Origin: a virus
Direction: 5' to 3' (one strand)
Virus record (IMG/VR): IMGVR_UViG_3300048592_000179
Coordinates: 1 to 49,454 of that record
DNA: 49,454 nt
Shown here: piece by piece, positions 1 through 49,454 of the stretch
Layout: each line of letters opens with the position of its first letter
Position numbering within the stretch: position 1 is the first letter of the stretch
The notes under the pieces: generated by a model
Told to the model about the DNA's origin: nothing
Database searches by the model: none
Seen by the model: the letters and a program-made list of their open reading frames with translations, nothing else
Translations under genes and position numbers: made by a program

Positions 1-127
1 CCCGGAGTACGAGGCTGACCACGTATTCCACGCCGGGGAGCTCGGGGTCGCTGATCTGTTCGCCCTGATCCAGGGCGCGTCCGTGGTGGTCGGCGGCGTG
101 GGCTGGATCGTGCCCGCCGTGATCGCT
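1..127. repeat. Terminal direct repeat, left copy
   Basis: These 127 bases are identical to the last 127 bases of the window (49328-49454). A gene is open across both ends and joins in frame when the repeat is collapsed. 127 is a common assembler k-mer length, so this is most likely the overlap left when a circular or circularly permuted genome is assembled, rather than a biological terminal repeat. The unique genome length is then 49,327 bp. Confidence 0.95.
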
Positions 128-358
128 GCCGACGTACCAGCCGTGATCGTGGGCGGGGGGATGGGGGCATACAATGCCCCGGAAGTGGTGTCCGACCCGT
201 CGCAGCCTCGGGCACGGCTCGCGTGGGTACTGCCTGACGACTACTGCCGCTGCACCAATCGGTTCCACGGTTGCGCCAAGGTGGTGACCGACTTCGGGGC
301 GAAGTTCACTGCCGCGCTGGGCTCTGTTGCTCGCCCACTGGCCCTGGCGGCGGCATGA
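1..358 (+). CDS. Glycosyltransferase-like protein, 3' part (gene crosses the contig ends)
   Basis: This is the C-terminal part of the gene that starts at 48783. The first whole codon begins at base 2, and 545 + 358 bases give an intact 300-residue protein. The part holds a stretch like the C-terminal half of family 9 (heptosyltransferase-type) glycosyltransferases: DLFALIQGASVVVGG followed by a 'PAVIAADVPAVIVGGG' segment. It ends with a Cys-rich tail (CRCTNRFHGC). The stop overlaps the ATG of the methyltransferase gene by four bases (ATGA). The family assignment is inference from motif layout. A nucleotide-sugar-using enzyme that modifies virion or host glycans is the likely role. Confidence 0.6.
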   Translation, partial: PEYEADHVFHAGELGVADLFALIQGASVVVGGVGWIVPAVIAADVPAVIVGGGMGAYNAPEVVSDPSQPRARLAWVLPDDYCRCTNRFHGCAKVVTDFGAKFTAALGSVARPLALAAA

Positions 359-1005
359 CGGCCGACGCCGTCTTCAATGAGGCCATTTCCGGCCTGGCGT
401 GGGCTCCGTCCCTTGGCGTAGGCCACTACCCCGTGGCCGAGCGCGACGAGCCGTACCGCAACGGAGGGGCCCAGGCCTACTGGGAGAAGTACGCCGGGTA
501 CGCCGAGACCCCCCTGGGCGTCGCGCTCACGGACACGCGGGTCACTCTGGTACGCGAGCACACGAAGGGCCCCGTGGTGGACGTTGGCATCGGGTGCGGC
601 CAGTTCGTGGAGGCCATGCGCGCCGCTGGGTCCGACGCCTACGGGTGCGACGTGAATCCCGTGGCGGTGGCGTGGCTGAATCACCGGGGCCTCTGGCGGT
701 CCCCGTGGGAGCAGGAGGTCGACGCGGTCACGTTCTGGGACGTGCTGGAGCACATCCCGGACCCGGCGACGATGCTCGCCGGCGTCCGGACGTGGGCGTT
801 CGTGGCGACCCCCGTATTCGAGTCTGCCGAGGCCGTGCTGGAGTCCAGGCACTTCCGGCCCAACGAACACCGCTGGTACTGGACCGCTGACGGCCTCTGC
901 CGGTGGATGGGCGCCCAGGGATTCGGGTGCGTGCTACGCGACCGACGCGAGACGGACCTTGGCCGCGAGGGCATCGGCACGTTCGTCTTCCGGAGGTCCG
1001 CATGA
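355..1005 (+). CDS. SAM-dependent class I methyltransferase
   Basis: This is a 216-residue protein. Motif I is visible as VVDVGIGCGQF near residue 70, the acidic end of beta-2 as YGCDVNP, and the post-I/motif IV region as FWDVLEHIPDP, typical of the Methyltransf_23 type of small-molecule or glycan methyltransferase. The ATG at 355 overlaps the previous stop by four bases. A longer reading from 271 has no advantage. It sits between a glycosyltransferase-like gene and head-closure genes, which suggests that the pair glycosylates and O-methylates a substrate. No target-recognition domain for DNA is seen, so DNA methylation is unlikely. Confidence 0.8.
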   Translation: MTADAVFNEAISGLAWAPSLGVGHYPVAERDEPYRNGGAQAYWEKYAGYAETPLGVALTDTRVTLVREHTKGPVVDVGIGCGQFVEAMRAAGSDAYGCDVNPVAVAWLNHRGLWRSPWEQEVDAVTFWDVLEHIPDPATMLAGVRTWAFVATPVFESAEAVLESRHFRPNEHRWYWTADGLCRWMGAQGFGCVLRDRRETDLGREGIGTFVFRRSA

Positions 1006-1349
1006 GCGGGCGGATGCGGGCCGGGCTCCTGCGCAACCGTGTCCAGTTGCAGCGGAAGACGCGGACTTCCGACGGACAGGGTGGGTGGACCGAAACGTGG
1101 ACCACCTACGACACGACGTGGGCGCGCGTGCGGCCCCTGTCTGTAGACGAGCACCAGGCGGCCATGCAGCCCGACGCCCGGGCCCGGTACGAAGTGACCA
1201 TCCGGGCGAACACATCTACGGTCGCCGGCCCTGACCGGGTGCTCTTCGGCTCCAAGGTGCTGGACGTGATCGGTCCGCCCGTGAACATGGACGAGCGCGA
1301 GAAGTTCCTGTCATTCCCTGCGGCCCACGACTCAGAAGAGGACGTGTGA
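1002..1349 (+). CDS. Head closure (head-tail joining) protein
   Basis: A protein of 115 residues starting with an Arg-rich N-terminus (MSGRMRAGLLRNRVQLQ). It continues with the pattern typical of phage head-tail adaptors of the SPP1 gp16/HK97 gp7 kind: R-x-Q-L-x-R-K near the start, a DGQGGWTETW turn and a central beta-rich part with VLFGSKVLDVIGPP. These proteins close the portal channel after packaging. It lies directly before a gp10-like neck protein and a tail terminator, the canonical connector order. The ATG at 1002 overlaps the upstream stop (ATGA). Confidence 0.8.
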   Translation: MSGRMRAGLLRNRVQLQRKTRTSDGQGGWTETWTTYDTTWARVRPLSVDEHQAAMQPDARARYEVTIRANTSTVAGPDRVLFGSKVLDVIGPPVNMDEREKFLSFPAAHDSEEDV

Positions 1350-1786
1350 TGGGCGCCCGACTGATCGGATTCGACCGGTTGCGCGCCAAGCTCGCAAACC
1401 TGTCCGACGCGGACCGGGAAGCCCTGCGCCCTGCCGTCCAGGAGACCGCTACCGAGGTGGTCGCCAAGGCTAGCGCCGCGGCGCCGCCCAGCTTCGACAT
1501 CACGCACGAGACGAGCGAGGACGGGCTGCGCGCCAAGGTCGGAACCAACGACTACCGGGCCGGCTGGCGCGAGTTTGGCACCAAGGGTCACACGATCGCC
1601 CCGAAGAACCGGAAGGCGCTGAAGTTCGCCGGGGACGCTGGCGACGTGTTCGTGGGCAAGGTCTACCATCCGGGACAGCCCGCCAAGCCATTCCTCTTCC
1701 CCGCGTTCGAGAGTGAGCGCACGGCTCACGTGGCGCGGGTGGCCAAGGCGCTCAACCGGTCCCACCGGAAGGTGGCGGGGCGATGA
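1349..1786 (+). CDS. HK97 gp10-like neck/tail completion protein
   Basis: A protein of 145 residues from ATG 1349. A GTG at 1346 is also open, but ATG in a TGATG junction is the more likely start. The N-terminus (GFDRLRAKLANLS) and the middle 'YRAGWREFGTKGH' with a C-terminal 'PAKPFLFPAF' are the hallmarks of the HK97 gp10/DUF646 family, where the 'EFGT' and 'P-F-x-P-A' motifs recur. The protein joins tail to head. It is immediately followed by the tail terminator gene with a four-base overlap. Confidence 0.85.
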   Translation: MGARLIGFDRLRAKLANLSDADREALRPAVQETATEVVAKASAAAPPSFDITHETSEDGLRAKVGTNDYRAGWREFGTKGHTIAPKNRKALKFAGDAGDVFVGKVYHPGQPAKPFLFPAFESERTAHVARVAKALNRSHRKVAGR

Positions 1787-2196
1787 GCGCCGAACGGGTA
1801 GTTCAGGCGGCCCTGTACGCGGCCCTGACGGGCGACACGCCCTACATGGCCCTGGTCTCGGGCGTCTACGACGAAGAGGCGCCCCAGGGCACGGACTACC
1901 CCTACACGGTGCTCGGCAGCATGACGGAGGTGCCCGCGCACGTGATGGAGGCCGACGGGTGGGAGCACACCATCACGATCCACGACTTCACGGACGCGAA
2001 GGGCAGGAAGGTCCTTCAGCAGATCCGCGAGGCTCGTGAGGTTGTCGTGCATAAGCAGATCCTGAGCGTGTCCGGCTTCGGGCTCACTTCGATGCTCTGC
2101 GAGTTCGCGGACGTGCTGGTGGAGTCGGACGAAAACGGAAAGACGATCCGCCACCAGGTCACGCGCTACCGCGTGCAGTCCCTGGCGACGGCGTAA
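1783..2196 (+). CDS. Tail terminator protein (DUF3168-like)
   Basis: A protein of 137 residues. It shows the features of the DUF3168 tail-completion family: an N-terminal helix ending in LYAALTGD, then YDEEAPQGTDYPYTVLG, then an H-T-I-T-I-H beta strand, a short helix with VLQQIREA, and a C-terminal strand pair. These proteins form the ring that caps the tail tube next to the neck. The position after the gp10-like gene and before the tail tube gene fits. Confidence 0.8.
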   Translation: MSAERVVQAALYAALTGDTPYMALVSGVYDEEAPQGTDYPYTVLGSMTEVPAHVMEADGWEHTITIHDFTDAKGRKVLQQIREAREVVVHKQILSVSGFGLTSMLCEFADVLVESDENGKTIRHQVTRYRVQSLATA

Positions 2197-2208
2197 CGGG
2201 AGACGGTG

Positions 2209-2544
2209 ATGAAGAACTGGACAGAATCAGACTGGTGCGGGCGCACGAATTACGAGTGTGCGGACTGCGCCTACTCCACCCTGGAGGTCGACGCCATCGT
2301 GCGCCACTCCATCCGGTCCCACGGGGCCCGGCCCCAGGTCGCCGAAGGCGTCGGCGTCCTGCGGGACTACACGATCAAGCACACCCGCGGTGGCTACTAC
2401 ACGGTCGCCGCACCCGATGGTACCGAAGTGCCAGGCCCCTCCAATGGAAAGTGGCAGGGGAAAGACGGCGCCGTGCAGGGGGCGCTGGCACACGCCTCCG
2501 CGCAGAACCCCACCATGCCCACCCTCGAGGAGGAGGAGGACTAA
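2209..2544 (+). CDS. Small C2H2 zinc-finger protein in the tail operon
   Basis: A protein of 111 residues from ATG 2209, with GTG 2206 also open and a GGGAG Shine-Dalgarno just upstream. Residues about 16-37 form a classic finger, Cys-x2-Cys-x12-His-x4-His (CADC...RHSIRSH). The C-terminus is acidic (LEEEED). I know no standard structural role for such a protein between tail terminator and tail tube. The finger suggests nucleic-acid or protein binding. The function is not known. Confidence 0.75.
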   Translation: MKNWTESDWCGRTNYECADCAYSTLEVDAIVRHSIRSHGARPQVAEGVGVLRDYTIKHTRGGYYTVAAPDGTEVPGPSNGKWQGKDGAVQGALAHASAQNPTMPTLEEEED

Positions 2545-2547
2545 GTC

Positions 2548-2982
2548 ATGTCCAAGCACAACGCTCACGGGACCCTTCTGAAGCTCGGGTCGGCCCTGGT
2601 GTCGCCGACCTACACGACCATCGCCCAGGTGGTCAGCATCTCGGGCCCGAACCAGACCCGCGGGACCACTCCGGTCCCCACGCACGACGACACGGGCGGC
2701 ATCGACAAGATCGCCGACGCCCTGTACGACGGCGGCCAGGTGACGTTCTCCGTCCTGTTCGACCCGTCGCTCGGGACCCATGACGCCTCCACGGGCGTGA
2801 AGGCACTGGCGGACTCCGGGGCCGAGCGTCCGTACCAGCTCATCTTCCCGACCGCGGTGGGCGTGCAGTACGAGTTCAACGCCTTCGTAGTCAGCCACCA
2901 GCCGACTGGCATGGACGCGAACACCGGCGTCCTGCGCGCCGACGTGACGCTGGAGATCACCGGCGGCGTGACGGAGGTCTGA
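2548..2982 (+). CDS. Major tail tube protein
   Basis: A protein of 144 residues. The layout resembles phage tail tube proteins of siphoviruses: an early YTTIAQVVSISGP strand, a TPVPTHDDTGGIDKIAD loop, a GGQVTFSVLFDP strand and a C-terminal RADVTLEITGGV strand. Hexameric rings of this protein would stack to form the tail. It lies between the tail terminator and the tail assembly chaperone, the usual place. It begins with ATG after a GAGGAGG Shine-Dalgarno. Confidence 0.85.
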   Translation: MSKHNAHGTLLKLGSALVSPTYTTIAQVVSISGPNQTRGTTPVPTHDDTGGIDKIADALYDGGQVTFSVLFDPSLGTHDASTGVKALADSGAERPYQLIFPTAVGVQYEFNAFVVSHQPTGMDANTGVLRADVTLEITGGVTEV

Positions 2983-2983
2983 G

Positions 2984-3346
2984 GTGAGTAAGGCCAAGGA
3001 GTTCACGCTGGACCTCGGGGGCGAGCAGGTCGGGTTGCGGTTCGACTTCAACGCGCTCGCCACCGTGGAGGAGCTCACGGGCCGGAACCTGGTGGTGGAG
3101 GGGTTGAAGGATCCCTCCATCACCGACCTCCGGGCCCTGATCTACGCCTGCAGCGTGGCGTGGTGCGATGCCCACAAAGAGGAGTGCAGGTACGACCTCA
3201 AGGCCATCGGCGGCATGCTCGACATGGATACCGTGACCCAGGCGTGGAGCACGCTCCAGGCCCTGACCACGGCGAACATGCCGGAGCAGCGAGGGCCGGC
3301 GGGGGTCGGCGAGGAAAACCCTCCGGAAGCCCCGGAAGGGGCCTAA
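2984..3346 (+). CDS. Tail assembly chaperone, short form (gpG-like)
   Basis: A protein of 120 residues from GTG 2984. The N-terminal strands (FTLDLGGEQVGLRFDFNALATVEE) resemble the GTA gp11/tail-chaperone family. The Pro/Glu-rich end stops at TAA 3344-3346. It sits just before the second chaperone frame and the tape measure gene, as lambda G does. The protein would coat the tape measure during tail assembly and is not expected in the virion. The C-terminal extension is probably made by frameshifting (see the next feature). Confidence 0.8.
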   Translation: MSKAKEFTLDLGGEQVGLRFDFNALATVEELTGRNLVVEGLKDPSITDLRALIYACSVAWCDAHKEECRYDLKAIGGMLDMDTVTQAWSTLQALTTANMPEQRGPAGVGEENPPEAPEGA

Positions 3347-3678
3347 CCGTCGAGCGGTGCTACGGCATCGCCACGACGTTCCTGGGGGTCGGGGAGGACG
3401 AGTTCTGGCGGATGACGCTTCGGCAGTTCGGGAGCAAGATGGACGCCTTCAACGACAGGGAGAAGGTGATGCGGCAAGAGGCAGACCTGCGGGCGGGAGT
3501 GATCGCGGCCACGCTCTGGAACACGGCCGCGTTCCGTGGCCCGGGATCCGAGGACCGCAAGCCGTCGGATTTCTTCGCCAGCCTGCAGGGGCCCGCGGAG
3601 GAGCCCCGAGACAACCCGCACGCCATGCACGCGGCCTTCCTCGCTCTGGTGGCGGGGAAGATCCAGAGAGCCAACTGA
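3313..3678 (+). CDS. Tail chaperone frameshift extension (gpT-like)
   Basis: This open frame lies at -1 relative to the upstream chaperone gene. It has protein-like content from TVERCYGIATTF through to the stop at 3676-3678 but no ATG, GTG or Shine-Dalgarno at its beginning; the first ATG is at 3412, inside the conserved part. This is the arrangement of lambda G/GT, where a -1 slip fuses the two parts. The slip site is not a canonical heptamer. The best candidates are GGAAAAC (3313-3319) and AGGGGCC (3337-3343) just before the stop. The start coordinate given is the first candidate and is approximate. Confidence 0.6.
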   Translation, partial: GKPSGSPGRGLTVERCYGIATTFLGVGEDEFWRMTLRQFGSKMDAFNDREKVMRQEADLRAGVIAATLWNTAAFRGPGSEDRKPSDFFASLQGPAEEPRDNPHAMHAAFLALVAGKIQRAN

Positions 3679-3688
3679 GGCGCACTGA

Positions 3689-6511
3689 ATGATCCTGGAA
3701 CGCCTGGTCGTAGCCATCGACGCAGACCTGAAGGGTTTGCGCGATATCACCGCAGGGGCGGCGCGCATGGAGCGCAACGTCGAGCGGAATATGACCCGTG
3801 CGGGCGTGGCCGCCGACCACTTTGGCGACCGGATCCAGGGCGTAGGCCAGAAGCTCACGCTGGGCCTCTCCGTGCCACTGGCCGCGCTGGGCGTGGTCAC
3901 CGTGGTCACGGCGGGCAAGATGGACCAGTTGCGCCGCGGGCTGGACTCCGTGACGGGATCCGGCCAGGAAACGGCCCGCCAGCTCCAACGGCTGCGCGAA
4001 GTGTCGAAGCTCCCGGGCCTCGGGTTCGAGGAGGCGGTGCGCGGTTCGATCAACCTGCAGGCAGCGGGGTTCAGCGCCGGCCTGGCCGAAAAGTCGCTGC
4101 GCGGGTTCGGCAACGCCCTGGCGTCCGTGGGCCGCGGCCGGGCGGAGTTGGACGGCGTGATCCTCGCCCTTGGGCAGATGGCCGCCAAGGGCAAGATCAT
4201 GGCCCAGGAGGTCAATCAGTTGGCCGAGCGGGTGCCCCAGATCCGCAAGGTGATGGAGGCGGCGTTCGGCACGGCGGACACCGAGAAGCTCCAGAAGATG
4301 GGGCTGGATGCCACGACGTTCGTCAGCGAGGTAGTGGAGCAGTTGCTGCTCCTCCCCCCGGTGACCACGGGCATCGCCAACTCGTTCGAGAACATCACCG
4401 ACCAGTCCAAGAATACCGCGGCGTCGTGGGGTGACCGGCTCGTGCCCGCCACGGCGGGACTGCTCAACTCCGGCTCCGACCTGCTGGGCGTGCTGGAGCG
4501 GATGCCCCCTGCCCTCAAGGACGTGGCTATCGGTGGCGCTGTCGCCGCGGGCGCGCTGGGGCCCCTCGCGCTGGGCGCGGCCGCGCTGGTCAAGCTAGGC
4601 CCGGTCATCATCGCTCAGTGGGGCGTTCTCGCGTCAGTCAGTGGCCCTATCCTTGGGGTAGCGGCTGCGATTGGGGCGGTCACCGCGGCCGGGCTGGCGT
4701 TGTCCAACAACTGGCCCACGATCAGCTACGAGGTGACGCGCCTCGCTGACGCGCTCCGGGACCGGCTGACGCCCGCCACGCAGGACCTGACAGCCGCGTG
4801 GGACAAGCTCAACGAGACGACGGACCCGAAGTTGCGGACCGGCACATCCGGCACATCCCAAGACCTGCTCAACTCGCTTCGCTTCGGCGGCGCCCCGGGT
4901 CAGGGCAAGTGGGGTGTGCCGCTCGTGACGCCCGCCGCGTCCGCTTCGACATCCACGGGCCCGTCGCCGATCCCGTTCCACGTCACCGCCGAAGCGGTCG
5001 ACATGCTGCTGGAGCGGCAGAAGAAGCTGCAGGAGGAATCTGCAAAGCTCCGGCTGGACCTGAAGCTGGCAGAGGGCACCGCAGCGGCCGACAGTCTCCA
5101 GGCGAAGCTGGGCGAGGTGGCACAGGAGCTCGGGCGCGTCAACGCGCTCCTGAACACGTCCAGCGGGAAGACGTGGTCGGCGCTGAAGGGCTTCATGGAC
5201 GCCAACGCCCTGGCGGGCCCCGTTGGGCTACTGGACGGCCGTGGATTCCAGTTGCCCAAGCAGGGCTCCAAGACCGGGTTGACCCTGACGCTGGATCCCA
5301 AGACCGGGCTGCGGGAGTGGAAGCGCATTACCGAGAACGGCATCCCGATTGTCATGCCGGACGTGAATCCGCTGACCGGCAAGCCGCAGGGCACGGGGGC
5401 GGAATCCGCCAACTGGCTCGACGACATCGGCAAGCAGTTCGGGGATATCGGGTCCCGTCTGTTGGATCCGAAGATCGTCGCCTCCAACCTGGCCACCCAG
5501 GGCATCACCGCTTTGTCTGGATGGGTCTTCGGGCAGGTAGGCTCCATGCTCTTCGGCGGCACCGACCGCAACGAGGCGTTGCGCGAACAGGTCCGCCAGT
5601 TGGAGCGTAACTCTGACCGGCTGGAGCAGCTTCGCGACGGCCTGGCCACGCTGGACACCGCGCTGCTCGGCGAGAAGGGCGGCACGATCTCCGGAGTCGC
5701 GAAAGCCATCGGCGCGTGGCTCAACAACACGCAGTTTGCCGACCCGAACGTGCGTGGCGGTGGTCTTCAGGGCGTCCTGGCGTACTACGGCGCCTCCATG
5801 GAAGACCTCACCCGGCTGGCGCAGCGGTTTGGGATCGAGTTGGACGGCTCCGCCCGGTCGTTCGAGCAACTCCAGACGGCCCTGGAGTCTGATTTTCTAC
5901 GCAATCTGACGGGCACGTTTGAGGGTGCGTTCGGGCTGATGCGTCAGGAGTTCGACCTGCTCGACATCACGGACCCGATGGAGCAGTTCCAGCGGTCCAT
6001 TGATCTCGTGGCGTCGCTGGTCTCGGACGACCTTGCTTCTACCCTCCGGGGCCTGGATGCCTCTGGTCTGGACGCGCTGATCTCCGACACGCTGGACCGG
6101 CTTCGCCTTGGAGACGTGACGCTCTTCAACGAGCTGGGCGCGCTGTCCATTAACGAGTTCTTGGAGTTTCTCGGGTTCGCCGAAGGGGCGCTGGACCGGT
6201 TCGGCGACACCGCCAACAAGGCGACCGAGGCGCTCCGCAACGCTCCGTCCGGCTTCAAGGTCAACCTGTCCAGGTTCCAAGCCGACGCGGGGGTCATGGC
6301 CATGCCGGTCCGGTCGGACCCGGGTGGCGGTAGTCCGACGATCTCTACCATGATGGCCAGGGCGAGCGCGGCCGGCCCGACGTTCACGGGTCCGATCTAC
6401 GTGCAGGCCAACGACCCGGCGGAGTTCCTCTCGCAGTTGGAGTCGCAGGTCCAGTGGCGGTCTCGCACGGGGGCGTCCGTGATCCAGACGTCCACGAGGC
6501 GGGGGGGCTGA
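3689..6511 (+). CDS. Tape measure protein
   Basis: A protein of 940 residues, the longest in the genome, placed right after the chaperones. The N-terminal half matches the tape-measure domain (residues about 70-245: GKMDQLRRGLDSVTGSG, ARQLQRLREVSKLPGLGFEEA, AEKSLRGFGNALASVGRG). It is followed by a strongly hydrophobic Gly/Ala-rich stretch at about residues 275-335, suited to membrane passage during DNA entry. A coiled-coil-like segment begins near residue 440 (LLERQKKLQEESAKL). By the usual 0.15 nm per residue rule the tail would be about 140 nm; that is inference. Confidence 0.92.
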   Translation: MILERLVVAIDADLKGLRDITAGAARMERNVERNMTRAGVAADHFGDRIQGVGQKLTLGLSVPLAALGVVTVVTAGKMDQLRRGLDSVTGSGQETARQLQRLREVSKLPGLGFEEAVRGSINLQAAGFSAGLAEKSLRGFGNALASVGRGRAELDGVILALGQMAAKGKIMAQEVNQLAERVPQIRKVMEAAFGTADTEKLQKMGLDATTFVSEVVEQLLLLPPVTTGIANSFENITDQSKNTAASWGDRLVPATAGLLNSGSDLLGVLERMPPALKDVAIGGAVAAGALGPLALGAAALVKLGPVIIAQWGVLASVSGPILGVAAAIGAVTAAGLALSNNWPTISYEVTRLADALRDRLTPATQDLTAAWDKLNETTDPKLRTGTSGTSQDLLNSLRFGGAPGQGKWGVPLVTPAASASTSTGPSPIPFHVTAEAVDMLLERQKKLQEESAKLRLDLKLAEGTAAADSLQAKLGEVAQELGRVNALLNTSSGKTWSALKGFMDANALAGPVGLLDGRGFQLPKQGSKTGLTLTLDPKTGLREWKRITENGIPIVMPDVNPLTGKPQGTGAESANWLDDIGKQFGDIGSRLLDPKIVASNLATQGITALSGWVFGQVGSMLFGGTDRNEALREQVRQLERNSDRLEQLRDGLATLDTALLGEKGGTISGVAKAIGAWLNNTQFADPNVRGGGLQGVLAYYGASMEDLTRLAQRFGIELDGSARSFEQLQTALESDFLRNLTGTFEGAFGLMRQEFDLLDITDPMEQFQRSIDLVASLVSDDLASTLRGLDASGLDALISDTLDRLRLGDVTLFNELGALSINEFLEFLGFAEGALDRFGDTANKATEALRNAPSGFKVNLSRFQADAGVMAMPVRSDPGGGSPTISTMMARASAAGPTFTGPIYVQANDPAEFLSQLESQVQWRSRTGASVIQTSTRRGG

Positions 6512-6512
6512 C

Positions 6513-6848
6513 GTGCCGTACCTGGCTCTTGACGGCGTAACGGTCCCGGTGCCCGTGGACCAGCCGAACAGCGAAGCGGTAGAGGTCGGGACCGTGGAGG
6601 CGTCGTTCGACGGGACGCCACGTTCTTCGGTGCGGGCGTACAAGGACCGATGGGAGATCCCGACCCAATGGATGGCTTCCGCTGACGCCGCCACGCTTGA
6701 GGCGGTACTGGTGTCCGTGCCGCCCGTGGCCGCGACGGGGACCCTAACTGGTTCGCTGTCCGTCGTCCTGACCAATGTTCGGCGCCAGCACCGGAAGTTC
6801 GCGGACGGCGAGCGCATCCGGTTCGACTTCGTCATGCTGGAGGGCTGA
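6513..6848 (+). CDS. Putative distal tail protein
   Basis: A protein of 111 residues with GTG start two bases after the tape measure stop. It is beta-rich: a short N-terminal domain (YLALDGVTVPVPVDQP), a W-E-I-P strand and a C-terminal GERIRFDFVMLEG strand. The position between tape measure and the large tail-tip protein is where siphophages keep a small distal tail or tip protein. No diagnostic motif was recognised, so the function is from context. Confidence 0.55.
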   Translation: MPYLALDGVTVPVPVDQPNSEAVEVGTVEASFDGTPRSSVRAYKDRWEIPTQWMASADAATLEAVLVSVPPVAATGTLTGSLSVVLTNVRRQHRKFADGERIRFDFVMLEG

Positions 6849-6851
6849 CCG

Positions 6852-9380
6852 GTGCGTGCGGTGACCGCCGGCGAACAGGCCGTTCTCGAGGGGGCCCACT
6901 ACGGGACGCACCTCAAGGTGACCGTGGAGGACGCCGACGGAGTCTATCAGGACGTGTCCGACCGCGTGGTGGGCGGGCGAGTATCGCAGACCGTAGACCA
7001 GATCGTGGCCACGGCCGATATCGAGTTCCAGATGGAGGAGCGCGGCGGCAGCTCGCTCGCTCCCCTGGACGAAACGTCCGGACTCAACGTGGACGCCCTC
7101 TCTGCCTATGCCCCGCTGATCGACGTAGGCCGCGGCGTGCGGGCGTACTTCGCCACGCTGGCCAACGGATCCACCCCGGGCGGCAGTAACTGGATGCTCG
7201 TGTTCGACGGGAAGGTGGACGAGTGGGACGGCACCCAAACGCCGCTGGTGTGTCGGGCCCGGGACGCGATTGGCAGGGAGATCGCTGACCGGTGGGTCAA
7301 GGAGGAGATGGAGCTTGGCTCCGACGACGGCGTAGCTATCGAGACGGTCATGCAGGAGATCCTGACCGCTTACACGGCGGGGCCCGTCACGCTCTACGTG
7401 CCCACCTCACCCGGGTTCCTGATCAAGCCCTACCGCCAGCAGCGCATGAGCGTGATGGACGCCCTGCAGCAGTTGGCGGCGCTGATCGGGTGGGTCGTGG
7501 AACCCCGGTGGGACGACGGCACGGGCGCGTTCCGGCTCACGTTCTACGAGCCCGACCGTGCGCCGGCCTCTACCGACTGGGTGTGGGCGGCAAATCGGTA
7601 TTCGAGGGTGAACACCTTCGCCCTTTCGATGCTCAATGTCCGCAACTCCCTGTCCGTGTGGTACACGGACGCGGACGGGGTGAGGCAGCAGTACACGGTC
7701 GAGGATGCGACCTCAATCGCCAAGTACGGCGAGCAGTGGATGGAGATCGAGGAAGGCGAGGAGTCGAGCATCACCACGGCCGCCGAGGTCCAGGTCATGG
7801 CCGACAACGCCCTCCTCGACCTCAAGGACCCGGTGGCGGAACAGGAGATCAAGACCTTCTGTTTCTGGCCGATCCAGTTGGGGGACAACTACGGGTTCAC
7901 GGCCAACGGGGTGCACTACTCGGAGGACCAGGAATTCGGGGTTACCGGCTACCGGCACGAGTGGCGTGGCGGTCACATTTCCACGTTCATCTCGACGCGG
8001 GGGAAGCCAACCGGGTTCACCACCCCTTGGCTCAAGCGGGGGGGCACGCGCCGAGATCCGGTCGAAGAGGCGAACGGCCTGCGGATCAGCGTGCGAGTGC
8101 TGTACGACGTACCCGCGGAGGGCCAGGCGACCGTGCGGTTCGTGCGTGGCTCCAACGTCTATGACGTGGCCTACTACCTGACGTCGCTCGCACAGCCGGT
8201 CGAGGAAGACGGCAAGCCGTGGCCTCTCGGTCCATGGCCCGGAGACGGGGACCTGCCGACGGCGTCGTTGTCGCGGGGCACGGACCAGTTGGTGGTGGAC
8301 ATCCCGGCGGCGGACTACGTGACGTTCCTGCTGCTGGAGCCGCGAGACGCGTCGGGCAAGGCCGGCAACCCCGTGAAGGTGGAGCTGCACCCGAAGGCGG
8401 TATCTACCGGGGCGGACCTGCCGGCCAATGGGGATGTGGTCTATGGTGCCCTGGACAAGTCGTTTCAGCGGTACGGGTTCACGGGCTCGTTCACCAACGC
8501 TTCGGCTACATCTGTGTCATGGACCAGCGGCACCATGACGCTCACCGATGGCTCGGGGCCCTACACGATCTCGTCCGGGTCGGCCACAGGGCTCGGGGGT
8601 CCGACCGCGCCCACGTACATCTACTTTGACCCGACGGTATCAACGACGGCGTTCCAGGAGTCGGCGACGTGGTCCGCGGCATTCGGCACGTCGAAGCTGC
8701 TCATCGCTACCGCGTGGTCCGGAGACGTGCTGGCGAACCACGTCCAGAGCATCGGCATCATGACCCTGGACGGGGTAGCGATTAACCCGCTGTCGATTCT
8801 CACGGGCCACCTTGCGGCACTCTCCGTCACCGCCGGGAAGCTCTCGGTCGCGTCCCTGTCTGCCATCTCTGCCGATCTCGGAACCGTGACGGCGGGCACC
8901 ATCGAGGCGTCGGTGCTGGTCAAGGCCACGACGTTCTCAGCGACCACCGCCACGTTCACCGGCGGTTTGGGTGTGACCGGGACCGCGGTATTCCGAGGCA
9001 CTACCTATTTTCACACGGCAGCCGGCGGGTCGGTAGAGGTGTACTTGGCAGACGCCTCCCAGTTGTACTTCAACTCCCAGTCGGACGCGGTGCAAGCCGG
9101 GCTGTACGCGCTCGACGGCACGGGCAGTGGCGCAGAGCCCAACAAGACGGGCGGGATGGTCATTTCCGTAGCCGACTCGAACGCCCTGCACGTCCTGTCC
9201 GACCCGGCCGAACTGCTGGGTTTTCACGGCGTGACTCCAGTGGCTCAGTCGGCGGCGTACACTCCGACGAACGTGACGACCACTCGGTCGTTCGACGCGG
9301 ATACGGTCACGCTGGCGGCGTTAGCCGACGTAGTGGGCACGGCCATTGCCGACCTTCAAGCCAAGGGGCTTTTTGGATGA
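6852..9380 (+). CDS. Tail tip/central fiber protein
   Basis: A protein of 842 residues, GTG start. Residues about 1-380 look like a baseplate-hub domain: repeated beta strands, VTVEDADGVYQDVSDRVVGG, a 'LVFDGKVDEW' strand and an internal helix 'YRQQRMSVMDALQQLAALIGW' as in hub proteins that bind the tube end. A middle beta domain follows. From about residue 640 the low-complexity 'LSAISADLGTVTAGTIEA' and 'TATFTGGLGVTGTAVF' segments are typical of central tail-fiber C-termini (DUF1983-like). The C-terminus overlaps the next ATG by four bases. Confidence 0.75.
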   Translation: MRAVTAGEQAVLEGAHYGTHLKVTVEDADGVYQDVSDRVVGGRVSQTVDQIVATADIEFQMEERGGSSLAPLDETSGLNVDALSAYAPLIDVGRGVRAYFATLANGSTPGGSNWMLVFDGKVDEWDGTQTPLVCRARDAIGREIADRWVKEEMELGSDDGVAIETVMQEILTAYTAGPVTLYVPTSPGFLIKPYRQQRMSVMDALQQLAALIGWVVEPRWDDGTGAFRLTFYEPDRAPASTDWVWAANRYSRVNTFALSMLNVRNSLSVWYTDADGVRQQYTVEDATSIAKYGEQWMEIEEGEESSITTAAEVQVMADNALLDLKDPVAEQEIKTFCFWPIQLGDNYGFTANGVHYSEDQEFGVTGYRHEWRGGHISTFISTRGKPTGFTTPWLKRGGTRRDPVEEANGLRISVRVLYDVPAEGQATVRFVRGSNVYDVAYYLTSLAQPVEEDGKPWPLGPWPGDGDLPTASLSRGTDQLVVDIPAADYVTFLLLEPRDASGKAGNPVKVELHPKAVSTGADLPANGDVVYGALDKSFQRYGFTGSFTNASATSVSWTSGTMTLTDGSGPYTISSGSATGLGGPTAPTYIYFDPTVSTTAFQESATWSAAFGTSKLLIATAWSGDVLANHVQSIGIMTLDGVAINPLSILTGHLAALSVTAGKLSVASLSAISADLGTVTAGTIEASVLVKATTFSATTATFTGGLGVTGTAVFRGTTYFHTAAGGSVEVYLADASQLYFNSQSDAVQAGLYALDGTGSGAEPNKTGGMVISVADSNALHVLSDPAELLGFHGVTPVAQSAAYTPTNVTTTRSFDADTVTLAALADVVGTAIADLQAKGLFG

Positions 9381-9595
9381 GCCGCATTCGCATCTTCCGT
9401 TGGGGTGACGAGGGAATTCCCGTGGGCTGGATGTCCATGTTCCCGGAGCCGCGCCAGTGGCTGGGCTACGCTGCGGCCGGCTGGGACCTGGGCGTGTCGT
9501 GGGTGGACACGCTGGAGGTGACGATGGAGGACGGCTCGCGGCTGATCGCTGGCAATGAGGCGCCGTTGCCTGGGGGTCCCGATGTCGGCTCGTGA
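9377..9595 (+). CDS. Small tail-region protein, function unknown
   Basis: A protein of 72 residues, Trp-rich (five Trp), with an ATGA overlap to the tail tip gene and an overlap with the following gene. No motif is recognised. It may be a small tip or fiber accessory protein because it lies between tail tip and receptor-binding genes. Confidence 0.6.
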   Translation: MSRIRIFRWGDEGIPVGWMSMFPEPRQWLGYAAAGWDLGVSWVDTLEVTMEDGSRLIAGNEAPLPGGPDVGS

Positions 9596-9812
9596 AGTGG
9601 TTCGGGAACTGACCGGCCCGCAGTTGGCTGCGGTGAAGCGGGCGCACGAATCCGCACGCATGGCCCAGGCGATCCTGCAGGAGGTTGCCGTCAACGCCAA
9701 CGTGGCGCGGGCGCACCTGTCCGACATGCTGGTGGGCGTGACGGGCGAGGACGCTGACGGCCTGCTGTTTGACCCGGAGCGCGGGACGATCTACCGGGAG
9801 GTGGGCGAATGA
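9582..9812 (+). CDS. Small helical protein, function unknown
   Basis: A protein of 76 residues from ATG 9582, which overlaps the end of the preceding gene by 14 bases. An earlier in-frame ATG at 9555 would lie deeper in that gene. The sequence is largely helical (REVVRELTGPQLAAVKRAHESARMAQAIL) and ends acidic. It sits directly before a receptor-binding protein (ATGA overlap), so an assembly or chaperone role is possible but unproven. Confidence 0.65.
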   Translation: MSAREVVRELTGPQLAAVKRAHESARMAQAILQEVAVNANVARAHLSDMLVGVTGEDADGLLFDPERGTIYREVGE

Positions 9813-10978
9813 GCCTTTTGCTCAAGTCGGCCGCCTCCGGCGAGATCCGGGACAATCACTACGTGCTGAATCCGGTCACGTCGCTGTACGAGCGGACGAC
9901 GCTGCTGGAGGCTGCGCGAACGAATGCCTGGACGTACTCGGAAGACTTGAGCAACGCGGTCTGGACGAAGACGCGGTGCTCCATCTCTGCGAACGCGACC
10001 ACCGCACCAGATGGGGCGGCCACAATGGACAAGGTGGTCGAGGACTCGTCTGCGGCCAACAGTCACCAGGTCCAGCGCACCATCGCGGGGACCACCAATA
10101 GCACGGCGCAGACGTTTTCTTTCTACGCGAAGGCGGCAGAGCGCACTTTCGTGGCGGGGCGCAGCATAGACAAGGCGGGAACGTCGGTCCTGTCGTACTT
10201 CAATCTCGGCACGGGCGCGGTGGCGAGTACGGGCGCGGGCCACACCGTCCGTATCGTGGATGTCGGTGGCGGGATCTACCGGTGCGCGGTCACGTTCAAC
10301 ACCAACACGGGCGGCACCACCCCGTCAGCCATCGTGTGCCTGGCTACGGGTGACGGTGGGTACGTCTACAGCGGCGACGGAACTTCTGGCGCCTACGTGT
10401 GGGGGCTTCAGGCTGAAGTGGACCGCGCCTGCGCGTCGTCCTACATCCCTACTGCGGGGTCAACCGCGACCCGCAACGCGGACGCTGCCTATCTGGACTT
10501 CACGGCCTCACCCCAAGAAATGACGGCGTACTGCCGGTTTTTCGAGCAGGGCACCAGCAAGATTGCGAACGGGTCCGCACGCCTGTGGCAGATCGGCGGG
10601 GCCAGTGGTACAACCGACCCGCGGCTCTTCGTGTTCGCCCATTCGACGGGCGCATACCGGGCCGATCACGACAACGGGACCACCGAGGTTTTGAGCCTTG
10701 CGCCTGCCGTGCCCGCGTTGGGCGACCTCGTGGAACTGCGCGTCGTGCTGGGCGCTGACGGGTCCGTGACGCTTGGGCAGTCCATCAAAGGGGCCACGGA
10801 AGGCGTAGGGGCCACGTCCGCAGCGAACGCCTTGCAGTCGGCCTGGGGCGGTAGTCGCTTCTACGTCAACAGCGCGGACGACACCACCGGCCACGGTATC
10901 AACGCCTTCGCTCAGGTTTACGTCTGGGCCGGAACCAAGACCCTGGCCGAGTGCCGCACGATGGCGGGGGTGTCATGA
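9809..10978 (+). CDS. Receptor-binding tail protein with carbohydrate-binding-like domains
   Basis: A protein of 389 residues. The N-terminal half has the 'ARTNAWTYSEDLSNAVWTK' and later 'WGLQAEVDRACASSYIPT' signatures that recur in phage tail proteins with a CBM-like jelly-roll domain. The second half (residues about 225-385) looks like a LamG/concanavalin-type fold ending with 'FAQVYVWAGTKTLAECR'. Binding to a cell-surface glycan is the likely role. It is adjacent to the tailspike gene, which supports this. Confidence 0.7.
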   Translation: MSLLLKSAASGEIRDNHYVLNPVTSLYERTTLLEAARTNAWTYSEDLSNAVWTKTRCSISANATTAPDGAATMDKVVEDSSAANSHQVQRTIAGTTNSTAQTFSFYAKAAERTFVAGRSIDKAGTSVLSYFNLGTGAVASTGAGHTVRIVDVGGGIYRCAVTFNTNTGGTTPSAIVCLATGDGGYVYSGDGTSGAYVWGLQAEVDRACASSYIPTAGSTATRNADAAYLDFTASPQEMTAYCRFFEQGTSKIANGSARLWQIGGASGTTDPRLFVFAHSTGAYRADHDNGTTEVLSLAPAVPALGDLVELRVVLGADGSVTLGQSIKGATEGVGATSAANALQSAWGGSRFYVNSADDTTGHGINAFAQVYVWAGTKTLAECRTMAGVS

Positions 10979-11307
10979 GCCGCGTAGCCCCCACCACGAT
11001 CTGGGAAGAGCCCGACGCCAGGAAGTCCACGTCCCGGTGGGTGCCGCTGTACCCCACTCTCGCTGGTGGACGATGGTACCCGTCGACCGCCGCGGCGGAC
11101 CAGGACGGCACGTTCACGCTCCGGGACGGCCGACTATTCCTCGACCGTGAGGTGGTCGCGTCCGGTCGCATGATCGCAGCCGGCAACCGACGGACGGTCG
11201 GGTTTCCAACGTTGCCCGCATCGCAAGTTCTGGCGGCCTACGAGCCTCCCAATCCCGTCGCCAGTTTCACGCGGGCCACCACCGCCACCTACGTTGAGGA
11301 AGTCTGA
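10975..11307 (+). CDS. Hypothetical protein between two receptor-binding genes
   Basis: A protein of 110 residues from ATG 10975 (ATGA overlap). Beta-rich, with a 'FTLRDGRLFLDREVVASGRMI' hairpin and a C-terminal 'FTRATTATYVEEV'. The C-terminus ends in TGATG with the tailspike start, so translation is probably coupled. It may be an adaptor or N-terminal anchor for the spike. No family is recognised. Confidence 0.6.
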   Translation: MSRVAPTTIWEEPDARKSTSRWVPLYPTLAGGRWYPSTAAADQDGTFTLRDGRLFLDREVVASGRMIAAGNRRTVGFPTLPASQVLAAYEPPNPVASFTRATTATYVEEV

Positions 11308-12725
11308 TGGGAGCCCCGTACAACTACTCGTGGGACGCGGCCTTCTACGACCACGGGGGCCACGTCGTCAACGTGCAGAACAAGGCGTTTGGCGCGGTGG
11401 GTGATGGCACCACGGACGATTCCACTGCGATCCAGGCTGCTATCGACGCCTGCCTCGACGGTGGGTGCGTCGTCCTGCCAATGACCGCGAGCGGCTACGA
11501 TCTGAACACGACGGGCCTGACGCTCCCGACCACGAAGGCCGTGACGCTCAAAGGGTACGGGGTGCAGTTGCTGTACTCCGGGACCGGCGCGGCCATCACG
11601 ATCAACAACGCGGCCGGAGCGAACGACCCCAGGCACGTCATCGAGGGACTGACCCTCAAGCAGGACGGGACCACGGGCAACGGGTCGGGCATCAAGATCA
11701 CCGACAGCCAATTCCAGACCGTGCGAGACTGCCGGATCGTACAGTTCGGCAAGGGCGTAGAGTTGGTCAACACGTCGTACTGGACCGAGGCGTGCATCCT
11801 GGACAACCTGGAGTTCACAAACTGCACCTACGGGATCCACGTGGACGACGGGGCGAGCGCCTACGCTTCGTTCGCCAGCCTCACGGTGCGGGACTGCATC
11901 GTCGGCACGATGGCGAGCGCGGCGAGCACGCCCTACGGCATCTATGTCGCCACCGGGGCGAGCATCTACCGGGCGACCTTCGAGCGGGTGGTCGTCAACC
12001 CCGACAAGAACTCCTCGGTTGGGTTCTACTCCGACGGGGACACGTCGGACCTCAACGGTTCCGTCCACATCGAGAACGTGAGCGGGTCCGTGACGGGGAA
12101 TGTGGCCTGGCAGTTCGGGGCCAACGCCACGGGCGGTAACATGTCGGTGTTCTCCGATATCCGGGGGACCATCGCGACGAAGCTGTCGCTCGCCGGCTCC
12201 ATCGTGCCGCTTGGGCTCGTCTTCGGGAACCAAGGCGCCTACAGCCCTGCGATAGTGCGGAAAGCGGCTGCGCTTTCTCACGTCCGAACCGTCATGGACG
12301 ACGACGTGTCCACGTACCGCATGGTAGAGCAGGTCGGAAGCGACAACCTGTGGAGGTGGCGGCCGAAGACCTATGCCGACATCCCGGAGGTGGTCAGTCT
12401 CGACAACGCGGAGCTCATGGGCGTCCGCCACGTGCTCATGGGGACGGGCCCGGTGGCCGCGTCGGACGGCGACGGGACGCCAAGCGTCAAGGGCATCGAC
12501 TTCCTGACGCTGACCTACACGGGCGCCACGAACGTGACCGCCTTCGACGACCCCACCAACGGTCAGCGCCTCGTGTTGAGGTTCGGAAACGGCAATGTCA
12601 CGCTCAAGACCGGCGCGTATCTCGCACTGGCCGGAACGATAGACTACAACGCGCCGTCCGGAACCGTGATGGAGGGCATCTTCCAGGGCGGGACGTGGTA
12701 CGAAATCTCTCGAACGGAGGCGTAG
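11307..12725 (+). CDS. Tailspike with pectate-lyase-type beta-helix
   Basis: A protein of 472 residues. Residues about 23-60 show the start of the Pectate_lyase_3 fold: NVQNKAFGAVGDGTTDDSTAIQ, the classic 'FGAxGDGxTDDTxAIQ' entry. Right-handed beta-helix coils follow (RHVIEGLTLKQDG, VRDCRIVQFGKGVEL, NLEFTNCTYGIHV). A separate beta C-terminal domain spans about residues 370-472. Such spikes bind and often cleave host polysaccharide; catalytic residues cannot be assigned by eye. This is the best host-range determinant in the genome. Confidence 0.88.
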   Translation: MGAPYNYSWDAAFYDHGGHVVNVQNKAFGAVGDGTTDDSTAIQAAIDACLDGGCVVLPMTASGYDLNTTGLTLPTTKAVTLKGYGVQLLYSGTGAAITINNAAGANDPRHVIEGLTLKQDGTTGNGSGIKITDSQFQTVRDCRIVQFGKGVELVNTSYWTEACILDNLEFTNCTYGIHVDDGASAYASFASLTVRDCIVGTMASAASTPYGIYVATGASIYRATFERVVVNPDKNSSVGFYSDGDTSDLNGSVHIENVSGSVTGNVAWQFGANATGGNMSVFSDIRGTIATKLSLAGSIVPLGLVFGNQGAYSPAIVRKAAALSHVRTVMDDDVSTYRMVEQVGSDNLWRWRPKTYADIPEVVSLDNAELMGVRHVLMGTGPVAASDGDGTPSVKGIDFLTLTYTGATNVTAFDDPTNGQRLVLRFGNGNVTLKTGAYLALAGTIDYNAPSGTVMEGIFQGGTWYEISRTEA

Positions 12726-12729
12726 CATC

Positions 12730-13023
12730 ATGGCACAGAGCGACATCCAGGGCTTCAAGGACTCACACGCCCGCCTGATGGCGGCCCAGGACTCGGAAAG
12801 GGTCCCGCCGCGGCCCGACTTCCACTGGTGGAAGGGTTCGGACGCGCTGGACGCCTTCGCGTGCCTGGCGCTGCACGGCGCGGAGGGATGCACGCTGTCG
12901 GTGCGGTACGGGCTGGCCAAGGACGGCGGCGTGTGGCAGGCATGGCTCGTGGTGGCCCGAGGCAAGGAGATCCTTGGCGCGTTCGACGTGTCGCACCCGT
13001 GCCCGCCGGACTGTCCCGAGTGA
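12730..13023 (+). CDS. Hypothetical protein downstream of the tailspike
   Basis: A protein of 97 residues with a Trp/Pro-rich start (PRPDFHWWKGSDALDAFACLALHGAEGC) and a C-terminal CPPDC. Four cysteines are present. The stop overlaps the GTG of the first membrane protein of the lysis region (GTGA). No family is recognised. Confidence 0.6.
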   Translation: MAQSDIQGFKDSHARLMAAQDSERVPPRPDFHWWKGSDALDAFACLALHGAEGCTLSVRYGLAKDGGVWQAWLVVARGKEILGAFDVSHPCPPDCPE

Positions 13024-13571
13024 GCATCTTCGAGGTCGCCCACTGGTCCGGCGCCTTGCCGCTGGCCCTCCTGGTGGTCCTGGGGGTCATGGGCCGCCGC
13101 GTGCCCGCCGCATACTGGTGGGTGGCCTCGTCGTTCGCTGTCAGCGTCCTAGCCGACTCCGTGCAAGCCGTCGTCGGCGGCACATTCGACGTGACGTTCT
13201 ACTACGCCCCCGTGCAGATCGCGCTTGCCGCGGCCGCGTTCCAGTCGGGCGTCATCGACCGGGCCGGAACCTTCGCGCTTCTGGCCGTCGCCGGGTGGGT
13301 GTCCGCGCACGCCACGACCGCGCCCGCCGAGTGGATGGTCACGCTGGCCGGTGGCATCACGATCTGCGCCGCCGCGTGGCACCGGGGCCTGCTCCGCGCC
13401 CCGCTGTGGGCCTACTTCGGACTGGGCACCCTGGCCTACGTGTGGATGGTCCCCGTAATAGGGACCGAGGCCATCCTGCCCCGCTGGTTCGCCTACCAGG
13501 CCTGCCGGTGGCTCGCCTTCGCGCTCTTCGCCTACGCTGCCCTACGCCACGAGGAGGACGTATGGACCTGA
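13020..13571 (+). CDS. Polytopic membrane protein, lysis-region
   Basis: A protein of 183 residues, GTG start overlapping the previous stop by four bases. About six hydrophobic segments can be seen (for example ALPLALLVVLGVMG, WVASSFAVSVLA, IALAAAAFQ, LLAVAGWVS, LAYVWMVPVIG, LAFALFAYAAL). Its place at the head of a run of small membrane proteins before the endolysin suggests a holin-like or envelope role. It is longer than most holins. Confidence 0.6.
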   Translation: MSIFEVAHWSGALPLALLVVLGVMGRRVPAAYWWVASSFAVSVLADSVQAVVGGTFDVTFYYAPVQIALAAAAFQSGVIDRAGTFALLAVAGWVSAHATTAPAEWMVTLAGGITICAAAWHRGLLRAPLWAYFGLGTLAYVWMVPVIGTEAILPRWFAYQACRWLAFALFAYAALRHEEDVWT

Positions 13572-13759
13572 TCGCCCGAGAGGCCCTGCCGTTTCTCGTG
13601 GTGCTGCTGTTCGGGCTGATCCAGGCCCACTCGTGGCTCCGCGTCCACGACGTGCGCCGGGAAGTGGACACCCGCATCGAAGGCGTCCGCGAGGAGTTCG
13701 GCACGCGCCTCGCCCGGCTGGAATCACGCGCCCGCCTCGGACTGGACGAGTCGCCATGA
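13562..13759 (+). CDS. Small single-pass membrane protein
   Basis: A protein of 65 residues. One N-terminal membrane helix (LPFLVVLLFGLIQ) is followed by a charged helix rich in Arg and Glu (RREVDTRIEGVREEFGTRLARLE). The ATG overlaps the previous gene by ten bases. The layout suits a short holin, antiholin or an inner-membrane spanin fragment. Function not assigned. Confidence 0.6.
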   Translation: MDLIAREALPFLVVLLFGLIQAHSWLRVHDVRREVDTRIEGVREEFGTRLARLESRARLGLDESP

Positions 13760-14220
13760 CGCACGCGATTGAGTGGGCGTGGTCGGGCATCCGGGCGTCG
13801 TTGCTGATTCGGCGCACTGTGATGCTCGAGGTGTTCCTCGCGATGGAAGCCGTCCTGTGGGGCCTCTGGGTCGCGAACCCGTTTACGGACTCGTTTGCGT
13901 CGATCCCCGAGGCCTACACCATCCTCGGCCTGCTTCCCGAGTGGCTGGTGGGCTTGGTATTCGTGGGCCACGGAACGGCGGCGGCGTGGGCGATATACCG
14001 CACCGCGTGGCGTCCGCCCTTGGACGCCGGGGGACGCCCGAGTAGGAGGTACGTCCACTGGTGCCGCCGGGCCGCGCTGGCGGGTGCTGGTTTGTGGTCC
14101 GTGGTGCTGTTCTCCCTGCTCGCGACGGTGCCGACTTCGACCGCCACCCCCATCTATGCGGGCCTCATGGCCGCGTCGATGTGGGTCTACGTCCGCCTCG
14201 ACTGGAGGTACGGCCGATGA
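13756..14220 (+). CDS. Multi-pass membrane protein, holin candidate
   Basis: A protein of 154 residues with about four hydrophobic segments (VMLEVFLAMEAVLWGLW, LVGLVFVGHGTAAAW, AGAGLWSVVLFSLLATV, AGLMAASMWVYV) and basic loops. It is coupled by four-base overlaps to both neighbours. No sequence family was recognised. Confidence 0.55.
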   Translation: MTHAIEWAWSGIRASLLIRRTVMLEVFLAMEAVLWGLWVANPFTDSFASIPEAYTILGLLPEWLVGLVFVGHGTAAAWAIYRTAWRPPLDAGGRPSRRYVHWCRRAALAGAGLWSVVLFSLLATVPTSTATPIYAGLMAASMWVYVRLDWRYGR

Positions 14221-14612
14221 TGGTCTTCGCTGCCATGCTCCGCGAGGTGGGGGCCGTGTCCGCCTGGGAGGTCACGGGCATCACAGGGTCCCTGACCGTG
14301 ATTCTCGGGCTGATCCTGCCGTGGTGGTCGAACCGCCAGAAAGCGAAGCATGACGCCGAGATCACCGCGAGCGAGATCCAGCTACGCCTCCGCGACGAAC
14401 TGCGCCTGACCGTGGACCGGCAGGGCGCGGACCTGCGGGCGCTCCAGGAGGAGTTGGGCGAGGTGCGATCCCGGTCCAAGCGGTGCGAGGAGGAGCGCGA
14501 GGCGCTGTCGGACGAAATGGATGAGTTGCGCGCCGAGGTGGCGAAGCTGCGGAGCGAGATCCAGGAACGCGACGTGCGGGAGCAGGCGAAGCGCCGGGGG
14601 ATGGCCGGATGA
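14217..14612 (+). CDS. Membrane-anchored coiled-coil protein, holin or spanin candidate
   Basis: A protein of 131 residues. One membrane helix near residues 18-36 (TGITGSLTVILGLILPWW) is followed by about 90 residues of strongly charged heptad-like sequence (LQEELGEVRSRSKRCEEEREALSDEMDELRAEVAKL). This is the topology of an inner-membrane spanin (Rz-like), but a second protein with the same topology exists at 16550. The ATGATG at 14217 overlaps the previous stop. Confidence 0.6.
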   Translation: MMVFAAMLREVGAVSAWEVTGITGSLTVILGLILPWWSNRQKAKHDAEITASEIQLRLRDELRLTVDRQGADLRALQEELGEVRSRSKRCEEEREALSDEMDELRAEVAKLRSEIQERDVREQAKRRGMAG

Positions 14613-15043
14613 GCCGCCGCACCGAACACCCGTGGCTGCGCCTCTTCGTCCGATTCGTCGGCTGGCTCGTCTCCGTGGTGGAGGACAAGGACTATCCCGG
14701 CCACCTGTCGGCTGGCCGCGTCGTCCTCCTTATGATGGCCGTCGGCTTCTATTCGCACTGGCCAGCGGAGTGGAATGGTCCTGCCGTGGCCGCCCTGGCA
14801 GTGGTGGCGTTCGGTATGGCCGTGCGTGACCTGATGCGCGCCATCCCCGCGTCGGAGGCGCTCGACGCTCTGCGCGCGTTCTTCGGCAACGTCATGGGCA
14901 AGGCTGCCGCCGCGGTGTCGGAGCGTGCCGGTGGGTACTACTCGACGGCCACGGCCTGGGCGGGCTCGGTCCCCACGTCCGGCGAGGTGCTGGGCGAGGC
15001 GGACCTGGTCCCCCCGGTGGCGCACGGGAGGGCCGACGAATGA
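14609..15043 (+). CDS. Membrane protein, holin candidate
   Basis: A protein of 144 residues with two hydrophobic segments (VVLLMMAVGFYSHW and AVAALAVVAFGMAV) separated by a short turn, then a soluble Ala-rich tail. A two-helix hairpin of this size fits class II holins better than the other membrane proteins here. It lies two genes upstream of the endolysin. ATGA overlaps on both sides. Confidence 0.55.
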   Translation: MSRRTEHPWLRLFVRFVGWLVSVVEDKDYPGHLSAGRVVLLMMAVGFYSHWPAEWNGPAVAALAVVAFGMAVRDLMRAIPASEALDALRAFFGNVMGKAAAAVSERAGGYYSTATAWAGSVPTSGEVLGEADLVPPVAHGRADE

Positions 15044-15912
15044 GCCTGCGCGCCCCGTTCCCCTGGTTCGGCGGCAAGTCCCGCGTCGCTCCGCTGGTGT
15101 GGCAGCGGTTTGGCGATGTACCCAACTACGTCGAGCCGTTTGCCGGATCACTCGCCGTCTTGTTGGGCCGCCCGCACGCGCCGGGGACAGAGACGGTCAA
15201 CGACCTCGACACCTACCTGTCCAACTTCTGGCGGGCCGTGAGCGCGGAGCCGGAGGCCGTGGCCGCGTTCGCGGATTGGCCGGTCAACGAGGCGGACCTG
15301 CTCGCTAGGCACGAGTGGTTGCTGTCAAACGACGGGTTCCGCGCCGCTATGCGTACCAACCCAGACCACTACGACGTGAAGGTAGCGGGCTGGTGGTTGT
15401 GGGGAATCTGCTCCTGGATAGGGTCGGGCTGGTGCCGGGTCCGCTCACAACAGCTCCCCCACCTCGGGAACGCGGGCAGGGGGATACACGACTACATGGT
15501 GTCCCTTTCGGAGCGCACGCGCCGGGTGCGCGTGGCGTGTGGCGAATGGCACCGGGTCCTCGGCGAGTCCGTGACAGTCAAGCATGGTGTGACGGGCGTA
15601 TTCCTCGATCCGCCATACGACGAGGGCGGGCACTCCGTGGAGTATTCCGCGCACGAGGCCGGTGTGGCGCAGTCCGTCAGGGAGTGGGCTGTCGCCAATG
15701 GGGGCAACCCCGATCTCCGCATCGCCCTGTGCGGCTACGACGGCGAACATGAAATGCCAGACGGGTGGACGGTTGAGGCGTGGAAAGCACGCGGCGGGTA
15801 CGGGTCACAATCAGACGGGCGCGGGCGCTCCAACGCGGGCAGGGAGCGTATTTGGTTCTCCCCGCATTGCATCGGCGCGAGCCAGCATGTCCTTGACTTG
15901 GGGGCCGCATGA
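15040..15912 (+). CDS. DNA adenine methyltransferase (Dam/D12 class)
   Basis: A protein of 290 residues. The D12-class N6-adenine methylase motifs are all present: FPWFGGKS (residues 7-14), motif I PFAGS (33-37) and the catalytic DPPY (190-193). It would methylate adenine in a short DNA site, probably to escape host restriction or to mark phage DNA. It sits between holin-type genes and the endolysin with four-base overlaps on both sides, an unusual place for a DNA methylase. No partner restriction gene lies next to it. A second DNA methylase domain is fused to the helicase at 28109. Confidence 0.92.
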   Translation: MSLRAPFPWFGGKSRVAPLVWQRFGDVPNYVEPFAGSLAVLLGRPHAPGTETVNDLDTYLSNFWRAVSAEPEAVAAFADWPVNEADLLARHEWLLSNDGFRAAMRTNPDHYDVKVAGWWLWGICSWIGSGWCRVRSQQLPHLGNAGRGIHDYMVSLSERTRRVRVACGEWHRVLGESVTVKHGVTGVFLDPPYDEGGHSVEYSAHEAGVAQSVREWAVANGGNPDLRIALCGYDGEHEMPDGWTVEAWKARGGYGSQSDGRGRSNAGRERIWFSPHCIGASQHVLDLGAA

Positions 15913-16553
15913 CCTCCTGGCACAACCTCCACGGCGGAATCCGCTGGCGCATCACCCCCGCGGGCGTCGAGATCGAAGGCGTGGGCCTGGCCCGGACCAA
16001 GGGCGAGCCCCGGACCATGCGGATGTACTGGGGCTACTGGGCGACTCACTTCCTCGCGGCTTCGGATCGGACGGGCGTGCCGATTGCACTCATCATGATG
16101 ACGGTCGCCACCGAGAACGGCGGGTACCGCCCCGACACGGACGGCGTGCCCCACGTGATCGACGTGCGCCGGGAGCCGGGCTATGTGGACGACACGAAGA
16201 CGCCCCATCGCATCAGCGTCGGACCCTGCCACGTCCTGATCTCGACGGCCCGTGGCGCCATGGGCGATCCGTCCATCGACCGAGCGTGGTGCCTGGACCG
16301 GGGCAACAACATCATGGCCGCCGCCCGGTACATCGCCAATCAGCGGGAGCGTACAGGCTACGACCCGATCCTCGTTGCCGCCGCCTACAACGCCGGGAGT
16401 GTCCGCGAGGCCAAGCCGGGGACCCGGTTCGGATCCCGCTGGCACATCGCCGCCTACGGCAACCATCTCGACCGGGCTGCGGCGTGGTACGGGGACGCCT
16501 GTGCGGTCATCGCGGAGGCGGAAGCACTGGTCGCCCGGGGGAGGGCAGCGTGA
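15909..16553 (+). CDS. Endolysin, lytic transglycosylase/SLT-like
   Basis: A protein of 214 residues. The region 'GVPIALIMMTVATENGG' with Glu69 and the later 'DPILVAAAYNAGS' (residues about 152-164) are the classic catalytic-Glu and A-Y-N-A-G motifs of soluble lytic transglycosylase/goose-lysozyme-like enzymes that cleave the peptidoglycan glycan strand. No signal peptide is seen, so export depends on a holin. The flanking small membrane proteins and the spanin-like gene immediately downstream complete a Gram-negative lysis set. Confidence 0.85.
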   Translation: MTSWHNLHGGIRWRITPAGVEIEGVGLARTKGEPRTMRMYWGYWATHFLAASDRTGVPIALIMMTVATENGGYRPDTDGVPHVIDVRREPGYVDDTKTPHRISVGPCHVLISTARGAMGDPSIDRAWCLDRGNNIMAAARYIANQRERTGYDPILVAAAYNAGSVREAKPGTRFGSRWHIAAYGNHLDRAAAWYGDACAVIAEAEALVARGRAA

Positions 16554-17170
16554 CCGCCCCCCGTCGCCTCGCCCTGACCTTCGCCGCCGGGCTCGCCGTG
16601 GGCGTGGTCGCCACCATCGCCGCGGCCGACCTGTCGGACCCCGGCCCGGATCCCGTGGCGTCCGTGGACCTGGAGATGGCCCGCCGTACCGCCGACCTGG
16701 CCCGTGAGGAGGCCCAGGCCGCGTGGGACCGCTACGCCGCCCAGGGCGACACCATCGAGGCGTACCGGGACACCGTGAGGACCGTGAGGACCAACGCCCG
16801 CCTCGTGGCCTCCGTGGCGGCTCAGAGGGCGTCGACGGCCGAGACGGCCCTGCGCCACGCCCTGGACAGCCTGGGCGCGTCCACGGAGGCGCTGGACACC
16901 CTCGTAGCCGCCCACGCCCAGCGCGTGGCCGCCGTGGAGGCGGAGCGCGACGTGCTCGCCCGGGAGAACGCCATGCTGTGGGGTCGCGTGGAGCTGGCGG
17001 ACACGGTGATTGCCCGGCTCGATGAGCGGGCCGAGCGGACCGAGGCCGTGGGGATGGCCGAGGCGCGGCTGCGGGAGGTCGCGGAGGATCGGGCGCGGGC
17101 GTCCAGCCGGCGGGAGAAGGTCGCATACGGTGTCGTGGCCGTGCTGGCACTCAGGGAGGTGAGACGATGA
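16550..17170 (+). CDS. Spanin-like protein with N-terminal membrane anchor
   Basis: A protein of 206 residues, GTG start overlapping the endolysin stop (GTGA). An N-terminal membrane helix (LTFAAGLAVGVVATIAAA) is followed by about 150 residues of Ala/Arg/Glu-rich coiled-coil-like sequence and a short hydrophobic C-terminus. The position right after the endolysin is the usual Rz position. No separate small outer-membrane lipoprotein is nested here; the only lipoprotein seen is at 21278. Confidence 0.65.
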   Translation: MTAPRRLALTFAAGLAVGVVATIAAADLSDPGPDPVASVDLEMARRTADLAREEAQAAWDRYAAQGDTIEAYRDTVRTVRTNARLVASVAAQRASTAETALRHALDSLGASTEALDTLVAAHAQRVAAVEAERDVLARENAMLWGRVELADTVIARLDERAERTEAVGMAEARLREVAEDRARASSRREKVAYGVVAVLALREVRR

Positions 17171-17595
17171 TCCGAGTCCGTGGTCCGTGGATGTGGGCGT
17201 GGGGGTCCATGCTCTTGGCGCTCCAGGTCATCACGCTCTACGGCTGGGCGCTGGACAGGCACGCGCTACTGGTTCTGGGCTCGGCATGGACGGTGGTGTT
17301 TGCTGTGCTGGAGGGTGCGGGTTGGTACCGCAACGTCCAGAGACACGGGGAGCGGGAGGTGGCCCGCACGCTGTCCCAGGTCATGCAGTGGTTCGCCTAC
17401 CGGGACAAGGGAGGGTCTTTCTGGGCCACGCTCACGGGATGGGACGCGTTGGTCACGGGCGTCTGCGTCCAGGCGGGGGCGATGGTGGGCTACATGGCAG
17501 GGCAATCGGTCCATCCGTACCTCGGCTGGTGGGTGGGCGCGGTAGTGGTCGCGTGGAACTACGGCCACTGGCACAATCGACGGAAGCACGGATAA
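17167..17595 (+). CDS. Membrane protein closing the lysis region
   Basis: A protein of 142 residues with four hydrophobic segments (WAWGSMLLALQVITLYGW, ALLVLGSAWTVVFAVLEG, ALVTGVCVQAGAMVGYMAG, YLGWWVGAVVVAW). ATGA overlap with the spanin-like gene. A 27-base gap follows, with a GTGGAG Shine-Dalgarno for the next gene. A holin role is possible. No family is recognised. Confidence 0.55.
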   Translation: MIRVRGPWMWAWGSMLLALQVITLYGWALDRHALLVLGSAWTVVFAVLEGAGWYRNVQRHGEREVARTLSQVMQWFAYRDKGGSFWATLTGWDALVTGVCVQAGAMVGYMAGQSVHPYLGWWVGAVVVAWNYGHWHNRRKHG

Positions 17596-17622
17596 CCAAC
17601 CAACGAGTGGAGATCGCACACC

Positions 17623-18081
17623 ATGGAAGACTTCGTTTTCAACATCGCAAAGGGGCGGGTCGCGGAGTACTACAACCGCGTGAAGTCCAACGACCCCGCC
17701 AACAGCGCGCTGATCATCGTCCCCCTCGCCACCGGCGACTCGGAGGCCAACCTCCAGGACATGGACGACTTGGCTACGGTGCTGGCGGCTACGCCGGCCG
17801 AGGCCGGTGGCTCCTGGGGCCGCAAGACCCTGACCGACGCCGACCTCTCGGCCCTGTCGCCGGACGACGGCAACGACCGGATGGACCTGTCTCTGCCGGA
17901 TCTCACGTGGACCACTCCGACGGCCACGCAGGACACGGAGGGGCTCCTGGTCTGCTACGACCCGGACACCACCGGGGGCACGGACTCGGCCATCATCCCA
18001 CTCACGGCCCATATCTTCGCGGTCACCGCCGACGGCAACGACGTCGTCAAGTCCGCGGGCGTGTTCTACCGGGCCAGCTGA
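17623..18081 (+). CDS. Probable virion or tail-associated protein
   Basis: A protein of 152 residues. It begins with 'EDFVFNIAKGRVAEYYNRVKSNDPANSALIIVPL' and has a beta-rich second half with 'HIFAVTADGNDVVKSAG'. Proteins with this start are common in siphophage tail-accessory regions, but I cannot name a role. It opens the block of four or five probable structural genes that follows lysis. Confidence 0.55.
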   Translation: MEDFVFNIAKGRVAEYYNRVKSNDPANSALIIVPLATGDSEANLQDMDDLATVLAATPAEAGGSWGRKTLTDADLSALSPDDGNDRMDLSLPDLTWTTPTATQDTEGLLVCYDPDTTGGTDSAIIPLTAHIFAVTADGNDVVKSAGVFYRAS

Positions 18082-18086
18082 TCGCC

Positions 18087-18617
18087 ATGATCATCTCCCT
18101 CGATGAACTGAAAGCCGAGCTTGCCGCCGACCCGGTGGGACTCGGACTCACGGGCGACGATGTCGCGGACGACGCCGCGCTGAACGCCCCCACGCGCACG
18201 ATCTACGTGGAAGCGACCGAGGCCCAGGTCTTCGGCCACGGCGACCGAAGCGGTTACTGGGGTCGCATCGAACGGATCGCCGACATGGGCGAGGCCCAGA
18301 TCCAGGCCGAGTACTTCCCGGGCGGCGGCGTTCCGGTACCGGCGGGGCAGGAGGTGGCTTACGCTCGCTCCGCCAAGCAGGCGGCGCTCTCGGCTCGCGC
18401 CCGCCGTCTCGATGGCCGCAATCAGACCATCGACGTGCGGGCCCCCGCGTTCGGCCAGATGTGCGGCCTATTCGTGCTCATGGGCGTGATGACCCAGGCG
18501 TGGGCTGACGCGTTGCTCGGCATGGGCACTCGCCCCGGCTCCCGCGCCGAGGAACTGTGGGGGTCAAGCGCCCACACGACCCCATCCATGCTGGCTGACG
18601 CAAGGAGGCTTCCGTGA
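18087..18617 (+). CDS. Hypothetical protein, second structural block
   Basis: A protein of 176 residues from ATG 18087. The N-terminus is acidic (ISLDELKAELAADPVGLGLTGDD) and a C-terminal hydrophobic helix is present (MCGLFVLMGVMTQAWADALLG). The frame stays open upstream to 17187, but that part overlaps two other genes and lacks a ribosome site. Function unknown. The gene couples to the next by a four-base GTGA overlap. Confidence 0.6.
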   Translation: MIISLDELKAELAADPVGLGLTGDDVADDAALNAPTRTIYVEATEAQVFGHGDRSGYWGRIERIADMGEAQIQAEYFPGGGVPVPAGQEVAYARSAKQAALSARARRLDGRNQTIDVRAPAFGQMCGLFVLMGVMTQAWADALLGMGTRPGSRAEELWGSSAHTTPSMLADARRLP

Positions 18618-19180
18618 CCGACATCCGCAGGACGCTCGGCACCCAGCTCGTGTTCTGCGACACGGGCGGGGACTTCTCGCCGACCGCGGCCAACGACATC
18701 CGGCGTGGCTCGCCCACGGCGGTGCAGATGGCCCTGGCGTCCCTGGCCAACGGCGCGGCAAGGCAGAGCGCGAAGGCCACTCTGGACGCCACGTACCTGC
18801 CTGACCTGGTCGTTGCCTCAGCGGTGCTGGAGTTCGCGGCAACGCCGACGGCGGGCAACGGGTTCCGGGTCTACTGGGCGCCGTCCAACTCTTCGACGGC
18901 AGGCACGGGCAACCCAGGCGGCGTGTCGGGCTCGGACGCGGCCTACACCGGCTATTCCAGCAACCTCGACCCCTCGCTCCGGCACCTCGTATTCGTCGGG
19001 CGGATCGCGGTGACGGCCCAGGCAACCGCGACGGTGCAAGTCATCCGCAACTTCGCGTCGTTCGTGCCGGGAAGCCGCTACGGGTCGCTGGTGGTGGTCA
19101 ACGACTCGGGCGCGGCCATCCACTCGGACGATGTGGAGTGTCATATCACGCTGGATCCCGTGTACTACCTGACGGTCTGA
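18614..19180 (+). CDS. Probable virion protein, function unknown
   Basis: A protein of 188 residues with GTG start. Beta-rich, low in charge and Gly/Ala/Ser/Thr-rich, as expected for a virion surface protein (FRVYWAPSNSSTAGTGNP, FVGRIAVTAQATATVQVI, SLVVVNDSGAAI). The start lies on the previous stop. No family is recognised. Confidence 0.6.
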   Translation: MTDIRRTLGTQLVFCDTGGDFSPTAANDIRRGSPTAVQMALASLANGAARQSAKATLDATYLPDLVVASAVLEFAATPTAGNGFRVYWAPSNSSTAGTGNPGGVSGSDAAYTGYSSNLDPSLRHLVFVGRIAVTAQATATVQVIRNFASFVPGSRYGSLVVVNDSGAAIHSDDVECHITLDPVYYLTV

Positions 19181-19181
19181 C

Positions 19182-20849
19182 ATGTCGCAACGTCGCCCAG
19201 GCATCGCCAAGCCCCTGCAGTGGGCCGTAGACCCCGGACTGATCGATCCGAGGTACCGGCGCGTATGGGAGGGCTTGGGCCTGCGGACGTGCTTCTGGGA
19301 TGGGTCGCCGCGGGCCGCGTACACGGGCGTCTACATGCCGGTGGGGTCCATCTTCGGGACCTCGACCACGGTGGACGGCCCCTACGGTCCCGCGTGGGAG
19401 ACGTTCGCCACGGGCGACTGGGCCACCCTTATCGGAGACCCGCTCGCCCACTTCCCGGCGTCCGACGAGTGTACGATTGCCGCGCTGCACGGATTCACGG
19501 GGTCGGCCGGGAACAACTACGACGCCCTGTTTTATGCTGGCGACAACACGGGCGTGCAGTACAAAGGCCTGGTCAATCAGGGCGGCCCGGCCGGCACCCC
19601 GGACATGCGCTGCTCGCTACGAGTCAGCGGAACGACCTACCAGACGGCGTCGCTGTCCCGGTACACTGGCGGGGTTGCCGATCGGTGGTACTTCGGGCGG
19701 TGGCGGTCTGGCGAGAAGCTGTCCCTGCAGCGGTACCTGACCGACGGCACGCTGGAGGCCGAGAGCGAGTCGGCGTCCACGATTTCCGGCACCACCGACG
19801 TACCCGGAGCAGGCGCGGCGCGCACGTACATCGGCCGCGGCGCATACTCTGGCGACCACATCTACGGACGGTGGGACGTCTGGCTCATTATCCCGACGCG
19901 CCTCACGGACGCCGAGGTGGCCGCGCTTATCGCCGACCCGTTCGGGCCGTGGCGTATGGCGGACCGGCCGCGGCTGTTCGTGTCAGCGGGCGGCGGCGGG
20001 ACCACCCTCGGCCTTTCTCCCGCGACTGAAACAGAGGCGGCCCAGGGGCTCGCCGCTGAGAAGCGGCTGACGGTTAGCCTATCGACGGAGACGGACGCGG
20101 CGCAGGCCATCACAGCGGCCAAGTCCCTGACGGTCGGGAGCACCGCGGAAGCCGACAGCGCCCAGCCCTCGGTGGCCACGAAGAGCGCCGTCCTGGGCCC
20201 CGCCGCGAGCGCCGAGGCTGCCCTGGCCCTGACCGTGGAGAAGACCCTCCCGGTCGCCACGGCCACCGAGACGGACACCGCCGTTGGGATCGTCGCCAGC
20301 AAGGCCCCTGCCCTCTCGGCGGCCACCGAGACGGATGCGGCGGCCGGCCTCGCCGTGGACAAGGTGCTGGGGCTCGGGATCGCATCCGAGGCGGACGCGG
20401 CCCTGCCCCTGAGCACGACCCCGTCCATCGCGCTCGGTGTCGCCACGGAAACGGACACGGCCATCGGCGCTACGGCCACCAAGCTCGTGAGCGTGGGGGT
20501 GGCGACCGAAGCCGGGTCGGCCCTTACGCTCGGCGTGTCCAAGATCCTGGCCGTTGGCCTGGCGTCCGAGGCCGATGCCGCCCTGGCGGTCGCGTGGGCC
20601 CACGCCCGCACGCTCACCGCGGCCGTGGAGACTGACGGCGCCCTGACCATCGCGCCCCACAAACTGCTGGGGCTTGGGATCGCGGGTGAGACGGATACGG
20701 CTTTCGACCTAACTCCGACCGCTGCGATCTCTGTCCCCGCCGACGGCCGCATCAAGGCATCTCCTCGCGCCTGGGTCGTCCAGGCCGCGCCTCGCACCCA
20801 CCGCGCCAAGGCATCGCCCAGGTCCTGGCGCACCAGTCCGGAGAACTGA
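19182..20849 (+). CDS. Virion protein: LamG-like domain plus twelve 20-residue repeats
   Basis: A protein of 555 residues. Residues 1-260 look like a concanavalin/LamG-type beta sandwich (W-rich, 'RTYIGRGAYSGDHIYGRWDVWLIIPTRLTDAEVAALI' pattern, broken here by its own loops). Residues 282-521 are twelve tandem 20-residue units of the form (T/S)ETDxAxxLxxxKxLxLGxA. The tail carries two copies of a KASPRxW motif. Repeats of the ETDxA kind occur in phage structural proteins; a fiber or decoration role on the particle surface is likely. It is located outside the main tail operon. Confidence 0.7.
   Translation: MSQRRPGIAKPLQWAVDPGLIDPRYRRVWEGLGLRTCFWDGSPRAAYTGVYMPVGSIFGTSTTVDGPYGPAWETFATGDWATLIGDPLAHFPASDECTIAALHGFTGSAGNNYDALFYAGDNTGVQYKGLVNQGGPAGTPDMRCSLRVSGTTYQTASLSRYTGGVADRWYFGRWRSGEKLSLQRYLTDGTLEAESESASTISGTTDVPGAGAARTYIGRGAYSGDHIYGRWDVWLIIPTRLTDAEVAALIADPFGPWRMADRPRLFVSAGGGGTTLGLSPATETEAAQGLAAEKRLTVSLSTETDAAQAITAAKSLTVGSTAEADSAQPSVATKSAVLGPAASAEAALALTVEKTLPVATATETDTAVGIVASKAPALSAATETDAAAGLAVDKVLGLGIASEADAALPLSTTPSIALGVATETDTAIGATATKLVSVGVATEAGSALTLGVSKILAVGLASEADAALAVAWAHARTLTAAVETDGALTIAPHKLLGLGIAGETDTAFDLTPTAAISVPADGRIKASPRAWVVQAAPRTHRAKASPRSWRTSPEN
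20025..20744 (+). repeat. Twelve in-frame 60-bp repeats
   Basis: 720 bases encode twelve consecutive 20-residue units with no insertion or deletion between them. The best conserved positions are E-T/A-D at 2-4, A at 6, K near 13 and G-x-A at 18-20. The DNA copies have diverged, but the period is exact, so selection keeps the unit length. The array gives an extended or beta-solenoid-like stalk at the C-terminus of the encoded protein. Confidence 0.9.
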
Positions 20850-20853
20850 TCTC

Positions 20854-21219
20854 ATGAGCATCTACGGCCCTCTCGACTGGGAGGCTCCGAATACCCAGGC
20901 CAGGCACGCCGACGCGGGAGACAACCTCGCATCTGGCGTCACCCTGGTAGAGGCTGGCGCGGTCGGCCTCGTGTACCTGGAGGTGGCCAACGGCACGAAG
21001 ACCACGGTGACGGGCGTGACCGTGGGGGGCATCGCGGTCGTCACCGGCGTCCCGTCCGGAATAGCTAGCGGGGGCGTGGACTTCACCCTCTCGGCCAGCA
21101 GTGCGCCCACGCCGTCGAGTCAGGCCGCCGGCGACTACTGGGTCAAGATCACCCTGGATCGCTCCGACGGCACCAAGGAGGTCGTTCGGGCGCCCCTCAC
21201 GATCCACGCGGGACCGTAG
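20854..21219 (+). CDS. Small beta-rich virion protein
   Basis: A protein of 121 residues with Ig-like character: VGLVYLEVANGTKTTVTGV, a VDFTLSASSAPTP strand and WVKITLDRSDGTKEVVRAPL. It is probably a decoration or fiber-accessory domain working with the repeat protein encoded four bases upstream. No motif fixes the function. Confidence 0.6.
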   Translation: MSIYGPLDWEAPNTQARHADAGDNLASGVTLVEAGAVGLVYLEVANGTKTTVTGVTVGGIAVVTGVPSGIASGGVDFTLSASSAPTPSSQAAGDYWVKITLDRSDGTKEVVRAPLTIHAGP

Positions 21220-21277
21220 CAAGAATTCGGAGTGAAACGTGCTCGGTTCCGTGGCGTCTCGCCGGTACGCTCCAACC

Positions 21278-21634
21278 ATGAGATGGCTCATCCTACTTCT
21301 CGTGGCGGGCTGCACCTCCATGGTCCAGCCGATCGCCCCGGTTGGGTTCACGCCCGGCCCGGCCCAGCACACCGCGGCTGCGCACGTCACCGCATGCTCA
21401 GGGCGTACCGTCCACGCCACCGACGTGAGGTGGTGGGCCGTCGAAGGGATCGAAGGTCATCCTGACGCTCTGGGCGCCTGGAACCCCCCGGGGGACATCT
21501 ACCTGACCAGGTCCGCCATGGAGGACACCGTCATCGTCGGCCACGAGCTCCTGCACCACGTCCTCGACGGCGACTCTCGGCACCGAAGCCCGCTGTGGGT
21601 CTCGTGCGGGCTCACGGAGGCGAGCCTCGAGTAG
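21278..21634 (+). CDS. Small lipoprotein with HExxH metalloprotease-like motif
   Basis: A protein of 118 residues from ATG 21278; a GTG at 21239 also opens the frame but would bury the signal. The N-terminus is a lipoprotein signal (MRWLILLLVAGC, lipobox LVAGC, Cys12), so the mature protein would be lipid-anchored outside the inner membrane. Residues 89-94 are HELLHH, a HExxH zinc-peptidase signature, followed by DGDSRH. The protein is shorter than a usual metallopeptidase domain. It could be an envelope protein that works at lysis or superinfection exclusion. Enzyme activity is inference. Confidence 0.75.
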   Translation: MRWLILLLVAGCTSMVQPIAPVGFTPGPAQHTAAAHVTACSGRTVHATDVRWWAVEGIEGHPDALGAWNPPGDIYLTRSAMEDTVIVGHELLHHVLDGDSRHRSPLWVSCGLTEASLE

Positions 21635-21673
21635 GGGCGAATTGCTCCAAGCTGGCCCGCTGGCCCCGTCTGT

Positions 21674-21735
21674 GTCACGACACCCTTGCGTCGGCGGGTG
21701 TGGGTCGCTATCGTAGCTCCGTAGTCGTCACGACA
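21674..21735 (+). promoter_or_regulatory. Candidate sigma70 promoter flanked by two operator-like repeats
   Basis: TTGCGT (21686-21691), a 17-base spacer and TATCGT (21709-21714) form a plausible promoter for the early operon. The 9-base word GTCACGACA occurs at 21674-21682 (upstream of -35) and again at 21727-21735 (just past the start), 53 bases apart, near five helical turns. The second copy overlaps the 11-base palindrome GTCGTCACGAC (21724-21734). The first gene downstream encodes a small HTH protein, which could bind these sites. Promoter strength is unknown. Confidence 0.55.
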
Positions 21736-21756
21736 AAGACGCCAGACGGAGCGCAG

Positions 21757-22038
21757 ATGCCCAGACTCAACGAAATCGACCGCCGCGTGCTGGAGTCCAT
21801 GACCGGGCGCGCCAAACTGGACGCCCTCCTCGAGGAGGCGGGGCACCCGACGGTGCGTGCCGTGTCCTTCGCGCTCGCGGAGTTCCCGGACGACGTGAGC
21901 CGGTGCCTGTCCGGGCATCAGGGTCGCCGCCCTACCATGGACCGCATCCGGGCCAAGGTGGCCGACATGCTGGGACTGGCGCGGGAGACGGTGGACGAAC
22001 TGCTCGGCGGGCCGCTGGCGGACGAGGACACCCCATGA
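21757..22038 (+). CDS. Small XRE-like HTH regulator
   Basis: A protein of 93 residues from ATG 21757. Residues 36-85 fit an HTH of the Cro/XRE type: FPDDVSRCLSGHQGRRPTMD, then IRAKVADMLGLARETVDELL. It is the first gene after the candidate early promoter and its repeated operator-like sites, so autoregulation is likely. It is too short for a full CI-type repressor with a C-terminal domain. Confidence 0.65.
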   Translation: MPRLNEIDRRVLESMTGRAKLDALLEEAGHPTVRAVSFALAEFPDDVSRCLSGHQGRRPTMDRIRAKVADMLGLARETVDELLGGPLADEDTP

Positions 22039-22244
22039 GCCGCCACCTCTTCTCCGGGGGCGTCAACGACTTGCTGGTTGCCCGGCTGGCCGAGCACGCC
22101 GAGACGCTACCCATCGCCCATGCGTGCGCGTGGTGCGGGAAGCCGGCGAGCCCCGCCGACGCGCTGCTGATCGCCATGCAGGCCGCGGTGTCGCACGGGA
22201 TCTGCGAGCGGTGCGAGCAGGCGTTCCGGGAGGGCGCAGCATGA
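22035..22244 (+). CDS. Small zinc-ribbon protein
   Basis: A protein of 69 residues with two CxxC knuckles (CAWC near residue 31 and CERC near residue 59), 25 residues apart, as in DksA/TraR-like or simple zinc ribbons. ATGA overlap with the regulator gene. Function unknown. A role in host RNA polymerase control is only a possibility. Confidence 0.65.
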   Translation: MSRHLFSGGVNDLLVARLAEHAETLPIAHACAWCGKPASPADALLIAMQAAVSHGICERCEQAFREGAA

Positions 22245-22828
22245 GCGCGCACTGGACGGACGAACTGGTAGCGATGGATGCGTGCGAGGAAGCCGTGGAG
22301 TGGGCACGGACGCAGCCGAGCATGGCGCAGGCGTGGAGGGTGTGCCCGCGTGGTGACTGGATGTTGTGGCTCGCGGAGCGGCGTGGCGTGGACCCTAAGC
22401 GGCTGGCGTGGGTGGCGTGCCAGGTCGCCCGGACGGCGCTGAAGTACGTGCCTGACGGCGAGGACAGGCCCCGACTGTGCATCGAGACGACCGAGGCGTA
22501 TCTGCGCGGTGAAGTGACGCGGGCCGATGTGCGGGCCGCACGGGACGCCGCATGGGCCGCAGAGGCCGCCGCATGGGACGCCGCAGTGGCCGCACGGGAC
22601 GCCGCATGGGCCGCAGAGGCCGCCGCAGAGGCCGCAGAGGCCGCATGGGCCGCCGCAGGGGCCGCACGGGCCGCCGCAGAGGCCGCAGAGGCCGCATGGG
22701 CCGCCGCAGGGGACGCAGGGGCCGCCGCAGGGGACGCCGCGGAGGCCGCCGCGCACCGGGGACACGCCCGCATCGTGCGGCGCGAGTGGCCCGCGTATGC
22801 CAGCCTGACTTCGGAGGGCGCAGCATGA
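22241..22828 (+). CDS. Imm5-like protein with Ala-rich repeat tail
   Basis: A protein of 195 residues. Residues 1-70 (DACEEAVEWARTQPSMAQAW, then CPRGDWMLWLAERRG) match the pattern of the putative immunity (Imm5-type) proteins often found in phages. The second half is a long Ala/Trp/Glu/Asp-repeat helix (AWAAEAAAWDAAVAARDAAW and variants). The actual function of these phage proteins is not known; despite the name, no toxin partner is present here. Confidence 0.6.
   Translation: MSAHWTDELVAMDACEEAVEWARTQPSMAQAWRVCPRGDWMLWLAERRGVDPKRLAWVACQVARTALKYVPDGEDRPRLCIETTEAYLRGEVTRADVRAARDAAWAAEAAAWDAAVAARDAAWAAEAAAEAAEAAWAAAGAARAAAEAAEAAWAAAGDAGAAAGDAAEAAAHRGHARIVRREWPAYASLTSEGAA
22533..22755 (+). repeat. 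Ala-codon repeat tract
   Basis: About 220 bases of repeated GCC GCA and GAG GCC triplets in units of about 7-8 codons, such as GCATGGGCCGC. They encode an Ala-rich helix of the pattern AAxAAW/E. The units are near-identical in DNA, so copy number is likely to vary between relatives and short-read assembly could be wrong here. Confidence 0.8.
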
Positions 22829-23019
22829 CGCCCAAGGACAAGAGCCCCACCGTGGCGTCCCGCGAGTGCCGGGACCGGGCGCGGCTGCACCGGCCCCGCA
22901 AGTGCCCGCTGTGCGGGGTCTGGCTCCACACGTGGACCGAGCGTGCGCTGCACCTCGCCGCGGAGCACTCATGGGTGCCGAAGCGGCCCAGAGACGACGA
23001 CCTGCCGCCCGCCGCATGA
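22825..23019 (+). CDS. Small C2H2 zinc-finger protein
   Basis: A protein of 64 residues. Residues 27-47 form a finger, Cys-x2-Cys-x12-His-x4-His (CPLCGVW...LHLAAEH), inside a basic N-terminal and mixed C-terminal context. The same finger spacing is found in the tail-operon protein at 2209. Nucleic-acid binding is likely. Function not known. Confidence 0.7.
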   Translation: MTPKDKSPTVASRECRDRARLHRPRKCPLCGVWLHTWTERALHLAAEHSWVPKRPRDDDLPPAA

Positions 23020-23027
23020 ACGGAAAA

Positions 23028-23057
23028 GCCCCGCACCGGGAGCCAACCGGGCGGGGC
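23028..23057 (+). terminator. GC-rich hairpin, possible terminator or attenuator
   Basis: GCCCCGC-A-CCGG (23028-23039) pairs with CCGGGCGGGGC (23047-23057) with one bulged A and a seven-base loop. No T-run follows, so it may act as a Rho-linked terminator, RNA-processing site or attenuator. It lies in the 77-base gap between two small zinc-protein genes, one of the few true gaps in this operon. Confidence 0.55.
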
Positions 23058-23096
23058 CACTACCGAAAGACCAACACCTCAAAATAGGGACAGACG

Positions 23097-23309
23097 ATGA
23101 GCGACACAATCAGCTTCGCGGCACGGATGAAGCGCGACGGGCTCGCCAAGTGCTCGCATTGCGGGGACTGGGTGAACGACGTGGTACCATGCACCGAGCA
23201 CAAGTCGTGGATGGCCGGCGACGTCGTGCTGGACGGCGAAGGCCCTGCGGGCGACCTGTGCGGCGAGTGCCAGAAGGAGTTCCACGCCTGGCCCTCGGAG
23301 GCTGCATGA
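23097..23309 (+). CDS. Small zinc-ribbon protein
   Basis: A protein of 70 residues with CSHC (residues 19-22), a C-x2-H pair (CTEH) and a C-terminal CGEC. The spacing suggests one or two zinc sites. A GGGA ribosome site precedes the ATG after the hairpin gap. Function unknown. Confidence 0.65.
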   Translation: MSDTISFAARMKRDGLAKCSHCGDWVNDVVPCTEHKSWMAGDVVLDGEGPAGDLCGECQKEFHAWPSEAA

Positions 23310-23650
23310 ACCCCTCCGAGTCCTACGCCCGCCAGACCCATGCGGCCTACATGGGCATCGCAGCGCACACCGGCTTCCCCGGCCCGGCCAATCCTGTCGT
23401 GCGCTGCCCAGATCCCGACGAATTCGCGCCCGACACGCTCGAATGGACGATGGCCGTGCGGCTCCAGGAGCTCGCCCGCGATCACGAGCGCTGGGAGGCG
23501 GGCCGGGTCGCCCTGGTCCGCGCTCAGGCCGCGCTCGACGCCTGTGACGAGTGGCTACAGGAGGTCGGCCACCCAGTGGCCGTGCAGGACTCTTTCGACT
23601 GGACCGACGACGACACCGACCGCACCGTCCGAATCAACCAAGTGGCCTAG
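23306..23650 (+). CDS. Hypothetical early protein
   Basis: A protein of 114 residues, ATGA overlap. Helical, with a charged central part (AVRLQELARDHERWEAGRVA) and an acidic end (DSFDWTDDDTDRTV). No family is recognised. It precedes the SSB-like gene by a 30-base gap. Confidence 0.55.
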   Translation: MNPSESYARQTHAAYMGIAAHTGFPGPANPVVRCPDPDEFAPDTLEWTMAVRLQELARDHERWEAGRVALVRAQAALDACDEWLQEVGHPVAVQDSFDWTDDDTDRTVRINQVA

Positions 23651-23680
23651 CCGCCACCACTTACCGGAGACAAAACAGAC

Positions 23681-24268
23681 ATGAGCCTCATCGTATCAGA
23701 CCAGGGCGGCGGCGGCGATTTCACCCCGCACCCCGAAGGGCAGTACGTAGCACGCTGCATCGACGTCGTGGACCTCGGTTGGATGGGTTCCGACTTCGGG
23801 CCCAAGTACAAGATCCGTGTCGTGCTGTACTGCGGCGAAACCACGGAACGGGAGATCGAGGGCGAGAAGAAGAAGATCCCCTTGTTGGTCATGGAGATGT
23901 TCACGGCCAGCCTCAACGAGAAGGCGAACCTCCGCAAGTTCCTGGAGTCGTGGCGTGGGCTGTCGTTCACGCCCGAAGAGGCCAAGGGCTTCGACATGGA
24001 GAAGATGATCGGTGCGCCCGCGTTCGTGCAGATCAAGCACAGCGTGGGCAAAAACGGAAAGACCTACGCGAACGTGTCGAGCATCATGCGTATGCCGAAG
24101 AGCATGACGCCGCCGCCGCTCCCGGAAGACTTCGTGCGTGTGTGCGACCGTCCCGACTGGGCCGGGCCCGCTCCGCACCCTGACATGAGCCCCGCCGCGC
24201 CCCCCGCCGAGCCGCCCACGGAGGCGTACCACGGGCCGGAGGACGAAGACGACGGGTTGCCGTTCTGA
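23681..24268 (+). CDS. Single-stranded-DNA-binding-like protein
   Basis: A protein of 195 residues. The N-terminal 130 residues resemble a phage family with an OB-like core (GQYVARCIDVVDLGW, LNEKANLRKFLESWRG, VGKNGKTYANVSSIMRMP). The last residues, EDEDDGLPF, after a Pro-rich linker, copy the acidic tip of bacterial SSB (DDDIPF) that recruits repair and replication proteins. This layout (OB core, flexible linker, acidic tip) makes an SSB role likely. Standard SSB sequence motifs are not seen. It precedes a recombination nuclease gene. Confidence 0.7.
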   Translation: MSLIVSDQGGGGDFTPHPEGQYVARCIDVVDLGWMGSDFGPKYKIRVVLYCGETTEREIEGEKKKIPLLVMEMFTASLNEKANLRKFLESWRGLSFTPEEAKGFDMEKMIGAPAFVQIKHSVGKNGKTYANVSSIMRMPKSMTPPPLPEDFVRVCDRPDWAGPAPHPDMSPAAPPAEPPTEAYHGPEDEDDGLPF

Positions 24269-24576
24269 TGAGGCGCACACCCATCAAGCCGATCAATCGG
24301 GAGCGGCGTGCCGCACGGTTCGCCCGCTCCTTCGGCCCGAAAGCGGCATGGATCGCGGACCGGCCCTGCCTTGTGTGCGGGCTGCGCCCGACCGAGGCCG
24401 CGCACGTGAAGAGCCGGGGAGCAGGCGGCACGTCTGCCGACCTCGTGCCGCTGTGCAGGGAGCACCACCGCGAACAACACGACACGGGTATCCGCACGTT
24501 CGCTGCCAGGCACCGCCTGGACCTGGCGTTGATCGCGCGCAACCTCGATGACCGTTGGCATCGGGGGGTCGCATGA
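24268..24576 (+). CDS. HNH-type nuclease of the Ref/DUF968 kind
   Basis: A protein of 102 residues. A basic N-terminus (RRTPIKPINRERRAARFARSF) is followed by CLVCGLRPTEAAHVKSRGAGG and VPLCREHHREQHDTG. The AAHVKSRG-15-CREHH layout is that of the RecA-dependent Ref/DUF968 nucleases, which cut DNA within recombination intermediates. The start is a TGATG junction with the SSB-like gene, which supports a DNA recombination role. Confidence 0.75.
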   Translation: MRRTPIKPINRERRAARFARSFGPKAAWIADRPCLVCGLRPTEAAHVKSRGAGGTSADLVPLCREHHREQHDTGIRTFAARHRLDLALIARNLDDRWHRGVA

Positions 24577-24887
24577 TGTCCGCCCACGTCCATGGGACCG
24601 GCGACCTCGCCTACCCCGAGCAGGACCCAGCAGAGCTGCGCGCCCAGGCCGTGCGCGATCAGTTCGAGCGGGTCCGCCAGGCCCAAGCCCGCTACTACCT
24701 CGCGTGGGATCGCTACTACCGGGCGGGCGTCAACCCCGGTTCGCACGGCACGCCGGACTACCGCCCGGTGGACAACGCGAGGCAGGCTTTGACACGGGCG
24801 ACGTTCGACGCCGAGCGCGTCGTGATTCAGGCGCTCGAAGAGGCCGGGGTCCAGGTGGTCCACGACCGGCCCGAGGGCGAGCCATGA
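24573..24887 (+). CDS. Hypothetical early protein
   Basis: A protein of 104 residues from ATG 24573 (a second ATG follows at once). Helical, Arg/Ala-rich in the middle (LRAQAVRDQFERVRQAQARYYLAW). No known motif. Overlaps both neighbours by four bases. Confidence 0.55.
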   Translation: MMSAHVHGTGDLAYPEQDPAELRAQAVRDQFERVRQAQARYYLAWDRYYRAGVNPGSHGTPDYRPVDNARQALTRATFDAERVVIQALEEAGVQVVHDRPEGEP

Positions 24888-25111
24888 CAGCCGCCGACGA
24901 GGTGCGCGCCCGGTTCGAGGCGCTGGACGCCGCGGGTGAGGCCGCGATGCGTGCGACCGACGAGGCCGCGCGCGCCGGGAGCAGCGACGGCCCGGAGTAC
25001 GTCGCCATGTGCCGGGCCGCGTTCGAGTTCGGTCGTGCGCTCGAGGCCGCGCGCCAGTTGGCGTCTGCCCTGGCCGAGTCGGTGGACTCGGGGCGGAGGT
25101 GGGTCGCATGA
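24884..25111 (+). CDS. Hypothetical helical protein
   Basis: A protein of 75 residues, Ala/Glu/Arg-rich and predicted helical (ADEVRARFEALDAAGEAAMRA). No motif is recognised. Tightly packed between two other small genes with ATGA overlaps. Confidence 0.5.
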   Translation: MTAADEVRARFEALDAAGEAAMRATDEAARAGSSDGPEYVAMCRAAFEFGRALEAARQLASALAESVDSGRRWVA

Positions 25112-25563
25112 CCGACCAACCCGAACTGTTCGCCCAGGCGCCGGACGAGCCTACCACGAGCCTTGAGGACCAGCGCATAGCCCGGGAAGAGCAGGCGAGG
25201 CGCGACGTGCTCCGGAGGATGAAGGACCAGCGGGCCGCGTGGCTGGATACCATGCGGGCGGAGCTCGCCAAGGTCTTTGAGTACCGCGTGCTCGCGTGGT
25301 ACCCGGACGAAGCCTACGTCACGGCGGACGACGCCCGGAATCTCATGAGGGCCTACCCGGAGCGTTTCGCCCTCCCCGCCGGCGCATCCATGAACACGCT
25401 GGGTGCCCTGTTCCTCACGAAGGAATGGGCCCCGCTCGACACCACCCCGGGCGGTCGGGCGGTCGCCACGCACATCAGCACCACCCCGGGCTCCAAGGGC
25501 AACCACCTTGTGCGGTGGGCGCTCAGGGCCAATGAGGACACTGAGACATCGGAGGCAGCGTGA
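25108..25563 (+). CDS. Hypothetical early protein
   Basis: A protein of 151 residues. A charged helical start (LEDQRIAREEQARRDVLRRM) is followed by a compact part with 'YPDEAYVTADDARNLMRAYPE' and 'NTLGALFLTKEWAPL', a pattern reminiscent of small DNA-binding or Holliday-junction accessory proteins, but no family can be named. It overlaps the downstream GTG by four bases. Confidence 0.55.
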   Translation: MTDQPELFAQAPDEPTTSLEDQRIAREEQARRDVLRRMKDQRAAWLDTMRAELAKVFEYRVLAWYPDEAYVTADDARNLMRAYPERFALPAGASMNTLGALFLTKEWAPLDTTPGGRAVATHISTTPGSKGNHLVRWALRANEDTETSEAA

Positions 25564-25874
25564 GCGATACACGAACCGGCCCACTGGTGGGCAAGTTGGT
25601 CGAGGCGGTGCAATCCGACCTGGCCGAGATCATCGGGCACCTACTTCGGGGCCGTGAGGGCATCGGCCAGTTGGAGGGGCAAACCAAGGGCATCAACGGC
25701 CTGTCCGCGTTCCTGAAGGCCCAGGGCCTCGCGCTCGACAAGATGATGGGCGACCTGGAAGATGAGGCCGCCGACGTGGAGAAGAAGATGCTGGGGTCCC
25801 GTGTGGAGATCACGCACCGAGTGGACGGCGACCACATGGAGCGGGTGAAGGCGGCGAAGGAGGCGGCATCATGA
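25560..25874 (+). CDS. Hypothetical helical protein
   Basis: A protein of 104 residues, GTG start. Long helices (GKLVEAVQSDLAEIIGHLL, LDKMMGDLEDEAADVEKKM) suggest a coiled-coil or helical-bundle protein. No motif is recognised. Confidence 0.5.
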   Translation: MSDTRTGPLVGKLVEAVQSDLAEIIGHLLRGREGIGQLEGQTKGINGLSAFLKAQGLALDKMMGDLEDEAADVEKKMLGSRVEITHRVDGDHMERVKAAKEAAS

Positions 25875-26071
25875 CGCCCCCATGGGTGGCCTTCGGGCTC
25901 GGCGTGGTCGTGGGCGCGAACGCGGGGCTGCTGCTGTTCGGGCTGCTGGCCGCGGCAAGTGGACCCGACCCCGACCCCGTGTGGCAGGCGAAGATGGACG
26001 CCATCAACGACGCGGAAGCGGAAGCGGAGGCCATGGCGCTGTGGGCCGAGGCGGGTGGGCACCATGGCTGA
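25871..26071 (+). CDS. Small single-pass membrane protein
   Basis: A protein of 66 residues with one strongly hydrophobic helix (VAFGLGVVVGANAGLLLFGLL) and an acidic Glu/Ala tail. Its stop lies inside the start of the MazG-like gene (8-base overlap ATGGCTGA). It may be a superinfection-exclusion or envelope protein; no evidence fixes this. Confidence 0.55.
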   Translation: MTPPWVAFGLGVVVGANAGLLLFGLLAAASGPDPDPVWQAKMDAINDAEAEAEAMALWAEAGGHHG

Positions 26072-26546
26072 GAAGCGCGAGATCACACCCGAGCACCTAC
26101 TGAACGCCATCGCGGACTACACCGTCCACGGCACGAACTGTTCGTACTACAATGACGGGGACTGCCAGTGCGCCGTTGAGGCGTTCCGGCACACGCTCAG
26201 GAAGGCCCTAGCCCGGCCCGCCGTGGCCGTGAAGACGCTGAACGACATGGCCCGTGAGGTACTGGCGATCAACACAGCCAACGGGTGGAACGTACTCAAG
26301 CCCGAAGAGTGGGACGACACGTACAAGGTGCCTACCGTACTCGCCCTCATTCACTCTGAAGTGTCAGAGGCTCTTGAGGGCTTTCGCCACGGGGACAAGG
26401 CCAACTTTGCGGAGGAGTTGGCGGACATCCAGATCCGTCTCCTTGACTGCGCCGGTGGGCTCGGCATCGACCTTGACGCCGAGGTAGCGGCCAAGATGAC
26501 GAAAAACCGCAGCCGAGGATTTCGGCATGGGGGCAAGCGTGTCTGA
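26064..26546 (+). CDS. MazG-like NTP pyrophosphohydrolase
   Basis: A protein of 160 residues. The C-terminal part carries the metal-binding helices of all-alpha NTP pyrophosphatases: HSEVSEALE (E99, E102) and EELADIQIRLLD (E118, D121). A conserved Asn-Gly-Trp (NGW) stretch precedes them. The enzyme would hydrolyse NTPs or (p)ppGpp-type nucleotides, tuning the host pool for phage growth. The N-terminal 60 residues contain Cys-rich 'CSYYNDGDCQC' and may be a separate small domain. Confidence 0.8.
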   Translation: MAEKREITPEHLLNAIADYTVHGTNCSYYNDGDCQCAVEAFRHTLRKALARPAVAVKTLNDMAREVLAINTANGWNVLKPEEWDDTYKVPTVLALIHSEVSEALEGFRHGDKANFAEELADIQIRLLDCAGGLGIDLDAEVAAKMTKNRSRGFRHGGKRV

Positions 26547-26976
26547 GAAGGTGCCCGATTGGCTCCACGAGATCGCAGAGCGCATCCGCACCCAGGACAA
26601 CCGGGCCACGGCGCACCCGATCTTTGTGGTCCAGGAGAAGGTGCGGGACTACGGGTACGACACCGACTACACCGACGACACCGTGTGGCTCGACGATTAC
26701 CAAAACCACCACGAGGCCACCGAGGAAGAGGCGCGCCAACTCGACGACGGCACGCTGGACCCTGACGACGGGTGGACGAAGGTCGGATACCACGACAGGT
26801 GGGAGTTCGTGCAACCGTTCTTCACCGAGGCCGCCGCGGACCGCTACATCGAGACTAACGGCCATCGTCACTCTGGAGTCCTGCGCGTCTACGCGGACTC
26901 GGCCTACCGGAATACCGAGTGGATCCGCCTCCGCGAGTGGCTGAAGGCGCTCACCCCGGAGGTGCCCCATGTCTGA
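26527..26976 (+). CDS. Hypothetical early protein of a common phage type
   Basis: A protein of 149 residues from ATG 26527 (GAGG site eight bases upstream). A GTG at 26539 would give an N-terminus (SEK) like several other genes here. The central 'FVVQEKVRDYGYDTDYTDDTVWLDD' and acidic 'LDPDDGWTKVGY' are familiar from many uncharacterised phage proteins. No biochemical function is known to me. Confidence 0.65.
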   Translation: MGASVSEKVPDWLHEIAERIRTQDNRATAHPIFVVQEKVRDYGYDTDYTDDTVWLDDYQNHHEATEEEARQLDDGTLDPDDGWTKVGYHDRWEFVQPFFTEAAADRYIETNGHRHSGVLRVYADSAYRNTEWIRLREWLKALTPEVPHV

Positions 26977-27718
26977 GAAGCCGATCCTGTTCAGCGCCCC
27001 CATGGTGCGGGCCATCCTCGACGGCACCAAGACCGAGACGCGGCGGGTGGTGAAGTGGCCCGCAGGGTGCGATGAGTTCTGGAGAGAGGACGCTCGTCCG
27101 TGGCTTCTCGGTTTTGGTGGTGGAGACTATCCAGACGTATCTGACGGCCTTATCCAGGTTGAGGATGCCCCTGTGTTGCGTGTCTGCCCCTACGGCGCCC
27201 CCGGCGACATCCTGTGGGTGCGGGAGACGTGGCGCCCGTGGTCGTGGCACGAGGGCGAGCCCATCACGGTGGAGTTCCAAGCGGGCGGGCCGCGCACCGA
27301 ATGTGAGAGTGACCCGGCATGGGCCTTCCGCTACGAACAGTGGGAAGAGCGGACGTGGATCGCGCTCACCGAGGAGCTTGAGGCCAAGGGCGTCCAGACC
27401 GACGATGACGGGTTCTATCGATGGGAAGGCGAAAACCCCCTCCGTTGGCGTCCCTCGATCCACATGCCCCGGTGGGCCGCACGGCTGTTCCTGCGCGTCA
27501 CCGATGTCCGCCTGGAGCGGGTGCAGGACATCACGGAGGAGGGGGCTATCGCGGAGGGGGTCCGGGGCGACGAACACGATTGGGCTGACCAGCCTACGCC
27601 CTCCATGTGCTTCAGCGCGCTCTGGGACTCCCTGAACGCCAAGCGCGGATACGGCTGGGACGCCAACCCGTGGGTGTGGGTCTACAAGTTCGAGCGCACG
27701 GAGGTGGCCCGTGGCTGA
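26969..27718 (+). CDS. ASCH-domain protein
   Basis: A protein of 249 residues. The N-terminus 'KPILFSAPMVRAILDGTKTETRRV' is the hallmark of phage ASCH-domain proteins, followed by 'YGAPGDILWVRETW' and 'WRPSIHMPRWAARL', which are also typical. ASCH domains are related to PUA domains and bind RNA or modified nucleobases; the exact role in phages is unknown. It begins in one of the recurrent GGAGGTG-RTGKCTGA cassettes. Confidence 0.8.
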   Translation: MSEKPILFSAPMVRAILDGTKTETRRVVKWPAGCDEFWREDARPWLLGFGGGDYPDVSDGLIQVEDAPVLRVCPYGAPGDILWVRETWRPWSWHEGEPITVEFQAGGPRTECESDPAWAFRYEQWEERTWIALTEELEAKGVQTDDDGFYRWEGENPLRWRPSIHMPRWAARLFLRVTDVRLERVQDITEEGAIAEGVRGDEHDWADQPTPSMCFSALWDSLNAKRGYGWDANPWVWVYKFERTEVARG

Positions 27719-28112
27719 CGTCACGCCAGCAAGCACCGACGCCGAGGTGGTGGCCGCCAAGGCATGGGCGCGCTTCTACCTGTGGGCACAGGACCAGCCC
27801 GGAAACGGCCACCGGACTCGCCGGGCGTACAAGGGCGAGTCTGCTGACGACATCCTGGCGGCAAACGGCATCACGCTCGCCATGGGCGCACGGGAATACT
27901 GCCGGATCGCTGACCGCGTGATTGCCATGGGTTACGAGATCGCGGGCGGAAAGCAGGACAACCGTGGTATCGGCGAAAGCCTGACCAACTTGCACGCGGT
28001 GCGGGCGCGCTCCATGCGGGACAGTGGGGCAACCCTTCGCGAGATCGGAAGCCACCTGCACATCTCAATTGCGTCGGTCCACCGGCTACTTCGGGTGGAG
28101 CAAGCCGCATGA
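27711..28112 (+). CDS. HTH protein preceding the helicase-methylase
   Basis: A protein of 133 residues, GTG start in an 8-base overlap. The C-terminal 'MRDSGATLREIGSHLHISIASVHRLLR' is a resolvase-type or sigma-4-like HTH (residues about 103-129). The N-terminal part has no known motif. It may control or assist the helicase-methylase encoded immediately downstream with an ATGA overlap. Confidence 0.65.
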   Translation: MADVTPASTDAEVVAAKAWARFYLWAQDQPGNGHRTRRAYKGESADDILAANGITLAMGAREYCRIADRVIAMGYEIAGGKQDNRGIGESLTNLHAVRARSMRDSGATLREIGSHLHISIASVHRLLRVEQAA

Positions 28113-30472
28113 GGCGAGTCAATGTAAGGACGGACTACGCCGCGTTCTTGCGTGCGAAGGCCACGCCGGGCGTCCGATTCGACGGCGACTACGCCATTCT
28201 GCCACAGTGGGATGCCGCGGCCGATGAGATTGCGGGTGCGGTATCCGTATTGGCGCCTCACCTCCATGAGTACCAGCGATTCGGGGTGACGTTTGCTGTA
28301 GCGAGGCAAAAGGCTGCACTGTTTCTTGAGTGCGGGCTCGGGAAAACGTCTATCGCCATCGCGTGGGTAGAGCACGTCAGGCAGGGACGCCCGGCAATCA
28401 TATGCGCCCCGCTCGCAGCGCTGCACGAGTTCGAGAACGAGCGGGACAAGTTTTTCCCAGACGTGCCCCTTCACCGGGTGGAGACGGGGAACGTGGGCGG
28501 ATGGCTGGCGGAGCCCGATGGGATCGCCCTCGTAACGCATCACGCCTTCGTGCGGGAGCGCGACTTGGATGGCATTGCCGCCGTGGTTCTGGACGAGAGT
28601 TCCATTCTCAAGAGCGGGGATGGGGCCATTGCTCAGAATCTCGTGCGCGCGGTTCTCCCCGTCGCGTACCGTCTGGCGTTGTCGGCCACCCCCGCGCCGA
28701 ACGACCCCACCGAGTACGCCACACACGCGACGTGGCTGGGCTACATGAAGTCCGATGCCGAGTTTCGCGCCCGATTCTTTGTGCGGGACGGGAGAGAGTG
28801 GCGTGTCAAGGGACACGCGAAGGCAGCGCTTCCGAAGTGGCTCGCTCGGTTCGCCCTATGGATGACGGACCCTGCCGCCTATGAGATGCCGTGTGCGGCC
28901 CTTCCCGCGGAGGGCTACGGGCTCTATTACCACGACCTTCCGTCTGTACCAGACGTGAACGTGGAGCGCGACCTGTTCGGCACGCCGAGCGGCCCCCAAG
29001 ACATGAGTACGCGGTCCAAGCTGCGGGCGTCAGTATACGACGCCGCCGAGCGGATGGGCGCCGTTGCGACGTTGGCACGCGGACATCGAACTATCGTATG
29101 GACGATCCGCAACAACCACGCGGACGCCATCGAGAAACACCTGCGGGCACATGGATTCCGGGTAGCACAGATCGCCGGAGCCACGGATGACAATGACCGG
29201 GTGAATCATGTTCGTGCGTTCCAGTCGGGTCACCTGGACGTGCTCGTGTCGAAGCCGTCTGTCATCGGCCACGGAGTCAACCTCCAGGCATGCGAGCGGA
29301 TGGTATTCGCCGGATACGACGAGAGCTACGAGGCGTTCCACCAGGCAGTGAGGCGCGGGCATCGCCAGGGGCGGGTGGGACGTATGGACGTATTTGTGTT
29401 GGCCACGCCCGAGGAGGTGCCCGTCGTCCGCGCTCTGGAATTGAAGGCGGAACGGTGGAAGGATGACGCGGCCCGCCAGGAGGCCGAGTTTGTCAACGCC
29501 CTCGCTGGGGACCTAAACGCATACCGCACCGGACAGCGAATGGAGACATACGTGGACACACCGCACCGTATCGCGCCCGTGGAGTCGGATCACTTCCGGC
29601 TGATCCACGGGGACAGTATCGAGGAGATGGCCAACATGGAGGAGGAGTCCGTGGACATGGCCGTGTTCTCGCCCCCGTTCGCTTCGTTGTTCACATATTC
29701 GTCAGAGACGGCGGACATGGGCAACTGTTCGGACCAGGGCGAGGAGGAGTTCAGTATCCATTTCGCCCACTTCGCGGATGCCATCTATCGGGTGATGCGG
29801 CCGGGGCGGGTGGTGGCACTCCACCTGGCTCAGTTGGTGGCGTTCCGCGCTCGGCATGGGCGCAAGGGCATCCGTGATTTCCGGGGCGCAGTCATCGACA
29901 CAATGGAACGAGCCGGGTTTCTCTACTACGGGGAGTTCGTCATCCCAAAGAACCCCCAGGCCGCCGCCATTCGCACCAAGTCCGAACGGCTCCAGTTCGC
30001 TCAATTCAAGCGGGACAGCCTCGAAAGCTCTCCGGCCCTGAACGATTACGTGCTGGAGTTTCGCAAGCCCGGCATCCAGGCCGTCAAGGTCCGCAACGAC
30101 GTCAGCAACGAGGAGTGGATTAACTGGGCGTCCGGGGTGTGGAACGACATTCGAGAGACGGACGTGCTATCCTATCACGCGGCCCGTGGCGACAACGACG
30201 AGAAGCACATCTGCCCGCTTCAGTTGACCGTCATCGAGCGATGCATCCGACTTTGGACCAATCCGGGTGAGGTTGTGTTGTCACCGTTCGCCGGGATCGG
30301 CTCCGAGATCTATACGGCGATTCGTCAACGTCGGTTTGGAGTCGGGATCGAGTTGAAGGCCGAGTACCTGCAACAGGCTGTCGCCAACTGTTTGCGGGCC
30401 GAATCGGATACGTACCATCAGATGTCCGTGCTCTTGGATAATACGGACAGCCAAGATGTGTTAATCGCGTGA
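28109..30472 (+). CDS. SNF2-type helicase fused to a beta-class DNA methyltransferase
   Basis: A protein of 787 residues. Helicase part: Walker A ECGLGKT (74-80), motif II VLDESS (160-165, DESS in place of DEAH), SATP motif III (192-195), motif IV-V around SKPSVIGHGVNLQ, and motif VI QAVRRGHRQG (412-421), as in SNF2/SF2 translocases. Methylase part: SPPF motif IV (521-524) and the later FAGIGSE motif I (727-733), the order of beta-class N6-A/N4-C methylases. No nuclease motif is visible in this protein. It could translocate on and modify phage DNA, as DarB-type antirestriction proteins do. The specificity domain is not evident. Confidence 0.85.
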   Translation: MRRVNVRTDYAAFLRAKATPGVRFDGDYAILPQWDAAADEIAGAVSVLAPHLHEYQRFGVTFAVARQKAALFLECGLGKTSIAIAWVEHVRQGRPAIICAPLAALHEFENERDKFFPDVPLHRVETGNVGGWLAEPDGIALVTHHAFVRERDLDGIAAVVLDESSILKSGDGAIAQNLVRAVLPVAYRLALSATPAPNDPTEYATHATWLGYMKSDAEFRARFFVRDGREWRVKGHAKAALPKWLARFALWMTDPAAYEMPCAALPAEGYGLYYHDLPSVPDVNVERDLFGTPSGPQDMSTRSKLRASVYDAAERMGAVATLARGHRTIVWTIRNNHADAIEKHLRAHGFRVAQIAGATDDNDRVNHVRAFQSGHLDVLVSKPSVIGHGVNLQACERMVFAGYDESYEAFHQAVRRGHRQGRVGRMDVFVLATPEEVPVVRALELKAERWKDDAARQEAEFVNALAGDLNAYRTGQRMETYVDTPHRIAPVESDHFRLIHGDSIEEMANMEEESVDMAVFSPPFASLFTYSSETADMGNCSDQGEEEFSIHFAHFADAIYRVMRPGRVVALHLAQLVAFRARHGRKGIRDFRGAVIDTMERAGFLYYGEFVIPKNPQAAAIRTKSERLQFAQFKRDSLESSPALNDYVLEFRKPGIQAVKVRNDVSNEEWINWASGVWNDIRETDVLSYHAARGDNDEKHICPLQLTVIERCIRLWTNPGEVVLSPFAGIGSEIYTAIRQRRFGVGIELKAEYLQQAVANCLRAESDTYHQMSVLLDNTDSQDVLIA

Positions 30473-30837
30473 CGCTGAACCTGACCGTGCCGTGGTCGGT
30501 GCTGGCGAGCGACAACCGGCGCAACGTCCGCCGGGGTGGCCGCGCCCACGGGTGGGACTACATCGCGGCCCGCGAGCGCATCGCCATGATCGCCATGGAC
30601 GCAGTGAGAGGCGAGCGCCCGATGTTCGCCGGAGACGTGGCCGTGCGCCTCTCGTACTACCCGCCGGACCTGCGGCGCCGTGACGCATCGAACACGCTCA
30701 AGGTGCTGCTGGATGGCATGTCCAAGGTCGTCTACACCGACGACTGCAAGGTCAAGGATCTCTCATATCTCGTGTACCCGCCTGACGGCACGGAGCCGCG
30801 GGTGGAGATCGAAGTCTCAGCACGGAGGGCGGCATGA
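30469..30837 (+). CDS. RusA-type Holliday junction resolvase
   Basis: A protein of 122 residues, GTG start. The motif 'RLSYYPPDLRRRDASNTLKVLLDGM' and 'VVYTDDCKVKDLSY' carries the three Asp residues expected of RusA. It cleaves branched DNA during phage replication and packaging. It overlaps the helicase-methylase stop by four bases and precedes the phosphatase gene. Confidence 0.9.
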   Translation: MTLNLTVPWSVLASDNRRNVRRGGRAHGWDYIAARERIAMIAMDAVRGERPMFAGDVAVRLSYYPPDLRRRDASNTLKVLLDGMSKVVYTDDCKVKDLSYLVYPPDGTEPRVEIEVSARRAA

Positions 30838-31271
30838 AATGGCTCGTGGTTTTCGACATCGACGGTACGCTTTCGGACCCATCGCATCGGCTGCATTACA
30901 TCCTGAGCGCCCCAAAAGACTGGGACGCCTTCTTCGACGCGGTGGGAGACGACGGAGCCATAGACGAGGCCGTGGCCGTGTGTCGAGCCATGTACCTCAA
31001 CGGGCACGACATCGAGTTCTGGACCGGGCGCGCAGAAAGGTGCCGTAATGCGACAGAGTTTTGGCTGGAGCGGCACATCGGCTCGTGGGCCATCTGGTGC
31101 CCGCTCAAGATGCGGGCGGACGGCGACCACAGGCCCGACAATGTGGTGAAGATGGAGTACATGGACCCGAACAACCCGCCGTTCCTCATTTTCGAGGACC
31201 GGCGTGGCGTCGTGGACGCCTACCGTGCCCGTGGGTTGACGGTGTTTCAGGTGGCACAGGGAGAATTCTGA
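30834..31271 (+). CDS. HAD-family phosphatase (PseT-like)
   Basis: A protein of 145 residues. Motif I is DIDGT (D8, D10), motif II is WTGRAER with Thr near residue 64, and the later acidic FEDRRGVVDAY region near residue 120 fits motif III/IV. This is the layout of the 3'-phosphatase domain of T4 Pnk/PseT and related polynucleotide or nucleotide phosphatases. No kinase domain is fused. It probably repairs nucleic-acid ends or acts on nucleotides. Confidence 0.8.
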   Translation: MKWLVVFDIDGTLSDPSHRLHYILSAPKDWDAFFDAVGDDGAIDEAVAVCRAMYLNGHDIEFWTGRAERCRNATEFWLERHIGSWAIWCPLKMRADGDHRPDNVVKMEYMDPNNPPFLIFEDRRGVVDAYRARGLTVFQVAQGEF

Positions 31272-31450
31272 TGACCCGCGCCGAACTGGCCCGCGAACGC
31301 GAAGCCTACCGCCAGCGCCAGGCCAAGCGTGACGCCGAGTGGGCCAAAAAACACCCGCCCACGGAACGGGAGCGTCCTCCTAGGCTACCGCATCGGGTCA
31401 ATGTCCGCCACGACGACGCCTTCAATCCAGACTACCGGAGGGCACTGTGA
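31271..31450 (+). CDS. Small basic protein, function unknown
   Basis: A protein of 59 residues, strongly charged (RAELAREREAYRQRQAKRDAEWAKK), starting in a TGATG junction. Probably nucleic-acid binding by charge. No motif. Confidence 0.55.
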   Translation: MTRAELAREREAYRQRQAKRDAEWAKKHPPTERERPPRLPHRVNVRHDDAFNPDYRRAL

Positions 31451-31665
31451 AGCGCCGCTACGCCTGGCACATGGAGAGCCCGCGCCCGCTGGAGTACCGG
31501 GCCAAGGTGGGTGACGCCACGCTGATCGTCCGCGCCACCCGCGGCCCGAAGCTCATCCAGTGGGAGGGCATCGTGTACCGCAAGGGCTGGCCCGTCGTGT
31601 CCACCACCTTCGGCGACTACTTCAGCGCCACGGCATGGGCCGAGGCACAGGTGGAGGCAGCGTGA
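31447..31665 (+). CDS. Hypothetical small protein
   Basis: A protein of 72 residues, GTG start overlapping the previous stop. Beta-rich, basic N-terminus (KRRYAWHMESPRPLEYRAKVG). It ends an operon; a 242-base non-coding stretch follows. Confidence 0.55.
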   Translation: MKRRYAWHMESPRPLEYRAKVGDATLIVRATRGPKLIQWEGIVYRKGWPVVSTTFGDYFSATAWAEAQVEAA

Positions 31666-31907
31666 GCATGCTTGCCCCGGCAAGGGCGTTGCCCCATATT
31701 TCAAGTGCAATCCAGACCCTGAGCCAGCGAGGACCCGTGGCCGTTTTCTATCCTATCATGTGTGGACGCCCCTCCAGGGGCCAACACGGTGCCGATGGCC
31801 ACGGTTCTCGCAACCGCAGGCGTCTGGATTGCCACCGTGCCCTGGGGGGGCGTTCTGCGTCTATCCAGTGAATCGTCCACCCCTACGGACCAACCAAGCG
31901 AGGGAGA
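31666..31907. other. Non-coding regulatory stretch between early operons
   Basis: No convincing gene was found; a frame across it lacks a ribosome site and reads as low-quality peptide. It contains a candidate promoter at its left end, a GCCCCT-CC-AGGGGC hairpin (31768-31781) that resembles half of the iteron motif at 36826, a CACGGTG/CACCGTG inverted pair (31785-31791 and 31833-31839), and locally AT-richer stretches. It separates the DNA-repair operon from the small-protein operon. Confidence 0.65.
31672..31700 (+). promoter_or_regulatory. Candidate sigma70 promoter with a dyad operator in the spacer
   Basis: TTGCCC (31672-31677), a 17-base spacer and CATATT (31695-31700) each match four of six consensus bases. 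The spacer contains the inverted repeat GGCAA-N5-TTGCC (31679-31693), which would place a repressor site between the -35 and -10 boxes. The downstream operon starts at 31908, leaving a leader of about 200 bases. The promoter call is inference from sequence only. Confidence 0.55.
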
Positions 31908-32162
31908 ATGAGAGATCCGATCATCATTGAAGGCCCGCCGTTCGATTGGAAGCGTGGGGGAGAGATGGCGAGCCGCGTCCAGAACGACGATGGGAGCACG
32001 AACTGGTGGGCCGCCATGGGAGCAGACCCTGGCTGCATGACGTGTTCCGCCTGCGGGTTATCGCTGTGGAAGGAGGGCTACCGGGTGAAGTGCCCGGACT
32101 GCGGCCATGAGTTCGACACGCCACTCCGTCCCGCCACCCCCGAGAGGGAGGAACCCGAATGA
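31908..32162 (+). CDS. Small zinc-ribbon protein
   Basis: A protein of 84 residues. Two CxxC pairs, CSAC and CPDC (residues about 46-66), form a zinc ribbon like those in RNA-polymerase-type proteins (CSACGLSLWKEGYRVKCPDC). The ATG at 31908 has GAGG four bases upstream, and ATG 31962-31964 region offers a second start. Function unknown. Confidence 0.7.
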   Translation: MRDPIIIEGPPFDWKRGGEMASRVQNDDGSTNWWAAMGADPGCMTCSACGLSLWKEGYRVKCPDCGHEFDTPLRPATPEREEPE

Positions 32163-32764
32163 GCGAGAAGATGACAGCCAAAGAAGCGTGGGACGCGGCC
32201 CTGTCATTCAGCCGCGGCGTTGAGGTTGTCACCACCGACGGAGTTTTCGATGAGTGGTGGAACCGCCGCGCCCCCCAAGGGGAGCCGGAAGTCCACGCCA
32301 ATGCCGTCCGCGCCCGGCCCGCCGAGCCTGCCACCGACCTGCTCACCCGCGAGGCCGTCAGGGAACTGGCCGCGTTGCTGGCCCCGTTCGTGGGGGCCGC
32401 GGAGGGCTTCGTGGGCACGGATCACGAAGACGACTCACGTGTCACGTTCGTACAGCACTACGGTACCGGCGCCAAGGTATTCGGTGTCCGCGTGGGGGAC
32501 CTGCGCCGACTTCGGGAATGGTGGCTCGCCCGGCCCGCCGAGCCCGTGGGAGGGGGTATGACATGGACCAAGGACACCCCGACACAGGGAGGCTACTACT
32601 GGACCCGTACCCCTCGCGGACACGTGGAGGTCGTGGAAGTCATGAAGGTGGAAGCCGCCCACGACGGCTCGCTGTGGGCGGACGACGGCCTGTGGTGCGT
32701 GGACGAGGTGGACAACGAGTGGTGTGGTCCGATCCCTGAGCCCCTGGAGGTGCCCCATGGCTGA
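32159..32764 (+). CDS. Mosaic protein with DUF551-like C-terminus
   Basis: A protein of 201 residues. It has an N-terminal helical part, the module DLLTREAVRE, two copies of an ARPAEP linker, and a C-terminal domain from about residue 134 (TWTKDTPTQGGYYWTR ... EVDNEWCGPIP) that resembles DUF551-like proteins. The last residues (LEVPHG) are the translated ribosome site of the next gene. The DLLTREAVRE module recurs in the next gene. Function unknown. Confidence 0.65.
   Translation: MSEKMTAKEAWDAALSFSRGVEVVTTDGVFDEWWNRRAPQGEPEVHANAVRARPAEPATDLLTREAVRELAALLAPFVGAAEGFVGTDHEDDSRVTFVQHYGTGAKVFGVRVGDLRRLREWWLARPAEPVGGGMTWTKDTPTQGGYYWTRTPRGHVEVVEVMKVEAAHDGSLWADDGLWCVDEVDNEWCGPIPEPLEVPHG
32336..32364 (+). 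repeat. 29-bp direct repeat, copy 1
   Basis: 29 bases coding DLLTREAVR plus the first bases of the next codon are repeated exactly at 32877-32905 in the next gene, in the same reading frame. This points to a recent partial duplication or module exchange between neighbouring genes. Confidence 0.9.
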
Positions 32765-33026
32765 GAAGCACGAGACGGACCCCGTGGTGCGCGGGTGGAT
32801 GTACGAGACGGCGCACGGGTGGGTCGTGAGCAAGACGCCACTGAGATCCGACGCGGTGCCGCTGTACGCCGCCATCGACCTGCTCACCCGCGAGGCCGTC
32901 AGGGAGGCCGTGGAGCGGGTCAAGCGAGAGGCTACCACGCGCTACTCGCATAACCTGTACGGCATGGGCCACGACGCCGCCCTCGACGCCCTGCTCGCCG
33001 CCCTTGGACTGGAGGACGAAACATGA
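32757..33026 (+). CDS. Hypothetical protein sharing a module with its neighbour
   Basis: A protein of 89 residues, starting MAEK in the recurrent start cassette. It carries the same DLLTREAVRE module as the upstream gene (residues 41-50), then a helical basic part (ERVKREATTRYSHNLYGMGHD) and an acidic end. Function unknown. Confidence 0.6.
   Translation: MAEKHETDPVVRGWMYETAHGWVVSKTPLRSDAVPLYAAIDLLTREAVREAVERVKREATTRYSHNLYGMGHDAALDALLAALGLEDET
32877..32905 (+). repeat. 29-bp direct repeat, copy 2
   Basis: Exact copy of 32336-32364, 541 bases downstream, same strand and reading frame. Confidence 0.9.
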
Positions 33027-33334
33027 GCAAGCTTCATAAGACCGAGGTAACCGTGGGCCAACTTGCTGTCGCGGCATCGTTTGCCATTGAGGCGCTGATC
33101 TACTGTTCGCCCGAAGTAGGATGGAGTGACCACGAGAAGGCGGTGGCCAAAGGTATACGCGGATATCCCCGCAAGTTGTGGGGAACCAACTGCCGCATGG
33201 TGGTAGATCGGTTCGCGTTCTTCTGCTCCGAGATGCGGCTGGACTACCAAACACGGGCCGAGATTTGGCCGCTGGTGTTCTCGCTACCGAACCCATACGA
33301 AGCACTGGAGGACGCACTGGAGGACGCACCATGA
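33023..33334 (+). CDS. Hypothetical early protein
   Basis: A protein of 103 residues. Helical with 'VGQLAVAASFAIEALIYC' and a basic part 'KAVAKGIRGYPRKLWGTNCRM'. ATGA overlaps on both sides. No family is recognised. Confidence 0.55.
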   Translation: MSKLHKTEVTVGQLAVAASFAIEALIYCSPEVGWSDHEKAVAKGIRGYPRKLWGTNCRMVVDRFAFFCSEMRLDYQTRAEIWPLVFSLPNPYEALEDALEDAP

Positions 33335-33594
33335 CCCCGATAGAGCAGGCCATCGAGGCGCTGGAGTCGGCGCGCTGCGTCAACTACAACGGGTCGGACT
33401 GCATCCGGGCACGCCACCCTATCCCGTGTCGCAGATGTGCCGCCCTAGCCCGCCTGCGGGCGTGTACGGTGGTCGAGGGACGCGCAGAGCAGACGCCACA
33501 GGTATTCGGGTGCGACGGCCTTCTGTGGGACTTCTACCACGGCGCAAGCAAAGGTGGCCGCCCCGCCTACCTCGTCACGGAGGGAGAATCGTGA
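33331..33594 (+). CDS. Hypothetical Cys-containing protein
   Basis: A protein of 87 residues. Cys residues at 'CVNYNGSDC' and 'CRRCAALARLRAC' could bind zinc. ATG after a GGAGGAC site. Function unknown. Confidence 0.55.
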   Translation: MTPIEQAIEALESARCVNYNGSDCIRARHPIPCRRCAALARLRACTVVEGRAEQTPQVFGCDGLLWDFYHGASKGGRPAYLVTEGES

Positions 33595-33992
33595 AGACCG
33601 AGCAACTACGGAAGCACGAAGCCAACCGGCTCCTTCGGGTGATTGCGCGCACGGGCCGGAACTTCTTCCGCCACGGGGACGACGTGTCGTACATGGAGAT
33701 CGACAAGCGCGGGCGGGTGTGGTTCGTGGACTCCTACAGCAAGCGCAGGGTCTACACGCACTACTCCGGCGAGTGGAAGGGCTTCACGAACGGTGGCACG
33801 CTCCGGTCGCTGGTGATCCGGCTGCGGGACTACATCAAGCGCGGCACCCCTGTCCCGGCGCTGGTATTCGGCCCGTGGCCGGAATGGTATTGCGGGGGAG
33901 ACTTGTGGGGATACGGCGACGACATGGGTGCGGTGCGGAGCGAGGCCGCGAGGCTGGGCATATCCGACGCCATCCCACCGGAGGGAGAATGA
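33591..33992 (+). CDS. Hypothetical protein
   Basis: A protein of 133 residues, GTG start with a GGAGGGAGAAT leader. It contains a basic N-terminal helix (QLRKHEANRLLRVIARTGRNFF) and aromatic central strands. The same GGAGGGAGAAT leader precedes 33989. Function unknown. Confidence 0.55.
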   Translation: MKTEQLRKHEANRLLRVIARTGRNFFRHGDDVSYMEIDKRGRVWFVDSYSKRRVYTHYSGEWKGFTNGGTLRSLVIRLRDYIKRGTPVPALVFGPWPEWYCGGDLWGYGDDMGAVRSEAARLGISDAIPPEGE

Positions 33993-34231
33993 GCAGGCAC
34001 GACGGAGGACCCGCGTTCCCAACGTTGGTGCCCAACCGGCGGCACCCGGACCACCAGCCCGGTACACGGGCACCCGGCATGACGCTGCGCCAGTGGTACG
34101 CGGGGCAGGCGCTCGCGGGGCTGATTGCGGGGGAGGCGGGCCGGCCAACCAAGTCTACGATTTATGCGGAGTGGGCGTTTGGTGTGGCCGACGCCATGCT
34201 GGCCCACGAGTCCGCGGAGCCCAAGCCATGA
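33989..34231 (+). CDS. Small protein of a common phage type
   Basis: A protein of 80 residues. The start 'DGGPAFPTLVPNR' and 'GMTLRQWYAGQALAGL' are common to many phage and prophage proteins of unknown role. The ATG has a GGAGG site with a four-base spacer. It probably acts early, but no biochemical function is known. Confidence 0.65.
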   Translation: MSRHDGGPAFPTLVPNRRHPDHQPGTRAPGMTLRQWYAGQALAGLIAGEAGRPTKSTIYAEWAFGVADAMLAHESAEPKP

Positions 34232-34524
34232 GCCTCTTCGACCTGACGCCCTACACGGACGAAGGCGCCGTGTCCCTCGCATCGGCCCGCAGGCTCTTGG
34301 CTAACGTGGAATGGCTGGACGAGCCCGGCGACTACGACGGCGAGGTGTGGTGGCCCCGGCATCGGGCGGCCCGTGCGCTGGCCGTGAAGCTCGGCGCGTC
34401 GGATGTGGTCGTGGCGCTGGACGAATTGGGCAACCCTGACGGTACCAATGGGCTCGAACAACTCGGGATCGTGGCAGTCCGGGCCGCACGGGACTTCCTG
34501 CGGAGCAAGGAGGCGGGAGTATGA
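34228..34524 (+). CDS. Hypothetical protein
   Basis: A protein of 98 residues, ATGA overlap. Acidic middle (EWLDEPGDYDGEVWWPRHR) and a C-terminal helical half. Function unknown. Confidence 0.55.
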   Translation: MSLFDLTPYTDEGAVSLASARRLLANVEWLDEPGDYDGEVWWPRHRAARALAVKLGASDVVVALDELGNPDGTNGLEQLGIVAVRAARDFLRSKEAGV

Positions 34525-34943
34525 TGCGCACAAGGGAGGAACAGATTCGCGGACGGTGCAAGCACTTCACCGGCATCCAGAACAAGACTTGTGGCGCGGG
34601 CGTGCGCTACGACGACGTAAGGAGGCTGCCCGGCTTCAATGTGCCGTGCATCCTGCAGTACGCCGACGACTCTCCACCCTGCGACAATCGGGCATTTCCG
34701 ACGCTAGAGGAGGTCGCGGAGCAGATCGAACGGGATCGCAAGGCGGTGCGCGACTACTCCACGGCCCGCAAGGCGATCACCGACGAAATCGGGCCGTTTG
34801 TTCGGGGCAAGTCGCCGGGCGTCGGCGGCGAAATTCCGTGCCCCGTCTGCACGACAGGCACCCTGCGCTACAGCCGTGCCATGTCGAACGGGCACGTCCA
34901 CGCCAGGTGCTCAACGGATGGGTGCGTCGCATGGATGGAGTGA
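34521..34943 (+). CDS. Zinc-binding protein with two Cys clusters
   Basis: A protein of 140 residues. The N-terminal cluster CKHFTGIQNKTC and a distal C-terminal ribbon (CPVC ... CSTDGC) bracket a helical middle with 'VAEQIERDRKAVRDYST'. Two zinc sites are likely. It may be a transcription or nucleic-acid-binding protein; no partner is known. Confidence 0.65.
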   Translation: MMRTREEQIRGRCKHFTGIQNKTCGAGVRYDDVRRLPGFNVPCILQYADDSPPCDNRAFPTLEEVAEQIERDRKAVRDYSTARKAITDEIGPFVRGKSPGVGGEIPCPVCTTGTLRYSRAMSNGHVHARCSTDGCVAWME

Positions 34944-35020
34944 CCCCTCTGGGCCGCTGGCTCGCCCGGCGCGGACCCTTCGAGATGGGGCGGAAGCCCC
35001 GGGAGGTGGAGCATGGCTGA
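34940..35020 (+). CDS. Micro-ORF of 26 codons
   Basis: GTG 34940 overlaps the previous stop (GTGA) and the frame stops inside the start cassette of the next gene (8-base overlap ATGGCTGA), just as longer genes here do. The peptide is basic (GRWLARRGPFEMGRKPRE). Two ATGs at 34931 and 34935 lie nearby, only the first in frame. A real small protein is plausible because it exactly fills the gap in a gapless operon, but it may also be only a translational bridge. Confidence 0.4.
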   Translation: MTPLGRWLARRGPFEMGRKPREVEHG

Positions 35021-35582
35021 CCGAGGGTGGGAGGAGCTACACAAGGCTGTGGCTGAACTGTGGGGATACGACCAAGGATGGCCGACGCACGGAAACGCGC
35101 CACTCGCCATCGCGGCTGGTGTCGCACTGCGGGAAAGCGAGGTGGGGCGGCTGCGAGCGTGGGTGGACGATCTCCAGTCGGGCATGTACGTCAACTGCGT
35201 CTACTGCGGTCATCGCTACGGCCCCAATGAGACTACTCCTGTGAGCATGGCCGACGCGCTCAAGGCGCACATTGAAGAATGCCCAGACCACCCCATGAGT
35301 GCGCTCAGGGAAGAGGTTCAGCGCCTCCGCGCCGCCCTCGCCCTGCCCCGGCTCGGTGCCGCCCTAGCCCGGCCCGCCGAGCCCGTGGGGGAGTGGCGGC
35401 CCATCGAGACGGCACCACGCGACGGCACGGAGGTGCTGACGCTAAGGCGCGCTGGCCTCATGTCCGTGGCCGCGTACCTCCCGCACGGGAAAGCGGAGTG
35501 GTGCTGTGCGGACGGGGGCCGCCTCCTAAACGTGACCCACTGGATGCCGCTACCCGATCCCCCGGAGGTGCCCCATGGCTGA
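35013..35582 (+). CDS. Zinc-finger plus DUF551 protein
   Basis: A protein of 189 residues. Residues about 61-85 carry a finger (CVYCGHRYG ... HIEECPDH), followed by a coiled-coil-like helix and an ALARPAEPVG linker. The C-terminal 65 residues 'EWRPIETAPRDGTEVL ... THWMPLPDPP' are a DUF551 domain. The final PPEVPHG is the translated ribosome site of the Gp37 gene. Domain fusion of common phage modules. Function unknown. Confidence 0.7.
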   Translation: MADRGWEELHKAVAELWGYDQGWPTHGNAPLAIAAGVALRESEVGRLRAWVDDLQSGMYVNCVYCGHRYGPNETTPVSMADALKAHIEECPDHPMSALREEVQRLRAALALPRLGAALARPAEPVGEWRPIETAPRDGTEVLTLRRAGLMSVAAYLPHGKAEWCCADGGRLLNVTHWMPLPDPPEVPHG

Positions 35583-36465
35583 GAACAGCGCAATTCAGTG
35601 GACCGACCACACGTTCAATCCGTGGATCGGCTGCGCCAAGGTGTCGGCGGGCTGCAAGCACTGCTACGCAGAGACGCTGATGGACACGCGGTACGGGCGG
35701 GTCGAGTGGGGTGTGAACGGTACCCGCTCACGCACGTCGGACGCGAACTGGAAGAAGCCGTTGGCGTGGAACCGGGCCGCAGAGAAGGCGGGGAAGCCCG
35801 CCCGCGTGTTCTGCGCGTCGCTGGCCGACGTGTTCGAGGATCGGCCCGAGTTGGTGCCGTGGCGCTCCGACCTGTGGGCGCTGGTGGAGCGGACGCCGTG
35901 GCTGCGGTACCAGCTCCTTACGAAGCGCCCCGAAAACGTCATGGGCATGGTGCCGGAGTCGTGGCGCGACGGGTTCCCACCCCACGTATGGATCGGCACC
36001 TCGGTCGAGGACCAGGCCGCAGCCGACGAGCGCATCCCGCATCTGCTCCAGATCCCCGCGAAGGTCCGCTTCCTGTCGTGTGAGCCGCTGATCGGGCCGG
36101 TGGACCTGAAGCCGCAATGGCTCCACGAACACCCCGGCACCCTCCACCTAGGCCCCGGCCACTATCCAGGCCCAGCTATCCATTGGGTCATCGCGGGCGG
36201 CGAATCGGGACCGGGTGCAAGGCCGTGTGACGTGGCGTGGCTTCGGTCGCTCCGGGACCAGTGCGCAGCCGCTGGGGTGCCGTACTTCCTCAAGCAGCTT
36301 GGGTCGCGCCCGCATTCGGTGGCTGACCGCATCGGCCCCATCCCAAAGGGAATCGCTTTCCCGAACGGCTTCTACCGCCACCTGAACGACCACAAGGGCG
36401 GCGACATGGAGGAGTGGCCGGCGGACCTGAGGTTGCGGGGGTTCCCGGGGGGCGGCCGTGGCTGA
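35575..36465 (+). CDS. Phage Gp37/Gp68 family protein (DUF5131)
   Basis: A protein of 296 residues. The signature 'WTDHTFNPWIGCAKVSAGCKHCYAE' with Cys20-x6-Cys27-x2-Cys30 is diagnostic. The cysteines resemble a radical-SAM-type or iron-sulfur cluster site, and later 'QLLTKRPENV', 'WIGTSVEDQ' and 'ALADVFEDRP'-like segments are typical of the family. The biochemical function is not established. Starts in the GGAGGTGCCCC cassette. Confidence 0.9.
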   Translation: MAENSAIQWTDHTFNPWIGCAKVSAGCKHCYAETLMDTRYGRVEWGVNGTRSRTSDANWKKPLAWNRAAEKAGKPARVFCASLADVFEDRPELVPWRSDLWALVERTPWLRYQLLTKRPENVMGMVPESWRDGFPPHVWIGTSVEDQAAADERIPHLLQIPAKVRFLSCEPLIGPVDLKPQWLHEHPGTLHLGPGHYPGPAIHWVIAGGESGPGARPCDVAWLRSLRDQCAAAGVPYFLKQLGSRPHSVADRIGPIPKGIAFPNGFYRHLNDHKGGDMEEWPADLRLRGFPGGGRG

Positions 36466-37333
36466 CGCCCCACCAGCATGGACGACCATCCTGGCCGATA
36501 CCCGCTTGAGCCGGGAGGCCCGCATCATGGGTGCCTTCCTGGCGTCCATGGGCCCCGGGCAGCACGAGGTCTCGCACGACACATGGCGCCTACTCCTTGG
36601 ACGGTCTCCCCGAGGCGGTATGACCAAGGACGAGACACTGTCCGGATACCTGTCGGAGCTGACGTCCCACGGGTGGGCCGAGAGGATGTCCTTGGGTGGC
36701 CGGGGGTCACCCGTGTATCGGCTCTACCCCCCTCCAGCGGGGGGGGATGGCAATTCCTCTCCTACCCCCCAGGGGGGTACCATACTTTCTCCCCCCCCCC
36801 CAGGGGGTAGCATGGAAACCGTCTCCCCCCCTCCAGGAGGGGGGCAGGATCCTCCCTCCTCCTCCCCTCCTCCTTCACCACCTCCTGTAACTGCCGCGGG
36901 CGTGCGCGAGGATGGGGTGCGAGCGGACGCGGACCGGGTCATCGACGCTGCCGACGGGACACTCGACGGGTGCCGTGGTTCGCTCCGGGACTACCTCGCC
37001 GAGCGGGTCAGTCCCGAAAGGCAGCACGCCTACGTCCAGCGTGTGGTCACCGCGCTCGAAGGTGCCGACGAGTGGATGTGGAAGGATCGCACCGGCCGCA
37101 CCCTTCGCGACGGCCGTACCGCGGTCCTGGCGGCCGCGTTCAACGAACTCTTGGCCGGCGACGAGATCGGCAAGCACTTCCCCGAGCCGCCGGGTGGCTA
37201 CGGCAATCTCCGCTCGAAGGTCCGATACCTGGTTGCCTCTCAGCTCGGGGTCGAGAGAGACGCGACGAAGTCTGGGACGAGGGTCACCCCGTGCATCCCA
37301 GTCATCCCCGCCAACCAAGGAGCCTTCCGGTGA
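36458..37333 (+). CDS. Replication initiator, lambda-O-like
   Basis: A protein of 291 residues, GTG start. Residues 1-85 form a winged-helix-like domain (LADTRLSREARIMGAFLASMG, TKDETLSGYLSELTSHGWAER), residues about 85-145 a Pro/Gly/Ser linker, and residues about 150-290 a helical C-terminal part. The linker DNA holds four palindromic C/G iteron-like elements. The next gene is a DnaC-like loader. This is the organisation of lambda O-P, in which the N-terminal domain binds iterons inside its own gene and the C-terminal domain recruits the loader. Function is inferred from layout. Confidence 0.65.
   Translation: MADAPPAWTTILADTRLSREARIMGAFLASMGPGQHEVSHDTWRLLLGRSPRGGMTKDETLSGYLSELTSHGWAERMSLGGRGSPVYRLYPPPAGGDGNSSPTPQGGTILSPPPPGGSMETVSPPPGGGQDPPSSSPPPSPPPVTAAGVREDGVRADADRVIDAADGTLDGCRGSLRDYLAERVSPERQHAYVQRVVTALEGADEWMWKDRTGRTLRDGRTAVLAAAFNELLAGDEIGKHFPEPPGGYGNLRSKVRYLVASQLGVERDATKSGTRVTPCIPVIPANQGAFR
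36726..36844 (+). repeat. Four C-run/A/G-run palindromes, candidate origin iterons
   Basis: Elements are centred on a single A at 36736, 36771, 36802 and 36835, so the centre spacings are 35, 31 and 33 bases, about three helical turns. The second, TACCCCCC-A-GGGGGGTA (36763-36779), and fourth (36826-36844, arms of nine bases) are perfect palindromes around the A. The first has one mismatch and one G-T pair; the third has an 11-C run and five Gs. A polypyrimidine stretch (36849-36876) follows. They encode the PPxGG linker of the initiator. See the finding for the origin interpretation. Confidence 0.7.
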
Positions 37334-38142
37334 TGCAGCGCATCGGCACGCTCCGCAAGGTCACCACCGAGCCAGTCGAGTGCCCGTGCGGCACCGTGTT
37401 CGACGCCGAGGTCATGACGCTGGGCGAGGTCCGCGTAGCGCCGACCCACTGCCCTGCCTGCTACCTCGCGATCCGGAACCAGCCGGTCCACGCTGGCCGT
37501 GTGGCGACCACGGAGGACCAGGTCCTCGAAGACATGGAGTGGCTCGGGGTCAATCTGCAGGAGCACGGCTGGCTCGAGTACGGCCCCAACGCCGGCAAGC
37601 CCGCCACGCTGGACAACCTGGGCATCAGTCCAGGTGTCACGGCGGCCCGCAATTTCGTGCGCCGCCTCGTGGACGCCGGCCGGTGGAGGGCCGTGGTTCC
37701 GCTGTACCTGTGGGGGCCGACAGGGACCGGCAAGAGCCAGACCGGGGTTGCCGTCATCCGCGCCGCTCTGGAGGCCGGGATACCCCGTCAGGAGATCGTG
37801 TACGACCGGGGCCGGGCCATGGTCACGCAGCTCCAGGACCGCTACACCACGGGCACCGTGGACGAGTTCAGCGCCAAGCGTGGCCGCGCCCGCCTGTGGG
37901 TCTACGACGACACCGGCACCGAGAAGCTGACGCCATCCGCGTTCGCCGCCGTCGAGGACATCCTGGACCGCCGCGGGGGCAAGGCCAGCCTCATCACAGC
38001 CAACCACAACCGCGAGGAGACGGCGAATCGGTGGGCCAGCCAAGACGGGTGGGTGCGCCTGCGCTCCAGGCTGGGCCCGTATCATGAGGTCGAGATGGGT
38101 GGGCAGGACTGGCGGTTCGTGGAGCGGGGGGAGGTGGCATGA
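37333..38142 (+). CDS. DnaC-like helicase loader ATPase
   Basis: A protein of 269 residues from ATG 37333 (GTG 37330 also possible). An N-terminal zinc site (C17, C19, C40, C43) is followed by the AAA+ core: Walker A GPTGTGKS (128-135) and Walker B LWVYDDTG (188-195, DD at 192-193). The C-terminal 'ITANHNREETANRW' contains the sensor-like Asn. It would load the host replicative helicase at the phage origin. No phage helicase of DnaB type is encoded here, so host DnaB is probably used. Confidence 0.85.
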   Translation: MQRIGTLRKVTTEPVECPCGTVFDAEVMTLGEVRVAPTHCPACYLAIRNQPVHAGRVATTEDQVLEDMEWLGVNLQEHGWLEYGPNAGKPATLDNLGISPGVTAARNFVRRLVDAGRWRAVVPLYLWGPTGTGKSQTGVAVIRAALEAGIPRQEIVYDRGRAMVTQLQDRYTTGTVDEFSAKRGRARLWVYDDTGTEKLTPSAFAAVEDILDRRGGKASLITANHNREETANRWASQDGWVRLRSRLGPYHEVEMGGQDWRFVERGEVA

Positions 38143-38354
38143 CGGGCCCAACGTTATCTCCTCGGATGCAGGAAGTCGCAACCCTCGTGGCTGGCCGTGG
38201 CATGTCCTATCGGGAGGTGAGCCAAGAACTCGGGATCTCAGAGAGCGCCGTCAAGCGGTATGCGGAACAGGTGGGAAAACGGATGTCTCTTTCGCCGCGC
38301 CGGGCCATGTTCGACTGGTACCGGAGTGCGGCCGGAGACCGAGACGCGGCATAG
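38139..38354 (+). CDS. GerE/LuxR-type HTH protein
   Basis: A protein of 71 residues. The whole protein is one four-helix HTH: LSPRMQEVATLVAGRGMSYREVSQ, then ELGISESAVKRYAEQVGKRM. No receiver or sensor domain is present. It is the last early gene and lies just before the HNH-terminase late operon, so it is a candidate late-gene activator or packaging-site binding protein. Confidence 0.75.
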   Translation: MTGPTLSPRMQEVATLVAGRGMSYREVSQELGISESAVKRYAEQVGKRMSLSPRRAMFDWYRSAAGDRDAA

Positions 38355-38403
38355 GCCCGTCCATTGGGAGGTTTTACCAACTGGCCGATTCTCCCAATGC
38401 CGC
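38346..38403. repeat. Long interrupted inverted repeat between early and late operons
   Basis: CATTGGGAG (38362-38370) pairs perfectly with CTCCCAATG (38391-38399) across a 20-base spacer. The right arm continues as CCGC, and GCGGCAT (38346-38352) pairs with ATGCCGC (38397-38403). The right arm of 13 bases thus has its complement split into two blocks by ten bases. This may be an operator, a terminator without T-run, or part of a packaging (cos/pac) site beside the HNH and terminase genes. Confidence 0.7.
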
Positions 38404-38428
38404 GGGAGTCTTGCCGACGCTACTGTCG

Positions 38429-38947
38429 GTGTGGGGACCCACGGGACGGACAGCAGCAAGGCGACTTCTCTTGCGACCACGCGACCACTACGGCCAACGG
38501 TCAGCGGCCCAGCGGGGCTATAACGCCCGCTGGCAGAGGTTGCGACGCATGCACCTGAGCCGTCACCCGCTCTGCACCATGTGCATTGAGCGAGGGCGCA
38601 CCACCCCCGCAACCGTCGTGGATCACGTGGAGCCCCACCACGGAGACCCTGACCTGCTGTACGATCCCGCGAACCTGCAGAGCCTCTGTGCCCCGTGCCA
38701 CGACGGTGCGAAGCAGCGCGAGGAGGTCACCGGCAGGGTGTCTGGGTGCGGCACAGACGGCGTGCCGCTCGACGGCGCGCACCACTGGAACGCCGAAACC
38801 CGGCAGAAATTGCCGGGTGCGCGGACTACCCCCCGGGGGGAGGGCGGGTCGAATCTCCAGCAGGTGGGCCAAGACGGGACCGGTGAGACATGCTCACGCG
38901 CACCGGCGCGGTTTGAAACTCGGCAGTTTTTGCCGGGTCGGGCCTGA
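38429..38947 (+). CDS. HNH endonuclease beside the terminase
   Basis: A protein of about 172 residues if GTG 38429 is the start; TTG 38411 (GGGAG just upstream) is another option and no ATG is available before the conserved part. The core is 'AAQRGYNARWQRLRRMHLSRHPLC', then CxxC, 'TVVDHVEPHHGD' and 'NLQSLCAPCHDGAKQ': a typical HNH with two zinc-ligand Cys pairs. Such HNH proteins next to terminases are needed for genome-end cutting in HK97-type phages. The C-terminus contains two ETRQxLPG motifs encoded by hairpin DNA. Confidence 0.85.
   Translation: MWGPTGRTAARRLLLRPRDHYGQRSAAQRGYNARWQRLRRMHLSRHPLCTMCIERGRTTPATVVDHVEPHHGDPDLLYDPANLQSLCAPCHDGAKQREEVTGRVSGCGTDGVPLDGAHHWNAETRQKLPGARTTPRGEGGSNLQQVGQDGTGETCSRAPARFETRQFLPGRA
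38798..38818. repeat. Perfect hairpin, copy 1 (inside the HNH gene)
   Basis: ACCCGGCA-GAAAT-TGCCGGGT: eight-base perfect arms, five-base loop. It encodes RQKLPG of the HNH protein. A near copy lies exactly 120 bases downstream in the same frame. Confidence 0.75.
38918..38938. repeat. Near-perfect hairpin, copy 2 (end of the HNH gene)
   Basis: ACTCGGCA-GTTTT-TGCCGGGT: eight-base arms with one G-T pair, T-rich loop, nine bases before the terminase start. Same layout and frame as 38798-38818. It may act as an RNA processing or attenuation signal between HNH and terminase, or be part of a packaging-recognition site. Confidence 0.7.
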
Positions 38948-39366
38948 TGGCTGGCCGCAAGCCGAAGCCGCCGCGGCTCAAGGCGATCACGGGAAACCCG
39001 GGCAGGCGCCCGATCCCCGAAGAGGTTGAGTTGCCGGACACCGGGGTGGTTGTAATGCCGGAGTTCATGAAGAAGCGTCGGCGGGCCGTGGAGTTGTGGG
39101 AGGAGATGGCGCCGAAGCTGGTGATACTCGGGACCCTGCGGCCAGAGTCGGTCTACCTGCTGGCGCAGTGGTGCATGCTCCAGTCCCAGTTCGAGCGCCG
39201 CCCGGATGACTTTACGGCGTCCAAGATCGCAAACATGCGCGCCCTGGCCTCCATGCTCGGCATGGACCCAAGCTCTCAGGGCAAGTTCGTGACCACGAAG
39301 GCCGATGACGAAAACAAGGACCCAGCGGAGGAGTTCTTCCGGGGCCCGCGTGCGGTCAACGACTGA
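38947..39366 (+). CDS. Terminase small subunit, P27 family
   Basis: A protein of 139 residues. 'AGRKPKPPRLKAITGNPGRRP' is the standard N-terminus of P27-family small terminases, followed by a helical core (AVELWEEMAPKLVILGTLRPES) and an acidic C-terminus. It binds the packaging site and regulates the large subunit. Start in a TGATG junction with the HNH gene. Confidence 0.92.
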   Translation: MAGRKPKPPRLKAITGNPGRRPIPEEVELPDTGVVVMPEFMKKRRRAVELWEEMAPKLVILGTLRPESVYLLAQWCMLQSQFERRPDDFTASKIANMRALASMLGMDPSSQGKFVTTKADDENKDPAEEFFRGPRAVND

Positions 39367-41188
39367 CCGGGCAACGGCCTATGCAAAGAGCGTCACGTCC
39401 GGCGATATCGTGGCTGGGCCTCACGTTCGTGCTGCATGCGCTCGCCACCTCCGCGACCTCGATGTCGGCGCTCGCCGCGGCATTCTGTGGAGCCCAGAAA
39501 GCGCAGGCCGGGCCCTGCGGTACTTCGGCACCGTGCTCAAGCTCAACGGCGGGGAGCACGAGGGTCGACCGTTCGAGCTGCACGAGTCTCAGGCCTTCAT
39601 CGTGGGGTCGCTGTTCGGGTGGCTCCGGAGCGACGGAACCCGACGGTTCCGGGTGGCGTTCATCGAGCAGGGAAAGGGCAACGGCAAGTCTCCTCTCGCT
39701 GCCGGCGTGGGCCACTACATGACCGGGGCGGACGGCGAGTCGCGGGCCGAGACCTACGCGGCGGCCACCGACAAGGACCAGGCCGGAATCCTGTTTCGGG
39801 ACGCCGTGGCGATGGCGAAGCAGTCGGACGCCATCATGTCCCGCGTGACGTTTTCAGGCGGCGTGGGCAAGGAGTACAATATCGCCTATCTCGGGTCTGG
39901 CTCGTTCTTCCGCCCGATCTCGTCCGAATCCCGGGGCCGGGGAAAGTCCGGGTTTCGCCCCCACTGCGCCCTGCTTGACGAGATCCACGAGCATCCGACG
40001 AACGCCATGGTGGAGTTCATGCGCGCCGGGACGAAGGGCCGCGCCCAGCCGTTGATTTTCATGATCACGAATTCCGGCGTGGACAGGACCTCGGTGTGTT
40101 TCGAGTATCACACCTACGCCACTCGCGTCGCGTCCGGCGAGCTCCAGGACGATTCGTTCTTCGCCTACGTCTGCGCCCTGGATGACGACGAGGATCCGTT
40201 CACCGACAAGGCGGACCCGGATCTCGGATACCCGCGTTCGTGGCTGAAGGCCAACCCGCTTTTGGGCGTGACGTTCAAGCCGTCGTATCTCGAGGAGCAG
40301 GTCCGCCAGGCGAAAGGCATGCCGGCCAAGGAGTCCATCGTGCGCCGGCTCAACTTCTGCCAGTGGGTGGACGCTGAGAATCCGTGGATCTCCGGAGAAG
40401 CGTGGCGGAGCTGCGAGCGAGACTGGTTGGATCCATCGTCCGTGGGTGTGCCGTGCTATCTTGCGCTGGACCTCTCGGGAAAGCGAGACCTGACCGCGCT
40501 CGCTCAGGTGTGGCCCGACGACGACGGGTCGCTCGACGCCCAGGTGGAGTTCTGGACCCCGGGGGACACCCTGCTCCACCGCGCCAGCGTGGACCGGGCG
40601 CCCTACGACGTATGGGAGCGGGACGGCTTTCTGCACGCGCCTTCCGGAAAGTCCATCGACTATGCCTACGTGGCCGGACGGGTTGCGGAAATTCACAGGC
40701 GCCCCGGGATCGTGGCGTTGGCTTTCGACCCCTACCGCATGGATGACTTCACTCGCGCCCTGGACGACGTGGGCGTCCCGTGGTGGATCGGCGAGCGGAA
40801 AGCGGACCGTTCGGGAAAGATGGCGTGGGTGGACGAGGATTCCGGCAAGCCCGGTGAGGGCATCATGCTGGTGCGTCACGGCCAGGGGTTCGGAGGCGGC
40901 CAGTCCGACTCCTCGCTTTGGATGCCCCGGTCCATCACCACCACCGAAGACGCGATCCTCGGAAGCCGGCTTCGTGTGCAGAAGAATCCGGTCCTGACGT
41001 GGAATGCCGCGAGCGCGGTACTCGCCCAGGACGCGCAGGAGAACCGAAAGTGGGAAAAGAGGAAGTCCACGGGCCGGATCGACGGCATTGTGGCGCTGAG
41101 CATGGCCGTGGGCCTCGCTGACGCGCTCCGAGACCATGTGAGCGAATCGGGGAGCGTGTACGAAACCCGGGGGATCAGGAGCGCGTGA
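39350..41188 (+). CDS. Terminase large subunit (HK97-like)
   Basis: A protein of 612 residues from GTG 39350 (overlaps the small subunit by 17 bases); a start at 39305 would add residues not typical of the family. Walker A is EQGKGNGKS (106-114) and Walker B ALLDEIHEH (D210, E211). The C-terminal nuclease part shows the acidic residues in ALDLSGKRDLTAL and FDPYRMDDF and ends with 'RIDGIVALSMAVGLADAL'. It cuts and pumps DNA into the prohead. The HNH protein upstream likely assists genome-end cutting. Confidence 0.93.
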   Translation: MRSTTDRATAYAKSVTSGDIVAGPHVRAACARHLRDLDVGARRGILWSPESAGRALRYFGTVLKLNGGEHEGRPFELHESQAFIVGSLFGWLRSDGTRRFRVAFIEQGKGNGKSPLAAGVGHYMTGADGESRAETYAAATDKDQAGILFRDAVAMAKQSDAIMSRVTFSGGVGKEYNIAYLGSGSFFRPISSESRGRGKSGFRPHCALLDEIHEHPTNAMVEFMRAGTKGRAQPLIFMITNSGVDRTSVCFEYHTYATRVASGELQDDSFFAYVCALDDDEDPFTDKADPDLGYPRSWLKANPLLGVTFKPSYLEEQVRQAKGMPAKESIVRRLNFCQWVDAENPWISGEAWRSCERDWLDPSSVGVPCYLALDLSGKRDLTALAQVWPDDDGSLDAQVEFWTPGDTLLHRASVDRAPYDVWERDGFLHAPSGKSIDYAYVAGRVAEIHRRPGIVALAFDPYRMDDFTRALDDVGVPWWIGERKADRSGKMAWVDEDSGKPGEGIMLVRHGQGFGGGQSDSSLWMPRSITTTEDAILGSRLRVQKNPVLTWNAASAVLAQDAQENRKWEKRKSTGRIDGIVALSMAVGLADALRDHVSESGSVYETRGIRSA

Positions 41189-41403
41189 TGAAGACATGGT
41201 GGCGCCGGTTGTCTGGGTTCTCGGCCCGTGTGGCTCGCGGGGTCGCGACGGTTAGCAGGCGGGCGTGGGGAGCATTCGACGTGCGGGACCTCCACTGCTA
41301 CGCAGGGGCGGCCGTCGCTTCGGCCGGCGTGTGGGGCTTTGACCCTCGCGTCGCGGCCATCTGCCTGGGGGTATTCCTCGCGTGGCTCGGGGTGAGGAGG
41401 TAG
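41188..41403 (+). CDS. Small membrane protein between terminase and portal
   Basis: A protein of 71 residues. Arg-rich N-terminal part (RRLSGFSARVARGVATVSRR), two hydrophobic stretches (YAGAAVASAGVWGF, VAAICLGVFLAWLGV). ATG 41188 is inside the terminase stop (TGATG). Function unknown. Confidence 0.6.
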   Translation: MKTWWRRLSGFSARVARGVATVSRRAWGAFDVRDLHCYAGAAVASAGVWGFDPRVAAICLGVFLAWLGVRR

Positions 41404-41405
41404 CC

Positions 41406-43415
41406 GTGGGCATCCTGAGTAGCATGGAGCAGAGGGCGTCCCTGGAGAACCCGTCCACCAGCCTGTCGAACCCTGCGCCATGGCTGGTGGACTGGGCCGG
41501 CGGTGGGGCGACCAAGTCCGGCGTGACCGTGGGCAATGCGAGCGCGATGGGCATCTCCGCGGTCTACGCGGCGATCCGGAGGATTTCGGCAGACGTCGCA
41601 AAGCTGCCGATCCACACTTACGAGAAGATGGACCGTGGCCGGCGGCGGGCGACCGAGCACCACATGTACGACGTGTTCCACATCCGCCCCAACCCGGTGA
41701 TGTCCTCGTACACGTTCTGGGAGGTGCTGGTGGGGCACCTGCTGTCCTGGGGCAACGGGTACGCCGAAAAGGAGCTCGACGGCGCCGGGCGCGTGGTCGC
41801 GCTGTGGCCGCTGCGCCCCGACCGCATGGACGTCGTGTGGACTGGATCGAGGAAGGTCTACTTGTACCGGGCCAACGAAGGCGGCCCAATCCCGTTCACG
41901 GCCGACGAGGTATTCCATGTGCCCGGGTTTGGCTACGACGGGCTCGTGGGCTACAACCCGATCCGGATCGCCCGGGAATCGCTGGCCCTGAACGTCGCGG
42001 CGGAGCGGTACGGGTCAGCGTTCTTCGGGAACGGCTCCCGGGCGTCTGGCGTGCTGAAGACCCCAGAGCGTCTGAGCGACGAGGCGTACACCCGCCTCCG
42101 GCGGTCGTGGGAGGAGCAGCACCAGGGGACCGACAACGCCCACCGGATCGCCATTCTGGAAGAGGGTGTGGACTGGGCGCAGATCGGGATCCCCCCCGAG
42201 GAAGCGCAGTTCCTTGAGACGCGGAAATTCCAGACTCGCGAGGTGGCCCGCTGGTTCCAGATCGCCCCTCACAAGATCGGGGACCTGGACAATGCCACGT
42301 TCGGGAACATCGAGCATCAGTCTCAAGAGCACCTGAACGACACCATCCAGCCGTGGGTGGAACGCATCGAGCGCCCGGCCAACTGGGAGCTCTTCCCGCC
42401 GTCGGAGCGGGGCAGATTCTACATGCGGTTCATGATCCAGGCGCTGCTGCGTCCCGACTCGGCGGCCCGGGGGGAGTTCTACACGAAGCTCTTCCAGGTA
42501 GGCGCTCTGTCGCCCAACGATATCCTGGAGATGGAGGACCGGAACCCGGTACCAGGCGGAGACCAGCGTTTCGTGCCGCTCAACATGGTCCCCCTCGATG
42601 GGCGCGAGGAACCGGACCCACCCCGGGGCGGCTTTCGTTCAGCGCCGGACACTCAGGAGATTGCCGTGGATCGTGGGGCGTCCCAGGAGCGCACGGTAGC
42701 TCTTCGGGGCCGCCAGATCGGCGCGCACTACGAACCGTTCCGGTATGCGGCCCAGGGCGTCTTGAATCGAGAACTGATTCAAGCTCGGCGCGCCCTGTCG
42801 AGATCGTTTGGCGCTCGGGACCAGGCCGCGTTCCGTGTGTGGGTGGACGAGTTCTATGCCACGCACGGAGAGCAGGTAGCGGAGCAGATGCTGCCCGCTT
42901 TCGTGGCCCTGGCAAAGTCCATCCACGCCACCACGGCCGACGAGATGGGCGCGGAGGTGGACGAGGCGACCGTGGACGCTTTCGTGCAGGAATATGCCGA
43001 TGTCGCCGGGGTCCGGTGGGCCGCCAGGTCTCGGGCCCAGTTGCTGGAGCTCTTGCGGGAGACCGCACCCGAAGACGTAGAGGCCGCGCTGGCGGCCCGG
43101 CTGGACGAATGGGAAGAGAAGCGGGCGGACAAGGTGGCGCTGCAAGAATCTCACCAACTGGCCAACGCGGTCATCAAGGCGTCCTATCTCCTATTCGGGG
43201 TGACCACGATTCGGTGGCACAATACCGGAAGCTCTGACTGCCCCTACTGCGCCCAGATGCACGGGCGCACCATCGCCATTCGCGGCGTCTTCCTTGGTGA
43301 GGGTGATTCTGTAGAGGCGAACGAGGAGGGCAAGGACCCCCTCACGGTGACGGGTACGATTGGTCACCCCCCACTCCACCGCGGCTGCGACTGCCAGACC
43401 GTCGCTGTGACGTGA
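41406..43415 (+). CDS. Portal protein fused to a MuF-like C-terminal domain
   Basis: A protein of 669 residues; GTG 41406 has a GAGGAGG site five bases upstream, which decides the start over GTG 41382. Residues 1-420 are an HK97-type portal (SAVYAAIRRISADVAKLP, LLSWGNGYAEKELDG, FQTREVARWFQIAPHKIGD, SQEHLNDTIQPWVERIE). After a linker, residues about 460-669 are a MuF/minor-head domain ending with the zinc-like SSDCPYCAQMHGR and HPPLHRGCDC (609-663). Usually these are separate genes. The fusion would place the MuF part inside or at the portal. Confidence 0.85.
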   Translation: MGILSSMEQRASLENPSTSLSNPAPWLVDWAGGGATKSGVTVGNASAMGISAVYAAIRRISADVAKLPIHTYEKMDRGRRRATEHHMYDVFHIRPNPVMSSYTFWEVLVGHLLSWGNGYAEKELDGAGRVVALWPLRPDRMDVVWTGSRKVYLYRANEGGPIPFTADEVFHVPGFGYDGLVGYNPIRIARESLALNVAAERYGSAFFGNGSRASGVLKTPERLSDEAYTRLRRSWEEQHQGTDNAHRIAILEEGVDWAQIGIPPEEAQFLETRKFQTREVARWFQIAPHKIGDLDNATFGNIEHQSQEHLNDTIQPWVERIERPANWELFPPSERGRFYMRFMIQALLRPDSAARGEFYTKLFQVGALSPNDILEMEDRNPVPGGDQRFVPLNMVPLDGREEPDPPRGGFRSAPDTQEIAVDRGASQERTVALRGRQIGAHYEPFRYAAQGVLNRELIQARRALSRSFGARDQAAFRVWVDEFYATHGEQVAEQMLPAFVALAKSIHATTADEMGAEVDEATVDAFVQEYADVAGVRWAARSRAQLLELLRETAPEDVEAALAARLDEWEEKRADKVALQESHQLANAVIKASYLLFGVTTIRWHNTGSSDCPYCAQMHGRTIAIRGVFLGEGDSVEANEEGKDPLTVTGTIGHPPLHRGCDCQTVAVT

Positions 43416-43438
43416 GCAAACCCACGAGGAGTTCCCGC

Positions 43439-44932
43439 ATGAACGTCTATCGCACACTCGTCCGCGCCATAGCGTCCCAGCGCGTGGCCCACATGGACCC
43501 CAGGTATCTGGCGTCGCTTCTGGCCGCGGCGCAGGACTCGTGGGATACCGCGCCCATCGGCGATCACGCGGAAGCGGTCGAACCCGAGATGGGATCTGGC
43601 GTGCTCGTCTTCCAGGTCCGTGGCACCATCGTCCACCATTGGACCGACGGGTTCGATTCGTTCGGCATGGTGACGCCCACCGACTGGCTAGTGGACGCCC
43701 TGAACGAGGCCGCCACGAACGAAGCGGTGCGCGGCGTGGTCTTGGACATTGATTCCGGCGGCGGCATGGCCGTGGGCACGCCCGAGGCGGCCGAGGCCAT
43801 CTACCGGTTCCGTGATGTGAAGCCGATCTGGGCGGTGGCCAACGGTGGGGCCTACAGCGCCGCCTACTACCTGGCCGCCGCCGCGGGACGACTCCTCGTG
43901 ACCCCGTCCGGCGGCGTGGGCTCCATCGGAACGCTCACCATGCACGAGGACATCACCGAGATGCTGGCGAACATCGGCGTCAAGGTGGAGATCCTCCGTG
44001 CCACTGAGGCGGAGAACAAGGCCAGGTTCAACCCGTTCGAGTCACTGACCGACGAAGAGCGGGCCGTGGTGGTGGAGGAGCTGGATACCCGCAATGGTCA
44101 ATTCCTCTCCGACGTGGCTCGGTACCGCGGCATGGAACCCGAGAGCGTGGCCGAGGTGTCGGAACTTGGGCGCACATTCCTCGCCCCTGCGGCCGTGGCG
44201 ATTGGCCTAGCCGACGGCGTGATGACCCTGCGGGACGCGGTGGCCGAAATGTCCGCCATGGTGGGCGTGCCGCCCGAAACGGACGGAGGCACGGATGTCG
44301 GGGCGCGCTCGGGCGCCGGCGTTGGTGTCGAGGTCCGCAACCTTGGCGCTGACCAGGGGTCGGAGGTGCGGACTGCTGGGGCTGGCGGCAAGGAGCGGCT
44401 GGAGGGTTCTGCGCTCAACTACGGGTCCCTGAGCGCCGACATGGGCGGCTGGCAGGAGACGTTTGAGCCGGGTGCGTTCGCGGGCTCCATCGCGGAGGAT
44501 GACCTGCGGGTGATCTGGCAGCACGACCCCCGGTGCGTTTTCGGCCGCGTGAAGGCGGGCACCGCGAGGATCTGGGAGGACGGCGGAACGGTTCGCTACA
44601 CCGCCGAGCCGCCAGACGCCCAGTGGGCGCGGGACGCCATGGAGTCGGTGCGCCGCGGCGACGTGGACCAGAACAGTTTCAAGTTCCGGGTGTTCCCCGG
44701 GGGCCAGCGGTGGGAGCGCCGGGGCGGCATGGACACGCGCATCATTTCCAAGGCCCAGCTCATGGAGGTCGGCCCGCAGACCAATCCCGCGTACACTGAC
44801 ACGACCGCGGCCGTGCGCTCGCTGGAAGCGTGGCGCGGATCGGACGAGTACGGCGAGGCCCTCCGGGTGGAGCGGGTGGCGTCGGCGGAAATCTACACAA
44901 GGCGGGCCGCGTTGAGGGGGCGGACTCTGTAG
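43439..44932 (+). CDS. Double protease: S49 peptidase fused to U35 prohead protease
   Basis: A protein of 497 residues from ATG 43439, which has a GAGGAG site seven bases upstream; GTG 43412 is also open. Residues about 50-255 are an S49/SppA-type serine peptidase (VVLDIDSGGGM, WAVANGGAYSAAYYLAA with candidate Ser140, SGGVGSIG, candidate Lys194 in AENKARFNPF). Residues about 315-470 are an HK97 prohead protease (GWQETFEPGAF, VIWQHDP with His362, DVDQNSFKFRV with Ser413). No scaffold gene is seen. The protease would cut the capsid N-terminal arm. Confidence 0.85.
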   Translation: MNVYRTLVRAIASQRVAHMDPRYLASLLAAAQDSWDTAPIGDHAEAVEPEMGSGVLVFQVRGTIVHHWTDGFDSFGMVTPTDWLVDALNEAATNEAVRGVVLDIDSGGGMAVGTPEAAEAIYRFRDVKPIWAVANGGAYSAAYYLAAAAGRLLVTPSGGVGSIGTLTMHEDITEMLANIGVKVEILRATEAENKARFNPFESLTDEERAVVVEELDTRNGQFLSDVARYRGMEPESVAEVSELGRTFLAPAAVAIGLADGVMTLRDAVAEMSAMVGVPPETDGGTDVGARSGAGVGVEVRNLGADQGSEVRTAGAGGKERLEGSALNYGSLSADMGGWQETFEPGAFAGSIAEDDLRVIWQHDPRCVFGRVKAGTARIWEDGGTVRYTAEPPDAQWARDAMESVRRGDVDQNSFKFRVFPGGQRWERRGGMDTRIISKAQLMEVGPQTNPAYTDTTAAVRSLEAWRGSDEYGEALRVERVASAEIYTRRAALRGRTL

Positions 44933-45175
44933 GTGGTATTGACCCGCACCCCCATGCACGGCATGTTGTAGGCGAAGGCGATGTAGAGGCGGTCCCCCGA
45001 CTCCAACGGGAGCGGGTGCGATGCACGTCCATCGGGGCGCCGCCTAACGAGGCAAGCCACGTTCGCGATGCGGGCGCAGGGCCTCTGGCACCCAAGGCAA
45101 CACTGACCTTGGGCCGGAGACCCTGCGCCCTTTTCGTGGCCTGTAACTCCGGCCCTCCGACCGGAGACAGGGACG
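44933..45175. other. Structured non-coding gap upstream of the capsid gene
   Basis: No gene on either strand has a ribosome site or family match. The stretch holds a compound hairpin (next feature) and the capsid leader. Such a long gap is exceptional in this compact genome, so an RNA function (processing, termination or translation control of the capsid) is likely. Confidence 0.6.
45072..45134 (+). terminator. Compound stem-loop with T-run before the capsid gene
   Basis: GGGCGCAGGG (45072-45081) pairs perfectly with CCCTGCGCCC (45121-45130), followed by TTTT. Inside, CCCAAGG (45091-45097) pairs with CCTTGGG (45107-45113) around a nine-base loop. The outer stem plus T-run resembles an intrinsic terminator; a promoter or processed start would then be needed for the capsid gene 41 bases downstream. 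An RNase III-type processing site is the alternative. Confidence 0.7.
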
Positions 45176-46474
45176 ATGCCCGGACTTCTGACCTCGAAGG
45201 AACTGCGCGAGAAGCGCCAGAACCTTCACAACGAGTACCAGTCGGTGCTCAACAAGGCTTCCGACGAGGGTCGGGAGCTGACCAGCGAGGACCGCCAGGC
45301 CCTCGACCGCATGGACGAGCGCGACGCCGCGCTGAAGTCCGACATCGAACGCATCGAGGCGCACGAGGCCCGCCAGGCCGAACTGGCCGAGTCGCGTGGC
45401 CTCCGTGGCAACGGAGCCCGCCCCGGGGTCACCGACCCTCCGGGCGGCGAGGAAGAGGAGCGCCGCTCTGACGGCCCGAGCGCCGAGGCGGTCAACGCCG
45501 CGTTCGAGAGCTACGTCCGGTACGGCATGTCCGCGCTCACCGCGGAAGAGCGGGCTGTGATGTCGAGCCGCTTCAGCACCATGAGCGAGGGTGAGCGCCG
45601 GGCCCTGGGCGCCGGATCCGACACGGCCGGTGGGTTCACCGTGCCCGACGAGCCCATGCAGCGGATCGTGTCCGCCCAGCTCCGCTACGGCGGAATGCGC
45701 CGGGCCCCCACGACCCAGTTCACCACGGCCACCGGTGCGCCCATCCCGATCCCGACCGACAACGACACGTCGAACACCGGGGAGCTGTTGGGCGAGAACA
45801 CCCAGTCCAACGAGCAGGACATCACGTTCGGGCAGGCGACCCTGAACAGCTACATGTACTCGTCCAAGATCGTCCGGGTGAGCCTCCAGCTCCTCCAGGA
45901 CGCCTCGGTGGACCTGAACATGTTCGTGTTCGACAAGCTCGGCGTGCGCCTCGGGAGGATCCAGAACACGCACTTCACCACGGGCGACGGGTCGTCCAAG
46001 CCGCAGGGCGTGGTCACCGGAGCGACGCTGGGCAAGACCGGCGCCAGCGCGACGGACATCGCCTGGGACGAGATCACCGACCTGATCCATTCGGTGGACG
46101 AGGACTACCGCGACATGGACGCCACCGCCTTCATGTTCTCGGACGACACGCTCCGCCTGATCAAGCAGATCAAGGACGGCAACGGTCGGCCCCTGTGGCA
46201 GCCCAGCGTCCAGGTGGGCGAGCCCGACCGCATCGACCGCTATCGGTACGTCGTGAACAACGACGTGGCCGACATTGCGTCGAGCGCCAAGTCGATCCTC
46301 TTCGGGGATTGGTCCAAGTACTTCATCCGCGACGTCGGCGGCGTGCAGCTCCTTCGCCTGTCGGAGCGGTACGCGGACTACCTGCAGGTCGGCTTCATCG
46401 CCTTCCGCAGGGGTGACGGCCTGCTCGTGGACGCGGGCACGCGCCCGATCAAGTACTTCCAGAACGCGGCCTGA
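45176..46474 (+). CDS. Major capsid protein (HK97 fold)
   Basis: A protein of 432 residues. The N-terminal 110 residues are a charged coiled coil (LTSKELREKRQNLHNEYQSV, LDRMDERDAALKSDIERIE), the delta/scaffold arm removed by the prohead protease. The mature part begins around residue 150 (SDTAGGFTVPDEPMQRIV) with 'TGELLGENTQSNEQDITFGQ', 'DSFRLI'-like and 'RYADYLQVGFIAFRRGDG' features of HK97-type capsids. It follows the protease gene as usual. No separate scaffold gene is needed because the arm is fused. Confidence 0.92.
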   Translation: MPGLLTSKELREKRQNLHNEYQSVLNKASDEGRELTSEDRQALDRMDERDAALKSDIERIEAHEARQAELAESRGLRGNGARPGVTDPPGGEEEERRSDGPSAEAVNAAFESYVRYGMSALTAEERAVMSSRFSTMSEGERRALGAGSDTAGGFTVPDEPMQRIVSAQLRYGGMRRAPTTQFTTATGAPIPIPTDNDTSNTGELLGENTQSNEQDITFGQATLNSYMYSSKIVRVSLQLLQDASVDLNMFVFDKLGVRLGRIQNTHFTTGDGSSKPQGVVTGATLGKTGASATDIAWDEITDLIHSVDEDYRDMDATAFMFSDDTLRLIKQIKDGNGRPLWQPSVQVGEPDRIDRYRYVVNNDVADIASSAKSILFGDWSKYFIRDVGGVQLLRLSERYADYLQVGFIAFRRGDGLLVDAGTRPIKYFQNAA

Positions 46475-46476
46475 TC

Positions 46477-46812
46477 GTGGCTGACGTGAAGGCGCGGGTG
46501 GTGGTCGGGGGGTGGTACTGGGCCGGCCGGAAGCAATTCCCGGGCGACCCGGTGGAGGCCTCCGAGCGGCAGATCGCGGCGTGGGAAGCGGGCGGCTACG
46601 TCGAGCGGGTCTCGGCGCAGTCGCCCGCCCCTGCGGCAGCAGCGAAAGCCGCCACCACCGAAGTCGAAGAGGAGGGCGGCGACGCCCCCGAAGAAGGGAC
46701 CGCAGCGAAGGCGTGGCCCCACAAGATCACGCCGGAGCAGTACCTGAACCGATTCCCGGATGGGCCCGACGCGGATCTCGCGAGGTCGATTCGCGGACAG
46801 ACCAAGGAGTGA
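46477..46812 (+). CDS. Hypothetical head-region protein
   Basis: A protein of 111 residues, GTG start. It has an Ala/Glu-rich low-complexity middle (SPAPAAAAKAATTEVEEEGGD) between small N- and C-terminal parts ('PEQYLNRFPDGPDADLARSI'). Found between capsid and decoration-like genes; function unknown, possibly head assembly. Confidence 0.6.
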   Translation: MADVKARVVVGGWYWAGRKQFPGDPVEASERQIAAWEAGGYVERVSAQSPAPAAAAKAATTEVEEEGGDAPEEGTAAKAWPHKITPEQYLNRFPDGPDADLARSIRGQTKE

Positions 46813-46819
46813 CGGGGTC

Positions 46820-47248
46820 ATGAGACAGCTTTCGAGCGGGGTGCTGGTCAAGGCCGCCCTGGCAGTCACGACCGCAGGGACCAGCGAGATCGACGGGTCC
46901 ACCATCGACACCGCCGGTTACGAGGGCGTGATGTTCATCGCCAAGTTCGGCACGGCCGCGGCCAACAACACCCTTCAGGCGCAGCAGGACTCGGCGTCCG
47001 ACATGAGCACCGCCGCGGACCTGGAAGGGTCGAGCGTCGGGGTCGGGGCGTCGGACGAGATCGTGTGGCTGGACATCTACCGGCCCCGGGAGCGGTACGT
47101 GCGCGTGCAGGCCGAGCGCGGCACGAGCACCACCCTGGAATGGGGTGTGGCGCTGCTGTACGGCGCCAAGAACCAGCCTGTGGACAACACCGTGGCCGGC
47201 ACCATCCACGGCGAGACCCTCATCAGTCCCGCCGAAGGGACCGCCTGA
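46820..47248 (+). CDS. Probable head decoration or head-associated protein
   Basis: A protein of 142 residues with beta-rich, low-charge sequence (IDTAGYEGVMFIAKFGTAAAN, ERYVRVQAERGTSTTLEWGVALLYG). Its type is common directly downstream of HK97-type capsid genes. Decoration is inferred from position and composition, not motif. Confidence 0.6.
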   Translation: MRQLSSGVLVKAALAVTTAGTSEIDGSTIDTAGYEGVMFIAKFGTAAANNTLQAQQDSASDMSTAADLEGSSVGVGASDEIVWLDIYRPRERYVRVQAERGTSTTLEWGVALLYGAKNQPVDNTVAGTIHGETLISPAEGTA

Positions 47249-47277
47249 TCCACCGTGCCTTGAATGGCTACTCGGAG

Positions 47278-47302
47278 CCGGGGGTGGATCTACCACCCCC
47301 GG
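47278..47302 (+). terminator. Perfect 10-bp hairpin without T-run
   Basis: CCGGGGGTGG-ATCTA-CCACCCCCGG: ten-base perfect arms and a five-base loop in the 83-base gap between two head genes. Without a T-run it is more likely an RNA-stability or processing element, or a Rho-independent signal of low efficiency. It separates capsid/decoration from the next head genes. Confidence 0.6.
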
Positions 47303-47331
47303 GATCCGGGGCAACCAGCGGAGAATGAATC

Positions 47332-47829
47332 ATGGGTTACGAGCCCAAGGTGTACCGTAAGGACGGCGGCGACACGACCGTCGTGGCGAGTGGTGGGAAG
47401 ATCGACGTGGAGAGTGGGGGTCGCATCAACGACGCGGTGAACCCGATCGCCCACAACGTCAGGACCCGCTTCACCATCGCCCAGATCAACGCGGGCGCAA
47501 CGCTCCTGGCGGCCATCGCCGGGTATGCGTACCGGATGGTGTCCGCCGAGGCGATCTCCTACGGCGGCGCAGCGGGCGCGGTCACGACCGTGGACCTGCT
47601 CGGCACGCAGTCTGCCAGCGGCGTGAAGTTGGTCGCGTTCGCCCAGGCGAGCCTGACGCAGAGCGCTGTCCTCAAGGCTGGCGGCACGGGCGCCGCCGTC
47701 CTGGCCGATGGCGCCTCCTACGTGGCGTGTGACGCCAACACGGCCATCACCATCGGGAAGACGGGGTCCGACGTGACCACCGCGACCGGCGTGGACATCA
47801 ACTTCAGCTACACCATCGAGGCGGCGTAA
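47332..47829 (+). CDS. Head fiber or decoration-like protein
   Basis: A protein of 165 residues. N-terminus with repeated short beta turns (DTTVVASGGKIDVESGGRI), then Gly/Ala/Thr-rich strands. Typical of phage head-fiber/decoration proteins next to capsid genes. TAATG junction to the next gene. No diagnostic motif. Confidence 0.55.
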   Translation: MGYEPKVYRKDGGDTTVVASGGKIDVESGGRINDAVNPIAHNVRTRFTIAQINAGATLLAAIAGYAYRMVSAEAISYGGAAGAVTTVDLLGTQSASGVKLVAFAQASLTQSAVLKAGGTGAAVLADGASYVACDANTAITIGKTGSDVTTATGVDINFSYTIEAA

Positions 47830-48197
47830 TGTTCGCCAAGCGGCATTCGGTGGCCCTGACCACCGACGCGAGTGGGGACGCCACGGGGTACACGAACGCC
47901 GTCAACGGGAGGATCCACACCGTCCGCTACGCGAAGACGGACTTCGCGGACGGTGTGGATTTCACCGTGACCCTCGAGTCGACCGGGGAGACCGTCTGGG
48001 CCGAGTCGGACGTCAATGCCAGCGCCACGAGGGCGCCAAGGCAGGCGACGCACGGGACGGACGGTGCCGCGAGCCTGTATGCCGCCACGGGGGAGCCCGT
48101 GGAGGGCTTCATTGTGGCCGCCGACGACCGGATCAAGGTCGTGGTGGCGTCCGGGGGGAACGCGAAGTCGGGCACCTTCCACTTCGTCGTCGGGTAG
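47829..48197 (+). CDS. Small beta-rich head protein, function unknown
   Basis: A protein of 122 residues, ATG in a TAATG junction. Beta-rich (GRIHTVRYAKTDFADGVDFTV, FIVAADDRIKVVVASGG). It is in the place of small head or connector accessory proteins. No family is recognised. Confidence 0.55.
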   Translation: MFAKRHSVALTTDASGDATGYTNAVNGRIHTVRYAKTDFADGVDFTVTLESTGETVWAESDVNASATRAPRQATHGTDGAASLYAATGEPVEGFIVAADDRIKVVVASGGNAKSGTFHFVVG

Positions 48198-48201
48198 CCC
48201 G

Positions 48202-48786
48202 ATGGCCCTGGTCCGCGCCACGGACGCGACGGAAGAGCCGGTCACGGTCGCCGAGATGCGGGAGCACCTCCGGGTGGTTCCGTTCGAGGAGACCGGCTAC
48301 CTGGCGGGCCTCATCACGGCGGCACGGCGCCACATCGGCGATGCGCAGAACCGGTCGTTCGTGGACACGGTCTGGAACCTGTGGATGGACGAGTGGCCGC
48401 CCAGGTCGCACATCGTCCTTCCTCGGGCCCCCCTGCGGTCCGTGGCATCCGTGTCGTGGTTCGATGCGGCAGACGCCGAGACCGTGGTGTCTTCGGCGTC
48501 GTATATCGTCGACACGTACAGTCAGCCGGGCCGGATCGTCCTGCGGGACGGGTACTCCTGGCCCACTGGTAGCCTGCGGGCAGCAAACGGGGTGAAGGTC
48601 GCGTTCACGGCCGGGTACGGCACCGACGCGAGCAGCGTGCCCGCGAACACGAAGCACCTCATCAAGCTGCTCGTGTCGCACTGGTGGGACAACCGCGAGC
48701 CGGAACTGGTGGGGACGGTGAGCAAGCAGCTCCCCAAGACCCTCGAGTCGCTGATCTGGATGGACCGACTCGTGTTGGGACTATGA
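48202..48786 (+). CDS. gp6-like head-tail connector protein
   Basis: A protein of 194 residues. The pattern 'VTVAEMREHLRV ... GYLAGLITAARRHIGDAQNRSFVDTVWNLWMD ... W ... GRIVLRDG ... VKVAFTAGYG ... IKLLVSHWWDNRE' is typical of the HK97 gp6/phage head-tail connector family. It forms a ring under the portal. The next gene (glycosyltransferase-like) overlaps its stop by four bases. Confidence 0.88.
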   Translation: MALVRATDATEEPVTVAEMREHLRVVPFEETGYLAGLITAARRHIGDAQNRSFVDTVWNLWMDEWPPRSHIVLPRAPLRSVASVSWFDAADAETVVSSASYIVDTYSQPGRIVLRDGYSWPTGSLRAANGVKVAFTAGYGTDASSVPANTKHLIKLLVSHWWDNREPELVGTVSKQLPKTLESLIWMDRLVLGL

Positions 48787-49454
48787 CGGGCCGCCCCTTG
48801 GTGGTGCACCCGATGCACGGGCTCGGAGACGCGGTCTATCAACGACCGTTCGTTCGGTGGCACGCGCAGCGTCGGCCTGTGTTCATGAAGACGTTCTGGC
48901 CCGAGGTCTTCGCCGGCATCGGCTGCGCCGGGTTCCTGCGCCCCCCGGCGGGCATCGACCTGCGAACGGGCGCAAGGAACGCGGACGCGCAGCCCGCCGA
49001 CGTGTGGGCGACCGAGCCCGTGGGTGCCGAGCACATCCGGCCCGCCTACAACCTGGCCAGCGGCGAGACGATCTATGCGGAGCTCCGGCGTGAGTACGGC
49101 CTTTCCGTCTCCGAGGTCCCGGCCATGGACCTCCCGGACTTCGGACCGCCCCCCGTGGAGGCTCCCTACGCCGTCGTGCGGCCCGTGACGCTTCGCCGCG
49201 AGTGCTACACGCCTGCCAGGGCTCCGGACCCCTGCTACATCGCCGAGGCCGCTGACCGTCTGCGCGCCATGGGGTACCGCATCGTCAGTGTGGCCGACGT
49301 CGATGGCGTCGCAGAATGGGTGGAGGGCCCGGAGTACGAGGCTGACCACGTATTCCACGCCGGGGAGCTCGGGGTCGCTGATCTGTTCGCCCTGATCCAG
49401 GGCGCGTCCGTGGTGGTCGGCGGCGTGGGCTGGATCGTGCCCGCCGTGATCGCT
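48783..49454 (+). CDS. Glycosyltransferase-like protein, 5' part (gene crosses the contig ends)
   Basis: ATG 48783 overlaps the connector gene stop. The frame runs off the window; collapsing the 127-base overlap joins it in frame to base 1 and gives 300 residues ending at 358. The N-terminus 'RPLVVHPMHGLGDAVYQRPFVRW' resembles the 'GxGDxxxxxPxLR' entry of family 9 glycosyltransferases, and the C-terminal part matches too. It lies between the connector and the methyltransferase and head-closure genes. Virion or receptor glycan modification is the likely role. Confidence 0.65.
   Translation, partial: MTGRPLVVHPMHGLGDAVYQRPFVRWHAQRRPVFMKTFWPEVFAGIGCAGFLRPPAGIDLRTGARNADAQPADVWATEPVGAEHIRPAYNLASGETIYAELRREYGLSVSEVPAMDLPDFGPPPVEAPYAVVRPVTLRRECYTPARAPDPCYIAEAADRLRAMGYRIVSVADVDGVAEWVEGPEYEADHVFHAGELGVADLFALIQGASVVVGGVGWIVPAVIA
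49328..49454. repeat. Terminal direct repeat, right copy
   Basis: Identical to bases 1-127; see the left copy. It should be removed before circularising. Confidence 0.95.

Follow-up and report, generated by a model that had tools for sequence, protein, structure and literature searches.

A putative lambda-O-like replication origin formed by C/G palindromes within an initiator gene of a GC-rich phage

The coding sequence of a single gene in a 49,454-nt viral record (IMG/VR IMGVR_UViG_3300048592_000179; "the window" below means this entire stretch) contains four closely spaced palindromes, each a run of C followed by a run of G, between positions 36723 and 36846. Such an arrangement raises the question of whether these elements serve the DNA, as iterons at which replication starts, or are an incidental result of the peptide encoded there, an RNA signal, or a site for some other process. 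Comparison with related loci leads us to conclude that they are very probably iterons of an intragenic replication origin like that in lambda gene O, one that would work as lambda ori does.

The gene (36458–37333, plus strand, GTG start, 291 aa) is defined by its open reading frame, an AF2 model and five relatives, and we regard it as a replication initiator; searches of its product against Pfam, PHROG and NCBIfam gave no match. The AF2 model consists of a winged-helix N-terminal domain, a disordered linker and a helical C-terminal domain, and the full-length prediction is of low quality beyond those domains (mean pLDDT 57). Modeled separately, the N-terminal winged helix-turn-helix (wHTH) domain (36458–36727, plus strand) reaches a pLDDT of 84 and a pTM of 0.73, with secondary structure in the order H-E-H-H-E-E. 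Its best PDB matches are wHTH proteins, including a plasmid Rep-DNA complex (5kbj), and these fold matches, the model and co-variation with iteron type suggest it as the iteron reader. The C-terminal domain (36950–37330, plus strand) is conserved at 49–72% identity in relatives, including locus L005, and we infer from co-conservation that it may contact the helicase loader. The loader gene itself (37333–38142, plus strand) begins with an ATG at 37333 that shares one base with the initiator stop codon. Its product matches phrog_50 (E = 1e-11), phrog_3277 (E = 2e-8) and Pfam IstB (E = 3e-7) and carries the P-loop motif GPTGTGKS, as expected for a DnaC-like AAA+ helicase loader. Both the placement of the palindromes between a winged-helix-like and a C-terminal domain and the DnaC-like gene downstream, as given in a preliminary description of this DNA, thus agree with the modeled layout and the profile matches.

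Downstream of the loader are genes for a sigma-region-4-like HTH protein and an HNH endonuclease, followed by terminase genes. Directly 5' of the initiator gene, positions 35575–36465 encode a DUF5131 protein (phrog_2045, E = 2e-89) of unassigned function, in a region whose DNA resembles that of Synechococcus and Xanthomonas phages. Farther away, a 787-aa ORF (28109–30472) matches DNA helicases in its first half and DNA methyltransferases in its second, and is likely a helicase-methyltransferase fusion.

All four elements, described earlier as a C-run, a central A and a G-run, are present on the plus strand where they had been placed. Iterons 2 (36758–36782, TCTCCTACCCCCCAGGGGGGTACCA) and 4 (36822–36846, TCTCCCCCCCTCCAGGAGGGGGGCA) are the two perfect palindromes of that description, the former with 8-bp arms (TACCCCCC-A-GGGGGGTA) and the latter with 9-bp arms around a central A, while iterons 1 (36723–36747, TCTACCCCCCTCCAGCGGGGGGGGA) and 3 (36788–36812, TCTCCCCCCCCCCCAGGGGGTAGCA) are imperfect. 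Recomputed best centers fall at 36737, 36771, 36799.5–36802 and 36835, so the reported spacing of 35, 31 and 33 bp is correct within 1–3 bp. A 20-nt consensus, TCTACCCCCCNCCAGGGGGG, has four matches with up to three mismatches in the 49 kb of the window, all of them in the array; 0.07 would be expected by chance, and none of 100 shuffles gave four. The window has six C5..G5 motifs in all, and the 120-bp array accounts for four of them.

Searches of viral contigs identified five relatives of the initiator: L001, L003, L005, L007 and the more distant L021. A further contig (L019) represents this locus type as a fragment with just the end of the upstream gene. Neither the phage and plasmid collections nor the genome collection contained a relative of the window initiator, and the C-terminal domain of L003 found none in the phage collection. 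The comparison therefore covers six loci including the window, all metagenomic. A loader gene adjoins the initiator in 5/5 relatives, and a repeat array of at least four copies occupies the linker in 6/6 loci, in four unlike sequence types. One type, TACCCCCC..GGGG, is shared by the window, L001 (four copies, 45/30/34 bp apart) and L007 (five copies, about 31–34 bp apart by eye), and these three have Pro/Gly linkers of the PPxGG sort. The arrays of the remaining three are unlike that of the window and encode no PPxGG peptide: TAGGG..GCGGCTCTA in L003 (four copies), palindromes of the form AACCCGGC-N7-GCCGGGTT in L021 (four copies, about 45/45/30 bp apart, arms matching at 8/8 positions in three and 7/8 in one), and GGGACACC repeats in L005, many paired 12 bp apart. 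Conservation in relatives beyond the needs of a PPxGG peptide, proposed as a check in the preliminary description, holds for array position and copy number, while peptide and repeat sequence vary; it also holds for spacing in L003, where the copies lie 35/30/33 bp apart with neither PPxGG nor C/G palindromes.

Across the six loci, similarity follows iteron type in the N-terminal domain alone, and not in the C-terminal domain or the loader. L007, with the same iterons as the window, shares 61% identity in the N-terminal domain, 62% in the C-terminal domain and 40% in the loader. For L003, with different iterons, the respective values are 45, 73 and 59%. In L005, where the iterons also differ, the N-terminal domain is unrelated to that of the window (z = 0), with 52% identity in the C-terminal domain and 59% in the loader. 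Judged by these similarities, L005 is a natural chimera in which a shared C-terminal domain and loader are joined to an unrelated N-terminal domain and to GGGACACC iterons. Its N-terminal region resembles the counterpart in Sulfitobacter phage pCB2047-A (E = 1e-6); in that phage the gene, initiator-like but otherwise different, contains GGGACA eight times, with no copy in the other 4.4 kb. The GGGACA link does not extend to Enterococcus and Staphylococcus phages whose N-terminal domains are similar; these have other repeats, spaced 11 bp apart. A Staphylococcus phage record (L041) was left out of the analysis, its stretch touching a toxin-named feature. The correlation across the six loci supports the N-terminal domain as the part that reads the iterons, binding being predicted.

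Because PPxGG alone encodes C-run/G-run DNA, and such linkers occur in the window, L001 and L007, the repeats could in principle be a by-product of selection for a Pro/Gly-rich peptide in GC-rich DNA. We consider this very improbable, and largely refuted. The array is kept in the same linker without PPxGG in L003, L005 and L021, so that what stays constant is the DNA array, with the PPxGG peptide as the by-product. In the window, a fixed-position test gives palindrome pairing of 36/48 at the four sites, as against means of 28.7 for synonymous recodings of the same peptide with genomic codon use and 30.4 with codons permuted within the linker; 0/2000 recodings reached the observed value. (A free-position score was dropped for want of power, PPxGG being palindromic by itself.) This symmetry corresponds to the inverted repeats able to bind dimers that characterize lambda-type origins, dimer binding here being predicted. 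CCG accounts for 0/12 proline codons in the elements (genomic share, 0.49) and GGC for 0/9 glycine codons (0.51). The identity between copies in the window was equaled by 8–13 of 1000 synonymous recodings, and that in L001, L003, L005 and L007 by 0–1 of 1000. The window elements are thus both more palindromic and more alike than the peptide demands. In each of these five arrays at least one copy also stands in a different reading frame from the others, with two frames in use in the window; since poly-C encodes proline and poly-G glycine in any frame, the elements tolerate spacings that are not multiples of three with the PPxGG linker intact. Applied to single loci, the palindrome test fails to reach significance in L003, L007 and L005, and reaches it in L021 only against genomic codon use, from which it follows that the repeat, rather than its symmetry, is the general feature.

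Palindromes could also act in the mRNA, as attenuator, translation-control or processing hairpins, and the arrays of the window (z = −4.1), L021 (z = −6.7) and L001 (z = −3.2) do fold strongly. However, hairpins arise automatically from DNA palindromes, the array has no Rfam match, and excess folding is absent in L007 (z = 0.04) and L005 (z = 0.23), both of which retain the array; we therefore give this explanation only a slim chance, little better than that of the peptide by-product. Somewhat more credible than either, and still improbable, is that the protein binds the array for autoregulation, incompatibility or partition, or that the array is a site for another factor, and not an origin. 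The co-variation covers only the array and the N-terminal domain and would fit any self-bound site, and with terminase genes following within 2 kb a role in packaging is conceivable. Against this, scanning the window with TCTACCCCCCNCCAGGGGGG (up to three mismatches) revealed no copies near a promoter or elsewhere outside the array, each relative has a DnaC-like loader gene alongside, and the arrangement is identical to that of lambda, where the origin is proven (PMC7466680; PMC5043065). An intragenic origin is accordingly our preferred reading of the locus.

How such an origin might open is less obvious. On the loader side of the array, the top strand carries a polypyrimidine tract (36850–36886), which we propose as the unwinding element; L001, L003 and L007 share its position and strand, and L005 and lambda have a purine tract at the equivalent place. 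The tract is C/T-rich and low only in relative duplex stability, and no AT-rich unwinding region was found on the loader side. Tract length was compared with synonymous recodings in the window, L001, L003, L005 and L007. It is no longer than the peptide gives in the window (67/500 recodings, PPSSSPPPSPPP peptide), L007 (106/500) or L005 (87/500), and longer than the peptide predicts in L001 (4/500) and L003 (9/500). The polypyrimidine stretch noted in the preliminary description is therefore real, but its length in the window is explained by the encoded peptide. The 40-bp segment containing the tract ranks among the least stable 4–9% of the gene in the window (4%), L001 and L007, and is about the least stable of all in L003; the least stable 40 bp of the window gene lie inside the array, not in the tract. 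The tract may plausibly have a role in melting. Cumulative GC skew, proposed earlier as a further indicator, lent no support: it climbs along the entire record and turns neither at the array nor anywhere else.

In the mechanism that we propose for the intragenic origin, each palindrome would be bound by dimers of the N-terminal domain, the whole forming an O-some-like complex that spans about 120 bp. The adjacent pyrimidine tract, which ranks low in stability within the gene, would melt, and the C-terminal domain would recruit the DnaC-like loader, which would load the DnaB helicase of the host onto the strand thus opened. Iterons and N-terminal domain would change in step as lock and key, with the C-terminal domain and loader retained. 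More tentatively, and as a possibility that we ourselves rate on the doubtful side, GC-rich phages may have a distinct class of intragenic origin that lacks an AT-rich melting element and uses a homopyrimidine or homopurine tract beside C/G palindromes for strand opening, the N-terminal domain and iterons being swapped between phages as one cassette and the loader-contacting half remaining constant. Within the searches made, the protein family, the C/G palindromes, the lack of an AT-rich element and the natural series of domain-iteron swaps are new; the underlying logic was already known. In uncultured GC-rich phages an origin is difficult to spot from sequence without an AT-rich zone or a skew turn, as in this case, and a simple rule is offered here: seek repeats in the linker of the gene preceding the loader. 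The natural swap series, with the same C-terminal domain and loader and four iteron types, lets N-terminal recognition be tested, and the locus raises the question of how an origin opens without AT-rich DNA.

More distant loci, found through the loader, include four (L024, L030, L031 and L033) that also have arrays inside the gene 5' of the loader, spaced about 19–22 bp in L024, L031 and L033 and 45–69 bp in L030; others have only purine tracts or nothing clear. In this loader-found sample, arrays placed in this way are common without being universal. Several of these loci, which have DnaC-like loaders, also carry purine tracts following or close to the repeats, as in L031, where at least four identical CTGATTCCCTTAACCCTA repeats lie 21 bp apart at 3242–3375 and a purine tract follows; this region is a probable origin. 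In L035 a 55-nt purine-rich tract lies at about 3516 in the gene that precedes the loader, with no strong repeat array evident ahead of it. A pattern scan for window-type iterons also returned L016, with repeats outside any recognized initiator gene, and L043, with a single element after a purine tract, both of which we took as chance. A 115-kb record (L017, 350–900, minus strand) has TACCCCGAAATCAGGGGT-type elements in the linker of an unrelated wHTH-like frame (P0001), possibly an independent, parallel GC-rich intragenic origin.

Several known systems place an origin inside an initiator gene. In lambda, O dimers bind four inverted repeats within gene O, beside a 40-bp region rich in A+T (PMC5043065; PMC7466680). 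The window resembles it in having four palindromic iterons in mid-gene, between the DNA-binding and C-terminal domains and in a relative position matching that of the four iterons annotated in lambda, with a helicase-loader gene directly downstream and a strand-asymmetric, easily melted tract (AAAAGAAAAAAGAAAAGA in lambda) on the loader side. It differs in that its iterons are almost entirely C/G and 30–35 bp apart (20–24 in lambda), its tract is pyrimidine rather than purine on the top strand, it has no AT-rich element, and its loader is a DnaC/IstB-like AAA+ protein and not lambda P. No homology to lambda O (Phage_rep_O) appeared in Pfam, PHROG or NCBIfam, so that membership of that family is unsupported by sequence; the earlier proposal of lambda-like logic with unrelated GC-rich iterons fits the matching domain order and loader, and the array kept in relatives. 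P22 and phage L have distantly related initiators, each with its own different iterons within the coding region of gene 18, which in phage L are reported as 11-bp repeats, TGTCCAACGGA (PMC8022706). These resemble the one-turn-spaced module of L005 and its N-terminal relatives, whereas the gene next to them (12) encodes a DnaB-type helicase rather than a loader, and they are not GC-only. In L005 itself, GGGACACC repeats at about one-turn spacing are followed by AAAGAAGAAGGAAGAAGAAGGAAG (506–745); the reverse complement of the phage L repeat ends in GGACA, as does the L005 repeat.

Among plasmids with RepA_N initiators, pSK41 has its origin centrally within rep, and the protein segment derived from it is dispensable (PMC5703833). 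The solved N-terminal domains of plasmid Rep proteins resemble the fold of the window domain, and three are among its best fold matches (TM 0.59–0.61, Foldseek E 0.04–0.11). These three, 5kbj, 4pt7 and 4pql, we take to be RepA_N proteins; the match is one of fold only, and weak (TM 0.61, E = 0.04, no sequence match), which suggests that the window domain and these proteins share just the wHTH fold. RepA_N systems also differ in belonging to plasmids of low GC, in a C-terminal domain that recruits primase and in having no loader gene. In the Streptomyces linear plasmid pSLA2, GC-rich iterons are said to sit in rep1, with the helicase-like rep2 next.
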